NCBI GenBank assembly: GCA_951802195.1
Contig: OX637624.1
Coordinates: forward strand, 186,001-250,000
DNA length: 64,000 nucleotides
Direction of reading: 5' to 3'
From: Tausonia pullulans
Taxonomy: Eukaryota; Basidiomycota; Tremellomycetes; Cystofilobasidiales; Mrakiaceae
Under the pieces are notes generated by a model. It ran no database searches. It was not told where the DNA came from and worked only from the letters and a program-made list of their open reading frames with translations. Positions 1-64,000 of the stretch are shown piece by piece. Within the stretch, counting starts at the first letter, position 1. Each line of letters opens with the position of its first letter. The position numbers were made by a program, and so were the translations under genes.

Positions 1-638
1 TGCGATGAGTTGACGAACAAACAGGTTCGAGAGTCATTCCTCATCCCTTACGTACGTTGTATTTGCTTGTTTTGTACACCTTCAGTCGCCCGGAGCTGAT
101 TAGGTGCTATCGAGCAAGCCAAACGAGTTTCCTTCGACCATTTCTCCTCCTGCATGTCTGTTCCTCCGTCCCCTCTCTCACTCAAGCGTGTCCGTCAGTG
201 TCCCCCTCGCTAGGGACACATACCGGCTCTTCCACCAACAGCCCTCTTCTCACTCGCGCTACATTGAACGGTTAAAGCCATTTATAAATCTCTCGTCCAG
301 ACGTCAGAGCGGTGGAATTCATGGCGCTGCCCGCCTTCTCTCTCGGGAGGTCGGGAAGGGCAGCGCCGTCTCTGAACACGAATCGCATAATGTTTCTCCC
401 TCTCTTTTTCCAGGTGCACTAGATTCAGGCCAAACGGAACCCAGTGTTTTGTAAATAAGAGCAAGCAGCGAGCCCAGTGTCAGAAAGAAAGAAACAAAAC
501 AAAAAGGGGGAAGGAAACAAACACACCCCCTCAGTCCGCTTCTAGAGCAGCGGACTCACATCTCCTTCCGCGAGACCAACGCATAATACGGCAGTGGAGA
601 AATAAAAGAGAAAGGTAGAGCAAAAGAGATGCCCTCGC
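1..638. other. Intergenic, 3' flank of the CAS1-like gene
   Basis: No coding region is supportable here. Short open frames exist on both strands but show no domain, no splice signals and no codon pattern like the neighbours. An A-rich stretch around 480-520 and the segment up to 638 probably hold the 3' untranslated region of the CAS1-like gene, which ends at 639 on the minus strand. Confidence 0.5.
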
Positions 639-3600
639 TCAGGGCCAAGGTGAGAGCAAGTTCAGGACCCAGACAAAAACGAGCATCGCGGCGAGGCGAG
701 CGCTGATAGATTCAGTCCACCCCGAAAGGATGGAGGAACCCTTGAAGCCCGTGACGACAGGGGAGGCGCGCCATCCTTCCGCAAGACCACCGTTGGCGTT
801 GGTGGATGGCGCCTCTCCTGTCGACGAGGATGACTCGCCCGGGGTGAGGAGAGGGATGTCGGCCCCGCCGTTCTCGGCCGACTTGGATGGGTCTGTCTCG
901 GAGGACGGCGCGGAACCGTTGGTCGATCCGTTGGCAGCGCCGTTCGTTGTCGACGTCGTCGTTGCTGGGAGAGGGAGTCCCTTAGGTTTCTTGGGCTTGC
1001 CGACTAGGACGTCCGTGAGCTTTCCCGTGGCTTGGCTCGTCTTCTGTGAAAGGAAGATGAAAACAACCGTTGTGACGACAACGTTGAGGAGTCTCCACTT
1101 AGTGCCCGGGACGATGAGAAGCACGCCCTTGGTGTCGCCCGCGAGCCAGATGTGGAACTGGAGGATGAACGTCTCAAGAGATATCTGGCCGATAAAGCAG
1201 AAGAGGCTCGACGAGATCGACCTCAAGGCCGGGGTCGCGTTTCGGAGTACGATGAAGGCGAGGATAGGCACGAAGGAGACAACCGGATGGACGGCATTGT
1301 ACGCGAACTTGGTCGGTTGGTTGATCTCAAACCAGAAGAACCAAGCCAGTGCCAGGACAGAGGCCGCGACGGAGCCCTTGACAACTGTCGGCCACCAGGG
1401 GAGCGAAGGCAGGCCGAACTCCTTGATTTTAATGTATGCGTAGGCGGTGAACATACCGAGGTAGACGACCCAAAGGTCGAGCGTCACGCGGAAAGTCCAC
1501 TGGGGGGGGGGGGGGGGGGGGGGGAGAGAATTAAGGGAAATACTCAGCACGAGTCAAAAGCGCAGGCAGGCAGGAGTTGACTCCAGCGCACCTCGCGAGC
1601 AGACCAATGGATATTGGCAACGGCGGCGAGGAAGTTGAAAAAAGACGCGAGGAGCCACTCGGTCTTCATGAACCAGGTAACGAGGCCGGCTGAAATGAGA
1701 AGCTTGCCTGAGAGGAAGACGGCGTTGTCGTTATACTTGTGGCCAGCAAACATGGTTGCGTAGATGATGAGATACCAGAATGAGACGAGGGGCTGATGAA
1801 GATGACTATTCAGCATTGTTTGAAGAACCTGTTTCTGGTGGACAAGGCTCGCGCACCGAGAAGTAGTAGGAGATGTAATCGGTGTCCATTGTGTAGGCAA
1901 GGACGATTGGGAGTAGGTTGAGCCGAACCATGACCATCGCGACACGGGCGATGCCGAAGTCGGACTTTTTCAGGTAGAAGGTAAAATGTCCGTCTGCAGG
2001 GCGGGAGTTAGCGAGAGCTTGTTGAGTAGATACGTGCGCCCACTCACATCCGGTCATGAAGAGATATGCGGCCACGCAGACGCGGACGGGATTATAGATG
2101 CCCGAAATCTTGGACGCGCCGGTATAGTGGTAGATAAGGATAATGACTGGAGGCGAGCACGACGCCAGTGCCGTCAGGATCGATCGGTCGTCATGAAGAG
2201 CTGGAGGCGTAACCTACTCTGCATCCACCCCTTCCACTCATCGGTCTGCTCGCGGTTGAGGAAGCCGAGATCCTTGCCGCCCTCGCTCCGCTTTGACGTC
2301 GCAAGACCAACGGCAAGCGCAGCGAGGCAGCAGACCGTGAAAGTAGTCGCGTCGTATATCTTGTTCTCCTTGAGCCAGAACCCGGTCCGGTCCGCAAAAA
2401 AGGTGAGCCCGGCGCAGAGCCCGAAGCTCATGAGAGTCAGACACAGCCCGTCTTCGGTCGGGAAGAGGGCGGAGAGGGCGGGATAGGCGGCTGATGGCGG
2501 TGAGGTGAGCGGGAGATCTGGGGAGGAAAGCGCGTCTGCATCGACTCACAGAGCGGCTTCTGAAAGATCCTTCCAATTGGGACCCAACAGACGATGATAA
2601 AGAGCAACATGCCCTGGAGCCAGCCGACGGACGGGTACTTCTTGCAGCAAGTCTTGTCCATAGGGAACTTCTTGGGCATGACGTCGTTGCACCGGAAGTT
2701 GTAGAGGATCTGGGCCTGCGTGTCGAGGATCTTAGACGAGAAGTGGAGGCCGTCCGAGGTATGCTCCGGGAGGAGCAGCTGATTGAAAACGGTCGGGAGT
2801 GAGACGGGCGGCGGCGGCGACCGGAGGGTTGGCCCAGTCGTCTTTTTCGGCGCAAAGAGGAGCGACTGCTCCGGTGAGAGCTTGGCCGCAAGATCTGAGT
2901 TCATGGCGTCAATGTCCGAAGTACGGAGTGTCTTGGCTCTGTCGGGGCTCAGGAGCTCCTGGACAGGTTCGAGGACTGGGAGGAAGATGACCTCGTCGGC
3001 GACAACCGTCTTGGAGAGGGACGTCCCCGTCGATGCCTCGGCAATAAGACGAAATGTTTCATCGATGCGTGACCCCCAAGCACCAAGACTGCCCGAGTCT
3101 GGATGCCGGAGGTACCAGAGACCTGACCCGAGGACGAGGAGAGCCGGCTGCGAGGGCTGGCTGTGGCCAACGGCAACACGGTGCGGGGTCGAGAGCATCT
3201 GAGCTGTCTTGGTCGAGTTGAGGAAGCTAAGGGTGGGTGAAGACGCGTTAAAATTAGATTGAGTCGTGCCATGTGACAGCGGAGTAGACTGACGGGTCCC
3301 AGAAGAACTTGAAGTCCACACCACCTGCAAGGAGAGGAAACAGGGATCCTAAGCAACGGAGAACGCGGACGCGCATGCGCACACGCACGGCTCACCCTTT
3401 TGCGCGGTAAAGCTGGCATCTTTGTGCTTCTCGCCATCAGTAGCAGGTCCGTCCGGAGCCGATGGGTCCGCGATCTTGGCCATGGCGTAGAAGAGCTGGC
3501 GGGTAATGGAATCGCCAATGAAGACGACCGAGCGCGAGGCCATACACGTCGCGACCGACGTTGGGTTGTAAGCGGTCGTCATGCAACCTTGGTTGAGCTC

Positions 3601-4200
3601 GGATCAGTACAGCGTTTTTCGTCAATTGGTAGCAGGTCGAGCGGTCCGTCTTTGGATGGATCGGCGCGCGAGTGGGGTCGACGCGTCAAGCTCAGCCTTC
3701 CAAGGTAGGTGAGACTTCATCTGTTCCCAATTCAACGTGGCTGAGGCCGTCCTCCGCCTTGGTCGAGGGGGAGAGTCGCTCCAGGTAAGAGCGTCTTCCC
3801 AGAGCTCCTCGGCCATCTCCATTCACAATTCAGGCAATCGCTAGTGCGAACTGCCCTAAGCCTGTCCGCTCGACCCGAGCTTGACTCACCGTCCGGCTGC
3901 CACTTGGACTCGCTTGTCCAGAGGCCTGTCCCGAGGAGGGCACCGCAGTGGTATCGGTCGTTGTCTATCGCTCGCAAAGCAGGCAAGAGGTCAGCTCTCT
4001 CTCGTGTGGGAGGGAAAGGGAGGCAGGCATGAAGGGAAGCTCCCGTGTCGTTTGCCTCATCGTCAGGACTCACCAATGACAAAGTAACGCATAAGTGCAC
4101 CCAGGACTGCGACACAGATGGTCGCGATTGAGGCATAATGAGGCCAATTAGGACTCAGGGTCGACGACGCGGACTTGGTCTTAGGAGCGGACGGCGGCAT
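639..4200 (-). CDS. CAS1: Cas1-type polysaccharide/glycan O-acetyltransferase (CASD1 family), multi-exon
   Basis: Integral membrane O-acetyltransferase of the secretory pathway. The family acetylates capsule glucuronoxylomannan in Cryptococcus (Cas1p) and sialic acid in animals (CASD1). I place the start at 4200. The first exon (4200-4074) reads [19 protein letters not shown], then a hydrophobic anchor ending ...[10 protein letters not shown], and ends at a GTGAGT donor. The next exons give a lumenal SGNH/PC-esterase domain: [15 protein letters not shown], the nucleophile block [15 protein letters not shown] (about 3500-3545) and a DGLHF block (about 2735) supplying the Asp/His pair. A polytopic acyltransferase region follows from about 2660 to 1000, with hydrophobic segments such as [13 protein letters not shown] and a conserved WLAGDT stretch. 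The last exon starts at 1499 after an intron ending in C23-AG. The C-terminus is a Ser/Thr/Gly-rich tail and a final hydrophobic segment. Exon joins are inferred by eye. Family identity is secure; the acceptor glycan is unknown. Confidence 0.9.
1502..1524 (-). repeat. C23 homopolymer (minus strand) as polypyrimidine tract
   Basis: On the coding strand of the CAS1-like gene, 23 consecutive C residues directly precede the AG of the last 3' splice site (AG at 1501-1500, exon resumes at 1499 with TGGACTTTCC). It fills the position of the polypyrimidine tract. It should be length-polymorphic. Confidence 0.8.
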
Positions 4201-4861
4201 CGCGTTGCTCAACGGATGACGGGCAGGGTGGTTGGGAATGTAGAAGAGGCCCGGGTCGGCGGTCTGATGGAACGAGAGCCGGGAGGGCCGGAGATATGTG
4301 GGGGACAGGAAGGACGACAGCCCGGTCTGCGTGTCTGCTTGCTTGCTGGCCGGGGGGGGAAGGTGGTTGATGGTTTGGGGAAGGAGCGTTCCCTCTCACG
4401 CTCCTCTCGTCTCTCTTCGCGTCCGACCGCCCGGCCGCGTCGAGACCGCGAGCCCGCTTGCACCTTTCAATTTGTGGGGACTCCGGGGGCCGATACAGTT
4501 CAGCCCACCGGCCCAGGCCAGGCAGGTCTCAGACACACTCTAACTTTGATTTGGCGGCGGTCTTCCGGTACTTGCAGTTCATCATCATCGCGCTGCCATC
4601 TCCAGTGTTGTAAGTCGAGCAAGCAAGATAGTCAAGGAATTCGCAGACAGCACCCAAAAGGGAGCACTGAATCACGCTCAACGGCCAAATTTTATATGGT
4701 CAATGGAAGGGTCGAATCAGCGACCTCGGCGTTCTTTTTAGTCATGGATCAAGCGCAGAGGACGGCATGGCCATATGAAAGACAGCTGGAGGGGGGAAGG
4801 AGAGAGAATTTAGCCAGGGAGGAAGGAGTTGAGGGAGAATGAAAGGGCAAAAAGGAAGGGA
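4201..4861. other. 5' flank of the CAS1-like gene
   Basis: Upstream region of the CAS1-like gene. It is rich in purines and short simple repeats. Open frames on both strands here look like compositional artefacts. It presumably holds the promoter, but I see no TATA box or recognisable operator. The LINE remnants start at its right edge. Confidence 0.45.
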
Positions 4862-5757
4862 GAAGAGAAGAGAAGATCAAAACCACATGCCAACTGTCCG
4901 GACGACCGACCACCATCCCTGCACGACGCTGCTCGACCCTCAGCCATCGCCGCCATCGCCACCGTCACCTGTGCCATCATTCCCTTCGCCTCGTGTCCAT
5001 CAGCCGGAGGGTGGATGCGACCGTTCGGATGTCGTCGTCGTCACGGACGACGAGGTCCTCGAGCTTGCTACACCGTCGGCAGCGGACAAGGCGCCTGATC
5101 CGGGCGAGGGATGTACAACAGAAGAGGAGAATGTGCCGCGAGGGCGAGGATGTTGGACAGACGATCGTCCGGAGGGGAACCAGGAAATTATAGGGGAGCT
5201 GGGGAGAGAAGTGCTACGGCAGTGGCCCAGACGATGCACACCACGGAACAGGGCTCGTCGTAGAGATGGAAGAACGACTCAACCGGGGCAGCGAGATAGA
5301 GCACGCGTTGCGTGCTCTCGTTGTGCGGCGTTAGCGTGCCGTCTGCGAGCAAGACCGACGTGATGTGTTTGCCCGGATGCGGGTATAGACCATATAGAGA
5401 AAACGATGGGCGAGGGCGACGTCCTCGGACGTGGCTCGGGAAGGAGCCTGAGCTGACGCCGGCGTCGCTTCCAATCGTCACCGGTGAGAGTCGAGAAGTC
5501 CGTATGCCGGCCGTCCGGGATGATAAGGGGACACTTAGCCAGCCGATTGGCGGCGCGCTGGGCAGGCTGGCTGGGAATGTCGGAGCAGACGCATGCCGCG
5601 TGGGGAGACACGAGAGAATCTACGAAGGCCGAGAGGAGATCGCTATAGACGGAGTAGACTATTCTCTAGAGCCGCACGTTCCAAAAGTTGCCGTCGAGGT
5701 AGAGCGTCTTGTTCTAGACGTCCAGATAGATGCGCCAGCGTGGGGGGAGAGCGCTAT
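4862..5757 (-). mobile_element. Decayed LINE fragment, ORF2 C-terminal part (copy a)
   Basis: The minus strand encodes, with stops and frame breaks, peptides clearly related to the C-terminus of the full LINE ORF2 at 34276-37950. Examples are HPGKHITSVLLADGTLTPHN and LAAPVESFFHLYDEPC, against HPGKHTAAPFLADGTATPHN and LTAPVESFFHLFDEPC. A block near 5650-5740 matches the RWQAYLRAWF region of the intact copy. The copy is 5'-truncated near 5757, where the tail of another fragment begins. Its 3' part (4862-5190) resembles the fragment at 33360-33695 more than the intact element, so the two belong to a separate, older subfamily. Both stop at nearly the same base in a TTCTCTTCTC-like tail (minus strand) instead of poly-A. 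Confidence 0.8.
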
Positions 5758-5905
5758 CTTGTTATATTTTGTATTTAAGTCATGACCTATACGTAGGAGA
5801 CGAGGTGACCATATGAGCGATAGCGAGTCGTAGCTAGATAGAGGGAGGGCGAGAATGAAAGAAGAGGCGGAGGAAAACATATGATGGGTATGGTCATAGG
5901 CCCCA
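5758..5905 (-). mobile_element. LINE 3'-UTR fragment (copy b)
   Basis: The plus strand carries a T-rich stretch, then GTATTTAAGTCATGA and a diverged match to the 3' untranslated region of the intact LINE (plus strand 34050-34200). This includes CGAGGTGACC near 5802 and CATAGGCCCCATGG near 5895. It is a 5'-truncated copy on the minus strand, with its tail facing away from the tRNA-Asn gene. Confidence 0.75.
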
Positions 5906-5913
5906 TGGTGTAA

Positions 5914-5945
5914 CCATTTTGTTTTGTATTGAAGTCATGACTTTA
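5914..5945 (-). mobile_element. Very short LINE 3'-end fragment (copy c)
   Basis: About 30 bases (TTTTGTTTTGTATTGAAGTC and onward) match the terminal bases of the LINE 3' end in the same orientation as copies b and d. Too little remains to place its truncation point well. Confidence 0.5.
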
Positions 5946-5963
5946 AACAGACTGTTTTCTAAG

Positions 5964-6069
5964 AAATTGGATGTTTTTTTTTGTATTTAAGTCATGAGTT
6001 ATACGTAGAGAACGAGGTAACCCTATGAGAGATATCGAGTAGTAGCCAGATAGAGATGAAAATTGGATG
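5964..6069 (-). mobile_element. LINE 3'-end insertion with target-site duplication (copy d)
   Basis: AAATTGGATG at 5964-5973 is repeated at 6060-6069. Between them lie T9 (5974-5982), GTATTTAAGTCATGAGTTAT and about 60 bases matching the LINE 3' untranslated region. On the minus strand this is a strongly 5'-truncated LINE copy ending in poly-A, flanked by a 10-base direct repeat. The duplication makes this a genuine target-primed insertion and not a deletion product. The tRNA-Asn gene starts 83 bases to the right of the proximal repeat. Confidence 0.8.
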
Positions 6070-6152
6070 ATGCTTTTTTTTGTATCATATTATTTGGGAT
6101 ACTAATACGAAGTTACACATTTGCAAACATTATCCGGATGTTATTCGGATTA
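6060..6152 (+). repeat. Conserved 5' flank of tRNA-Asn, copy 1
   Basis: AAAATTGGATGAT, GATACTAATACG and TTCGGATTATCTCGG recur in the same order upstream of the second tRNA-Asn gene (32635-32715, opposite strand). The two flanks are therefore paralogous. Copy 1 carries an extra stretch with T8-GTAT (6074-6085) that copy 2 lacks; this may be a further tiny LINE-tail insertion. Confidence 0.75.
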
Positions 6153-6225
6153 TCTCGGCTAGCTCAGTTGGTAGAGCGTCAGACTGTTAATCTGTAGGTC
6201 GACGGTTCGAACCCGTCGCTGAGAG
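6153..6225 (+). tRNA. tRNA-Asn (anticodon GTT)
   Basis: A 73-base cloverleaf without intron. The acceptor arm is TCTCGGC pairing with GCTGAGA at 6218-6224 (one G-T pair), with discriminator G6225. The D arm is TAGCTCAGTTGGTAGAGC, which also contains the A box. The anticodon loop is CTGTTAA with GTT at 6186-6188, and the T arm is GACGG-TTCGAAC-CCGTC, which contains the B box. No CCA is encoded, as in eukaryotes. The same gene body occurs on the opposite strand at 32562-32634. Confidence 0.95.
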
Positions 6226-6229
6226 TTAG

Positions 6230-6234
6230 TTTTT
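6230..6234 (+). terminator. Pol III T5 terminator of tRNA-Asn
   Basis: Five T residues start four bases after the discriminator of tRNA-Asn, in the normal place for an RNA polymerase III terminator. Confidence 0.7.
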
Positions 6235-6985
6235 AACCAGATTCACCTGATCCCTTTTTCCTCCTACAGAGCAAGTTGAAGAAGGTTAACCAGAGAGGCC
6301 ATCGGGCAGATTTCTGCCCTGCGCTAGAAAGTATAGATCGTTCACTATCTCTCTCTCTTCTTTCCAGTGGTCCTGAATCTGCTCGGCTTTCGCTTCTCTA
6401 ACTTCCTCCACGGACCGCCTTGATCGATCCGCTCCCGTCCTATGACGCATCACACGCCCGATGTACGTCGGCAACTGCTTCCCCTCTTCATCTCACCCTG
6501 GAGATGCGTCCACGCCAAGGAGCTCGCTTGACTGCCGATTTTTCTTGAGTAGACCCGCTGAGAATCATACCGAATAAACAAGAAACGCCATAGGCTGGAT
6601 CAGGTCAGATCAAAGGAGGCCAACCACATGGAGAGAGAGGCCTAGACGGGAGGTTGACGAGCAGCGCCGAAGGAAGGAGGGGAGGTTGAGGGGAAGCGAG
6701 GCCCCTCTCTCGATCCTGCCTCGAATGAGGCTAGGTAGTCAGTCAGCCCCAAGCGAGGCTCCCGGGAGAAAAGCTCATGAGAGTGGCCGTCCCAAGTCGT
6801 CGTCACATACGTAAGCAGGCTAGGCGCCCCACTGGTGCCGGATCCATCGCCGTGGACTGCCTTCCTTGACCTCGTTCTCAAAGGCACCTGCTTCACCCTA
6901 TTCGCAAGTTCACCCACAACCACGACTCGGCCATCTTTCACTTTCGACAAAGAGCTCCTCCAACCGACAGCCAGCTTCAACAGCC
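6235..6985. other. Region between tRNA-Asn and EGT1
   Basis: No gene is supportable. Open frames on the minus strand (for example about 6640-7040) run antisense into the EGT1 first exon and have no recognisable domain. The right part should hold the EGT1 promoter and 5' leader. An in-frame upstream ATG at 6866 would add 40 residues with no family counterpart, so I treat that stretch as leader. Confidence 0.45.
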
Positions 6986-9900
6986 ATGTCCACCGCCCAC
7001 TCGATCTACGACATCCGCCATCTCTCCCCGCCGTCTGCATCGCTCCTCTCTCAACTGAGAGCCGGCCTCGGCGGTCATAAGTGGATCGGCGATGAGGACG
7101 CCACCTCGAGCTGGCGGTACAAGAAGAGCCTCCCGACGATGCTACTATACGACGAGGAGGGCCTCAAGCTCTACGAAAAGTGAGACTTGGTCGATCTGAG
7201 GGAGGATGAAGCAGGCCACCCCGCCCTGATCGGGGAAAGCCGCTGTTCGCGCTCATTCTCGCACCCCGACGTCATACTGAACAGCGTCCCCTCTTTTCAC
7301 GCTCTCTCCCCTACACTCGATCTCAGGATCACGACCGACTGCACCGAGTACTATCTCTACCCTCTCGAGCTTGCCCTTCTCGAGGAGCATGCGTCCTCGA
7401 TTGTCGACCACCTTTTCCCGTCCAAGGACGAGCGCGAGGGCGAGCAGGCAAGGCACCATCACCTTCGCCGTCCGCCTGTCAGCCACTGGCGGATTGGCGA
7501 GTGGGGCGATAGCTCCGTCGGCAAGTACAACGGCGGCGTCAACAGCGAGGAGGGTCTTGACGGATCGAGCGTAGGCCGTAGCCATGATGCGAGCTCGCCG
7601 TCCAAGCAGCAACAGCAGCTCGAGGGGATCGTCCTCGAACTTGGCGCTGGCTCGCTTGGCAAGACCAGGTCCGTCTATCTCGAACAGGCCCAGAGACAGC
7701 CCAAAGAGCTAACCGATTGAATGTCGGCGGTGCCGTAAGCCACCTTCTTCGAGCTCTTGCCGACCGCAAGAAGGACGATGCTTCGTCCTACATTCAGTAC
7801 CTCGCCCTCGATCTCGACAAGAACGAGCTCGACCGCACCCTCAACGACGTCAAAGTCTCACTGGGTCCTCAACTCGATGCCGGAAATGTTAAGACCGGTG
7901 GTGTCTGGGGCACATTCGACGCCGGCCTCGAGTGGGTCCAGGACGGCGACTATCTCGACGCCATTTCTCGCGCGCAGGGTGGCGACGACACCGTCGCCCT
8001 TGGAAGACTTGAATCCCGCTCCGAGTCGTGCAGCATTAGCAAATCGTACGATGAGACCGAATCGACTCCTTCATCCTCGCCTCCCACTGCGCTTCCCTCC
8101 TCATTCCCTCCGTCGCCACCTCACTCGGAGTGCTCCCTCTTGCTCGACAACCACTCCGCTGCCCGCAACGATGGCCCTGTCAACTCTATAGATGGCCCCA
8201 TTCCACCCAAACACTTTCTATTTCTCGGCTCCTCGCTCGGTAACTTCTCGCGCGACTCTGCCCCGGCCTTCCTCCGCTCAATCCCTCTTCGGCCCGGCTC
8301 GGGTGACTCGCTCGTGCTCGGGCTCGACCATCGCAACGAAGAAGCCCTCGTCCAGAAGGCATACAACGACCCGTCCGGATGTACCCGCCGCTGGGCGGAA
8401 AACATGTGGAATGGCGTCTCACGGCTCGTTGGTAAGGATGGCCTCGGTGAGGGCTGGGAGTATACTGGACGCTACAACGTCAAGGAGGGTAAGTCGACAG
8501 TTGCTTGTGCTTGCTTCACCCTCCATTAACGATGATCACCCTTGCTCAGGTCGCCACGAGGCCTACTTTCGCTCGCTAAAGGCCCAAACGCTCTCTATTC
8601 CCGCCTCATCCGAGGGAGCCGCAATGGAGGCACACTTTGACGTTGACGAACTCATCAACATCGAGTGGTCATACAAGGTGGGCTTTATTTCGACTGAACT
8701 CGAAAAGCGGGACCTGACAACAGTGTCCCTCCCTTTCCTCCAGTACTCGGACCACGAGGCTCAGACCCTATTCGAGGCCGCCGATCTCCGCCCGACGGCC
8801 CGCTACACGGACGCCAATGATATGTACTCCATCTGGATCCTCGAGCGTCCGCCCTTCAAGTTCACCTCGATTATGCCATCACTCGCCGATCCGACGATGA
8901 CGGTGATGACCGCAACCAAGTCAAGCCCCGTTCCGACCACAAGCGATTGGGAAGAGCTCTGGCGGTTCTGGGATACCATCATCCTCGGTATGATTCCCGA
9001 GAAATCTCTCCACCAGAAGCCGATTGACCTTCGCCACAAAAGTGCGTTTAGCCTCCAACCTTCCCTTCATCGAGCATCAGGCGGAAGGTTGACTGATATT
9101 TTTCGCTTTAGATCTCTTCTACCTTGGCCACATTCCAGCCTTCCTTGATATCTTCCTCTCGCGCCACCTCGAGGAGCCACACACCGAGCCCGAACACTTC
9201 AAGGTCCGTCGAAGCTGACCCCATCCTCGTTGGCAGATGAGTTAATCTTGATCTTCAATCCAGGACATCTTTGAGCGTGGTATCGATCCCAACGTCGACG
9301 ATCCCTCGCAGATACACGTTCGAAGTTGTCCCCAAGTTTTTTTTTCTCCTAATGGGAGGCTAACTTTTTGGTCCATTTTGTATGTGCAGGACCACTCGAT
9401 TGTCCCTGAGAAAGACGAGGATTGGCCAACGCTTGAGGAGATTCTCAGTTTCCGGGACCGTGTCCGCCAGCGACTCCTCGCCCTCTACACCGACGTTTCC
9501 GCTGGCACGAAGGAGATGAGTCGGAGGCTGGGGCGGGTACTCTTCGTAAGTGGCATGGCGGTTGCACCTTGCTTCTTCGGGGTCTAGACCTGACAGGTCT
9601 CCGCTGTGCACATCAGATGGTCTTCGAGCACGAAGCTCTCCACGCAGAGGTGGGTCTTGCGCAGGCACGTTCTTGTTTTCCATCGCCTGACCCCCCCTCC
9701 CTCAATCCTTTTAGACTCTTCTCTACATGCTTCTCCAGTCTCCGGATACCCTTCCTCCTCCCGGATTCACCCCTCCCCACTTCCCAACGCTCTCGCTCAT
9801 CTGGGATGCCCAACACGCCCGCGACGCCACCCTTGCCAAGACGCTTACTCTTGGTTCCGCGACCGTCACCCTTGGCCATCACGACCTTGAGAGCGAGGAC

Positions 9901-10941
9901 GCCCAGTTCCCGACGGCCTTGTCGTGGGAGATGATGGATCACGAGTTTGGCTGGGACAATGAACACGGCGTCTGCGAGGTCAAGGTCGGTCAGATCGAGG
10001 TCGAGCGCAAGGCTGTCACCAACGGCGAATACCGGGCATTTCTAAAGAAGGAGGGAAAATCGACAATCCCGGGCAGCTGGATCGAGATCGACGGCGAATG
10101 GATGGTGTGTCTTGTCTTCTTTCATTTGCATCGTCTCCCACCGCAGCAGATGTTGACGTCGTACACCTGGTGCCTTAACATCACCCTAGGTCAAGTCCCT
10201 TTACGGCCCCGTCGCCTTCGCATACGCCCAGCACTGGCCGCTGATGGCCTCATATTGCGAACTCGCTGCCTACGCCGCCCACAGAGGTGGCCGTCTTCCC
10301 ACCGAGGCTGAGCTTCGGCTCTGGCTGGATACATCGGAGGGCGATCGGACAGAGCGCGCGGGCACCAATGTCGGCGTGAGGAACTGGCATCCTGTCCCGT
10401 GCGTCCTCACTTTCTCTCTTTTCATTTGAGGCAACGATTTTCACTAATGAGACCACTTTCACTTCCAGTGGAGAGCTTTCCTACGTAGACCCCACGGGCC
10501 GGACTGTCCCCGGCCACAACGGCGGCGTCTGGGAGTGGACCTCGACAGAGCTCGAGGGCCTCCCCGCTCACGAAGGCCTCGGCGAGGGCTACGTCAAGTC
10601 TACTCTCTACCCTGGCTACTCGAGCGATTTCTTTGATGGGAAGCACATGGTCGTTGTGGGTCTCTTTCTGCCCCACCTTGCATCTTTGTTTTTCGGAGCG
10701 CTGATCTCTTCTCCCCCCCCCCCCTCCCGACCCATCGGGTAGCTCGGCGGCTCTTTTGCGACCATCCCTCGCATCTCGGGCAGGCGGTCGTTCCGCAACT
10801 TCTACCAGCTGTGCGTGCTGTCCCTTCTCGCGCCCCTCCTTCCTGAGGCGCTCACTGACCTGGCAAGGCGTTCACACCATAAGCAACTACCCCTTCGCTT
10901 GGATTGGCGGCCGCGTTGTCTACGACGTCAAGGCGGCTTGA
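6986..10941 (+). CDS. EGT1: Ergothioneine biosynthesis protein Egt1 (EgtD-EgtB fusion), multi-exon
   Basis: Cytosolic two-domain enzyme. The N-terminal SAM-dependent EgtD-type domain trimethylates histidine to hercynine. The C-terminal EgtB-type non-heme iron domain forms the C-S bond to cysteine, giving hercynylcysteine sulfoxide. The start ATG at 6986 opens MSTAHSIYDIRHLSPPSASL. Methyltransferase landmarks are YYLYPLELALLEEH (about 7350), the SAM motif IVLELGAGSLGKT (about 7630) and HFLFLGSSLGNFSR (about 8208). The DinB-like part carries the iron ligand motif HX3HXE, seen as HEALHAE at 9629-9649, directly before an intron. The formylglycine-enzyme-like part has VERKAVTNGEYRAFL, RGGRLPTEAELR, GGVWEWTSTE and LGGSFATI, and ends NYPFAWIGGRVVYDVKAA with TGA at 10939-10941. 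At least eight introns; one near 10713 has a C12 tract. No breaks seen. Fungal Egt1 proteins have this same fusion. Confidence 0.92.
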
Positions 10942-11624
10942 AGATTCATCCCCTGCCTTACTTACCCTACCTCTTCGAACATTCTCTCTTCCTTTCTTTT
11001 CTCTCTATCTCTTCCTCTCACGATCATCCTCTCTATCTCTTCCTCTCTTTATCTTCCTCTCTCTCTCTCCTCCTCTTCCTCTCGGACTCTATAAGTATAT
11101 GTGTACCTTGTCTCAGCCTTTTCGCTTCCTTTTCGTCTGGTCTCCCGCAGCTCGCCGACGAGGAGCCGAACCCTCCCCCTCCCCCCCCTCCACCCTCGAC
11201 GCTTCCGTCTAGCTCTCGAGACCAACCCAGTCTTCGGTTGGGGGCGGAAGGGAGTGCGTGTGCGTGTGCGTGCGTGTGTGTGTATGTGTATGTGTGTATG
11301 TGTTTGTTTCAGGGAAGGGAAGGGGGGGGGCGGGGGGGGGCAAAGGCGGGCGAGAGAGAAAACGAGAGAGAAAGAGAGAGAGGGAGAAAGTGAGATCACG
11401 ACGAGAAGGAACTGAAAACCAAGGGGGAGGGAGGGGTAGGAAAAGCAAGACAAAAAGAAAACAAAAAAAAAGAAGAAGAAGAAGAAGAAAAAAGAAGAAG
11501 AAGAAAAACGAGAAGAGGGCGACAAACGTCCATCCCCCGCCCCGCTCGTCCCACGTCGTCGTCGTCGTTTGTTCTCTTCCCGTCCCCTTCCTTCCCCCCC
11601 CCCTCCCATACGCAACCCATTCCG
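10942..11624. repeat. Simple-repeat-rich intergenic region between convergent EGT1 and DNM1
   Basis: The 683 bases between two convergent stop codons are almost entirely low complexity. They hold C/T-rich sequence with CTCTCT runs (about 10980-11100), a (TG)n-like block at 11251-11309, G-rich runs near 11320-11340, a GA-rich block at 11350-11400, and an (AGA)n block at about 11466-11508. It should hold both 3' untranslated regions. Long open frames here on both strands are repeat artefacts. Confidence 0.7.
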
Positions 11625-14374
11625 CTAGGCGGTGCTCGATTTGAGCGAGACCTCACTCAGGACCCTGGGGCGTCAAGAGTGTCAGTTGGGTGGAAAGAAA
11701 GAAACAGAGAGAGGGCGAGGAAGAGGAAAGAGATGGAGAGCGTACCGGAAGGCCTCCTTGTAGGCGTCGAGGAGAGCCTTGACGCGGGATCGTTCCGAGA
11801 CGAGCTCCTCATCCTCGAAGAGGAGCTCGGGGAAGAGGTCGGGCTTGTAAAGGTTGGTAACGAGCCGGCTGTTTTTTTTAGGGGGGGCGCAAAGGCAATT
11901 CAGCCACAAAGAACGAGATAAAAGGGATTACGAGACCAACAGACGACGCACGATTGGATGTTCTCGCGCGAGAAGTTGACGAGCAGCTGAAGAGGGCAGG
12001 GGAGTCAGTCAGTCAGTCAACCCCTCTCTCCAGCTCACCCACGTCCGTGACTCACATGCATGATGGACTTCGGAACGAGGTCCTGGATCGTCTCTCGGAC
12101 GATGCCAAAGTAGGACGAGATGAGGGACCGGATGAGCGTTGTCTCCATCTCCTCCCGGACTGAAAGCTGCGGCTGCTCCGGGTCGGTGATCGTCGATGCC
12201 TCAAGGTGCTTGCCGAGCGACTTCATGTCGTACGCGGCCCCGCTGTTTTCAAGTCCCCGACGACCGCCGATCCTGCCCTCACCCTTGGAGAGATCCGGGA
12301 GGTAGTCCGAACCCGTTCGGGCGACGGCGTTCCTCGACGACGATAAGCCGCCCTGCTGGTGGTGACCGTGCTCCCTCGTCGAGTCCATCGATGCACCAAG
12401 CGCTGCCGAGGGCCCAGACTCCGGGCCAGGCTGGCCGCCGAAGAAATAGTTGAGGAACGAGTCGCGGGCCCCAGCTTGGCCGCCTTGCTGGGCGGATCCA
12501 TGCACGGACGTCGTGCCGAAAGGTGACTGCGACTGCTGCTGGAGCCGTCGGGAGGACGAACCGACGGTGGCGGCCTGGTGATTCTTGTGGGAGATGGAGT
12601 GCCCCCCCGAACCGCTTCCGCCGTTGAGGTTGCTGCCCGAGGGACCTCCCGCGCCAGCGAGGACGGAGGTCGTCTTGGACGCTCGGTCGTGGATGGAGCT
12701 CGAGACGGACCGGCCATCGCGGTCGCGGTGATGGATGATGCCACTTGGGCCCTCCCGCGACGGGGGGGCACCGTTGAGGAGGAGCTCCTCCGTCTCGAGC
12801 TCGAGCGCCGACTCGTCCATGTTCGGCGACCGCGAGCCTGACGACGAGGGCGGGAGGGGCTTTTGCTTCTGGTTCGACCGATTGTGGGACGAGCTGCCCT
12901 CACGAGCGATCTCCGCGGACCCAGCGACGAACGCCGGATGATTCGTGTTGATGTAGGCAGCCTGGATGGAGATGAGCGACGTTGTGTACGCCGACGTCGG
13001 GCCAAGTCGCTCCCTGAGGAGCTCTGAGACGACCTCGACGAGTTGGGCGTGCAGCCGGGGAAACCGCTGGAGCTCGACCGAAGTGCAGTTGTGGCAGATC
13101 TTCATGAGCTCCTCGTAGACAAGCTCGACGCAGCGGAGCGAAGGCGCCTCAAGAAGCTTGATTTGAGGCTTGACGAGCAGATCAAATGCCACCTCGGGCA
13201 CGAAGAGTGACGGTCGGGGACCCGTCGAGTTGCGGATCGCCGTCCGGATGTCCTGGGTCGAGAGGTTGTTGGACGGGTCGATGCTCTCGAGGGCGCGACC
13301 GAAGACGTCTAGAGGGGAGAACGGATTCATGCGTGGTTTCTTTGTTCAGCGCCAAGAGCGGGAAAAAAGCAGACAGCAGACAGGCAGACGTCTTTTGACA
13401 TCACGCGCACCATGGAAGATGTAGTATATCCGCGCCCCGCCGCAGAGCTCCTTGGTCGAGATGTCCAGTGAGGTACCGTCGATGGCCGAGATAAAGTCAC
13501 GGGCAAACTCGGTCATGAGCTTGAGGATGAGCGACCCCCGGTGCTGCTCGCCGAGGAAGGTGGCGTCCCCAAACGCGCTAAGCTCCTGTTGGGTCTGGCC
13601 CATAAGCGTGTTGAGGCGGGCCTTCATGTCCGGGAGTTTCTCCCGGATGTGGTTCATGAGGACGTGATTGAGCGTCTTGGCGAGGTACTTTGTGCCGCAC
13701 TTGTGGGCGATCGTCCGGTAAGCGGCGTGCCGAGTGAAGAACTCCTCCTCGTGCTGAATAGCATCCCGCATGGGGAGACCGGAGTTGATGTCTTGCTGAG
13801 ATCGGTTGACGACGCCGATGAAGCCAAGCTTGAGCGGGTAGACCCGACCGGTGAGGATCTCCGAGGCGTTGGTGCCGGCGTCCATGAGGTCGAGCTTGGT
13901 GAGGACACCGATGGTTCGAAGGCCACGAGGGTCAACCGACCGAGCGAGCTTGAGAGAGTCCGAGTTCGCAAGGTCGACGTTGGCGGGGGAGACGGCGAGG
14001 ATGACAGAGTTGGGCTTGGAGACATAGTCCATGACGAGATTTCGGATCTGGCGCTCGATGTCTGTCGGCTGGTCGCCTGGGAGAAAGAGGGGGAGGAGGG
14101 GGAAGGGTGTCGCCTGTAAGCCTTTCGAGGGTCTTTGGAATGCAAACGGGAGAGAGAGAAAGAGGAATCGCGGCGACGAACCGACGGGAACCTTGGTCAG
14201 TCCGGGAAGGTCGACGAGCGTCAGGTCGAGCAAGCCCGGGCCGTAGATCTTCAGGTGGATTGGGAGCTTGGAGACGCCCTAGATCATCCGGAAGCAAGAG
14301 ACAGAAGACATCAGCATATGTTTTCTTCGCATATGCTCCTGCACCAATGGGCATGTGAAGGCCAATGACGTGCA

Positions 14375-14408
<34 letters not shown>

Positions 14409-15394
14409 TTGTTCTGACCGGCGACGCGGAACGTCTCGCTCTCGATCTCCTTGCGGATCTCCTCAAAGTCGGTGAACCGTTTCGAGACATGGAGGAACTC
14501 AGCGTAGTCGGTTCCCGAGGTGTCGTCGAGAGTCTCTGTTGTTGTCGAATAGCCAAGGGGGGAAGTGTGTGCAGCGTCAATCGCGAGAGGGGAGGGGGGT
14601 TGGGAGGGAAGCTAGGAGAGAGGAAGCAAGGGACGGACTGAAGTCGGGGTTGCCGGAAGATGAGGAGGAGGGCGTGTGGACGAGTTGGAGGACGAGCGGC
14701 CGGCGAGTGACGATGCCCTGTGTGTGAGAGAGAGAGAGAGAAGAGAGAAAAAGAACCCTCCCCCGAGAGAGCGAAGAAGAAGACAGAGCGATAGGGAAGG
14801 CCGGGGCAGAGAGAGGGAGGGGGAAGGGGCGTGTGGGAAGCAGGCGAGGAGGGGTCGTCAGGGCGCGGCGCGCGTGAAGGCGAGCAGCGACCGGGCAGAG
14901 GAAGGCCGTACCTGTCCTCGCGGGAGGAAGTCGCGACCGACGATGCTGAGAGGAAACAAAGGGAGAGAGAGATGCGGAGACGCGTGAGCGAACTGCATGG
15001 GAGCAGGGAAGCGAGAGAGAGAGGGGGCGGCGAGCGAAGACGACGACTCACGTCTCGAGGACCGACGACTTGCCGGACGACTGCGAGCCGACCTGGTGAG
15101 GAGAAGCAGGGATGTAGTCGCATCGTCAGGACACTGCGAGCAAACCAGGGAGAGGGAGAGAAAGAGAGAGAGAGAGAGAGGAAGAGCATGGCCGCTGGGC
15201 TTGCATGCGCTCGCACGCGGTGCAACGACGCGTTTGGGTCTCGGTCGACCGACGAGCGGGCGAGCGTGCGACGGCCAGGTGCACGAACGAGCGCGACTTA
15301 CGACGACGATCTGCGGGAGGTCAACGGTGTCGCCGCCGATGGCGTTGAACGTGTCCTGGAGCCTGTTGACGAGCGAGATGAGGTCCGAGTCCAT
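11625..15394 (-). CDS. DNM1: Dynamin-related GTPase, Dnm1/Drp1 type (mitochondrial and peroxisomal fission), multi-exon
   Basis: Large GTPase that assembles into rings to divide mitochondria and peroxisomes. The start at 15394 reads [20 protein letters not shown]. The G1 motif is [12 protein letters not shown] (about 15050-15085), followed by VGRDFLPRG, then [16 protein letters not shown] (G3, about 14190) and TKLDLMD (G4, about 13885). [17 protein letters not shown] and [20 protein letters not shown] match Dnm1/Drp1 better than Vps1. The middle domain includes [16 protein letters not shown] (about 12930). A long Ser/Gly/Gln-rich insert of roughly 215 residues (about 12190-12910) replaces the variable domain. 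The GTPase effector domain follows: [45 protein letters not shown]. The last short exon reads [12 protein letters not shown], stop at 11627-11625. An intron near 14370-14405 contains a CT microsatellite. Assignment to Dnm1 over Vps1 is by motif comparison. Confidence 0.9.
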
Positions 15395-15995
15395 GGCGCG
15401 AGAGAGGGCGCTGGGCGGTGAGAGGGCGGTGTGGGGGGGGGGGGAGGGGGGAGGGCGAGGTCGGGAGTCCGAGAGCTGGAGCTAAGCTCGGGATGTGCAC
15501 TTGCTGGCTTTGAGCGCGACGAGACGGGTCCGCGGGCAGAGGAGAGGGGTCGGAGACGACGGAAGGAAGCGTGCGAAGGGTTCTGTCTCTATCTATCTGC
15601 GTTGGAGGTGGTGGTCGAGCGAGACGCCGGCGATTCGTTCCTGGGCGTTCTCGGGCTGGGCGACCCCCCCCCCCCGCCTAGCGCGCGGGGGCAAACGTCG
15701 GCCTGCGCTTGCCGAGGCGCAGCGGCGCGCGTCGTCATGGCCGTCCGGCACCCACCCCATCTCCAGCAGTCGCTGGTGGTCTTTCACGTGTTCCGCCCGC
15801 GCCGCTCCGCTCGCTGCTCATCTGGCCCACGTCTGGCTTACTGCGGCATGCAATCCAATCTCCTCTGTCCTCCCTCCCAGGGAGGAGGGCAAGGGAGTCT
15901 GTCCGTCGTCTCCTGCTTCGTCTACCACCGTTCGCCTCCTCCCGCGCCACATCCCCCCGGCGCCAACACCTGGACCCCGACCGCTCCCTCCCACC

Positions 15996-16028
<33 letters not shown>

Positions 16029-16036
16029 CCTGAGCC
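15395..16036. other. Region between DNM1 start and eIF2A end
   Basis: Holds the DNM1 promoter and leader and the eIF2A 3' flank. G-rich and C-rich runs occur at 15431-15460 and 15664-15676, and a (CA)n run at about 15999-16028 directly after the eIF2A stop. No independent gene is supportable. Confidence 0.5.
15999..16028. repeat. (CA)n microsatellite
   Basis: CCCA units followed by an uninterrupted CA dinucleotide run of about 12 units, ending eight bases beyond the eIF2A stop codon, in its 3' untranslated region. Confidence 0.8.
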
Positions 16037-19000
16037 TTACTTCTCCAGAGCCGCCAGCTCACCCCGGATCTCGCCCTCGCTCTTGATCTTGAGCAGCTGC
16101 GTCGCCTCGAGCTTGTCCCCCTTGGCAAGCTTGGCCTTGAGGTCGTCGATGGCCTTGAGCTTCTTGCTCAGATTCCGGATCTTCTTCGCCACGGGGTCCG
16201 CCTCCACGGGCGCGAGAGGCGCCGCCGGCTGCGTCTCGGGCACGGCAGCGACGGGCGCGAGGACAATCGGGGCGTCCTGGCTCTGGCCGCCCTGCTGAGG
16301 AGAGGCAGCGGCAGCGGCAGCAGCGGCGGCGCCACCGTCGGGGATGGCACCGTCGCCCCGGTTGTTGTTGCGCCTGCGACCCTTCTTGTCCTTCTTCCCG
16401 CCCCCGCCGCCGGCGTTCTCCTCGCGAGGAGCGCTCCCCGGCGGGACACGCGACTTCTGACTCCGTCCGTTCATGCCTCCGTTTCCAGGACCACCCGAGC
16501 CCGGGACGCTGCCCGGGACGCCCGCCGAGGACGACGACGACGAAGGCAGACCGCCCTGGTCCTCCCGAAGGAAGTGTATGGGCGTCGCAGTGCCACGCGC
16601 GCCTGGAGGCCGGTACGCGCCGGCGGCGACGGGCGCGGGCGCTTGGGGCGGAAGCGACGCGACGGACGAGGACGGAGCCGGGGCGGGGGGCATCGTCGCG
16701 GGGAAGGGCGGGCAGGAGGAGAGGGCTCGGGGACGCCAGAAGGCCTGGAGCCAGCAAGAAGAGGAGGGGGAAGGGGGGGGGGGGGGGGGGGGGAACTGGG
16801 TGAGAAGGGGACGCTTCAGACGGTAGCAGAAGATCGCGCTCACCTGGTAGAGATCGGGAATGAGCTCGGCGTGCATCAGAGGCCCGCCGCACCACCAGAT
16901 CTTGATGCCGTTGTCGACGCGCAGCCGCGGGCTGAGCGTAGCGGCTGAAGGACGGACGCACAGGTCAGCTCCCTGTGCAGCGTGTCCATCGGCTGGCCGC
17001 TAAACCATCCCCCGCCCCCCCACCCCCTTTCTTCAACTCACTCATAATGTACGTTCCACACGGGCTCCACTCGCACGTGCTCGCGTTCGGGGCCCGGATC
17101 TCCGAGACCTTTTTCATCGTCTTGCGGTCCCAGATGTCGATCGCTCCGGAGAGGTTACCGAACCCGGCGACAAGGAAGAGATTCGACTGGGGCTGGAATG
17201 AGAGGAAGTTGCGCGGGGCGAGGCCGAGGTCGTGGACCATGTTGGCCTTGGTGTCGAAGAGAACCGTCTTGGCGGGCATGTCTGTGGTGGCCGGGGAGAA
17301 GGGGGGAGGAGAGGGGGGGGGGGGAAAGGGACCAAGGCCAGGGAACATATTGAGTCAGTGTCGGTCCATCCCAAGGCTCGCGATGGTGACAACGCACAGC
17401 CGTAGACGACACCGAACTCCTTCGAGTTCGGGCTCCAGTCGAAGTCGTGGACGGGTCCCTCCTTGTCGAGCGCGACGCGGCACTCAAAGCCACCCCGGAG
17501 GGCGACGAGGTAGAGGTTCGTCTCTCCGTAATAGCTCTTGTTGGTCTTGTCAACGTCGGTCGTCGTCAGGAAGAGGGCCTGGTGAGTGAAGGAGAAGAAA
17601 GGGGTTGAGGAGGGGAAGGGGAGAGAAGTGGGTCAGTCACTGAGCCAGGCAAAAGACCCAATGCGCACGCGATCAGTCGAAAGTAAACGCACCATCGAGC
17701 CCGCCGGGTTCCACTTGACCTGGACCTTGTCGGCCTTGTAGAACGACTTGGTCGCCGTCGCCGTCGGCTGCGACCCAGAGAGGGTCGCTATCGAGAAGAG
17801 GCTCAGGCTCGCGGGAGCGCCGTTCTTCTCGCCGACAAAGACAGCGACGCCCTCGCCCTCGGGTCCGCCGCCGACCCAGATGCCCTTGAGGTTCTCGACG
17901 CGGAAGCGCGAGACGGGCGAGGACGACGGGGAGAGGTTGTTCGTGGAGAAGAGGAGGATCTCGGATCCAAAGATGCGGACCAGGTGGGACTCGGACGGGG
18001 GGAACGCAGGCTGCCTGGACGGGGGAGAACGGAGGCACGCACGGGTGGCGACGTCAGAGAGAGGGGGAGGGAGAGGAAGGGGAACCAAAGAGGACTCAGG
18101 GTCCACCCGGAGATGAAACGAGAACGAGACGAGACGAGAGCCACCCACCAGTTCTCCTGCGACTTTTGGGTGAAGGCCATGACCTCCTCGCCCGTCGACG
18201 AGTTGAAGATGCGGAGGTTCGAGTGTTGAGCGTTGGGATCCTCCGGCTTGGCTGAGGGAAGGTGCGAGCAAGACCGCCTCCACGTCAGCGAGACACATGG
18301 AAGCCAGGCACCCAGGGGCAGGCAGCAGCGGGCACCGCCCCTGCGACGACGCCGCGAAGGAGGCGAGGGAGCATCAGGAGCGAGCGACCACGACCCAGGA
18401 CGAACAGTAACGCTCCCAAGAGCTGAGGTAGGTGCCCTTAGGCGACCAGGCAATCTCGACGGCACCGTTGACGGCAATCTCCCGCACCACGGCTCCCGTC
18501 TCGGTGTCGACGAGGACGATCCTGGGAGAGTCAGCAGGGCGGGGTCAGGCGAGGGCAAGGAAGGAGGGACGAGGACGAGGACGCGCGCACGTCTGGGGGA
18601 GTGCGTAGGCGAAGAGGTCGCCGGTCGGGGAGTACTGGCATGTCCGGGTGAACACCTCGGGCCTGGAGGGGCGGGCGAGAGCGCGATGAGCAACGGGAGC
18701 CAGGGGGAGCAAAGAAGAAAGAGCGTGTCGTGTCAGTGCAGGACTGGCAAGAGGGGGAGAGAGAGCCACCACCGCGCGCGTCGAGACGCAAGAGCGGCAG
18801 GGACGCTGACGCGAGACACCTGGCCACGTCGCTCTTCGCCTCGGCCCAGAGACGGGGCCGGCCCAGGGACGAGGCCGCCGAGACGGCCCGGGGGACAGAG
18901 GACTCACTGGGCGAAGCCCTGGACGGCGTCGTACGTGGGGGCGGCCTGCTGGAGGGCCAGCGACTTTTGAGCTCGCACTGGAAATCGCGTTGGGCAGCGA

Positions 19001-19099
19001 GGGAAGGGGACAGAGGAACTGGTGAGCCTGGGCGCTCGGCCACTGGAGAGACGGCCTGCGGTCCGACTGACGAGCGAACTGGTTGGTGATGGCGGCCAT
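16037..19099 (-). CDS. Eukaryotic translation initiation factor 2A (eIF2A), multi-exon
   Basis: Cytosolic beta-propeller factor that delivers initiator or alternative tRNA to the 40S subunit independently of eIF2. The start at 19099 reads MAAITNQFARQSDRRPSLQW. WD-type blades follow: VFTRTCQYSPTGDLFAYALP (about 18600-18660), HSNLRIFNSSTGEEV (about 18200), SHLVRIFGSEILLFST (about 17950), VHDFDWSPNSKEFGVVYG (about 17410-17450), SGAIDIWDRKTMKKVSEIRA (about 17095-17150) and STCEWSPCGTYIM. Next come RLRVDNGIKIWWCGGPLMHA (about 16870-16930), the eIF2A hallmark, then a Pro/Ala-rich linker with a basic KKDKKGRRRNNN patch. The C-terminal helical region is VAKKIRNLSKKLKAIDDLKA and onward to LAALEK, stop at 16039-16037. 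Introns include C21 (16773-16793) and C12 (17313-17324) tracts on the coding strand. Confidence 0.9.
16773..16793 (-). repeat. C21 tract in an eIF2A intron
   Basis: Twenty-one C residues on the coding strand, about 20 bases before the inferred 3' splice site (AG at 16746-16745; exon resumes GCCTTCTGG). The tract lies in the polypyrimidine position. Confidence 0.75.
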
Positions 19100-19475
19100 G
19101 GGGGGAGGCGAGGGGAGGGCAAAGGCCGGGGGAATGGTTGGTGGTCAAGAGAAGAGACGAGGGGTCGCTCCGCGTTCGACTTCGCCTGGACCTGCCGCCG
19201 ACCTGCAGCCAGGCGCACTGACTCGCTCCCCTCAACGTCCATCCCCTCTCTCACCCGCTCCATCCTCCCAGGTCCGTCGGTGTGGTCCCAGTGCCATCGC
19301 ACACCATGCACGTCCCGCCGCTCACTGCTTTCCCTCCACAAACCGCCCCCTCCCCTGGCCTCCTCGCCCCGCCCTCTCGCCCGTCCGCCTGATGCCTGGG
19401 TCGTCATTCGTGCCTGCCTGCCCGTTACCCCCCCCCCCCCCCCCACTTGGCCCGGCCTCAGCCCGTTCGCCCAAG
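19100..19475. promoter_or_regulatory. Divergent promoter between eIF2A and PRPP synthetase
   Basis: The 376 bases separate the two start codons of eIF2A (minus) and PRS (plus). Pyrimidine-rich stretches on the plus strand lead into the PRS start, including a C-run around 19429-19443 about 30 bases before its ATG. I see no clear TATA box. Confidence 0.6.
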
Positions 19476-21388
19476 ATGCACTCCGGCAACGCCATTCGCC
19501 TTCTCACCGGTTCGTCCAGCCGTCAGCTCTTGGCTCGTGCCCTTTCTCGCGGGTCGCCGGCGTGGTCGCTGGGCCGCCCGCCCGTCGTCTCTCGGCCGTC
19601 GCCCGTTGCCGCCCGAAGGCGCGCAGGATGATGCTGAAATTGTCTGCTCTCGCTCGCTCGCTCGTGCTCTTTCGCTCGCTCCAGGCAACTCGCACCCAGA
19701 GCTCGCAAAGACCGTTGCGGACCGGTGGGTTTTCTCCTTTCTCTCTCTCACGAGTGGCCACGCCGAGTCCAACTGCTCTCAGGGCTGACAGATTCACTCC
19801 TCTCCATTCCGTCTTGCTCTCCCGTCCAGTCTCGGCATCCCGCTGACGTCGAGCCAGTGCACCAAGTTTGCCGACCAGGAGATTGGCGTCCGGATTCACG
19901 AGTCTGTCCGTGACGAGGACGTCTTCATCATTCAGAGCCCCTCGCCTCCCTCGGTGAGTTCCATCCAGCCCACTCGCCGTCGACTTGTGTCCTCTCGTCT
20001 GCACTTGCGTTCTGGGCGCCTGGGGAGGGGGGGGGGGAGGGGGGATGTCTTTTCTCTTGCCTGCCGGCATCCCGCTTCCTACCTACCCTGCGTATCTCAG
20101 CCCCGGAGGAGCCCGATGGAGTCGGGCGGCCTTCGGACAGACAGACAGGAGGGGGACGGTGGAGAAGGGCGCGCGCGCGCTCTCGGCCGAGCTCTTGGCC
20201 CTCCTCACCCGGAGGGGAAGGGAGGGTCGCCTCCGAGCTCTATCTCTTCCGTCCTAGAAAAAAAAAGAATGAAGGGTCCATCTCCGTCGACCTTAGGCGG
20301 ACGAGGCATAGAGGGGGGGGGGGGGGGAAGTCGAGCTGAAGGCGCCAGGGGCTGACGAACCTGGCCCCCTCCCGCGCGCGTCTCTCTCACCCAGGTCAAT
20401 GACCACCTCATGGAGCTCCTCATCCTCATCTCGGCCTGCAAGACCGCCTCCGCTCGACGGATCACCGCCGTCATCCCTTGCTACCCTTATGCCCGGCAGG
20501 ACAAGAAGGACAAGTCGAGGGCGCCCATCACCGCCAAGCTCGTCGCGAACCTCCTCACCGTCGCCGGAGCGGACCACGTGATCACGATGGACCTGCACGC
20601 GTCGCAGGTCCAAGGGTTCTTCGACATCCCCGTCGACAACCTGTTCACCGAGCCCATCATGGTCCGATACATCAAGTCCAACATCCCCAACTGGGAGCAG
20701 GCGATCGTCGTCTCCCCCGATGCTGGAGGAGCCAAGAGGGCGACTGCCATGGCCGACAGGCTCAACTTGGACTTTGCGCTCATCAACCGAAAGCGGGTGC
20801 GCGACCTGCCTGAGGTGGGCGAAGGCGAGGAGAAGCACAAGGAGGAGAGGATGGAGCTCCTCGTTGGAGACGTCAAGGGCAAGGTGAGCGGACGCAATCA
20901 ATCCAACAAACGCTAAGAGAGAGAGAGAGATTGAGAGTGAGTGCGGGAAGGCTGACGAAATGGACGGCCAGACTTGCATCCTCGTCGACGACCTCATCGA
21001 CACCGGCCGGACGATCGGTCTCGCCGCTCAGGTCCTCGCTGAGAACGGCGCAGGCGAGGTCTGGGCCATCGTCGCCCACGGTGCGTTCCCTCTCGCTCAC
21101 TCCTTCCCCTGCTCTCACCTGACATCCTTCCCCCCCCCCCCCCCCACCCCCACCCCCTCTTCCTTCCCATACCCCCAAGGCCTCCTCTCCGAGACCTCAA
21201 TGAAGACGCTCCGCGAGCTCCCGATCAAGCGTCTCGTCGTGACCAACACGCTCCCCCAAACGCACCGGTCCGAGGAATGTGGCGACAGCTTTGACGAGGT
21301 CGACGTCGCCTCGACGATCGCAGAATCTATCCGGAGAACGCACAACGGAGAGTCGATCTCGCTGCTGTTCTCGGAACAGGGTTGGTAG
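19476..21388 (+). CDS. PRS: Ribose-phosphate pyrophosphokinase (PRPP synthetase), multi-exon
   Basis: Transfers pyrophosphate from ATP to ribose-5-phosphate to make PRPP for purine, pyrimidine, NAD, histidine and tryptophan synthesis. The start at 19476 reads [12 protein letters not shown], spliced to [13 protein letters not shown] and [20 protein letters not shown]. The big exon has the catalytic region [20 protein letters not shown] (about 20480-20540), [20 protein letters not shown] and the loop [12 protein letters not shown] (about 20708). The next exon carries the PRPP-binding motif [17 protein letters not shown] (about 20974-21030). The last exon starts after a C15-rich intron and ends LLFSEQGW, stop at 21386-21388. 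Length (about 320 residues) is normal for the family, and the insert [20 protein letters not shown] is short. Introns are unusually rich in G-runs (20026-20043, 20312-20325). Several paralogous subunits are usual in fungi; which one this is cannot be told. Confidence 0.93.
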
Positions 21389-22061
21389 AGAGATGTGACG
21401 CCCTCGCCTTTCCCCTCTCTTTTTTTCTTTCTTTCGTTTGTACCGATATCCCCTCTTCTTCACTTTCTGCAACTCTCCGTCTTCAGTTAGAACCCTCTCA
21501 TCCCTCCCACTTCCTTCCGTGTCAAATCCAATGACCCCTAGCCTGCCTGTTCCTGCCGCGATCGGGGGTCTCTTCGACAGCGCCGGCGGGCGCGTGTGTG
21601 CAGTGGGCGGCGTGGCGTGAGAAGTATGGAGGAAGGAAGGGGAGTTGGGCCGGGGGCGGCGAAGCGACCTAGCGCAAAAGAGAGGGAAGCACAGCAGTCA
21701 TCAGAAGGCCGTCGTGACGGCCTCACATCGCCCGACCCATAGACCCACCTCCGCCGGCGTGACGGAGTCCAGGAAGTAACCGGGTCCGTGGGGGGTCACC
21801 GCCGTGGGACACGCCAGGGACGGATGGACCCAACTGTGACTGCGCAGACAGACGGGCCACAGCTGCGCGATGACCGAAACGGGCGGGCGCTGGGACAGAC
21901 CGGGGACATGCATGTGACAGGTCAGGGATGCGCACGCCTCCTGTGGCGGGTCAGCACCATCTGACGCAATCTATCGACGGAACACTAAAGGGTGAGATCT
22001 GGCATCCCACCGAGGTCCCTCCAACCACATCCATCCATCTCGCTCTCGCTCTTACTCCATC
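21389..22061. other. Intergenic, PRS 3' flank and promoter of the NmrA-like gene
   Basis: A T-rich 3' flank directly after the PRS stop (21415-21450), then GC-rich sequence without a supportable gene. The last 60 bases before 22062 are pyrimidine-rich, consistent with a leader for the next gene. Confidence 0.45.
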
Positions 22062-23277
22062 ATGCCTGCCTCCTCCAAGACCTACACCTCCTTCGCCGTC
22101 GCCGGGGCCACTGGCGGCTCCTCCGAGATCTCCGCTGGTCTCGGCAACTACATCGCCCGCGCTCTTCTCGAAGTGAACAAGAAGAGGCCCATCCGAGTTG
22201 TTGTCCTCACGCGGGCTCAGTCGGTAAGTCTGGGTTCCTGTCGACCGGCGCGCCTTCCACTCATCGCCGCACCTTTTCCGATGACATTAGGCCGACAACG
22301 CCGCCGCCAAGGAGCTCATCGCCCTCGGTGCCGAGATCAAGACAGTCGACTACGACTCGGATGCCTCCCTCGCCGCTGCCCTTCAGGGCATCGAGGTCGT
22401 CATCTCTATCCTCGCCGGCGGAGGCTTCGCGAAGCAGCCTGCTCTTGCCCAAGCGGCGAAGAAGGCTGGTGTGCAGCTCTTTGTCCCTAGGTGAGAGGAA
22501 TGGTGCCACGTTTGTATATCAGGTCCAGTGTGGTCTGACGGCCTTCCACCACAGCGAGTTCGGGTCTCCCACGGGCAATGTTGATGAGTCGAGCCCCCTC
22601 TACGGCAAGCGGGCGCTTCATGGACTTCTCCAGAGCATTCAGCTCCCGTACACTCTCTTCTGGAATGGCCCGTTCGCGGACTGGGTTAAGCTGTTATTCT
22701 CGTACGTCTTCCGATGGCAGTTTCATATGATGAAAGCAACAACACCGCCAATAAACACCATCGCTGACTTGCGGTGCAGCGTCAAGGATGCCGAACTCGC
22801 CATCGTCGGTGAGGGCAAGACGCCGGTTTCCTTCACGTCTCGAGCGGACGTGGGATCTTTCGTCGCCGAGGCCCTCACCAGTAAGCTAGATAGAGTCTTC
22901 CTCTCTACTCCCTTTTTATCTTTTCTTCTTCCTGTCGTCTCGGGTCCGGGCCTAGGACTGACGACCCTTTCTTGCTTGCATACATAGCCCTTCCTCCCGC
23001 CGAGCTCGCCAACGCCACGCTCCCGTTTCAAGGCTCCTCGTCCCCGCTCCTCCCTCTCGCCCGGCGCTTCGCCGCCAAGTCGATCCCTCCACTCGAGATC
23101 ATCCACGAGTCCAAGGCCGAGGCCTACGCCAAGATCGCCACGGGGGACTTCATGTCGTGGCTCAAGGCTTCGCTCGACGACGGAGGCGCGGACCTGGGAG
23201 CGACGGGCGTGCCGCTTGCGAATGACAAGGTGCCTGGGTGGTCGGAGAGGGCGAAGAAGGTGGAGGAGTTCCTCTGA
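22062..23277 (+). CDS. NmrA-like / isoflavone-reductase-like NAD(P)-binding protein
   Basis: Cytosolic Rossmann-fold protein of the atypical short-chain dehydrogenase group (NmrA, isoflavone reductase). The substrate is unknown. The start at 22062 reads MPASSKTYTSFAVAGATGG; the nucleotide-binding glycines are GATGGSSEISAGLGNYIA, with extra residues between GATG and the last glycine. Exon 1 ends at 22223 (GTAAGT donor). Later blocks are KELIALGAEIKTVDYDSDAS, IEVVISILAGGGFAKQPAL, GVQLFVPS spliced to EFGSPTGNVDE, LPYTLFWNGPFADW, and FTSRADVGSFVAEALT. The C-terminal exon ends WSERAKKVEEFL, stop at 23275-23277. Total is about 300 residues, typical of the family. Four short introns. It could be a regulator such as NmrA or a reductase; sequence does not decide. 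Confidence 0.85.
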
Positions 23278-24128
23278 GGAAGACCTGGAAGAGGGAGGGG
23301 AGGAGGGGAGGTTATGTTCGTATTAAACATAGTTTCACAAGCCCTTTCGCGCTTCATACATACACCTGGGAGAGACCAGAATCGAAAGACCGATCGTGGC
23401 GAGCGCGAGAAAACGCCTTCCGCTCCGCTCCCTCCTTTTCCACACAGAGTTTCCAATGAGCAAGACAGAAAGAGGTGGGAGGGGGAGGTGGGGGGGGAGG
23501 GTTGCCTGCAGACAAGAGGAAGGGCAGTGCGTGCGCAGTGCCATCAGCTCTCGATCCCCCTTCAAGTCAAGTCAGCCGGGGCAGGACACCCGGAGGACTA
23601 ACTCCAGGGAGAAGGAGAACGGCAGGAGACAGAGGACGACGGCTGGATGCATGCGAGCGAGCGACCGCCTGCGGCGCCTGAGATCGGTCGGAGGAAAGCC
23701 ACCAACCACTGCCCGACCGATCGATCAGACGAGCACGAGACGAGCGAGGAGAGAAGCCTTGGACGCACCGCACCACCTAGACACGAGGCACGAGCGAGAG
23801 AGGGGTGCCAGGCGGGGGGGAGGGGGGGGTCGGCGTCCTCCTCCTCTTGGTGGTAGTTCTAGAAAGGAAGGCTGCACGTCGCTCGTTCGTCGCTCTCTCT
23901 CCGGTCCATTCCATCAGTCGCGATCCAAGGTAGGCTGCCGCTCGCCGTCCAACCATCGACTGTCAACCTTCCCATCAATCAAGCTGGACTGACCCCTGGA
24001 GCAGGCATGGCATGGGCTTAATTCGTGGACACTATAAATCACACCATCACATCAAACCCCTTTCTACCCATTGCTTCGCTCGCGGTACTTCTCTCCCCTC
24101 CCCACACCTCCCCTCTTTTTCGCCACTT
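23278..24128. other. Intergenic between convergent NmrA-like gene and muskelin
   Basis: Holds two 3' untranslated regions. Purine-rich with G-runs near 23490 and 23816-23830. No supportable gene; open frames on both strands lack domains and splice logic. Confidence 0.45.
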
Positions 24129-27100
24129 TCAGAAGACGAGCATCCCTGCCCCAACATCGACCATGTCCTCGAGGTCGCCCTCGGGCTCCTTGAGCGCCGG
24201 GTCCCCGATGAACCGCTGGATGACATCAAAGACGTCGGTCCGCTTGGCGAAGACCTCGTTCGAGGGCGGCCCGGCTGGCGGATGCGGCCGGTGAGCAAGG
24301 GTGAAGGGACATCGGCAGGAAGACAGAATAGGACATACGTGAGCGAGAAGGAGGAGAGGCCATCCCATCTGGAGGGTAGGAGGCTGGAGGACGAGTGAAC
24401 ATGTGGGCCGCGAGGGCAGAGTACATGTGGGATCTGCAGATGGGAGGAGGAGGAGGAGCAGTGTTAGACGACTGACTTCTTCTTTGAAGAGAACAGGGGA
24501 CCGGACTCACTCCTCCGGGTCCGACTGGTCGACGACAGACTCAAGCTGGCTCGTGAGATACGTGAGCGACTCAAGCATCGGGGCCGTCTCGCACATTTCG
24601 TCGTACCTGCGGCGACTGAGACGTAAGCGAGGCCGTCCACTACAGCAAAAGGGACAAAGTCCAGGACACGCACCGCTGTCGTCTCAATGCAAGCAGGCAC
24701 CGTCGCTCAACCTCCGCTTTGCCGACACGGTCGACCTTGAGCTCCCAAAAGTCGCGAAGCCGCTCCTTGATAGGGGCGCCGGAGGACGTCGTCGTCTTTG
24801 GGTCATTCTAACAGTGAAGGCGTCAGAGAGAGAGAAAGGGGAGGGGGGAAACAAGCAAGCGGGCAACGCACTTTGCCAGAGTTGCCGCCAAACAGGTAAT
24901 ATGTGTCAGACTTGGAGTCCAGGACAAACTGGTGGGCGTAGCGAGCGACCGGCTCTTCCCGAACCTCCTCCCCGTTAGTCTCGGCGGCAGCCCCCATCTT
25001 CGAACCTCCAACAGTCGCCTCCCCAGCCAGCCACGACCTCTCCGCCCTCCACTTCTCATCTTCGACCCCACCCTTCTTCACCGACGTCGCCGGCACGCTC
25101 GCCGCACTCTGCATCTTCATCCATCTTCCGCTCGCCAACTCAAGCGCCCATAACTCGCCCCTCGCAGTGATCCTCCCTGCCGACGCCGCCGACGCGCTCC
25201 CCTCGGCCGGGATTACGACCGCCGACGACGGCTGTCGCGTGAGTCCGCTCATTGTGACAATGTGGGTTCGCGAGGCGTCGAGGACGGCACGCTGCGTAAA
25301 GGCGGGGGCTGGAGCAGGTCCGTGGAGCGTATAGTCTGAGGTGAGGCACTCGAGGATGTCCGTGTCGGGGTGGTACGTCCAGACATCGGCGAGGCTGTGG
25401 GTGGGTGGGTGGTGATGGATCAGGTTACCTATATCGTGCTGCGCGCCGAGAAGAAACAGGACGCACTATAGAGGGGAACGAAGGCCTCCGAAGATGTAGA
25501 TGGAGCGCTCGGTCGGGTGCCAGACCATGCAGTGACCTGCCCTGGACCGGAGGCCGCGCTCATTGTCCTCCCTGCAGAAGACTCAGACATGTTCAGTCGT
25601 CATACGGCACGAGAAAAAGTCGAGCCCAAGAACCCACAGGAGACGCGTCCAAGTCCCTGAGCTAATGTCGTATCGGAACATGCCCGAGTACGCGCCCGCG
25701 GGTGTCCCATCGCTACCTCCAAAGACGTAGAGCTGCTGCCTCTCCGAGTCGATGATCATCTCGTGGTCAAAGATGAGGCTTGGACCACCTTGGCTCTACG
25801 AGATGGTCGAATAGCTCGTCAGTGGTCGGTCCAGGACGAAGGACGACGAACACAGTCAACTCACCGCCGTGTCCATCGATACACACACCCACTGCCTCGT
25901 CCCACGCGAGTCAAACTTCCAAAGGTCATTGTGCCAAGGCTTGGGAGTCACGCTCGCACTGCTGCTGCTCCCTCCTCCTTCCTCCTCTCCAGCTCCAACC
26001 ACCTCCATCCCTCTCTTGAGCACTTCCTCCATCTCGACATGCCTCCCCGTGAGCCAGATGACCCCCGTCGTCGGATCCAGCACCATCTGATGGCAACTCC
26101 TCGCCACAGGCCAGGGCGCTCCGTCATCAGGCCTTGCAATCCGAGTCCAACCGCCTCCTCCAGCGCTTGCTCCCCCTTCCTCCCAGGACCAAAAGTCGTC
26201 ATGGTCCCCAAGACCATCCCATCCGCCGAAGAGATAGAGTCGCGCTGGTCGGGCATCGTCGCCTTCGTCGAGGACGAGTTGATGTCCGGCACGCTTGCTC
26301 GGGCCTGCGGCTGCAGGAGCAGCAGAAGCCGAGACGCTGGAGCCACCAGAGGGAGTAGCAAGAGTAGCGGAGGTCGGAGGGATCTGATGTCCGGAGGGAG
26401 TCATCACTAGCGCCGAAGGGTCGTTCTCGTCGGCGTTCGTCATCTCGGCGTCTCCTTCCACCACCTCGGTAGCGCCGTTACCCGACGGCGGCGAGGGAGA
26501 ATCAAGCCTCGTCCAGTTCGTCCTCGCAGGGATATTCTCGAGGAAGGTGTTGTACAAGCCCTCGGCGGAGAGTCGACTGATGAGTTTCTCGGCTTGTCCA
26601 AAATCGCCAGCTTCGACGAGCGTCTTGTGAAGCTCACTGAGGAGGGGGTGCTCGTATGAGATCGACGAGGAAGCTGTGGAGGAGGGTGTGAAAGAGTCGG
26701 CCGAGGCGAGCGTTGTGGCGAGGAGGTTCTCGAACGCCGCGTTCAGGCGGGAACGACGGAGATGCTTCAGCATGAGGCGGAGGGTACGGGCTTGGCGGGC
26801 CTGAAGAGCAACGGCAAGGTCGAATGAGACGTGACACAAGGAACAACAAGGCAGAGAGGACGACCACGAACAGCGGTATACTCGTCGTACGCCTGTTGGA
26901 CAAGGTCCGGGTTATCAATGCCTGCAAAGGCAAGATGCCATATCGAGGTGTTGTAGTTCTGGCCTTGGGCGCTGATGAGAAGGAACGGGATGGAGTGAGA
27001 CCGGATATCGCCGGGCGGCGACGAAGTGTCAGTCAGGCTCACCTCAGAGGAACGATCCTGTCGTCGTCGTCGCCGAGGAGAGAGAAAACGGTCAGCTCAA

Positions 27101-28244
27101 GGGACGAGAAGCAGCTGCTCCACTGTAAACGACTGACTTGACAAAGCGAGTCGGGACGGGCTACATGACAAAGACCAAATCAGCAATCTAGAGAACAGGT
27201 GAAGCTGCGTCGACGATGGCAGCGTCCTCACCAGGCCGTCCCTCCCCGCCTCGCGCCACCCGACGTGAAATTCTTCAGACGATCCATCGTGCTTGAGCGT
27301 GCCGTAAAGAACCTGCTTGAGCTCCGTAGGCTTGAGGCCTGCGAGAACGACAAAGGCCTTGATGGTGCACGGGTGGGGCTGAGCAGGGGGGGGGGGAGGG
27401 AATGTTCAATTCTGAGAACCAGGTGGGGATGCGAGGCTGGATGGAGAAGGACGGACCTTGGCGAGCTTGCCGAAGGTAATCTTGCCTGGAGGGAGAGGAA
27501 GGGCGAAGGGTGAAGGGCGATTAGTCGTCGTCGTGCGAGATGGAGCATGACACGTCCCGGTGGTCGGTCGCGTGCTCCGACCACTCGCGCTTGCCATCAT
27601 CGACTCCCCAATGAGTCCACTCACGGAGAATGCAAGGCGTCTTAAACTCGACCATCAGCCAATTCCTCCCTGGGCTCAAGTCCCCCGTCGCCGAAAGTAG
27701 CGATGTTCCAAGGCCGCCTGCTGACACTCCCGCCGGTGAACCCCCACGCTCACCCGCGAGCGTGCCGTGCCTCCTGCCGACGCCCCACCTGGAGGCGGGC
27801 GCGAACGTCTCGCCTGAGAGATTGACGCCTGAGAGAGGGTCCTGGGCATCTTGACTTGCTCCTCCACCCTTTGAGGAGGAGGAAGGGCTAGTGGACGAGG
27901 AGGCGAGCGGGTGTTGGGACGAGGCATGGGACGTGAAGGAGAGGTATTCGCCCGCCCAGCGCGAGCTCGGGTCGTGCGGCGTGTCATGGAGGATGTTCTG
28001 TGGGATGACTGAGGCAGAAGCAGGTCAGCAGGCCTCGGGGAGGCAATGAATGGAGAGAAGGCAGGCGAGGGTGATCGTGCGCACAGTTCCCAGAGATCGA
28101 GGAACAGCTGAGAGAGGAAGGGAGCGTCAGAAGCGGATGAGAGAGGGGAGAGAGGGAGCTGGATGGGAGGGCGACGGACGAGTGGATCGAGTATTGAAGA
28201 CGAGTTGACGGCTGCTGGGCCAGCGTCGAGGCGAGTGGCGACAT
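24129..28244 (-). CDS. Muskelin homologue (discoidin-like, LisH/CTLH and kelch repeats), multi-exon
   Basis: Muskelin is a kelch-repeat scaffold and a substrate-receptor-like subunit of CTLH/GID E3 ubiquitin ligases. The start at 28244 reads MSPLASTLAQQPSTRLQYSI, followed after small introns by a match to human LPENILVDKPNDQSSRW: FIPQNILHDTPHDPSSRWAG. Discoidin-like region: NWLMVEFKTPCILREWTHWG (about 27590-27660), CTIKAFVVLAGL, GWREAGRGG, then TSIWHLAFAGIDNPDLVQQA (about 26900-26960). Helical LisH/CTLH region: LRLMLKHLRRSRLNAAFENL, HPLLSELHKTLVEAGDFGQA. Kelch repeats: GHQLVLDEGDD..LYLFGGWDG, CHQMVLDPTTGVIWLTGR, MVWHPTERSIYIFGG, YAHQFVLDSKSDTYYLFGGN. The C-terminus ends DLEDMVDVGAGMLVF, stop at 24131-24129. 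A Ser/Gly-rich insert at 27700-27900 is not in animal muskelin. Exon joins near the start are my inference. Confidence 0.85.
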
Positions 28245-28928
28245 GATCGTGGAGGAGGTTGACTGTTGGCGAGAGGGCGATGATGAGGACGGGCGGCGAG
28301 TTCCACTGTCCTCCCCCGTTTCCTGCTCGCGGCCGGGTCATCATTGCTTTCCTCTTCCGGACCCTCGGGCCATGACGACGTCCAACGGCTCTTCTTCGGT
28401 TCTTTGGTAGACTGGACAGGGAGTGAGTTTCCCATGAGAAGGCGAGCGAGAAGTGGAAGCAAGTTGGCGCATTGCAGCGCAGAGGGCATCGCGCGCAGTA
28501 CGGCGATGCCCTCGACCGAGGGGCGTAGAGGTCATACTCGTGAGACAGACGGAAACACGGACACACGTAAAAAGACAGAGTGGGAGGAGTGGGAAAGGAA
28601 AGTAAGAGAGGGGAAACGTGGCGATGGGCCTCCACGAGACGGCGAGAGGGGAAGGGGACAGGCAAGGGAGAGGAGGGGAATATGCAATGAGGAGAGAGAA
28701 GGAGAAAGGCTTGCTGGAGAAGTCGAAACAGGGACAAAGGGGAGGATGAGGGAATTGTCCTAGGAGGAAAGAGAGACATCGTGGATGGACGACGAGAGCT
28801 AAGCAAAAGGAGAGGGGGATGCTCGAAGGTGTCCCGAAGATGGTAACCTCCTAGAGCAGCCGGTCAGAGCAGCGAGTGGGGCAGAAAGAAGGAAGAGAGA
28901 AGCACGCAGACGAGGGAGCTGACGGTCG
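28245..28928. other. Muskelin 5' flank and RAD6 3' flank
   Basis: No supportable gene. A long minus-strand open frame across 27676-28806 mixes muskelin exon and intron sequence out of frame with the real protein. The region should contain the muskelin promoter and the RAD6 3' untranslated region. Confidence 0.45.
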
Positions 28929-30167
28929 TCACGTCCTCAGAGGGGCCTGACCCGATCGAGCTGTCGACTCGTCCGCCATGGCGTCGTCCTCTTCCTCGGC
29001 CTCCTCCTCGTCATCATCCTCAACAGCGCCCTCACCCGCCTCAACCCACGAGGCCTCGACTGTCTGTTTGACACGCCGGACGTACTCCTTCATCGAGTCG
29101 CGGTACAGCTGGGCCGCCTCGGCGTTGGCAGGACTGAGAGGACGATGCACCAGCGGTCAGCTTGAAGCCCAGAGCAAGAACGAGAGCAAGTGCAGTATGT
29201 TGACATACCTGTTCGGATTAGGGTCGTTAAAGAGCTGCTCGGGAAATCAGGTGGCGGACGACGTCAATAATCAGGGCACGAGTGCGCTGAGTCAGGCAGG
29301 GAAGACGCCGGAACTGGACGAACACTCTGGATGCTCGTCAGGATGGCCGCCACGTCGTACGTCGGGCTCCATCTGTTCTGGAGAATGTCAAGGCAGAGCT
29401 CGCCGTTGGCATAGACGTTCGGATGGAACATCTTGCTGAGGAACTTGACAGTCGGCGGCTTGTTTGGGTAGGTCTCCTCGAACGAAAGCGTCAGGCGGAA
29501 CGTGCCGTCCTCGAAGGGGGTCTCGGCTAGAGGGCGACGAGGGGTGAGAACGTCAGTCCATGCTCTCGAGATGACCGAGCGACAACGAGAAGATGTATGA
29601 ATGAAAGTGGGAGCTTGGCGAGGTGGATGGGCGGGAAGGTGGTGCACGCGACGCGTGGACGAGGTGCCGCCACCACCCCACCCCCACCCCCACCCCCACC
29701 TGTCTTCGTGTGCAACTAAGCGCGAAAGAGGGATGGTGGTATGCACCCGATATGCACCTGGCAGAAAAGAGGTAGGGACCCGCTCGCCCAAGAGCAAGCC
29801 ACATCGCCCGGCCGGACTCGTCGTGTGCCCAGCCGCCAGCCACCACTCCATCCAAGATCTCTCTCGCTCTCCTCGATTCGGACGGCTCCGCGCGTTTCCG
29901 CTCGCTTGACCTCCGGCGCGCGCGAGTCCGAAAGTCATGCGTGTGGACACTGCTGGACTGACCTGGCCCAAAGATGACGGCATTCCAGAGCATAAGGTTA
30001 TCGGCGCAGGGGGCACCCGAGACGCCAAAAGGCGGGTCTGAGGAGAGCCGCTTGAAGTCGCGGATGAGGCGGCGTCGGCAGGCGGTGGACTAGGAGTGCG
30101 AGCAGTGGAGCGTGTCAGAAGCTGGCCGCCCTGGCAGGGACGCAGCTGGCGAGGGGCGGCGCACCAT
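28929..30167 (-). CDS. RAD6: Ubiquitin-conjugating enzyme E2 Rad6/Ubc2, with ATG-only first coding exon
   Basis: Nuclear E2 that ubiquitinates histone H2B (with Bre1), PCNA (with Rad18) and N-end-rule substrates (with Ubr1). Family N-terminus MSTPARRRLMRDFKR is matched by M + [18 protein letters not shown]. The ATG stands alone at 30167-30165. A 75-base intron starts with GTGCGC at 30164 and ends in CTAG at 30090, and the second exon starts TCCACCGCC at 30089. Then [13 protein letters not shown], an intron of about 400 bases, [39 protein letters not shown] (active-site Cys in GELCLDIL, about 29390) and [17 protein letters not shown]. The last exon has [20 protein letters not shown] and ends in an acidic tail ([13 protein letters not shown]), as in yeast Rad6, plus a short extension; stop at 28931-28929. 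Confidence 0.93.
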
Positions 30168-30482
30168 GGTGAGAGGAACTGGCGCGGCAGAGGTCGGCGG
30201 GAGTGGGGGTTCAGGGGTTGATTGCGTGTGGTCGACGTTGAGGGTCAGCAAGTGGGGCAGGAGCGGCTAGAGGGGGCCAGGTGAGGAGAGACAAGGCCTC
30301 GACCTCGCTCCCGCCGGCGTGGGAACTCTCAGAACGGCGACTCCGGCTCGCCTTCCGGAGACAGCGAGCGAAAGAGCGAAATGAGGCACCCGGCAGCCGT
30401 CACGACCTGTCTGTAATCGGAAAGCCCTTCGACCTACTTCCTCGGATATCAAGAGCTCATTCTGGCCTCTAGCTGAACAGCC
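30168..30482. promoter_or_regulatory. Divergent promoter between RAD6 and NDUFAF7
   Basis: The 315 bases between the two start codons contain no open frame of note. No TATA box or known operator is evident. The two genes presumably share this promoter region. Confidence 0.55.
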
Positions 30483-32404
30483 ATGCTCGTCGGCTCCTTC
30501 TGGCGCGTTGCCGGCTCGTCCTCGTCCGTGTCATCCTCGGCCCCTCGTCTTTCCCTTCTCGCACGCCCCTGCTCCGCTACGACCGCTAGACGCCTCGCTC
30601 GGCCTCTCTCGACCTCGACCTCTCATCGCTCCGATGTGCCTCCGTCCTCGCTGCCTTCGCTCGACTTTGATTCGACGCGACCGGCCAACACCGCGGCCTC
30701 GGCCTTGGATCCCATGGACCTCTCCCTTGCCGACATCATTCGCAAGACGATCGACGTGAGCCGCCCCTCCCAAGTCGATTGCACACATATCCAACTTCAG
30801 AGCTCACTTTACCCCACTTACTCAAGGCCACTGGACCGATGCCGCTCGCGCGGTACATGACGCTCTGCCTCGCCCATCCGACGCTCGGGTACTACACCCG
30901 CGGCGACGTCTTCGGCCGCAAGGGCGACTTCATCACGTCGCCTGAGATTTCTCAGGTCTTTGGCGAGGTTTGTTTTAGTATCCTGTTTGCCAGAGTCTCT
31001 GCTTCTTGCGACCGCTGCTGACGATCTCCGTTCTTGTGCTCGCGCTCCCAGCTCCTTGCCATCTACTGCATTACCCGCTGGCAGGCTCAGGGCTCGCCTC
31101 CCAAGATCCGACTACTCGAGCTTGGTCCTGGGCGTGGCACACTGATGGCCGACATGCTTAGGGTACGTTGCTTCTTTTTCTCTCTCTTGCTTCTAGGTCG
31201 ATGCTCCTTGAAAGACAAGCGCTGACCGCCTCCATGCTCAGACGCTCACCACCTTCCCCGCGATCGCCAAAGCGCTCCAGGCGATCGACCTCGTCGAGAT
31301 GAGCCCCGTCATGCGCGAGCTCCAGAGCGCTAAGCTCCGGAGTCCGGGTCCTCTCCCCGAGGCCGTCGAGCTTCGGTGGCACGACCGCGTCGAGGATGTC
31401 CCTATGCGTCAGTGTCGCTGCCATCTTTCCTCCGCTCCGTGCCTCGCTGACAGGTTAGCTTGCTGGGTCTCACTCATAGTTGGCGATACGTTCACCTTCT
31501 TCGTCGCGCACGAGTTCTTTGACGCCCTCCCTGTCCATCTCCTCGAGCGGACCCGCATCGTGCCCGAGGACGAGGAGAAGAGCGATTCTACTACCTCCAA
31601 GCCGCCTTCCTCGTCGTCGAAGGGTAGCGTCGGCAGTCCCGGTGGCGCTCCTTTCCACGAGCTCCTCGTCTCCTACACTCCTCCCTCTCTTGACCTCCAC
31701 TTCGTTCTTTCTCCGAAATCGACCTCTCACTCGTCCTACCTCCCAACGACGAGTCCTCACCTGACCACCGACGTCCCCGAGGGTGGTCGCGTCGAGGTCT
31801 GCCCGAGTGCGTTCAGCATCATGAGCGTGCTTGGGGACCTCGTCGGTGGAAATGCGAAGGAGGCGAGTGGTGGTGGGGCGGGACTGGTGATCGACTATGG
31901 AGACGATCGGGCGAACGGAGAGAGCTTCAGGGTAGGTCCAAGCTTACAGTCCCACCCGTCCGCTGCGGGTGTGCTGATCCATCGATTGCCCTTCCCTAGG
32001 CCTTCAAAGACCACGCGGCCGTCTCGCCTTTCGCCGCCCCTGGCCAAGCCGACCTGACGACCAACGTCGACTTTCGCTACCTCCGGCATGCTCTGGCTCA
32101 CACCCCTGCCCCTTCCTCTTCCTCCTCCGATTTCCCTCGACACCCACCCCGCCCGCGTGCTCTGGGCCCCGTGACGCAGGCCGACTTCCTCGAGGCCCTC
32201 GGTCTCTGGCCGCGCGTCTGGGAACTCGTGAAGAAGGGCCAGGGAGGGGCCGAAGGATCCAGGTCGATCAGGGAGGGGGCGGAGAGGCTTGTGGACTTGG
32301 AGGGAATGGGTGGGGAGTATAGGGTGATGGCTGTGGAGGGAGGGAAGATGGGTGCGGAGGCGAAGGAGGAGGACGTGTACCCTTTCGGGATGAAGATTGA
32401 ATGA
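30483..32404 (+). CDS. NDUFAF7: Mitochondrial protein arginine methyltransferase NDUFAF7/MidA homologue (complex I assembly), multi-exon
   Basis: The family is a mitochondrial SAM-dependent methyltransferase; in animals it symmetrically dimethylates an arginine of complex I subunit NDUFS2 during assembly. The start at 30483 gives a Ser/Arg/Ala-rich, acid-poor presequence (MLVGSFWRVAGSS...SATTARRLARPLSTS) fitting mitochondrial import. Conserved blocks: TGPMPLARYMTLCLAHPTLG with YYTRGDVFGRKGDFITSPEI (about 30830-30950), QVFGE, then the SAM motif RLLELGPGRGTLMADML (about 31105-31155), IDLVEMSPVMRELQ, VGDTFTFFVAHEFFDALPVH (about 31480-31540), GAGLVIDYGDD, and AAPGQADLTTNVDFRYLR (about 32030-32085). 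The end is YPFGMKIE, stop at 32402-32404. About six short introns. Ser/Pro-rich insertions at 31560-31640 and 32105-32160 are not conserved. Confidence 0.9.
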
Positions 32405-32561
32405 GGGGCGATGCGTGGTATGATGGGGCGACAAAAAAGGGCAAGTGTCATTACACTGACAATAATGGTTACATTGCGAGTGGGCAAATGCACCCAGTCA
32501 CCCGCAACGGCGGGAAAGAGATTCAAATGAGGACGAAAAGAGTCCACTAGAACAATAATAA

Positions 32562-32634
32562 CTCTCAGCGACGGGTTCGAACCGTCGACCTACAGATTAA
32601 CAGTCTGACGCTCTACCAACTGAGCTAGCCGAGA
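32562..32634 (-). tRNA. tRNA-Asn (anticodon GTT), second copy
   Basis: The 73 bases on the minus strand are identical by eye to the tRNA-Asn gene at 6153-6225, with the same acceptor, anticodon loop CTGTTAA and T arm. Downstream (lower coordinates) the first T4 lies only at 32536-32539, 22 bases beyond the gene, so its terminator is weaker or more distant than in the first copy. It is head-to-head with tRNA-Phe at 39980, with LINE material filling the space between. Confidence 0.95.
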
Positions 32635-32715
32635 TAATCCGAACGAGGTCCAGATAATGTCTACAATTGTGTGCCTCCGTATTAGTATCTCAAACAATGT
32701 GTATCATCCAATTTT
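32635..32715 (-). repeat. Conserved 5' flank of tRNA-Asn, copy 2
   Basis: Read on the minus strand, this contains AAAATTGGATGATAC, GATACTAATACGG, CATTATCTGGA and TTCGGATTATCTCGG in the same order as the flank of the first tRNA-Asn gene (6060-6152). The duplicated unit is therefore the tRNA plus about 80 bases of upstream sequence, in inverted orientation 26 kb apart. The distal end of the shared block coincides with the LINE junction. Confidence 0.8.
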
Positions 32716-32716
32716 A

Positions 32717-33005
32717 CCAGATGGATGGAACTGCGGTCGGCGCCGACATCGATCCATCCTGGGTGACAAGCAGGTCTGGGGTGGGGAAGTATGGCTGGTC
32801 CATAGCCACTGCTTGATGTAGCTGGTCATCTTAATATCTTACCTCTTTAATGGGCCTATGTCCACATCCATATATTGCTTTCCTTCTACCTGTTATTAAC
32901 TTTCGCTCTCCCTCTATCTGGATACTACTCGATATCTCTCATAGGGTTACCTCGTTATCTACGTATGACTCGTGACTTACTTAATTACAATCCAAAAACA
33001 AAATG
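32717..33005 (+). mobile_element. 5'-truncated LINE copy (copy e), 3' end of ORF2 plus 3' UTR
   Basis: The plus strand begins CCAGATGGATGGAACTGCGG, matching the last codons of ORF2 of the intact LINE. It continues through CTGGTCATCTTAATATCTTA, the GGGCCTATGTCC block and CTCATAGGGTTACCTCGTTA, and ends ACTTACTTAATTACAATCC followed by an A-rich tail. It is on the opposite strand to the adjacent tRNA-Asn gene and its tail points away from it. Its 5' junction abuts CATCCAATTTT (32705-32715), the complement of the motif duplicated around copy d. Moderately diverged from the intact copy. Confidence 0.85.
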
Positions 33006-33359
33006 CCTGACAGGAACGCTTGAGTGTTTTGGCTGCGATGGGGTGTGGGGGGGGGGGGGAGGGGGCTGGATTACCACGGCAGGCTACGTCTGGCGACATG
33101 ACGCTTCGTGTTAGGATTGGCCCAAGGATCGAGGGCTGAGGGGACGGGTGAAGAGGGGCCTTCGGTGGAATGAGACTGAGGTGATGGAGGCGGCACGGGC
33201 TAGCTTCGAGGTTTGTCGAGTCCAAATGAAAGTCATTTTGCAGAATAAACGTTCACGATGAACTGAGCGTTTATTGACAAGGGCTGAGAACGGGGAGAGG
33301 ATGAGTCAGGATCTCGCGGACTTGCCACCTCGGTTCTGCCCCTGGCTAAGTCTGTGGTT
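33006..33359. other. Unassigned sequence between LINE copies
   Basis: About 350 bases with a G-run (about 33048-33065) and no match I can recognise to the LINE or to a gene. It may be the original spacer between the divergent tRNA-Asn and tRNA-Phe genes. Confidence 0.4.
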
Positions 33360-33695
33360 ATGAGGAGAAGAGAAGACCCGACCCACACGCCAACTATCCG
33401 GACGACCGACCGCTATCCCTGCACGACGCTCATCAGCCCTTCGCCATCGCAGATGACTTCGAGCTTACGTTATCGTCGGTAAGGGAGGAAGCGCCAGACC
33501 CGGGCGAGGAAGATGCAACAGAAGAGAAGGACGTGCCGCGGGGGTGAGGGGGCCAGAGGAGCGCGGCCAGGTTTTCTGGCGTACGGCTCCGCTGGCTAGC
33601 AAAGGGGAGAAGTGCAACCAAGGCGGCTGTATACTCTCATGGTGCATTACAGGCAGTATACTTATGTGGAGGTGCGCATAGGCCACGGAACAGGT
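33360..33695 (-). mobile_element. Decayed LINE fragment of the second subfamily (copy f)
   Basis: Matches copy a at 4862-5260: shared GGACGACCGACC, CCCTGCACGACGCT, GACCCGGGCGAGG and the peptide string PRGTSFSSVASSSPGSGA (minus) against PRGTFSSSVVHPSPGSGA. On the minus strand it is the extreme C-terminus and 3' end of a LINE ORF2. Its 3' limit coincides with that of copy a. It is truncated near 33695. The bases from there to 33862 are unassigned. Confidence 0.7.
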
Positions 33696-33862
33696 CTGAG
33701 AGCACGAAGGCACGAGCTGCTGGTCTCATCTGATCCCCTGCAGTCGCTGCGTCCTGATCACGTTCCTTCTACATCCGAAAGCCCGGCGAACACCAGGCAC
33801 GCTTCAAACATACCTGCCTTGTCTGTCTGTACTACTTAGGCTTCTCCGGAGGGGCCGAATTT

Positions 33863-34008
33863 AGTATTTAAGTCATGAGTTATACGTACGTAGAGGACGA
33901 GGTAATCCTATGACAGATGGCGTGTCGTAGCTAGAGAGAGAGAGAGCGAAAATGAAAGAAGAGGTGGAAGGAAAGCACAAGATGTGTATGGACATAGGCT
34001 CATTATAA
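33863..34008 (-). mobile_element. LINE 3'-UTR fragment (copy g)
   Basis: The plus strand GTATTTAAGTCATGAGTTAT, the AGGACGAGGTAATCC block and GGACATAGGCTCATTA follow the intact element's 3' untranslated region base for base with scattered changes, then similarity ends near 34008. The orientation is the same as the intact LINE that lies immediately to the right. Confidence 0.8.
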
Positions 34009-34275
34009 AAGGGTTTAGAACAATAACAATAGATGTCCATTTTTTTTTTTGTATTTAAGTCATGAGTTATACGTAGAGAACGAGGTAACCCTATGAGAGA
34101 TGATGATTCGTAGCTAGATAGAAGGAAAGCGAAAATGAAAGTAGGGATGGAAGGAAAACAAAAGATGGGTTATGGACATAGGCCCATTAGAAAAAGGTAA
34201 GATATTAAGATGACCAGATACACCAAGCATTGGCGATGTAACACCAGCCATACTTCCCCACCCCTGACCTGCTTT

Positions 34276-37200
34276 TCACCCGGGATCGATGGCGGCACCG
34301 ACCGCAGTTCCATCCATCTGGCCACTGCCAGCCATCCACCTCATGCTCGACTGCCAGTGTGTCTGCCGGATCGTAGACGCGATCTTGCGGATCTCCTCGT
34401 CCGTGACAGGATCGAGGGCTGCGATCTTGCTGTACCTCCGCCTCCGGACGGATCGCCATGTCCGGGCAACAAAGATGCAGTGGAAGAGGAAGACCCCCCT
34501 CGGCGGCGACGGTGTCGGGCAGACAAGCGTCTGGAGGGAGGGAGGATGGGAGGGGAGTGAAGGAGAGGCATGCGCTGCCGCAGCCGACCAGATAGCGCCC
34601 ACGACGGGACACGGCTCGTCGAAGAGGTGGAAGAAGGACTCGACGGGGGCCGTCAGGCACAGCGCACATCGCTTGGACCTGTTGTGCGGTGTAGCGGTGC
34701 CGTCGGCGAGGAATGGCGCAGCAGTATGCTTCCCTGGGTGGAGACTGTACAGCGAGAAGCGGTGGGCCAAGTCGACGTCTTCGGGCGACGCTCGGGACAC
34801 GGCCTTGAGCAAGCACCACTGACGCTTCCAATCGATCTTGGTAAGCGCCGGAAAGTGGTCTCGCCACCCCTTTGGGATGATGAGGCCGCGGTTGGCTAGA
34901 GTACGACTGTGTGCGCCGTGGGGTTCACGAGGGGCGTTCAGCCGGCCGAGGTTTGTGTGGCTAGGGAGGAGACCCAGCCGCAACTGGCTATCGGTACCGA
35001 ACGTAGACATCCAGTGGACAGTGTTCCTCCAGCGGTTTTGATTCCAGTAGCTCGTGTCAAAGCTGATTTCTTCGAACCATGCCCGGAGGTAAGCCTGCCA
35101 TCGTGCAGGGAGAGCTCTTCGGAGCATTGGGATGGCATTCCACCAGACGGCTGGGAAGAACCATTGACCTTCCACTGGGGAAAGGAATACGCCTAGCCAG
35201 CTGAAATTGGCGGGCCGAGGTCCACTGATGAACTCTCCATCCCTGAAGATGGTGCGAGTCAGCATTCTATAAGCCCCTGGGTCGAGGCTCATGGTATGGA
35301 TGATCCGCTTGCGAATACGGATCGATGCGGGAAGCTCCGGTCGGAAGAGCACATCGCCAGCCCACTGGGCGCGCGCTTTGATGAGCCGGAAGCGGAGTGG
35401 CGTGAAGCCGAAGCCGCCGAGGTCTCGAGGGGTTTCTAGACGTTCTCTGCTGACGTCGTGGTGTTTCGATCGGTAGAGGGACTTGTAGGCCGTTGCCTCG
35501 AGGTCTTCCAGGATATCGTCTGGGCACGGCAGGAAGCGGTCCAGGTAGATGATCTTCGAGTAGATGTACTGGTTGATGACGTTGCATCGCGCAAGGAGAG
35601 GGAGGTCGTGCAGCGGGATGCGAGCAAGACGAGCCTTCAGCTTGCCGATGACATCTCGCCAGCAAGCAGGACCGTTGACCGTGCGACCACATGGAACGCC
35701 GAGGAAGTCGAATGACAGCGTTTGGACGCGCCATTCGTGGTACATCGTTGGTGCATCCGTCCGGCATGACCCTAGAGGATAAAGGAGTGATTTCTGGTAG
35801 TTCAGCTTGCTTGCTGCGGCTTTCTCGTACTCTCGGAGGCAGACCGTCGCCTCATCGACCTCCGACCAGGTCCGACACCGGATACTTAGATCGTCTGCAA
35901 AGAGAAGGACCTTCCGCTCATGTAGAGGGGGTGGATTGGCCGGTGGGAGGCGATGGCGGAGCATACATGCCAGCGGCTCCAGGAGGAGGGCGAAGATCGT
36001 CGGTGCTGCGGGATCGCCCTGTCGGACACCAGACCGGATGTCGATGGCTTGGCCCATCCATCCGTTGATCATGAGGCGAGCTGTCTGGGAGGTCATCGTT
36101 GAGGTGATCCACGCGGCGGCGCGCGGACCGAACCCCATGTGGCGGAGGCAGGGGCCAACAAAGTCGTGCGATACTCTGTCGTATGCCTTCTCAAAGTCGA
36201 CTTGGGCGAGGACGCCAGGTAAAAGGTCTTCGTCGTCAATGGCGAGCTGGAGAGAGGAGATGTTGCGACCCGAGTCGCGGCCAGGGAGGAAGCCTGTCTG
36301 GTCCCCGTCGATGAGAGTGTCCACGACGGTGAGCAGGCGGCTGTTGATGGCAAGGGAGAAGATGCGAGCGTCAACGTTGATGAGCGAGATCGGACGATAG
36401 TTGGCAATCTGATCGCGATCTCCCTTCTTCTTGAAGATCAGATGGATATGGGCCTCGCGCTGTGAGGTGGATCGGAGGCCAGTCTCCGGGACGAGGTTCA
36501 GCAGACTGAGGAGGATCGGGCCGACGGCAGCCCATGTGGCCTGGTAGAACTCGACGGGGATCCCGTCACTTCCTGGTGTCTTGTTACGGTTCGATCGGAA
36601 CGTGGCCCGCCTGAGCTCGTCCAGTTCGAAGGGTTTCTCGAGGGTCCGACTCTGGGAGTTGTCGAGTGTGTTGGTGACATATCGGAGGGCGTTGGCGTGC
36701 TCGGAAGCTGGCGTCGTCTTGGTCTCATAGAGAGTTGTGTAGAAGGCGTGTGCTGTAGCTAGAATGTTCTCGTTGTTTGCGATGGCTGCGGCCGCTGGGT
36801 TGTTGAGTGGCCGCAGGGCTGCGATAGTGTCGGCCTGGCGGACGATCTTGAGTCGCTTCTTGACGGCATACTCGCTTGTGTTGGCTGGTTCGAGGTGGGC
36901 TCGAAGAGCGTGGCCATGGAGGATCGACCTGTGTGGATCCCCGCCTGACACTCTGCTCATTCGGGCGAGGTGTCTTGAGATGTCAGACGCGTGATCCGCT
37001 ATCTGAAGCTTGGTCTCGTCCCAGGCCTCGAAGGGGTCCCTGATCTCGGTGAGCGCATCTTGGTACCACTTGGGAACGTGGTAGAGGAAGTACTCAACAA
37101 AACCGGTAATCTTCAGAAGGTGTGTTCCGATCTTGTACGATCCGGGACCGTGCTCTATTGCACCGGGGAAGGTGAGGCTGAGTGCGATCGGCTTGTGGCT

Positions 37201-37950
37201 AGAGTAGAGATGGCCGGTCGGGCGTGGCAGGAAGCGCTGTCGCACGGCTCGGCTAGCGAGTAGAGCGGACAGGTAGAAGCGATCGATGCGGCGATCTGCT
37301 CGCGTGATGCCAGTATAGTTAGTGTATTCGCGCTGGAGCGGGTATAGGGATCGGTATGGGTCGGAGAGGGCATAGTCCCGGGCCAGCCGGCACATTTCCT
37401 CCTTTCCCGCGTTCTGGGTAAATTGGCTCATCCCGTCGAGGTAGCTGTCCTCCACACAGTTCCAGTCCCCTCCCAGGAGGAGAGGAATGTCAGAGTGGGC
37501 AGGTATCTTGCGAGATAGAGTAGAGAGGAACTCCTTTGTCGAGCGGCCGTTCGTTTGGCTGTCTCGGCAGGGGACATAGACTGCGGCCACCCTGACGGCT
37601 TCGCCGGCTATGGTGAAGACAGCATCCGTCAGGTTGGTTTGTAAGATGGGGGAGGAGCGGGAGATGGATCTGATCCTAGTTGGAGGGGTATCAGGAGGAA
37701 GGAATCGAGAGGCCTGCCGCCAGAGGATGGCAGTCTGGCATCCGACCGTAAAGATCGAGCCGAAGCCCATATCTTCACACTCAGCTGTCCAGGTCGCCAC
37801 CTGACCTGGTGTTGTGCATGCTATTTCTGAGAGAAGGTATATGTCAGCCTTGGATCGTGAATATAGAGAGAGGAGGAGACTGCGGGCGCGATCTCGCGTG
37901 AACACCCTCTGGATGTTCGCCGCGACGATCTGTACATCATTGTACACCAT
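34276..37950 (-). CDS. LINE ORF2: APE endonuclease, reverse transcriptase, C-terminal zinc-binding motif
   Basis: Polyprotein of 1224 residues for target-primed reverse transcription. The start ATG at 37950-37948 overlaps the ORF1 stop as TAATG. Residues 1 to about 240 form an apurinic-like endonuclease: VAANIQRVFTRDRARSLL, LLSEIACTTPGQV, LLGGDWNCVEDSYLDG (about residue 157; catalytic GDWN), then a terminal segment with HKPIAL. The reverse transcriptase runs from about residue 450 to 780: NKTPGSDGIPVEFYQ, NYRPISLINVDARIF (about 515), QVDFEKAYDRVSHDF, SGVRQGDPAAPTIFALLLEP and the catalytic VLLFADDLSI (about 683). Near residue 1090, CALCLTAPVESFFHLFDEPC is a CX2C...HX4C zinc-binding motif like the zf-RVT domain of other LINEs. 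I see no RNase H domain. No stop codon interrupts the frame. Confidence 0.93.
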   Translation of the reverse strand: MVYNDVQIVAANIQRVFTRDRARSLLLSLYSRSKADIYLLSEIACTTPGQVATWTAECEDMGFGSIFTVGCQTAILWRQASRFLPPDTPPTRIRSISRSSPILQTNLTDAVFTIAGEAVRVAAVYVPCRDSQTNGRSTKEFLSTLSRKIPAHSDIPLLLGGDWNCVEDSYLDGMSQFTQNAGKEEMCRLARDYALSDPYRSLYPLQREYTNYTGITRADRRIDRFYLSALLASRAVRQRFLPRPTGHLYSSHKPIALSLTFPGAIEHGPGSYKIGTHLLKITGFVEYFLYHVPKWYQDALTEIRDPFEAWDETKLQIADHASDISRHLARMSRVSGGDPHRSILHGHALRAHLEPANTSEYAVKKRLKIVRQADTIAALRPLNNPAAAAIANNENILATAHAFYTTLYETKTTPASEHANALRYVTNTLDNSQSRTLEKPFELDELRRATFRSNRNKTPGSDGIPVEFYQATWAAVGPILLSLLNLVPETGLRSTSQREAHIHLIFKKKGDRDQIANYRPISLINVDARIFSLAINSRLLTVVDTLIDGDQTGFLPGRDSGRNISSLQLAIDDEDLLPGVLAQVDFEKAYDRVSHDFVGPCLRHMGFGPRAAAWITSTMTSQTARLMINGWMGQAIDIRSGVRQGDPAAPTIFALLLEPLACMLRHRLPPANPPPLHERKVLLFADDLSIRCRTWSEVDEATVCLREYEKAAASKLNYQKSLLYPLGSCRTDAPTMYHEWRVQTLSFDFLGVPCGRTVNGPACWRDVIGKLKARLARIPLHDLPLLARCNVINQYIYSKIIYLDRFLPCPDDILEDLEATAYKSLYRSKHHDVSRERLETPRDLGGFGFTPLRFRLIKARAQWAGDVLFRPELPASIRIRKRIIHTMSLDPGAYRMLTRTIFRDGEFISGPRPANFSWLGVFLSPVEGQWFFPAVWWNAIPMLRRALPARWQAYLRAWFEEISFDTSYWNQNRWRNTVHWMSTFGTDSQLRLGLLPSHTNLGRLNAPREPHGAHSRTLANRGLIIPKGWRDHFPALTKIDWKRQWCLLKAVSRASPEDVDLAHRFSLYSLHPGKHTAAPFLADGTATPHNRSKRCALCLTAPVESFFHLFDEPCPVVGAIWSAAAAHASPSLPSHPPSLQTLVCPTPSPPRGVFLFHCIFVARTWRSVRRRRYSKIAALDPVTDEEIRKIASTIRQTHWQSSMRWMAGSGQMDGTAVGAAIDPG

Positions 37951-39860
37951 TATTCTTCCATGTCCTCGGCTTCAGCCAAGGTCACGAGGGTGCGCTCGAT
38001 GGATGCCTGGGAGGATGGCGTGGAGGAGATGAGAGAAGGAGTGGAGGGTGGGTTCAGGGGGATTGAAGATGGGGGGGATGGGGATAGGGGAAGGGGAGAC
38101 GATGGTGACAGGGGAGGTGGTGTGGGAGGAGGATTCTCGTCTTCGACCTGCATCCCGTCTTCTGTCCTCTCCAGACCCCCCTCGTTGTCTTCCTCTAGGG
38201 CGCTCAGCGTGCGAATGGGTTGCGAGCCCGCATTGCGCGGTGCTTGCTCTGAGTGGGAGTGGGAGGAGTCGGCGTAGGCAGGAGGTGTCACCACCTCCGT
38301 CGTGGCTTCCGTCGGCCTGTTCAGTGACCTCCTTTTGGATTTTTGTACGAGCTGGTATCCATCCAGGTCTGTTCCCGGTTCGACAGGTCTCTGGGGGGGT
38401 CCTTCGGTTGGTGCTCGCGCATTCGCTGGAAGGTTTGCCTTCGGACGACCTGGGCATCGGGCCGATGGGTGAGCGTGCGATCCGCATCCGCCACACTCTG
38501 GAGCGGTAGGACACTTGGCACGAGCGTGCTCAAATGAGTGGCAGTAATAGCAGTATGACGAGGCTGGTCGAGCTGGAGAGTTCGTCCCAGTGCCAGGTTG
38601 GACAGGTTTGAAGATGACATGTTGGTTGACCCAGCCGGGTAGCTGTTGAGGGAATGCATTCGCCCTTGGCATCGTCTTGGAGCCAGAAAGGTCGAGCAGG
38701 ACTCTAACCCGGCCAGTTGGGACGCCGGGTAGGCGGGCGTAATACTGACGCTGGAATATGATGACTCTGTCTCCAGAAGCTTCTACTTGTTTGCGAAAAG
38801 CTTCCTCCACTCCGTCTTCGTCTTCGAAGTTCACCAGCAGACCTTCTTGCAGGAGCTTGTTTTGGGAATTGTAGCACGCGTGGATCTGGGGTTTGACGCC
38901 TCTCACATTCAGCGGGAGGGCCTGTAGTTGAGTCAAGATGTCTTGAGCATTTCCTCGGGAGTTGACTATAAGGAGCATTCTGTCTTTTGGGTCCTTGACA
39001 GGACGGATCATGAAAGACAGTCGTTCGTCGCACTTTGAGATTGCGAGAGAGATCTCGAAAGGAGTGGTATCTCGAGGGACTGAGATGGCTAGACAGTTCC
39101 CGCGGTCGGTAGCCAAGGCTGGGGCGATTGGGGTATTGTCCTGCGGAGGTTGTTGAGCGGTTCCGAAGACGAAAGGGAACTGGGGCTGGGTGCCAGACGA
39201 GTCACGTTGTCTCGCAGCTGAGGTTGTAGGATGAGCCTGTTTGGCGGCGTTCGCATATGAGCGGCCGATGGCGTTCGGCTGGGATTTCGCGGCGGCGCGA
39301 GTGCGAGTGCGAGTGCCGGCGGAGTTCGCCGGCACGGGCGACGCGGTGCCGGGGACGAAGAGAGGTTGTTGAGGGAGAGTCTCGCCTGTAGAGCGAGACG
39401 GAGTGAGACGCGTCACTTCGGACGTGGAGGATAGAGCGGCATTGAGGTCGCTGATGGCTGAGCTCGACCGCGTGATACGGCGAGCTGGGGGAGTTGCAGG
39501 AGTTCTGCGGAGGGGGGAGGGAGAAGAGAGGAGGGCCGTGGGGCTGATATGGATGTGGGGCGTGGTGGGGTTGGTAGGGTTGGTACGATTGGTACGATTG
39601 GTAGGAGTGCTGGGGTCGGTAGGATTGGTAGGAGTGCTAGGGCTGCTAGGACTGGTCGGATGGGCAGGTGGGCTGAGAGTGGGTTTGCTGACGGGCGTTT
39701 GAGGACGTTCGTCGACGCGAGAGGGCGTATTGGTCGCGTCTTGGACGCTGGGGGTTTCATCGGATCCACTCTTTCTCTTTGCTGGAGAGGGAGGGTCTGG
39801 GGGATCCTTGGGAGCCTTGAGGGCTTCTTGGAGTCGCTTGGGGGTTGATTCACTAGGCAT
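37950..39860 (-). CDS. LINE ORF1: Gag-like nucleic-acid-binding protein with two CCHC knuckles
   Basis: Structural RNA-binding protein of the element. I prefer the ATG at 39860 (MPSESTPKRLQEALKAP, 636 residues); an in-frame ATG at 39950 would add 30 residues and may lie in the leader. The N-terminal third is rich in Pro, Ser and Thr, with an imperfect NPT/NRT repeat (plus strand about 39558-39650). The middle (residues about 240-420) is a globular region with LAISVPRDTTPFEISLA and EGLLVNFEDEDGVEEAF. Two zinc knuckles follow near residue 437: CYYCHSFEHARAKC and CGGCGSHAHPSARC, both CX2CX4HX4C. The tail is Pro/Ser-rich and ends LAEAEDMEE, stop TAA at 37952-37950, sharing its last A with the ORF2 ATG. 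Confidence 0.88.
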   Translation of the reverse strand: MPSESTPKRLQEALKAPKDPPDPPSPAKRKSGSDETPSVQDATNTPSRVDERPQTPVSKPTLSPPAHPTSPSSPSTPTNPTDPSTPTNRTNRTNPTNPTTPHIHISPTALLSSPSPLRRTPATPPARRITRSSSAISDLNAALSSTSEVTRLTPSRSTGETLPQQPLFVPGTASPVPANSAGTRTRTRAAAKSQPNAIGRSYANAAKQAHPTTSAARQRDSSGTQPQFPFVFGTAQQPPQDNTPIAPALATDRGNCLAISVPRDTTPFEISLAISKCDERLSFMIRPVKDPKDRMLLIVNSRGNAQDILTQLQALPLNVRGVKPQIHACYNSQNKLLQEGLLVNFEDEDGVEEAFRKQVEASGDRVIIFQRQYYARLPGVPTGRVRVLLDLSGSKTMPRANAFPQQLPGWVNQHVIFKPVQPGTGTNSPARPASSYCYYCHSFEHARAKCPTAPECGGCGSHAHPSARCPGRPKANLPANARAPTEGPPQRPVEPGTDLDGYQLVQKSKRRSLNRPTEATTEVVTPPAYADSSHSHSEQAPRNAGSQPIRTLSALEEDNEGGLERTEDGMQVEDENPPPTPPPLSPSSPLPLSPSPPSSIPLNPPSTPSLISSTPSSQASIERTLVTLAEAEDMEE

Positions 39861-39979
39861 AAGGTAGGGTGACCTGGATTGACCTGGTGGTGGTTGTCCA
39901 TGGTAGAGAACAAAATATTGGACAAGAAAAGCAACAGGGATTCGGTTCAACGTATCCCGTAGGTCTTCATCTATAAGCT

Positions 39980-40052
39980 GCCTCGATAGCTCATCTGGTA
40001 GAGCGTACGCCTGAAGAGCGTAAGGTGGCCTGTTCGAGCCAGGCTCGAGGCA
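39980..40052 (+). tRNA. tRNA-Phe (anticodon GAA)
   Basis: A 73-base cloverleaf without intron. The acceptor is GCCTCGA pairing with TCGAGGC at 40045-40051, discriminator A40052. The D arm is TAGCTCATCTGGTAGAGC, the anticodon stem TACGC/GCGTA with loop CTGAAGA (anticodon GAA), and the T arm GCCTG-TTCGAGC-CAGGC. The intact LINE ends within roughly 0-120 bases upstream, on the opposite strand. Confidence 0.93.
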
Positions 40053-40056
40053 TTAA

Positions 40057-40060
40057 TTTT
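40057..40060 (+). terminator. Pol III T4 terminator of tRNA-Phe
   Basis: TTTT starts five bases after the tRNA-Phe discriminator, a minimal RNA polymerase III terminator. Confidence 0.6.
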
Positions 40061-41241
40061 GTTGCCGTTTCATTTTTCGTTCGATTGCGCGGTCGAGAAA
40101 GAGGGCGGAGAAGAAAAGTACGATGCATTTTGGCAGCGGACAATTTGGCTTGCGCGTGTGTCTCTCTTTCCTGAATGTTGCGTTCGCTTAGAGCGAGAGC
40201 GCGCGCGAACCACACCGTCAACGCGTGCACACAGACTTCACGCACTTCGCCGAGCAGACACGTCTCGCGAGACAGAAAAGAGAAGACGGGAGCAAGGGAC
40301 CACCAGGCGGTAGGCCGCAGGAAAGCAAGGCAGGGTGGTTCCATCGACGTCCTCCAGCCTCGCCCAGAGGGCAAGAGCAGAGGACGACAAGGGGAAGAGG
40401 GGAGGTAAAGAGAAAGCGATCAGATACGTCCCACAACCCCGACCTTGGCCGTCCGCCAGCCTCGACAAGCGAGGGGCATCGGGCCTCGGTCCACTTCATC
40501 GACGAAGGGCTCTTCCCGAGGGAAGGCGCCTGCTCCGCATGTCCTCCGTGAAGGGGCGTGGGTGGAGCATCATCGTCTCGCTTGAAATGATGTGGCTAGT
40601 GTAAACTAGCAAGACCAGTTGTGTCTCTATAGAAATGAATCCTGCAGAGTCTGTAGGCGGGGACATCAATGCGGTGGTTAGTCTGGATAGTCCTAGAGAG
40701 AGAAGGCGCAAAGGCCAGGGCTAAGGGAAGAGGGACGAACGTGGTCGAGAGAAACATGACAGGCGAGCAGAATTCCGGTAGTTATTCGAATCAGACAGGT
40801 TACGTGTGCGAAGGGACGGGGGTGGGGGAGTGCGCAAGTGCCTCAGGGAAAGGCCCAACCGGAGTTCGTCGTCAGGCCGAACCTCCACTCCGCGGCTGAC
40901 GAGCTCACCAACTGAGATTAGACCAAAGACACCTCTGCCATCATAATAGACGAGCAGAGGAGACGCAGAGAGAGAGTATGGCCAATGAGCATGCGAAGGG
41001 GTGTGTGTGAGCGGGGGGGGGGGGGGGGGGGGTTGGCTACAAGCGCACGCAATTCGAGAATGCAGCCCATTTCAGTAAGGAAGGGGTAGGGACAACAATA
41101 TATCATCAAAGGAATTAGAGGGCGTGACAGTGTTGCATGATATGAGCAGTATGCAAGATAAAGGACAACAGGATGGAAGTGAGGGTCAAGTAGATAACCA
41201 CAATCGTGCCTTCCTAGCGAATCTTGAGCCCACCCTTCCGA
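40061..41241. other. Gene-free stretch between tRNA-Phe and the serine-rich gene
   Basis: No supportable gene in about 1.2 kb. Open frames on both strands are short and of biased composition. A long G-run lies at about 41010-41032. The right end presumably holds the 3' untranslated region of the minus-strand gene that stops at 41242. Confidence 0.45.
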
Positions 41242-43471
41242 TCACCAACCCAGATCCTCCTCCGCTAAGAAACCCGAGATATCCTCAAGCCTTTGCTCGA
41301 GCTGGCTCGCGCGCATGGTAGGGGAGAAAGACCCGAAGCCGCCGAACGCAGAGTCGGCCTGGCTTGAGGCTAGCGTTGGAAATGAGTCCTTTGGTGGCGG
41401 GTCCTCGCCAATGTTAACGATGCCGAGAACTGGCGGGGGAGGGGAAGATGCTGGAGATGATGAAGATGAATGTGAGGGGACCGACGTGAGGGCCGCCATA
41501 ACAGCTGATCTGCTCTTAACAGGGAGAGCGGCCGCCGTCGTCGGATGAGGGATGGACGGATGGTGCGAGAGAGGCCGACAGACGGCAGTGCCAGCGGTAG
41601 GCCTGGTAGCAGCGGCGTGAGGCGCTATTGAAGGGCATTTTGGCGGTGGAAGGGAGGTGGACTTGCGAATGCAGGACGGTATAGAGGTGGCTGGACCCTT
41701 ACCAATCTTCGCTGTGGAGGAGAACGAACCGGTGCCGAAAAGAGTCGTAACTGACAACGTCGTTGTCGGGCGAGGGTTGGTATCAAGGACGTCGGCAAAG
41801 GGCGGGTTAAGCGTCAATGGACGCTGCCGCTTCTTCGAGATCGCCATCGTTGCCGGGCCGAGCGGAACTAGTGTAGGTCGGGACTTTTGGGAAGAGCCGG
41901 CCAACTTGGCACGGTGGCCTAGAGATTCAGAGGAGGAATCATCGAGCGCGCGGAGAGAGCACCGCGGAGGACGAGAAGAGGAAACAGTAGCGATGGCCAT
42001 GGATGTCGATCTAGACGTTAAAGCCGATGGTGGCGTTGGTGGAGGAGGTGGAGGAGATGGAGGAGGTGGAGGAGGAGCGGTAGTTTGAAAGAAACGAGAC
42101 GTCAGAGTCGGGGTTGAGGTTCGGAGGTCGGCCGGAAAGTCCAGAGGTTGATGCTGAAATGAAAAGGGCAGAGACGTCAACAACTCTTCGCAAGTCATCT
42201 GGGGGACAAAGGGACTCACGAAATCAGTGAAGAGTGCGCTTGGAACAGCCTGAGTTGTCGACTCGAGGTGCTTTCCAAGCCGAAGCTCCTCCTGGAGGTC
42301 CGCCTCTTGCAATGTGTCATCCGTCCCACAATTGCTCGAGCAGGTTGGACGCGCATCAATGCGGCCTTTGCAAGGAGGCGGAGAAGCAAGAGGCGGTGAA
42401 CGGCCCCTCAACGACGCTTGCGAAGGTCGCTTTCCAGCAGCTGTTGGTGATGTCGAGCGCTTCTGCCTCTTCCTTGGTCCATCCCCGGCTGGCCTGAGCA
42501 GATCGGGACCGGAGGAGGAGAGTGATTTTGGCTTGATGTGACCATCTACAGACTTGTTGGAGCCCTGGGAGGACGTGATGGGACGTTTGACGACGGGGAA
42601 GCCGAGTCGAACCCTAGTGCTGCCCGTTGTCGTTGACGCGTTCGGAGTCGACTGGCTCTTCCGGACCCGAGGGACGCGTGTGGAGGTGACAGCGACCCCT
42701 GCCACTGACGTCGAGGGCGCCAAAGACAAGGCGGTGCCCAAGGTCGGCAAGTCTGAGGTGGAGGACGACAACATCGTCGGTGCGGAGATCATCCGCCTGA
42801 CATTGCCGAGGGCGGTCCTCAATGCGCTCGTGTGCGCTCGTTGTTCTCGTCGTTCCGCCTCGACACGGTCCTCCTCGAGCCAGGCGGCATACTCTTCCTC
42901 GTTCCTGGAGATGAGAGCGGCAGACGTCAGCTGATGTGCTCTGTCGAGCATACAGCTTCTCCCTTCATAAGGGCCTGCGCGAGCGCGTGCGCCAGGATGA
43001 GACTACGGACCTCGCGAGCCCCCTCGACGCGTCCGGTGCCCGAGCCGCAGGCGCATCACTCCTCCCCCATACTGCAGCCCAGCGGTGTATTGAGCCATCC
43101 GGACGATGTCTCGAGTGGTAGTGGATGCAGGTGAGTCGAAGCTGCCTCGGATTCGTCCGGACGATCTCCATACGGCGCTCAACCGCGTCCTCGAAGGCGG
43201 CTTCCTCCTCAGGCGTCATGACAGGTGGAGGGACGTAGAGTATGGGTCTGAGGAGACAACAGGAGTCATGAACGATCAACGGTCGCTCGGTCAGTCCACT
43301 GAAAGTACGGAAGACAAAAGAGGGAATGGTGGCAACGAACCGTCGATCCGCCATGAGCTGGGCCTTCCAGGCCTCGTAAGTTGTCGGCCCGACATCGACC
43401 GAGTAGTATGACTCGCTCGACGATGAGAAGGAAGCTGCGGGCATCGCGCTGCTGGCGGATGGCGACGCCAT
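41242..43471 (-). CDS. Serine/proline-rich protein of unknown function
   Basis: I do not recognise this protein. The main exon is a 569-codon open frame (42951-41242) whose N-terminal part, SRNEEEYAAWLEEDRVEAER with EQRAHTSALRTALG, looks like a charged helix. The rest is low-complexity Ser/Pro/Thr (likely disordered), with a poly-Pro run at about 42020-42080 and an end reading LEQRLEDISGFLAEEDLGW. An upstream exon probably starts at 43471 (MASPSASSAMPAASFSSSSE) and contains YEAWKAQLMADRR and PPPVMTPEEEAAFEDAVERR, possibly joined by a 94-base intron ending in CTCAG. The join to the main exon is not resolved; acceptors at GCGCAG (about 42982) or CATCTCCAG (about 42907) are possible. It is 192 bases from a divergent small membrane protein gene. 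Confidence 0.6.
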
Positions 43472-43663
43472 GGCAGGGGGGAGGTGGAGGTTGGGCATTC
43501 CTCTCTGTTGTTGGGTGGTTCTCTCTCTTATCCTCGTCGCCTCTCGTCGTTGCACCTGCCTCACCGCCGTAATTGCCTGGCCGTCCGTCAGTTGACCCGA
43601 CCCACGCAGGCTCACGCGGTGTCTCGCTTGTCTCCGTACACCCATCACTTGCCTTCTCCACCA
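43472..43663. promoter_or_regulatory. Divergent promoter, serine-rich gene and small membrane protein gene
   Basis: Only 192 bases lie between the two inferred start codons (43471 minus, 43664 plus). The sequence is pyrimidine-rich on the plus strand approaching 43664. No specific element is recognised. Confidence 0.5.
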
Positions 43664-44354
43664 TGATCAAGGATCAATCCGGCCAGCAGCAGCAGGATGC
43701 CCCTCCTCCCCCTACCACCAACAACGCCTCGAGCTCTGGCGGCCAGAACCAGGCGCCTCTTGCCGGCGAGGCTCCCCCCCCCGCCTGTGCGTCCGTCGTT
43801 GTTCGGTCATCTTCCTGGTCATCCATACATGCTCGCTCCCCAGTCGTTGACATCCATACTCCTATCTCTACCCGGCCAGACACGCCCTCTCCCTACTTCC
43901 AAGGCCTTCCGCTGTTCAGCAACCACGCCATCGTCTACACCCGACCGGCCACGATCCAGGAGGGCCAGGCTCGCGCCCGGGGGCGGTTCTTCAAAGCACT
44001 GATCATTGCCTTCCTCATTTACCTCTTTGCCGGGTGAGTCTACTTATACCTTTACCGGCGGAGGAAGAGGAGAGGGGAAGGATGAGGCGACTGACAGAAT
44101 CACATGTGGTGGACACAAGCGCACTCCTGGGCGGCGGATTGGAGGACGAGAGGGTGCACAGGCACGACGCCCACCGACCGACGAGGCCATACCCCCCTCC
44201 TCGGATCACCCACTATGAGGCCGCCGTTCCAGCTGCGACGACGGCGCCTGCCGTCGTCGTTCAACAGAACGATGAGGTGTCGTCCGTTGCGGAGGAGGCT
44301 GCCGTCGTTTGTGAGGCCGATGACGTTGCTCCCTTCTCTGCCTTCTCGTGCTGA
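43664..44354 (+). CDS. Small single-pass membrane protein of unknown function
   Basis: I do not recognise the family. The start at 43664 reads MIKDQSGQQQQDAPPPPTTN, Gln/Pro-rich. A likely intron (GTGCGT at about 43788) separates it from PSPYFQGLPLFSNHAIVYTR and PATIQEGQARARGRFFKALI, then a hydrophobic segment ALIIAFLIYLFAG that runs to a GTGAGT donor at 44034. With an acceptor at ACACAAG the second exon continues the helix as ALLGGGLEDERVHRH and ends VAPFSAFSC at 44354. With the more usual CAG acceptor at about 44099 it would read ITCGGHKRTPGRRIGGREG and stop at 44218. I favour the first because it extends the membrane helix smoothly. Basic residues before the helix suggest a cytosolic N-terminus. 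Confidence 0.5.
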
Positions 44355-45076
44355 TCCTCGCTCGCGACTCAGAATCTCTAATACCTTATCGGGTCTTCTT
44401 CCCATACACGAGATCTTGCCTTTGATGAACGAGTGACGCCTTGTGCTGGCTATATCTCCTTGCTTTGCCATTGCAAGCGTGATGATCTGTCGACCATCGT
44501 ACGGAGCGGACTCTGGTGCAGGGTCTGCGCCAGTGGTCTTTCGACCCAGGCACAGACAGATAACTGGAGGGCCAGGTTATACAGCCAGACTCTTCTAGGG
44601 AGCTTATCGTGCGCTGGGCTCGGTGGCGATATGTGCGCATCCGCTGCATAGATCCAGGGACAATTCTTGAACCTCAAGCCCACGGGGATTACGCGTTGGC
44701 TGCGTTGCGCGCGCGCGGTTCTCAGGCACGCTATGACCATCTCCGCGCCCGCGGTCAGCTGCCGAACATGCCGGACCTCAGGACAATGTTCGCCTACTCT
44801 TGTCTGCCTATTGAACAAGGCAAGTTTCCAATAATGCTCGTTCCGACGTCACCCGGGCCGAGTTCCGCCCCGGGTCTTCGAGAGAAAGGTCAAACGGAAG
44901 GAGACAGCCATGCAACACCACATGACCGAGTCAAGGAGAAAGATCCGAGAGGGGGGAGACAGTGAGCGAGAGACGAAAGAAGTCTCCGCTCTCCGTCATC
45001 TCAAGCGAACCGTCCTCCCTCCATACGACGGACCACCGCGCATCATCAACACACCCCACCCAGAGAGCCCAGCACG
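44355..45076. other. Intergenic before the F-box/WD40 gene
   Basis: No supportable gene. Antisense open frames near 44450-44820 have no recognisable feature. The last 150 bases should hold the promoter and leader of the F-box/WD40 gene. Confidence 0.45.
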
Positions 45077-47727
45077 ATGAGCGCCGGGACCCCGACAAGA
45101 ACCAAGGCGAGGCGCGACTCAGCTCCCGCGTCCACGTCGTCGCCCTCGACCGCGGCTTCCTCGTCATTCGCCTCCAGGCTCACCACCAAGGGCTCTCTCC
45201 AGCCGCCCTCCTCGACCGATAGGGCCAAGCTTTCTCAGAAGTTCGGCCGCTTCCTCGGCAACATTCTTGGATCGCCGTCCTCTTCCTCCTATACCAACGA
45301 CAGCAACCCGTCGCCTTCGTCATCCACCGCCATGGGTTCCTCAGAGCGCGCCAGCCGTCGGGGCTGGGTCGACCTCGTCCCCGACCAGGGCACTAACCCG
45401 TTCCTCGTCTCGACCGAGGCCCCAGGAGCTTCCTCTTCAGCGTCATCCGCCAACCGTCCCGTCGCACGAACGATTACGCTCCCGAGCGCTCCTGTCTCTG
45501 GCGCGTCTGGGTCGTCAGCGCGGCCCGTCTCGCCCATACTCGCGTCCGCCAACACCTTCGACAGCACCGACTCTGGTCTCGGAGCAGACCCACACTCGTC
45601 GACGTCCTCGTCGGCTTACGCGCCTCCCTCGCCTGCGACTTGGCTTCGAACGCGCGCCCGAGCCGCGTCATCCGGCGCGCTGATCCCGCCGTCCGGGACT
45701 CTGAAGTGGGCCAGCTGGAGCGCGACTCTCGGCCGGCTCTCGACGGCGAACACGACAACGGCGCCTGGCAAGGGCAAGAAGAGGGAGGCGACGTCGTCCG
45801 AGGATGACTCGGACGACTTGCTTGTTGAGGACGAGGGCTATTGGGAGGGCCAGGAGGAAACCACACGGATCGGTGCGTCACCTCGTCCTCCAGTTCGCCC
45901 TATGGACCTCACTGGCTGACTCAATGTACTGTTCGAGCAGACCTCATCGCTCAGCTTCCGGTCGAGATCGCGCTTCATGTTTTCTTCTTCCTGCCCGCGT
46001 CGTCGCTCGCAGCGTGTGCGTCTGTCTCGAAGACCTGGAACGCCTTCGCGAGTGACAAGTGAGTTCTCAGTTACGGCTTATATAGTCTCTCTGTGCTGAC
46101 TTGACTGCTTCCTCCCGAAGTGCTGTCTGGCGCTCGCTGTTCTACTCACAGCCCTCGTGGGCCCTCCGGTCAACCTACCCTCCTACCTCTCTCATACCCG
46201 CCAGTTTGCCACCCATCCTGCCGCCTCCCTCATCCTCTTCCATCTCTCTTAGCTCCCTCTCCCTCACCTCCCCCGGACCTTCTTCTTCAAGGTCGTCCCG
46301 ACCAGCCTCTCCGAGCCGCACTCTGTCCTCGAGTAGCCGGATCCGACCATTCGACGGCGAAGGCGGTAATGACGCCGAAAGCGAGAGCCTCCTCGACTGG
46401 CGCGCGATCTACACAAAACGGAGCTGGCTGGACCAACGATGGGGCGAGGAGGGCCAGAGTGAGGTCCGCGTCTGCAAAGGTCACGATGACAGCGTCTACT
46501 GTCTCCAGTTTGATGGGGAGAAGCTTATCACCGGATCAAGGGACAAGACGTAAGTTGTAGTCGACGACGAGCTTGCATGCCTGTTCATGATAGCTGACCT
46601 CCCCTTCTCGACGACAGCATCAAGGTTTGGTCCCTCGCGACGGGCGAGTGCCTCGAGACGGTGGCTGCTCACGATGCGTCGGTACTATGCCTGATGTTTG
46701 ACGAGGAGACTGGCTTCCTCGTCAGCGGCGGGAGCGACTCAAAGCTGATCGTCTGGGACCTCGGGGGTGCGCTCTTTCTATTCTCTCTCTGGTACCTAGT
46801 TGTTCGAACGCTCACTGTTGTCTTCGACAGGCCCTGGACTGCCCAAGAAGCCGCTGGTCAAGAAACACGTCCTACACGGCCACACTCAGGGCGTCCTTGA
46901 TGTCGCCATCAACAAGGACTACATCGCCTCTTGGTTCGTCCCATACTCTTGTATTTCACCGATTCCGCCTGTCATCTCTCTGACCTTCAATTCAGCTCCA
47001 AGGATATGACCCTCCTCATCCACTCGCGCAAGACGCTCGCCCATCTCCACACTCTTACTGGCCACGCCGGCCCCGTCAACGCCATCGGGCTCGCTGGCGA
47101 ACGCGTCGCCTCAGCCTCGGGAGACGGCAAGATTCGACTCTGGGACCTCGTCAGTGGCGAATGCATCCGCGTCCTTGAGGGCCATGAGCGTGGGCTTGCG
47201 TGCATTGAGTTCAAAGGCGACTACATCGTCAGCGGGAGCAACGACCGGACGTGCGTTCGCCGGCCCCCTTGTCTTGTTCTGGTCTCTTCTTCTTCCTCGT
47301 GCTGATATCACTTCTCTCCGTCGCCCTCTCCTCTCAGCATGAAGATCTGGAGCGCCTCGACGGGAGAGTGTCTCCACACACTCATCGGCCATACCGACCT
47401 CGTCCGAACGCTCGCGTTCGACCCGCTCTCCGGCCGAATTGTCTCGGGCGGGTACGACAAGCAGATCCTCATCTGGTCGCTCGCGACGGGCAAGGTCACT
47501 CAGACGCTGAGTTCGAGCCACACGAGCTTGGTGTTTGACATCAAGTTTGACGCGAGCAAGATTGTGTCGTGGGTGCTCTCTTCCGTTTGGATCGGGCTTG
47601 GTTCATATGGGCTAACGCGATTTTTGTTTTGTTTTGTTTTGTTTTGCGCCTGGACAGGGCGAGCCACGACCAGAGAATCCTTGTCCACGATTTTGGAGAC
47701 GCTGAGAGTGCGCGGATGTTTGTCTGA
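45077..47727 (+). CDS. F-box/WD40-repeat protein, SCF ubiquitin-ligase substrate receptor (Cdc4/Met30/Pop-like), multi-exon
   Basis: Substrate adaptor of an SCF E3 ligase: the F-box binds Skp1 and the propeller binds substrate. The start at 45077 reads MSAGTPTRTKARRDSAPAST; about 280 residues of Ser/Pro-rich disorder follow. The F-box is at about 45940-46060: DLIAQLPVEIALHVFFFLPA, SLAACASVSKTWNAFASD, then AVWRSLFYSQPSWAL and DWRAIYTKRSWLDQRW. WD repeats: VRVCKGHDDSVYCLQFDGEK with LITGSRDKTIKVWSLATGEC, VAAHDASVLCLMFDEETG with SKLIVWDLGG, HVLHGHTQGVLDVAINKDYI, TLTGHAGPVNAIGLAGER with DGKIRLWDLVSGECIRVLEG, MKIWSASTGECLHTLIGHTD, and SHTSLVFDIKFDASKIVS then ASHDQRILVHDFGD. Stop TGA at 47725-47727. 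At least seven short introns. Which substrates it serves cannot be told. Confidence 0.88.
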
Positions 47728-48107
47728 GGAGAGAGAGAGAGAGAGAGAGCCTGCCGCTTTGGTGTACTTTATTTCTTACCCTGCCTGGATACCCATGTAT
47801 GTTCGTCCCTGCTGAATTCGAACCGGGGCTGGCGGCGTCGGCCTGCTCAACCTTGCCCCCCTCCCCGGCCCTCGCCTTCCCCTGTCCCGTTTTCATTTGC
47901 TTCACTTTCTTTCCTCCTTCCCCTGAACGCTCTATCGTGCTATTAAGGGCTACTCCATTCGCATCCAAAAAAAAGGCCGAAAACCGTCTAAAAGGGTGTG
48001 CAAATGGGAGCCGCCCCTGGATCTCTCCCCTCCAAAAAGGCGTCGAAACGAAGGCCGAGCCCCCTTCTCAGAAGGTACAGGTCTGAGGAACGTGACTAAG
48101 ACGCTGC
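47728..48107. other. Intergenic between convergent F-box/WD40 and uS8 genes
   Basis: Contains the two 3' untranslated regions. A (GA)n run (47729-47747) directly follows the F-box gene stop. A TTCGAACC string near 47816 resembles a tRNA T arm but lacks a cloverleaf around it. Confidence 0.5.
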
Positions 48108-49182
48108 TTAGTAGACGTAGCCGAGGAGCTTGCCTCCGACGTGCTTGCGACGGGCCTCCTCGTGGTCCATGATGCCGGCCGAGGTGGTGAGGATGATGAG
48201 TCCGAACGAACGCGAGGGGAGGAGCAGGTTAACCCACGACTCGATCTCGTCAACCTGGACGTTGAAGCGAGGCGAGATGACTCCGGTCTTGTTGAGGCGA
48301 CCGTTGAGCTCGATGACAATCTTGCCAGAGCGGTGGTCGTCGATGATCTCGAAGGCACCAATGTAGCCTGTACAACAACGGGGAGGAGAGGGAGGAGAAG
48401 GGAAGAATAACAGCGTCAGTATAAGTTCCAGGTGACAGAGGAGGCCATGCAGGAGAGACGACGGTTCTGAGGAAGAAGAGAGGGAGCAGACAAGCCAGGT
48501 CCGCTTGCTGAACAGTCGTCCCGCGGTCCGAGCAAGCCCGCTTGCTCCTCCTCTTCGACTCAGAAAGCGCGAGTGCGAAAAAGAGAGAACGGAAAGGAGA
48601 ATGTCCCTTTCAAGCCAGTTGGCTCCTTCGGACGAAAGGATGCCCGAGAGCGTCGAAGAGAGCCAAAAAGGATAAAGAAGAGGGGGTAGTAGGTGCTTTC
48701 TCGAAGGCTTAAAGTAAGGACCGGTGGAGGCGTTTGAGCCGGTTCCAAACAGTTATGCTTCGAAGCCCGTTCGTTGATTCGGGAAGAGACGAAGGGCAAG
48801 AGAGAAGGAGAAGGGACTGGCACACGAGCTGAGAAGGAGGGGAGGCCCGTCCAAAACTGGGCCGAGAAAGACGCGGCGCAAGCATGAGGACTGACCGTGC
48901 TGCTGCATGACCGCGAGGAAGCGGACAACAACCTTGGACGAGGGCCTGATGAGGACCTGTGAAGGAGAGAGAGATGAGCAGAAAGGTCGTCAGCTCTCTA
49001 GCTTGACCAGTAAAAGAGACAGCAGAGGTCGGAGAGGCGAGAGGCGCCGAACAGCAGACGACCGCCCCGTCCCTCTCCACAAGCCAGGCAAAAGCAAAAG
49101 AAATACATACCTGGCGCTTTCCACGGCGCTCGGCGTTGACGATGTTGTTGAGGCAGTCGTTAAGAACGGAGATGCGGACCAT
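48108..49182 (-). CDS. RPS22: 40S ribosomal protein uS8 (S15A/Rps22)
   Basis: Small-subunit ribosomal protein of about 130 residues, near-universal in sequence. Three coding exons: [20 protein letters not shown] with GKRQ (49182 to about 49111), [20 protein letters not shown] (about 48958-48897), and [20 protein letters not shown] with [20 protein letters not shown] and LLGYVY, stop TAA at 48110-48108. The second intron is about 525 bases, far longer than other introns in the window. In Saccharomyces the intron of RPS22B hosts a snoRNA. I searched this intron by eye for C/D boxes and found no convincing pair. No oddities in the protein. Confidence 0.95.
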
Positions 49183-49908
49183 TTTGGAGGATCGCTACGG
49201 GAGGGTCGGCGGGCGGGAGAGGGAGGGCGAAGTGCGTCGAGATGGGTGCGCCTGAAGATACACCGTAAAGACTCAGCCCACGCTCGCAGAGCACACATGT
49301 GGCAGCATGGTGGTGAGGGCGATGGGACGGACCTTTACGGGAAGACGTCCAAAAAGAGGCAAATAAAGAAGAGAAGATGTAGGATGGAGGGCAAAGCGAG
49401 CTCGGGGACTCTGCCTGGTCAAAATTCGCGGACGCGGAGCGAGCAGACGCGAGCTGGCACGCGCACCTGTCCCTCGCTGTCACTCGACGACGACAACCAC
49501 CACGAACACTTAATTTCATCTGCTCTGGATCTTCTCCAAGAAGACAGTAGCGGAATCAAGAGGAGGAACGGGGGTCCATTGTGAATCGTGTTAAGGGTAT
49601 CGATGAGAACGAGGGCAGGCGAAGCGAAAGAAGGGGGCACGTAGACACGATGAGTGAAGGAAGGGAAGTTTGAGAGAGAGAGAGCGAGCAGGAGGGGGGA
49701 TAAGTGAAAGATGCTCAGGCGAAAAGGAAGTAGAGGGGAGGAAGGGAAGGAGACGATGCGAGAGACGGAGCGAGAGCAGAGGGAAACCTATGGCGATTGG
49801 AGCAGGGTGGCGAGCCGATGCACAGCGAGGAGAAGGAAAAAAACGAACAGAGCAAAAGGAACGACTTAGGACTGAGAGTAGACAGAAGAGGAAAGAGGTT
49901 TGCTGCTA
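49183..49908. other. uS8 5' flank and RhoGAP 3' flank
   Basis: No supportable gene. GA-rich on the plus strand between 49665 and 49900. The left part should be the uS8 promoter, where ribosomal-protein promoters often carry short C/T-rich tracts, but I identify no named element. Confidence 0.45.
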
Positions 49909-52900
49909 TCACCGAGGAGGGTAATTGCGAGCGCTGTTTTGACCGGGCGACGCAAACGATCGTCGCTCACCCTCCGCTCCTGGACCTCCTGCACCATTGC
50001 CAGCGAGCGGCGAGTGGGCGCCGCGCCGAGGTGACGAAGCATCCTCGAACGAGCTAGATGAGGTCGGGTTGTGCGAGAAGCTCGACTGGGGCAAGGCTGG
50101 CCGGAGGGGACCATTATTCGCTTGAGTCGAAGTCGAAGACACGGTGCCTCCGCGGTCGGCCCAGCTCAAGGGTCGTGGTGAGTTGCTGCTCATCCCAGGG
50201 CCCAGAGATGGTGAGGACCCATTGGGAAAGTTACTACTTCCCGGGCTTCCTCCACCAGGCGGATGCATCGAGCCGGGACCGCCGCCAGCGTTTGGGGACG
50301 CCGCGGCAGCAGCCGTCTGGGCGAGATTGCTGTCCGACCGGTGCGAAGGAAGACGCGATGCTCCTCCAGATTCACCCCGAGCAAGAGCCGGCTGACCGCC
50401 CGGCATGGGGCCTCGCCGGCGGATGTCCTGGATCTGGAGGTGTATCTTGGAGCATGTCTTGAGCATATCGCGCGCCGGCAGGTCGATGTTCTTCTCGACA
50501 AAGTCGACAATGCTCGGGTCGAGGATCCGGAGAAGCTCGGCAGGAACGGCGTAAAACTCGTCCTGCATTTGGAGAAGCGCGGTGACGGCCTTGATGGCGA
50601 CGAAGCTCTCGTCCCGGAGCGGGTTGCCGCCCTTGGAGTAGAGGATGCTCGGCGCGAGGACCGTCGAGAGGTTGGCAAGGTCCATCTTGGAGCCTGTTTC
50701 CTCGTCGACGTGCGAGAACGAGGCAACCCACTTGAGGAAGACGAAGAGAATCTCCATCGAGTCTCGGTTGTACCGCGGGAGGAGGCAGACGACGAGGTGG
50801 AGGTACCGCTTCCGCTCGGCCTCGCTCGGGAGGAGCTGCGAGTGGCAGAAGAGCCGGTGAAGCCGGAACGTGAGGAGCGGGTCCGGCATGTCGCGGAAGA
50901 ACTTCTTGAGGAGCGCCGCCAGTTGGACTGGGTTCTCGTCCGCGAGGTTGACGGTAGAGGGATCCTTGTCAAGCGCGTCCACGACGTCCTTGAGACGCCG
51001 GATGTTGCCATTCTTGCGGAAGATGCCCTCAATCGACATGTCTGAATGCGCGAAAAAGATCAGCCTGCGTCGACAGGGCGTGGGCACCCTACTCACCCAT
51101 CTGCTTCATCGCGGCGATGATATCCTCGAGGAACGTCGGCACCTTGAGGTGGGCCGAGGTTGCGCCAAGGACCGAGTCCGATCCAGCACGCTCGACAAGC
51201 TGGTCAAGCGGGACACCAAAGACGCCTGGCGGGTAGTAGTAGTTCACAAGTCAGCAGGAAGGTTACACGAAGGCAGCAGTGAGCTCGGCGTACCCTTCTT
51301 CTTGACCTCCTTCTCTTTCTTTCCGCCCTTGAAAAGTTTATTCCAGAACGTGTTCTTTTTGGACATGAGATCGAGGATCTCGTCGAGGTCGAACGCTTCC
51401 GCGAGCGACGATTTTTGAAGCTGAAGCACGGCGAAATGCTTTAGTGTGAGCATCTGCACGGGAGTCAGGTCGGCGATGAGCCGCCTCTCGGCAGGAGGAT
51501 GCGCCGGCTGGGCTGCAGCGAGGGGACGCTCGATGAGGTTGCCCCGAGCCTGCTGCTCCTCCACGAGCGCCTGCGACAGATCGGAGAGTGAGAGATGCTC
51601 CCCGAACGCCTTCTCTGGCTCAATGAGTAGCTGAGGCCCATCCACAGGTCCACCGGCGGTCTCTGATCCCCCTCCTCTTGCACCGCTGCTAGCACCCGAG
51701 GGTCCGTCCGGAGGCTGCTCGCTGACAATCTTGATGCTCGTGTTGTTGCGCGCAAACGCCGGCCGGATAACTGAGGTGGTGAGCGCCGCGTGTTCGCCGC
51801 CCAAGGGAGATGGGGCCAAGGCGAGACCCGAGGGCGAGTGCTCACGCGAGGTCGAGCCGTTGGCGGCAAGAGACCTCCCTGTGGGACGAGCATTGGACGC
51901 TGAGCTGGTCGGCCTGCTCTGCTGCGGCGAAACGAGACTTGACCGACGGGCGTAGTCAAAGCCAACTGGAAGCGGCGGGACCGCCGGGAGGCCCTTGCTG
52001 CCCGTCAAGGACGATGACGATGACTGTTGAGAGGACGTGTGATGCATCGGCGTCAACACCGGATGACCGCCAGCAGATATTGCTGGGGAAGAGGACCCTC
52101 CGGCGGCGACCTTGCCAGAGGGCGACTCGACGACGGTGGACCGCTTGGGTACGTGCGCCGTCGTCGACGAGAGTTTGCGATCGAGGTTGACCGACTTCAT
52201 CCGCTGAATGTCATTTGAGTCACGGTACGCATCGTACATGGACGTCGCCGCTGCTGACTCGTGGGCAGACGCCGGGTGTGAGGGAACGGAGGCAACAACG
52301 CCAGCCGCCCGGAGGTGATTGTAGAGCCTTCGGAGGGCGGCATTGAGGAGGAAGGCAAATTGCTCGAGCCGGGTGACGGCCTCGAAGCCGCGGAGGCACC
52401 GTTCCGAGCCGTGATCAACGCAGAAGATGGCCTCGGGGAGAGTCGAGGCGAGCGCCAGGGACGTGTTGCTGACGCTACCATTGGTGGATGGCGACGACGA
52501 CGAGGGCGGCCCTCTGACGCGAGGCTGGTAAACGAAGAGATCGACCGCTGGTGGAGGTCGTCTGGGGAGGACCGCCTTGGATGCGCTCGACTTTTGGTCT
52601 TCGGCAGTCGAGCAAGGAGGCCTCTTTTCCTCCTTGACATACGGCGCTGCGAGCTTGCCGCAGACGGCGCACTGGACACAGTGAGCATGCCAGTGCGGGA
52701 ATGTCCCGAGCCGGATGCAGTCGTCTTCGACGGGTTTCGCGCACGCGACGCAAATGTCGAGCGGGAGCTCCCCAGCGGGACCTCCGTTCACAGCCCCGTC
52801 GCCCTTGGCATCATTCGACCCGCCCGCGACGATGACCTCGCGCTTGAGGAGAGACTCGCCCTCGGTGAGGCATAGACTGCGATAGCCGTAGTTGAACTTG

Positions 52901-54551
52901 TCGAACGCGAACGGCGAGGTGGAGTTGAGGCTTGACGCCTTAAGCGCCTCCTCCTCGCCTACGGCTCGCGCCTTGGCGGCCCTCCGCCGACGAGCGGCAG
53001 GATCACCGCTGTCGCGAGCGAGAAGGGAGAGTCGGTCAAGGAAGCTCGAAAGTGCGGTCGAGTCGCCGTGCTCGCGTTCGAGCTTGAGCGCGCCCGTGAG
53101 GGCGATGCGGATGAGGATCTTAAGATAGTGCGCCAGCCGCGTCACGAGCGAGAGCAGGTCAGCCGTGATGCCTGTCGTTCGGTGGGCGCCCGTTTCGTGG
53201 GTGTGAGCGAGGAGGGAGAAGAAATTGACGGTGGTGCGACAGAGGAGCTTGGCTTCCCGGACGTGCGACATGCCTAGAGGAATGGACCAGTATCAGCGGG
53301 CGCATCGTGTCGCAGAACAGAGATAGAAAGACCAACGCACCCTTTGCGTCGGCGGCCGCAAAATGAGCCTCGAGCTCGTCAATCGTCGCAAAGAGGACCT
53401 CGACGTGGAAGATAAACTTTTCGGCCATATGAACGGCTTCCATGTACAGGCTGTTGGAGACATGGCTAAGCATGTCCGAGATGCACGCCGCCGAGCTCTC
53501 CTCGAACGCCGAGAGGACCGTCCAGACGCGCTGGACGTGGCGCTCCATCTCTTGCTGACGCCGCTTGAGCGACTCGGCTGTCTCTTCAAGTTCCGCGGCC
53601 ACACGTTGAGGACTAGCCGCGCCCGAGCCGGACAAGCTGGACGCGGTCGAGGTTCGCCGAGAGGGCGCCGCCGAGGACGAGGCCGAGCTGGAAGTAAAGC
53701 GCGAGAGGAGCTTGACGTTCCAGAACTGATAGTGGCGACGAGAGCGAATGGTCAGCGACGCATCACCAGGAGAAGGAGAGAAGTCCACCACGCGCTTTTT
53801 GAATCATGTAGCACTCAGGATGCCAACACTCGTCCTGCTGGTTTCGGTTGATCTCGACAAACTGCTTGAGGATGGCGACCCCGCAACCAACACATTTCGT
53901 CGCGAACCGCGTGCTGTAGTGGAAGTGGCAGACTGCACGACGCGTCACACGTCAGACGACGCATCTTTCGGAGGGAAGAGGGAGAGGCCGCCACTCACAG
54001 ACTTCGCCGTCATGTTCGTAGTACGAGTCCTGCGGACCAAACAACATCGGACAGGCCGAACACTGGAAGTGTTCGACGTGGTACTTCTTCTCGCAAGCGG
54101 TAATGTAGCTTCCTCGGAGCGCCAATCCACATGAGTGGCAGATGAGGTCTGGCGGAGCAGCGATGATAAGAACCGGTCAGCAAAGGCTGAACATGCCTCA
54201 AAGGCCAGAGAGCGAGAGAAACGCACTCAGTCGACGAAAGTAGTCCGTCTCGCACAGCGGGTACTGCTTGCCGTCCTTCGCCTCGACGGGGAAGAACTTG
54301 GCCGCGACGATAGTGTTGCAGTCCTGATGGAAAGAGAACAAGGAAGAAAGCGTCAATCACGAAGTCCCCCTTCTTGCACCATCATCTACCTCCTGAGAGA
54401 TCCGAACATACCTGGCATTTGAAGCAGTCTAGATGATACACCGATCGGAGCGCGCGCACGAACGGTCCTGTGACGGCAAGGCCGCACGCGCCGCACGTCG
54501 TCTCCCTCGGCTGACCGCCGCCTGAGCCTCCTCCTCCCGACAACTGCTGCG

Positions 54552-54582
<31 letters not shown>

Positions 54583-56034
54583 GTGGTAATCTCGCTGGTT
54601 GGAATGGGAAGGCACGGGCATCATCTGGTGGTTGCCTCCCGCAGAGGACCCGCCGCCGCCGCCGCCCCAGGACTGTTGCTGGTGATGCTGGTGGGACGAC
54701 GATGCGTGCGAGAGCGCCGAGGAAGAGTTGAGGCCCATGTGCTGGTATGGGTCCGTGAGCGTGGGGACGTCCGAAAGCGAGTGCTGGTGATGGAGATGAC
54801 CCGGTGGCTGGTTCCCGTGCTGAGTGCTGTGACCTCCGCCGTAGGAGGACGAGAGGTGGGAGGACGCTGAAGGTGGCGACGAAGGCGTTACCGAGGGCGG
54901 CCGCTGGTACTGGTGGTGCTTCGGAACCTCGTCCATCACCGATGAGCTGGACATCAGCTTGGACGACGCCACCGGAGCATAGCGGGACTGCTGCTGCTGC
55001 CCGTAGGGCGAATACTGATGGTCTCGTCCGCCGCCTGTTGAGGAGCTCGAGGCGGCCGAGGCTCCGCGCGACCTCGAGCCCTGCTGCTGCTGGCCAACCC
55101 CCCAAGCCGAAGAGTCACCATCGCCGACCCTAGCAGCCTGGTGGGCGCCCCCCGAGTGAGCAGAGGACAGAATGCTCTCATTCTCGCTGAGCGACCCGCC
55201 GGAGCCCATCTCGGCAGACCCCATGCGCGGCAGCGGTAGTGACGACGAGGAAGACGACAGCGGCCGGCCCAGCTGCTGGCGTCGAGGCGGCTGGTCGAGG
55301 TATGCGAGCCCATGCGAGTCTGAGCCCGAATCACCGTCGTCGTCGTCGTGCCGCTGCTGTTGAGAGGAGGAGGAGGTCGGGCCATCCCAAGCTCTCGGGT
55401 CGCGCTCGCGCTGGTGCTGCTGGTAGTGCAAGTGGTCGCTGCTGCTGCTGCCTCGCGACCCGCCGACGGGGGTCGGGCTCGAGCTCGACCTCGCTGGTGG
55501 GATCTGCGAATGGAATGGCGGCTGGGGGAGCCCGCCAAGCGGGGAGCTGCTCATTGGTGGCGCTGAGAGCGGGGCGGACCGGTGGTCTGGCGACGACGGG
55601 CTGATGGCAAGCGTCGGCTGGTGGCCGGGCGCGGCTGTCGAGCGCGCAGAAGATGGGGAGGGCAAGTGCGGAGGATGATGGTGGTAAGACGGATAGGGGA
55701 GGTGGTGAGGTTGTGGTTGGTTGGAGGACGAGGCGTGAGGGCCGGGCGAGGATGGAGCTGGGGACGAGCCGCCGCTGTGGTACGGGAGATGCGTGTGCGA
55801 GCGAGGGCTTGGCTGGTGGAAAGCCGGCCGGCCAGGCTGTTGGTGCTGCGATGTCGGCGAGGGCAGCATGGACGGAGGCGAGGAGGAGAGGAGGAGCGAG
55901 CCGCGTCGAGGCAGCTGCTGCTGGTATGGGTTGTCGCTGCTGCCGTCCGCTGGTGGTAGGCGAGCGGCGCCTGAGGAGCCTGAGCCGCGAGGAGGGTAGG
56001 CGGCGCCGCTCAGCGGGCGGGGCGAGCGCTCCAT
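49909..56034 (-). CDS. LRG1: LIM-domain Rho GTPase-activating protein, Lrg1 type, multi-exon
   Basis: Cytosolic and cortical regulator that inactivates Rho1-type GTPases, controlling cell wall synthesis and polarity. I choose the ATG at 56034 (MERSPRPLSGAAYPPRGSGS); an in-frame ATG at 56175 is in poly-Pro sequence. About 500 residues of Ser/His/Gln/Pro-rich disorder precede the LIM array. LIM1: CGACGLAVTGPFVRALRSVY with HLDCFKC (about 54420-54490). LIM2: CHSCGLALRGSYITACEKKY and HFQCSAC (about 54040-54150). LIM3: CVGCGVAILKQFVEINRN with CWHPECY (about 53815-53890). A fourth near 52630-52755: CVACAKPVEDDCIRLGTFPH and CVQCAVCGKL. A long middle region follows (about 53700-51450). The RhoGAP domain lies at about 51220-50460: MSIEGIFRKNGNIRRLKDVV supplies the arginine finger region, then KKFFRDMPDPLLTFRLH and MDLANLSTVLAPSILYS. 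The C-terminal tail is Gly/Ser/Pro-rich, stop at 49911-49909. Confidence 0.88.
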
Positions 56035-56914
56035 GGTCGGGGCTGCTCGTCGAGCGCGAGGGCGAACAGGAGTCGCGGGTGGAGCAGGCGAGCAAGTCGG
56101 GGGGGGGGGGGGAGGGGGAGGGGGGAAGGCGTGTCGAGAGGGAGGAGGGACGGGTGCGTGGGTGGGTGTCGACAAGAGGCGGTCGTCCTTGCGCGAACAG
56201 AGCGAGAGGCACAGGCGAGTCGCGTAGCGGGCGGGCGCTACATGGACGCTTGCCAGGCAACCGGAGCAGGGTGGGCGCAGGCGGAGCGAAGCTCACTAGC
56301 GGGTGTCTCGTGCCCGGCCTGCATGGCCGGATTCAATTACTCGACTCAGGCAGAAGGGAAGGGAAGGGAGGAGAAGGGCGCGAGATCACCGGCCCCTGAC
56401 GACGGAGGACAACTGTTTCCGTCCGTTAGTTAGGTCTTGCAAGCGTGCGCCTCTACCGGACCGGCGGTGCCTTCACTCTTTGTCTCCCTCGCGCTGATGC
56501 CTCCGTCGATCGACCCAGGCTTTCAGGCGGCGTACCACGAGGTGGCGGAGGCCAAAGCCTGGGGTGAAGGATGGGCGGGAGACACTCACACGTTCACCGT
56601 CCTTTCGGGGCAGGTAGCAGAAGTGGTGGTGCATTGTATCCTCTCTATAGGAACAAACGAAAAAAAAAAACATAGAACAAAAGAAGTTGCAGACTAGTGA
56701 TGGACATCAAAAATATGGAAGAGGTCTCTCTCTTCCTCTCATGCAGGTTTGATGGCGACCCCTGGAGCTGACAGGCTGGTAGGGATGAGAGAGTAATGAC
56801 TGACCCCGTGCCACCTCGCCTACCCTCGCCCGCCCATCGCGTGCGCGCGTGCTTGTGCTTGTCTTCTCTTTCTCTCTCCCAACTCTCAGCTCCCAACCCC
56901 CTCCCAATCCCCGC
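56035..56914. other. RhoGAP 5' flank and downstream flank of the DUF2408-like gene
   Basis: Contains a G-run at 56100-56112 (C-run on the RhoGAP strand) just upstream of its start, and otherwise nothing recognisable. Open frames on both strands are compositional. Confidence 0.45.
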
Positions 56915-59503
56915 TCAATCGCTGTCGCTGTCCCCCATGCCAGCCTTGAGCATCTCCAGAAGCTCGTGGCATTCGGACAAATGCGCGACGAGGATCGCCT
57001 GCCCTTCGGGGATGGAGCCGTCCTCGGCCATGAACTTGCCGTCCTTTCGCATGCCGTCGATTTGGTGCAGCGCGAGATGGTACGCTGGGCGAGGGAAGGG
57101 GCGAACAGTGAGTTAGGCACCCTTTCTACCTCTTGCTGGCGTGTTCAAGGTGAACTCACGGTATAGGTCCCGGGCGGAGAACGAGCCGCCGTACTTGAGG
57201 ACCTCGTTCAGGCACTTTTTTACCGTTGAGAGCTTGTTAGCCTGGTTCGTTCAAAGCGGAGTTTGGTCAGCACGAGATAAGATGTTGAAGCGGGCGGGCA
57301 GTCATCACGACGTACTATCGGCATGAGCTCCTCCGAGATGGGCTCCGACGATCCGATCAGCCGGTAGATGAGACCATAGCATCTTCGCAGGAGGAAGAGA
57401 AGTCCCTAGATGATGGATGGAGCACGATCAGCCAATGCCCCCTCAAGACCAAATCACCGCGGACGTGGGAAAAGCGCCACGCACATATTGGCCCTCTGCC
57501 GGCGTCTCCCCATCGGCGTCCACAAACTTGCCGTCAACCCGCAGTGAATCAATCTCCCTCAGGGCCATTGAGTAGCTGTCACGCAAGTCAGCGGGAAGGG
57601 CATAGGAAGAGAGGGAACGGTCGACGAAAACGACCTACTTGTAAAGATCTGTCTCCCGCAACGACCACCGATGGGTGAGGCTCAGCCGCTCGAGCGTCGC
57701 CCGGAGCTCGCTCAGTCGGTCAAAGATGGGCTTGAACGGCATCGGCACGTCTTCCTGATTGAGCGCCCGGATCTCCTGCGCAATCTCGAAACACTCCTCC
57801 AGAAGACCCGACAGGATGCTGTGGGAGGACAGCATCAGTCATCGCGCATTTCTCATGTGTAACGAGAGCAGCAGCTTCCGATTGGGACGCACGCTTGTCC
57901 AGTCGGAACCGAGGAACCCCCCGGACCGAGAAACTTGCCGTCTACTCGTTTGCTGCAAGCACGGATAACGCAGGGAGTCTCGCAAGTCAACCACAGACCA
58001 GAGAGAAGGTGCAGAGGTCGAAGGAGACGCGCGCGCACCTGTCAATCTTCCTCAACTCCTCGACAAGAGCCTTGACCTCCGCTTTTGGGGGCTTCCCCAG
58101 ACCGGCCAAGCTCGACAGCTGCCTTCGGCTGTATGGAGCAGAATATTGCCCATCTGTCAGCGACAGCGTAGACGCAATACAGGCAGGCGAGAACGGAGTC
58201 GACCTACATCTGAACAAGCCGCTGATGGATTGGGACGAGCTCGACCGAGAGGACGGAGAGAGACTTGAAGAGCGTGTCAAGGACTCGCTCTGCCCAGTCC
58301 AAAGGACGCGCGATATTAGCCAAGGCAAAGCAAACACCGGAAGGGGACGACGCGCCAAGACAGGACGTACCACAGTCGGTGAGTTTCCGAACGAGGAGCT
58401 TCTCCATCGCCGGCGGAAGTTGGTCCTGGTGGGCCTCCTGCTGGATCACCTGCCGGAGCTCCTCGAGTCGCTCCCGGAACGGCTGGAGGTCCGTCTCGGT
58501 GTAGACGCCGGACTCGTTCACTAGAGGGAGAACAGGAGCGGCAAAGGAGAGACGGGGGTCCGGGCCGTGTCGGTTTGGTCAGCCCAGCCCTCGCGTTCGC
58601 CGTCTTCGCGGCTTCGGCCTCGCGACGACGCGATCCCCGAGGGGTATGCGGCATTGGCACCTGGAGAGAGTGAGAAGGAAGGACGCACTGTGGCTGAGAA
58701 GCATGCGCATGCTAGCGAGTTGGCAGTAGCCGGCGACAGACGTGCGAGCCTTGCCGATCTGAAGAAATCCAGAGCGAGAGAGCGAGGTGGGAGGGAGCAT
58801 GGCCGGCGGGAGTCGTGTGAGTGAGGAGGGCGGCGCGACTGGACGACCCACGTGGCTGACCGGGTGGCGACTCGGGGTATAGGCCAGAGAGCACTTACAA
58901 CGAGGAAGAAGAGCGAGACGAGCGAGAAGATGTCGGTGAGGATTTGATCGACTCGGTTCGGCTCATTGGAGCTGCTGTCGTTCTCCCCGTTGGCGGAGGA
59001 GGCAGCCTCGGCAGTCGTCTCGTCGCGAACGGTGTTGAGCTTCGTGACTGAGGGAGGACGGCGTCGCAGGAGGAGAGATCTCGTCAGCTAGGGGTCCTCG
59101 TCGCCGAGGTAATCCAAGGCAGAGACACGCAGAAAGGCCGACGGACCCTGCTTCAAGACCGAGTGGTAGATCGACTCGACATCTGAGTGAGAGAGCGGAT
59201 CGGCCCGACGAGTCGACGATGATCAGCAGCGGCTTGCTGAGGTGCACGCGACCGAACGCGAAGAGGAAAGGGCAGGTGGAAAGAAGCGCATACCCTGAGG
59301 CCGTATGTACTCTGTAGCGGACCGCTTCTTGAGCGACTGTAGCTTAGTGCGGATGCTGATCGGAGCCCAGACGAAGCAGCAGAAAGGGTTCAAGAAGGGG
59401 AAGGGGGAGGACTCTCGTCAGCGCCACTTGCTGGGCAGGAAGACGGACGGCCGACACACTTGACGAGGGACTCGAGGATGGGCAGCTCTTCCTGGGGGAG
59501 CAT
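56915..59503 (-). CDS. Repeat protein resembling fungal DUF2408 family, unknown function
   Basis: Cytosolic helical protein of unknown role. The start at 59503 reads MLPQEELPILESLVK, spliced to further short exons; TAEAASSANGENDSSSNEPN is a linker near 59000. Helical blocks: YTETDLQPFRERLEELRQVI (about 58440-58505), PPAMEKLLVRKLTDC, DWAERVLDTLFKSLSVLSVE (about 58230-58300) and GKPPKAEVKALVEELRKID. Then three copies of a motif of form DxxRxDGKF..G..P.GQ: KRVDGKFLGPGGSSVPTGQ (about 57920), EIDSLRVDGKFVDADGETPA (about 57510-57560) and QIDGMRKDGKFMAEDGSIPE (about 57015-57065), each followed by a leucine-rich helix (SGLLEECFEIAQEIRALN, LLFLLRRCYGLIYRLIG, LVAHLSECHELLEMLKAG). The end is GDSDSD, stop 56917-56915. 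The DUF2408 label is from memory of this motif and needs a profile search. More than ten introns. Confidence 0.7.
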
Positions 59504-59740
59504 GGCGGAGGAGCGAGGAGGCGACGGATGGTGCGAGGGCGAGTGGGCTTAGGAGGGGTGGTGGTTAAAGCGACAACGCCGCCGGCGTCGTCCACCAGCC
59601 AGGCGGGTCAAGGCCTCTGTCTCCACGCGGGGTCGGCGCGGGCGGCACGGCGAGGCAGCTGGAACGAACCCACGCGGCGGCCCTGCCGTCGCTGTCTTCC
59701 CTTTGACCATCTCCATCGGCCAGACGACGCACGCTTGGCC
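59504..59740. promoter_or_regulatory. Divergent promoter, DUF2408-like gene and DPP5
   Basis: Only 237 bases separate the two start codons (59503 minus, 59741 plus). GC-rich, no TATA box visible. Confidence 0.5.
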
Positions 59741-62700
59741 ATGCATCTCTCCGCCAAGGGCTTCGCCGCCCTCATCCTCTCCTCCGCAGCTGCCGCCGCC
59801 GCCGCCGCCGCCTCCCGCTTCACGGCCGAGGACCTCATAGCCCTTCCTCACGTCGGGACCTCAGTACCCTCCCCGTCCGGCAAGCTCGCCTTCACTCCGG
59901 TCTCCCACGGCGGCAACCAGACGCTCTACCTGACAGATCTCTCTTCCGCCGAGCCCTACGAGCAGACCCAGCTCGTCCATGGCGCGAGCCAGGCCGTCTG
60001 GCTCTCGGATCGCTCTCGTCCGTCCGCGGTCTTCTTTCTTCAGCCCTCGTGCTACCAGCCGGGGATCGCCGGTGCCGTGTCCTCGTGCACCATGAACGCT
60101 GACTGACTCGTCGCCATTTGCACGGCCTAGTCGCTTTCCTCGAGCCTAAGACCAATACACTCCAGTACATCACGCTCTTCGATCAGCTCGCCCCCCTCGC
60201 CCTCTCGATCTCGTCGCCCAAGACCCTCCTCACGTTCCCGACGGCCGTCGGCGACCTGCAGTACGAGCCCACCTCTCGCACACTCGCCTTCACGGCCTTC
60301 GTCTGGCCCGACGGCAATCTCCACACGGTCGCCGAGCAGGATGCTGCCTACGCTGCCCGGGGTGACGAGGCCCTCGTTTACGACAGCCTCTTCGTGGGTG
60401 TATGCTGCGGATCAATCAGACGGACTGTCACTGAACTTCCGCCGCTGGTCCCATTGCAGGCTCGCCACTGGGACACCTGGCGCGACCCCAAGTCGTCCCA
60501 AATCTTCCTTACGACGCTGGACCGCGCGGTCAGGGAGGATGGCGAGGCGGAGAGCTTCGTTGCCGGTGGCAAGTTCCAGGCGCCTGTCAACTCGACGCGC
60601 TTCGCTAGCCCGAGCCCGGACGCCCTCTCGGACTACCACTTGACTGCCAACTACATCGTATTCTCGTGCGTGTAACCTGTTGCTTCTTCAAACAAGACGC
60701 GAGCTGAGAGGGCCTCCTGAACCAGCGCCAAGAATCCCGACATCAATCGTGCGTCAGGCTATCAACCTGCCTGAGTATCGTCAGCCCTCTGACGCTCGCT
60801 CCTCTTACCCTATCAGCCGCATGGCATACCAAGCGCGACATTGTCCTCATCCCTATCAACGGCCACGGTAACCACCCGCGCACGCTCACCTCTGGCGGGC
60901 AGGGCGCTACTGCATCCCCTAAACTCTCGCCTGACGAGACCCGAGTCGCCTGGCTCGAGATGGCTGAGGATGGATACGAGGCCGACAAAAACCAGATAGT
61001 CGTCTACGACCTCAAGAAGGGAGAGCGCTCGCTCCTCGCGACCGAGTGGGATAGGAGCCCGGCCGCGCTCTCGTGGTTCTCTGAGGGGGATCGACTCCTT
61101 CTCACCGCGAGCTCCGAGGCGCACAGCCAGCTCTGGTCGCTCGACGTCCCAGCCCACGGGGGGAAGAAGCAAAAATTCACCAAGTCGCCGAAGGCCATCT
61201 ATTCAGAGCACTCATCTTCAGGAGCGTTCGTCCTCCCTGCCTCCGGCAAGAATGGCAAGGTCTCCTCGTCGCGTATTCTCTTCACCCGCTCGAGTCTCAC
61301 TGTCCCTGCCGAGACTTTCCTTCTTAATCTCGGCGACAAGGAGGCCTCTCCCGTGACGCGATTCAGCTATAAGAGCCTCAAGGACAAGGACCTCAGCCCG
61401 GGATCGTCGTTCTACTTTGAGGGCGCCGAGGGCGTCCACATTCAGGGCTGGGCTGTCCTTCCTCCGGGTTTCAAGAAGGGCGAGGCTAAGAAGTGGCCTC
61501 TTGCATGTAAGCTGATTGGCCCTTAGGAGTCTGTGGACGTCGATCATGGCTGACGTGACTGTGTTGATGTCCAGTCCTCATCCATGGTGGACCCCAGGGC
61601 GCCTGGGAGGACTCGTGGAGTTCGCGTTGGAACCCCAACGTCTTTGCGCAGGGAGGATACATCGTCATTGCTATCAACCCTACTGGATCGACCTCTTTTG
61701 GCCAGGCGCTTACTGACGGCATCCAGCGCAACTGGGGAGGGAGGCCCTACGTGAGCCATCGGCTCCTCCTCGCATTGTCGTCGCTCGTCTCTTGACTGAC
61801 CAGCGCACCTGGATTTGTCTATAGCGCGATCTTCTCGCCGGCCTCCAGCACGCGCTCAAGGTACAGAACCATCGCCCACTCATGTTCCTCTCAGCCGCTG
61901 ACTATGTCCCTTCTCTCTCTCTTTCTCCAGCTCTACCCAGAGATCGATCCTGAGCGCACTACTGCTCTCGGAGCGAGCTACGGAGGCTACATGGTCAACT
62001 GGATCCAGGGCCACAACGAGGCGTTCGGTTTCAAGGCCCTCGTCTGTCAGTCTCTGTCGATTTGTCCCTCCCTCGCATGCTTCTCCTTACGCTGGCACGC
62101 ATCCTGTCGCTTACCCCGACTCGACCAGGCCACGACGGCATTTTCTCCACCACGGACGCCTACTACTCGACTGATGAGCTCTACTTCGTCGAGCGCGAGA
62201 ATGGGCACGTCACCCCTTGGGAAGATCGGGCGATTTACGAGCAATGGAACCCGGCGAACCACGTTTCTAAGTGGTCTACTCCGCAGCTCGTCATTCACGG
62301 TGGCAAGGGTGAGCCATTCCCTAGCCTTACTATCTTTTCGCGGTTAGGAGGATGATACTGACGGGAGGATGGATACGCATCGACAGACTACCGACTGGGC
62401 GAGAGCCATGGTCTCTCGGCGTTCACGGCTCTTCAGCGTCGGGGTAAGTCAAGCGTGACTGACCTCCTTGTTTGGTCGAGAGACCTTCAGCTCATGGCTC
62501 ACCTCCCCCTCTTTCCAGGCGTCCCCTCGCGGCTCGTCTTCTTCCCGAACGAGAACCACTGGTGCGTGCTGCGCGCTCGCGTCTTGGCGTCGCATACATC
62601 CTTCCATCGCAAGCTGACAATTTCGTGGTCGTTCATCCTTTCAGGGTTCTCAACTCGGGCAACTCGCTCCGGTGGCACAAGGAGATCTTTGAGTGGCTCG

Positions 62701-62816
62701 ACGAATGGGTCGGCCACGGCAAGAAGGTCGAGGAAGACGTTTCCGTCGAGGCCGCAACGAAGCAGTCGATGGTGGCTGCTTCGCCCGCGTTTATCATTCA
62801 GCGGGAAGTCAATTGA
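59741..62816 (+). CDS. Secreted dipeptidyl-peptidase V (DPP5), prolyl oligopeptidase family S9, multi-exon
   Basis: Secreted serine peptidase that removes N-terminal dipeptides; a known major antigen and allergen class in fungi (family knowledge). The start at 59741 gives a signal peptide [18 protein letters not shown] with a run of alanines (GCC repeats at about 59789-59813). The N-terminal propeller contains [40 protein letters not shown] (about 60925-60985) and [20 protein letters not shown]. The catalytic alpha/beta-hydrolase domain: oxyanion region [20 protein letters not shown] (about 61575), [20 protein letters not shown], the nucleophile in [15 protein letters not shown] (about 61965-62005), the Asp in [17 protein letters not shown] (spliced at about 62308) and the His in [14 protein letters not shown] (spliced at 62565). 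End QREVN, stop at 62814-62816. Roughly ten introns. No defects seen. Confidence 0.92.
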
Positions 62817-62905
62817 AGAAAAGCCGATCTGAATGGATTTTTTTTTCCTTCCAATAATTTTTTTTTTTCATTCCTCCGGTTCGTCTTCCGTCACGGAACA
62901 TTCTC

Positions 62906-64000
62906 TCACTCAAGCATCCAACTCGTGCTCTCCATCGGCCGAGAAGCGGACGTCCCGCTTCGAAGATCGCGTTCAGGAGCAGTCGTCAGCTCTGGGCGAC
63001 CTTGATTCGACGAGGAAGTGAGATCTCTCACCTCGGACGAAGCCTTGGCGAGATACTTCGTGTGCACTAGAGAAGATCAGGGAGATGGTCAGAGACAAAT
63101 TCAAAATAAAAAAAACCCCCTCCCGAGCGGTGAAAGAGAGATCTCCCGACTCAACTCCCGTGCGCGACGATCTTGCCGGCGGCATTCAACATTTCAATCC
63201 TCGCGCAGCCGAGCGTCCGGCCCCTCGAGAGGACCTCACCGACGACGAAGAGTTGCTCGCCGACGGTCCCGCCCGAGCGGAGGCAGCTCGTGGACATGTC
63301 GGTGGAGACGCCGCTCGACCATAATCTGTGGTAGCGTAAATTCGAGAAGTCAGGTTGATAGACTGCGGCATGCACAGTGCACGCACGCCCACAAACCAGC
63401 CAGGTAGATAGATGGCTTGGCTGAAAAGGGAGGGCTTACCCATGAGACGAGAGAGCTAGAGACCCAATTGTGTCCCTGCGACAAGATAGAATAGAGCAAG
63501 TGCGGTTGCCTCAGCAGCGAGATCCGGAGTTGGCGACACGGACACGGTGCGTCAAACAGCAGTCCGGCCCCGCCGCGCCAATGGATCAATGTTGCACAAG
63601 GTACGGACGTCAAACTGGCGAGCACGCCTCCGTGAACGATCCCCGATCGATTTTCTTGATTATGATTCACCTCAGCCCACATAAATATCCCTGGTGGTTC
63701 TGCTGCCCGACTTACGACTGATTGAGGTGATGTCGAGGAACCCCTCGACGCGTCCAGGTCGGGCAGCGGTGATGGTCAGCTGAGAAGAGGGCTCAGCCGT
63801 CAGGGCTGGGGATCGTCACCGAATAGTCAAGTTTCGGCTGACATTGGAGAGCGTGTTGAAGTCATGCCTGAGGATATAGGTTCAACATGCGGCCTCGATC
63901 CAAGATATAGACAGGGTGCACATAGGAGCATCGACACCTCGAGAAGTCTGCCGGGACTGACCCTTTGACAGACAGGTGGTCCTGGAAGACTCGTCGGGTA
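62906..64000 (-). CDS. Hotdog-fold acyl-CoA thioesterase (PaaI/4HBT type), 5' end beyond window
   Basis: Hydrolyses acyl-CoA thioesters; related fungal proteins are often mitochondrial. Partial: the start lies past 64000. On the minus strand: HDFNTLSNV (about 63845-63870), LTITAARPGRVEGFLDITSI (about 63717-63780), the active-site exon NRSGIVHGGVLASLT (about 63600-63645, hotdog HGG motif), GVSTDMSTSCLRSGGTVGEQ and LFVVGEVLSRGRTLGCARIE (about 63200-63310), LNAAGKIVAHGS, then HTKYLAKASSEVRDL in the last exon. I place the stop at 62908-62906 after ESTSWMLE, assuming no further intron at the GTGAGA inside that exon. It converges on DPP5 with 89 bases between stops, so the two 3' untranslated regions must overlap or be very short. 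Confidence 0.8.

Follow-up and report, generated by a model that had tools for sequence, protein, structure and literature searches.

Non-LTR retrotransposons targeted to tRNA genes are given only from social amoebae in the table of PMC5911963 and in section 9 of PMC5006619, and the fungal entries in the former table are LTR elements. The accessible sections of these two papers describe Dictyostelium TRE5-A as an element with two open reading frames (ORFs), an APE-type endonuclease, a reverse transcriptase and an oligo(A) end, inserted in opposite orientation upstream of tRNA genes with several elements per tRNA gene. The review PMC5911963 further reports that TFIIIB proteins are partners of its ORF1 protein and that targeting is lost when box B is mutated. 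NLTR-A and NLTR-B are also non-LTR elements found upstream of tRNA genes of social amoebae, at 2–6 bp and 39–64 bp, respectively, and both carry an RNase H domain (PMC5911963, PMC5006619, accessible sections). In fungi, the LTR elements Ty1, Ty3, Tj1 and Tyl3/Ylt1/Tyl6 insert upstream of Pol III genes in an integrase-driven manner (PMC5911963, accessible sections). L1-type LINEs are represented in fungi by Ylli of Yarrowia and Zorro of Candida. In the portions of the literature on them that were accessible, target duplications of Ylli were not identified, Zorro3 is said to use poly(A) sites, Zorro1/2 are subtelomeric, and tRNA targeting is stated for neither Ylli nor Zorro; the accessible portion of PMC4905642 does not mention tRNA.

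We analysed a stretch of 64,000 nucleotides (the window; contig OX637624.1, positions 186,001 to 250,000) from the basidiomycete Tausonia pullulans, which contains a LINE resembling TRE5-A in its two ORFs, predicted APE-type endonuclease and reverse transcriptase, poly-A end, antiparallel position upstream of tRNA genes and occurrence of several elements at one tRNA gene. The two systems differ in distance, translation signal and host. The fungal LINE lies 61–96 bp upstream of tRNA genes in nine intact copies and TRE5 at 40–54 bp; the fungal ORFs are joined by a TAATG overlap with about 36 nt before ORF1, where TRE5 uses a -1 frameshift to reach ORF2 and has modular UTRs; and TRE5 lives in social amoebae, whereas the fungal LINE lives in a basidiomycete together with a tandem-repeat partner element. 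Because of these differences, we do not class the fungal LINE as a TRE5 member. Unlike NLTR-A and NLTR-B, its ORF2 has no RNase H match, and unlike Ty1 and the other targeted elements of fungi, it is not an LTR element; in type, it is like Ylli and Zorro. No fungal LINE with a habit of inserting in tRNA flanks was found in the open-access literature (titles and starts of abstracts). The fungal case would represent a second, probably independent, instance of tRNA targeting by a non-LTR element.

LINE pieces and tRNA genes in the window

The window contains three tRNA genes relevant to the LINE, and ARAGORN and Infernal agree on their placement by the sequence-only reading that preceded this analysis (Table 1). 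That reading had also claimed that all LINE pieces are confined to tRNA flanks, and a sensitive comparison of the intact element with all of the window bore this out: pieces lie only upstream of the three tRNA genes, save two chance-level matches at 42025–42072 (E 0.008) and 20007–20037 (E 0.005). Each piece runs antiparallel to the tRNA gene towards which its 5' end lies. In the interval between the divergent tRNA-Asn at 32562 and tRNA-Phe, the plus-strand piece lies by tRNA-Asn and the minus-strand pieces on the tRNA-Phe side. As the earlier reading had noticed, the nearest copy points its 5' end towards the tRNA gene in all three cases; the distances are 92–98, 83 and 83 bp. Elsewhere in the window, a dynamin ORF has its first named matches in Agaricomycotina (Candolleomyces, Termitomyces and Suillus, about 50%), which points to a basidiomycete host; one further match, which carries no name, is identical.

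Table 1. tRNA genes, LINE pieces and LINE reading frames in the window
Feature	Position	Strand	Remarks
tRNA-Asn(gtt), third target	6153..6225	+	ARAGORN, Infernal
tRNA-Asn(gtt), second target	32562..32634	-	ARAGORN, Infernal
tRNA-Phe(gaa), target of the intact LINE	39979..40053	+	ARAGORN; Infernal gives 39980–40052
Intact LINE	34040..39896	-	5' end 83 bp off tRNA-Phe; 3' poly-A at about 34040–34051
ORF1 of the intact LINE	37950..39860	-	636 aa from the first ATG (near 39860); open frame 37950–39950
ORF2 of the intact LINE	34276..37950	-	1224 aa; predicted APE-type endonuclease, then reverse transcriptase
5'-truncated LINE copy	33860..34014	-	Stacked behind the intact copy; more diverged, 83% identity
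Two weak decayed LINE remnants	33452..33717	-	61–63% nucleotide identity
5'-truncated LINE copy	32717..32998	+	Antiparallel to tRNA-Asn 32562; 5' end 83 bp upstream of the tRNA
LINE copy nearest tRNA-Asn 6153	5974..6061	-	92–98 bp away; target duplication CATCCAATTT
Second LINE copy in the tRNA-Asn 6153 stack	5762..5903	-	More diverged
Decayed ORF2 remnant	4953..5752	-	Farthest and most diverged in the tRNA-Asn 6153 stack, 65% identity; blastn 4953–5562, tblastn 5004–5752

Structure and class of the LINE

The intact LINE is about 5.86 kb long, and the stop-start overlap between its two ORFs lies at 37948–37952. ORF1 gave no Pfam match and contains two CCHC-type knuckles recognised by eye. ORF2 matches the Pfam reverse transcriptase family RVT_1 with an E-value of 4.6e-25 and Exo_endo_phos with an E-value of 0.00096, below the Pfam cut-off; compared with the L1 endonuclease, it gives an E-value of 0.0016. 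Its best relative of solved structure is L1 ORF2 (1e-44, versus 1e-15 for R2), and D162, N164 and H252 are invariant across 11 sequences. Endonuclease and reverse transcriptase are thus encoded within one ORF, and the family shows 3' poly-A, 5' truncation and target duplications. Judged by these predicted proteins, the element is an APE-type (L1/Tx1-like) non-LTR retrotransposon. The protein searches (8000 candidates scored in each) listed a best match of 28% identity; the highest identity in the lists is 32%, across 31% of the protein. Among the matches listed, the best named one is a Tx1-like protein of Stylophora (28%), and none, most being without a name, is named as TRE. By protein comparison, this is a fungal LINE lineage without a close relative in the searches.

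The genome search covered an assembly of 23.86 Mb in 21 contigs. About 394 recognisable LINE 3' ends are present in it, counted as places matching the terminal 23-mer with at most two mismatches (reversed control, 0). Of 391 ORF2 candidates, 38 were scored, and 36 of these contain no stops. Scoring 40 of 62 candidates located 40 LINE 5' ends, which are 93–100% identical to the query.

Orientation and distance seen from the tRNA genes

We took the 30 best-scoring of 63 listed Infernal loci (10 Trp and 20 Asn) with 1.5 kb flanks; they were picked by tRNA score and blind to LINE content. In 20 of these 30 genes, a LINE-family piece lies on the opposite strand 75–149 bp upstream (median 93). Within 150 bp, no piece was found upstream on the same strand, nor downstream on either strand, in any of the 30. 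The single orientation suggested by the sequence-only reading for three genes therefore holds in this sample, with 20 antiparallel upstream pieces versus 0 on the same strand. Within 1400 bp, the counts were 23 upstream antiparallel, 8 upstream on the same strand, and 6 and 3 downstream. All 10 Trp genes have the LINE family within 150 bp, as do 10 of the 20 Asn genes; eight of the 10 Asn genes without a copy within that distance belong to tRNA clusters on C6. These C6 clusters look like duplicates of one another.

Upstream of two U6 genes and one 5S gene, only short matches, mostly of C/G runs, were found within about 300 bp. These flanks without a copy hint that a tRNA-type promoter matters, in a sample of three genes, two of them near-copies, that is too few to say more.

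Orientation and distance seen from the element, and against chance

We fetched 20 LINE 5' ends with their flanks, the best-scoring among the 40 located, excluding those already examined. Nine of the 20 intact ends face an antiparallel tRNA gene across 61–96 bp, identified by ARAGORN as Pro, Pro, Leu, Ala, Gly, Ser, Phe, Glu and Gly; at an E-value of 0.01, Infernal confirms seven of them, all but the two Pro genes. The other 11 abut another copy that points the same way, -2 to +20 bp from its poly-A end. The targeted tRNA types include Asn, Phe, Trp, Val, Glu, Met, Ala, Leu, Pro, Gly and Ser.

For all 40 located 5' ends, the comparison was with an incomplete census of 283 tRNA marks, which Infernal, ARAGORN and box patterns together supplied. 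An antiparallel tRNA start lies on the 5' side within 150 bp of 16 ends and within 2.5 kb of 23. Eight of the 16 close marks came from ARAGORN at those very ends or in the window and eight from Infernal or pattern searches, so that the count of 16 is not independent of the nine facing tRNA genes. For two of the 11 stacked ends, only the pattern searches revealed a tRNA mark, again on the 5' side (C10:41055 at 470 bp and C6:863744 at 1661 bp). For 17 of the 40, no mark was found within 2.5 kb in this incomplete census; another copy abuts nine of these by sequence and two by coordinates.

The test against chance used 3' ends from the regions where the list of B-box places is complete, namely C1, C2 and C3 up to 478 kb. 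It comprised 68 exact 3' ends of the 100 listed (394 in total) and 88 tRNA marks. The B-box pattern itself matches 514 places versus 134 in the control and cannot serve as a tRNA count, because the 95-bp monomers of the partner element match it; 30 of 100 listed B-box places were removed as partner monomers before this test and that of the partner. For 36 of the 68 3' ends, the nearest tRNA mark within 7 kb lies on the 5' side and is antiparallel. Under 2000 circular shifts, which preserve the clustering of the many clustered 3' ends, this class averaged 2.7 and reached at most 21. Two ends had a parallel mark on the 5' side, and the two classes on the 3' side held 4 and 5, so that 11 of the 47 3' ends with an assigned mark fall outside the predicted class. 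No mark within 7 kb was found for 21 of the 68 in the incomplete census. The sequence-only reading had called for a genome-wide plot of distance and strand relative to tRNA genes; the part of it carried out here supports targeting far beyond chance, and the incomplete tRNA census leaves some copies without a mark. Some copies may insert away from tRNA genes.

The same distribution could arise without any targeting, if the LINE inserted widely in a compact genome and selection spared only the copies upstream of tRNA genes, where they do no harm. In gene-dense genomes, the flanks of tRNA genes are indeed regarded as places of safe insertion (PMC5006619, abstract). Selection alone, however, would not be expected to yield one orientation (20 to 0 within 150 bp), the 61–96 bp spacing of intact copies, or insertion at an older copy's 5' end, to within -2 to +20 bp, in each of the 11 stacked cases among the 20. 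Moreover, the 40 located 5' ends are so similar to the query that the pattern holds for little-diverged copies, which argues against survival as the sole cause. We regard this explanation as very unlikely.

Target duplications and stacked insertions

Among 47 distinct copies with both flanks available, 16 carry a word of at least 7 nt in the 5' flank that recurs behind the poly-A, versus 3.3% when flanks are mispaired as a control. Examples are CATCCAATTT at the window copy nearest tRNA-Asn 6153, CTCGTTTTCGGC and GCGTCTGAC; some of the 16 flank words are doubtful, being A-rich or the partner's own start sequence. No common motif was obvious by eye among the 16. Duplications without an obvious motif fit target-primed reverse transcription whose site depends on position rather than on sequence.

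An endonuclease that reads a DNA motif, or open AT-rich chromatin upstream of tRNA genes, would need no Pol III contact. L1-type endonucleases favour certain short sites, and the regions upstream of yeast tRNA genes are nucleosome-poor. Against such a preference stand the flank words without an obvious motif and the single orientation, and insertion recurs even though everything beyond about 60–100 bp upstream is by then the sequence of an older copy. A motif or chromatin preference as the cause seems unlikely to us.

The points of 5' truncation and the flank words vary between loci. This variation, together with the many types of tRNA genes involved, speaks against the view that a few blocks of tRNA gene plus LINE were duplicated around the genome and that the association reflects block copying instead of repeated insertion. 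There are resemblances of the kind that block copying would leave: the two tRNA-Asn genes of the window have 148 nt in common at 89%, the LINE arrays at C2:364-400k and C11:447-470k are near-identical, and the C6 tRNA clusters have a duplicated look. Block duplication may be a source of local LINE arrays; as the general explanation, it is highly improbable.

Repeated insertion is also recorded in the stacks. At the tRNA-Gly locus L030, the tRNA is followed after 70 bp by the partner element, then by a 4.5-kb LINE and a truncated LINE. The duplication of the 4.5-kb LINE, TGCGCTC, sits between its poly-A and the 5' end of the neighbouring copy, which indicates that the LINE came in next to the truncated copy, on the side facing the tRNA. 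The order of ages was assessed at 11 tRNA genes with at least two usable stacked copies, excluding copies whose 3' tail aligned over fewer than 50 bases or short of its end. The tRNA-proximal copy was less diverged in 13 of 13 stacked neighbour pairs (two-sided p 2.4e-4), and in 11 of 11 after two pairs holding a query copy were dropped. The LINE re-inserts at the 5' end of older copies, so that stacks extend outward from the tRNA gene and the least diverged copy lies nearest to it. Stacking in itself is not new, because repeated insertion at one tRNA gene in social amoebae is given in a table footnote of PMC5006619. The age-ordered stacks provide a relative clock at each targeted tRNA gene.

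A possible mechanism of targeting

The sequence-only reading had suggested that the LINE may belong to a lineage not yet described whose targets are the flanks of tRNA genes. Targeting is supported by its position and orientation, by the many tRNA types, by the duplications without an obvious common motif and by the re-insertion. We put at about 0.88 the probability that the LINE machinery is guided to a zone about 60–110 bp upstream of tRNA genes, where insertion is target-primed, antiparallel and guided by the Pol III complex. By analogy with TRE5-A, the ORF1 or ORF2 protein might contact the Pol III initiation complex (TFIIIB/TFIIIC) on the tRNA gene. The Pol III complex would fix the distance and polarity at which the endonuclease acts, as has been proposed for TRE5-A, and target-primed reverse transcription would then insert the LINE antiparallel with its 5' end towards the tRNA. 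The many copies with an open ORF2 allow one to ask which protein contact sets distance and polarity.

A tandem-repeat partner element

Many tRNA-flank stacks also contain a partner element. It consists of tandem monomers of about 95–104 bp followed by an approximately 98-bp version of the LINE 3' end and poly-A. Tandem Repeats Finder gave 4.0 monomer copies at L021, 10.0 at L018 and 4.0 at L013. The junction between repeats and tail occurs at 163 places genome-wide with at most three mismatches (control, 0). Of the 100 exact copies listed, 27 fall in the predicted class, in which the closest tRNA mark up to 2.5 kb away is antiparallel and on the 5' side; for this class, 1000 shifts gave a mean of 1.6 and a maximum of 11; the extent of C13 used in these shifts is an estimate that touches one partner copy. 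The other classes held 3, 3 and 6 of the 100, so that 12 of the 39 assigned copies fall outside the predicted class, and for 61 no mark was found within 2.5 kb in the incomplete census.

In form, the partner would be a non-autonomous parasite of the LINE, and we infer its dependence on the LINE from the tail and the target. Because the partner has the LINE tail and the same insertion habit, the LINE proteins most likely carry the targeting, and the partner suggests which part of the RNA suffices to borrow it. The SVA elements of primates are likewise non-autonomous, contain a tandem-repeat part and are moved by an L1-type LINE. The two are alike in design, a likeness drawn from description and not from sequence comparison; what sets the partner apart from SVA is that its repeats run into the 3' tail of the LINE itself. 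No SVA-like element of fungi was found in the open-access literature. Taken together, we consider it probable that the LINE evolved a TRE5-like targeting independently of social amoebae, carries an SVA-like parasite with the same target, and makes tRNA flanks into datable records of insertion.

The age-ordered stacks, the partner element and the tRNA genes without a copy lie beyond what the sequence-only reading had seen. Within the four monomers at L021, there are seven GGTTCGACC motifs, which resemble part of the Pol III B box.

Arrays and apparent duplications at tRNA and U6 genes

Outside the window, at 364-400k of contig C2 of the host assembly (L009-L014), six near-identical units, each comprising a LINE and its non-autonomous partner, form a tandem run. 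The units are spaced by 6096 or 6286 bp, a difference of two 95-bp monomers, and a B-box pattern match (C2:401242) lies on the 5' side of the array. The array looks like the outcome of unequal crossing-over within a stack. The tandem monomers of the partner contain GGTTCGACC motifs similar to the Pol III B box (for example, L021 432-831), and those of the C2 array match GGTTCGANYCC exactly. These motifs might provide extra TFIIIC sites.

The two tRNA-Asn genes of the window have 148 nt in common (6086-6233 and 32554-32701) with 89% identity, covering the tRNA and ~67 bp upstream, and the limit of their similarity falls close to the insertion zone. On contig C6, genes for Leu, Lys, Asn, Glu, Ala and further tRNAs are densely clustered at ~0.67-1.03 Mb (L051-L058), in clusters that are apparently duplicated; no LINE piece lies in the 150 bp upstream of any of the eight Asn genes inspected in this region.

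Positions of the U6 genes on contig C1
Feature	Position	Strand
U6 gene	C1:1926557-1926656	-
U6 gene	C1:1974943-1975042	+

These U6 genes lie in opposite orientation about 48 kb apart, and their upstream stretches (L081, L082) are seemingly near-identical. We infer that the pair is an inverted duplication, the upstream likeness being judged by eye.
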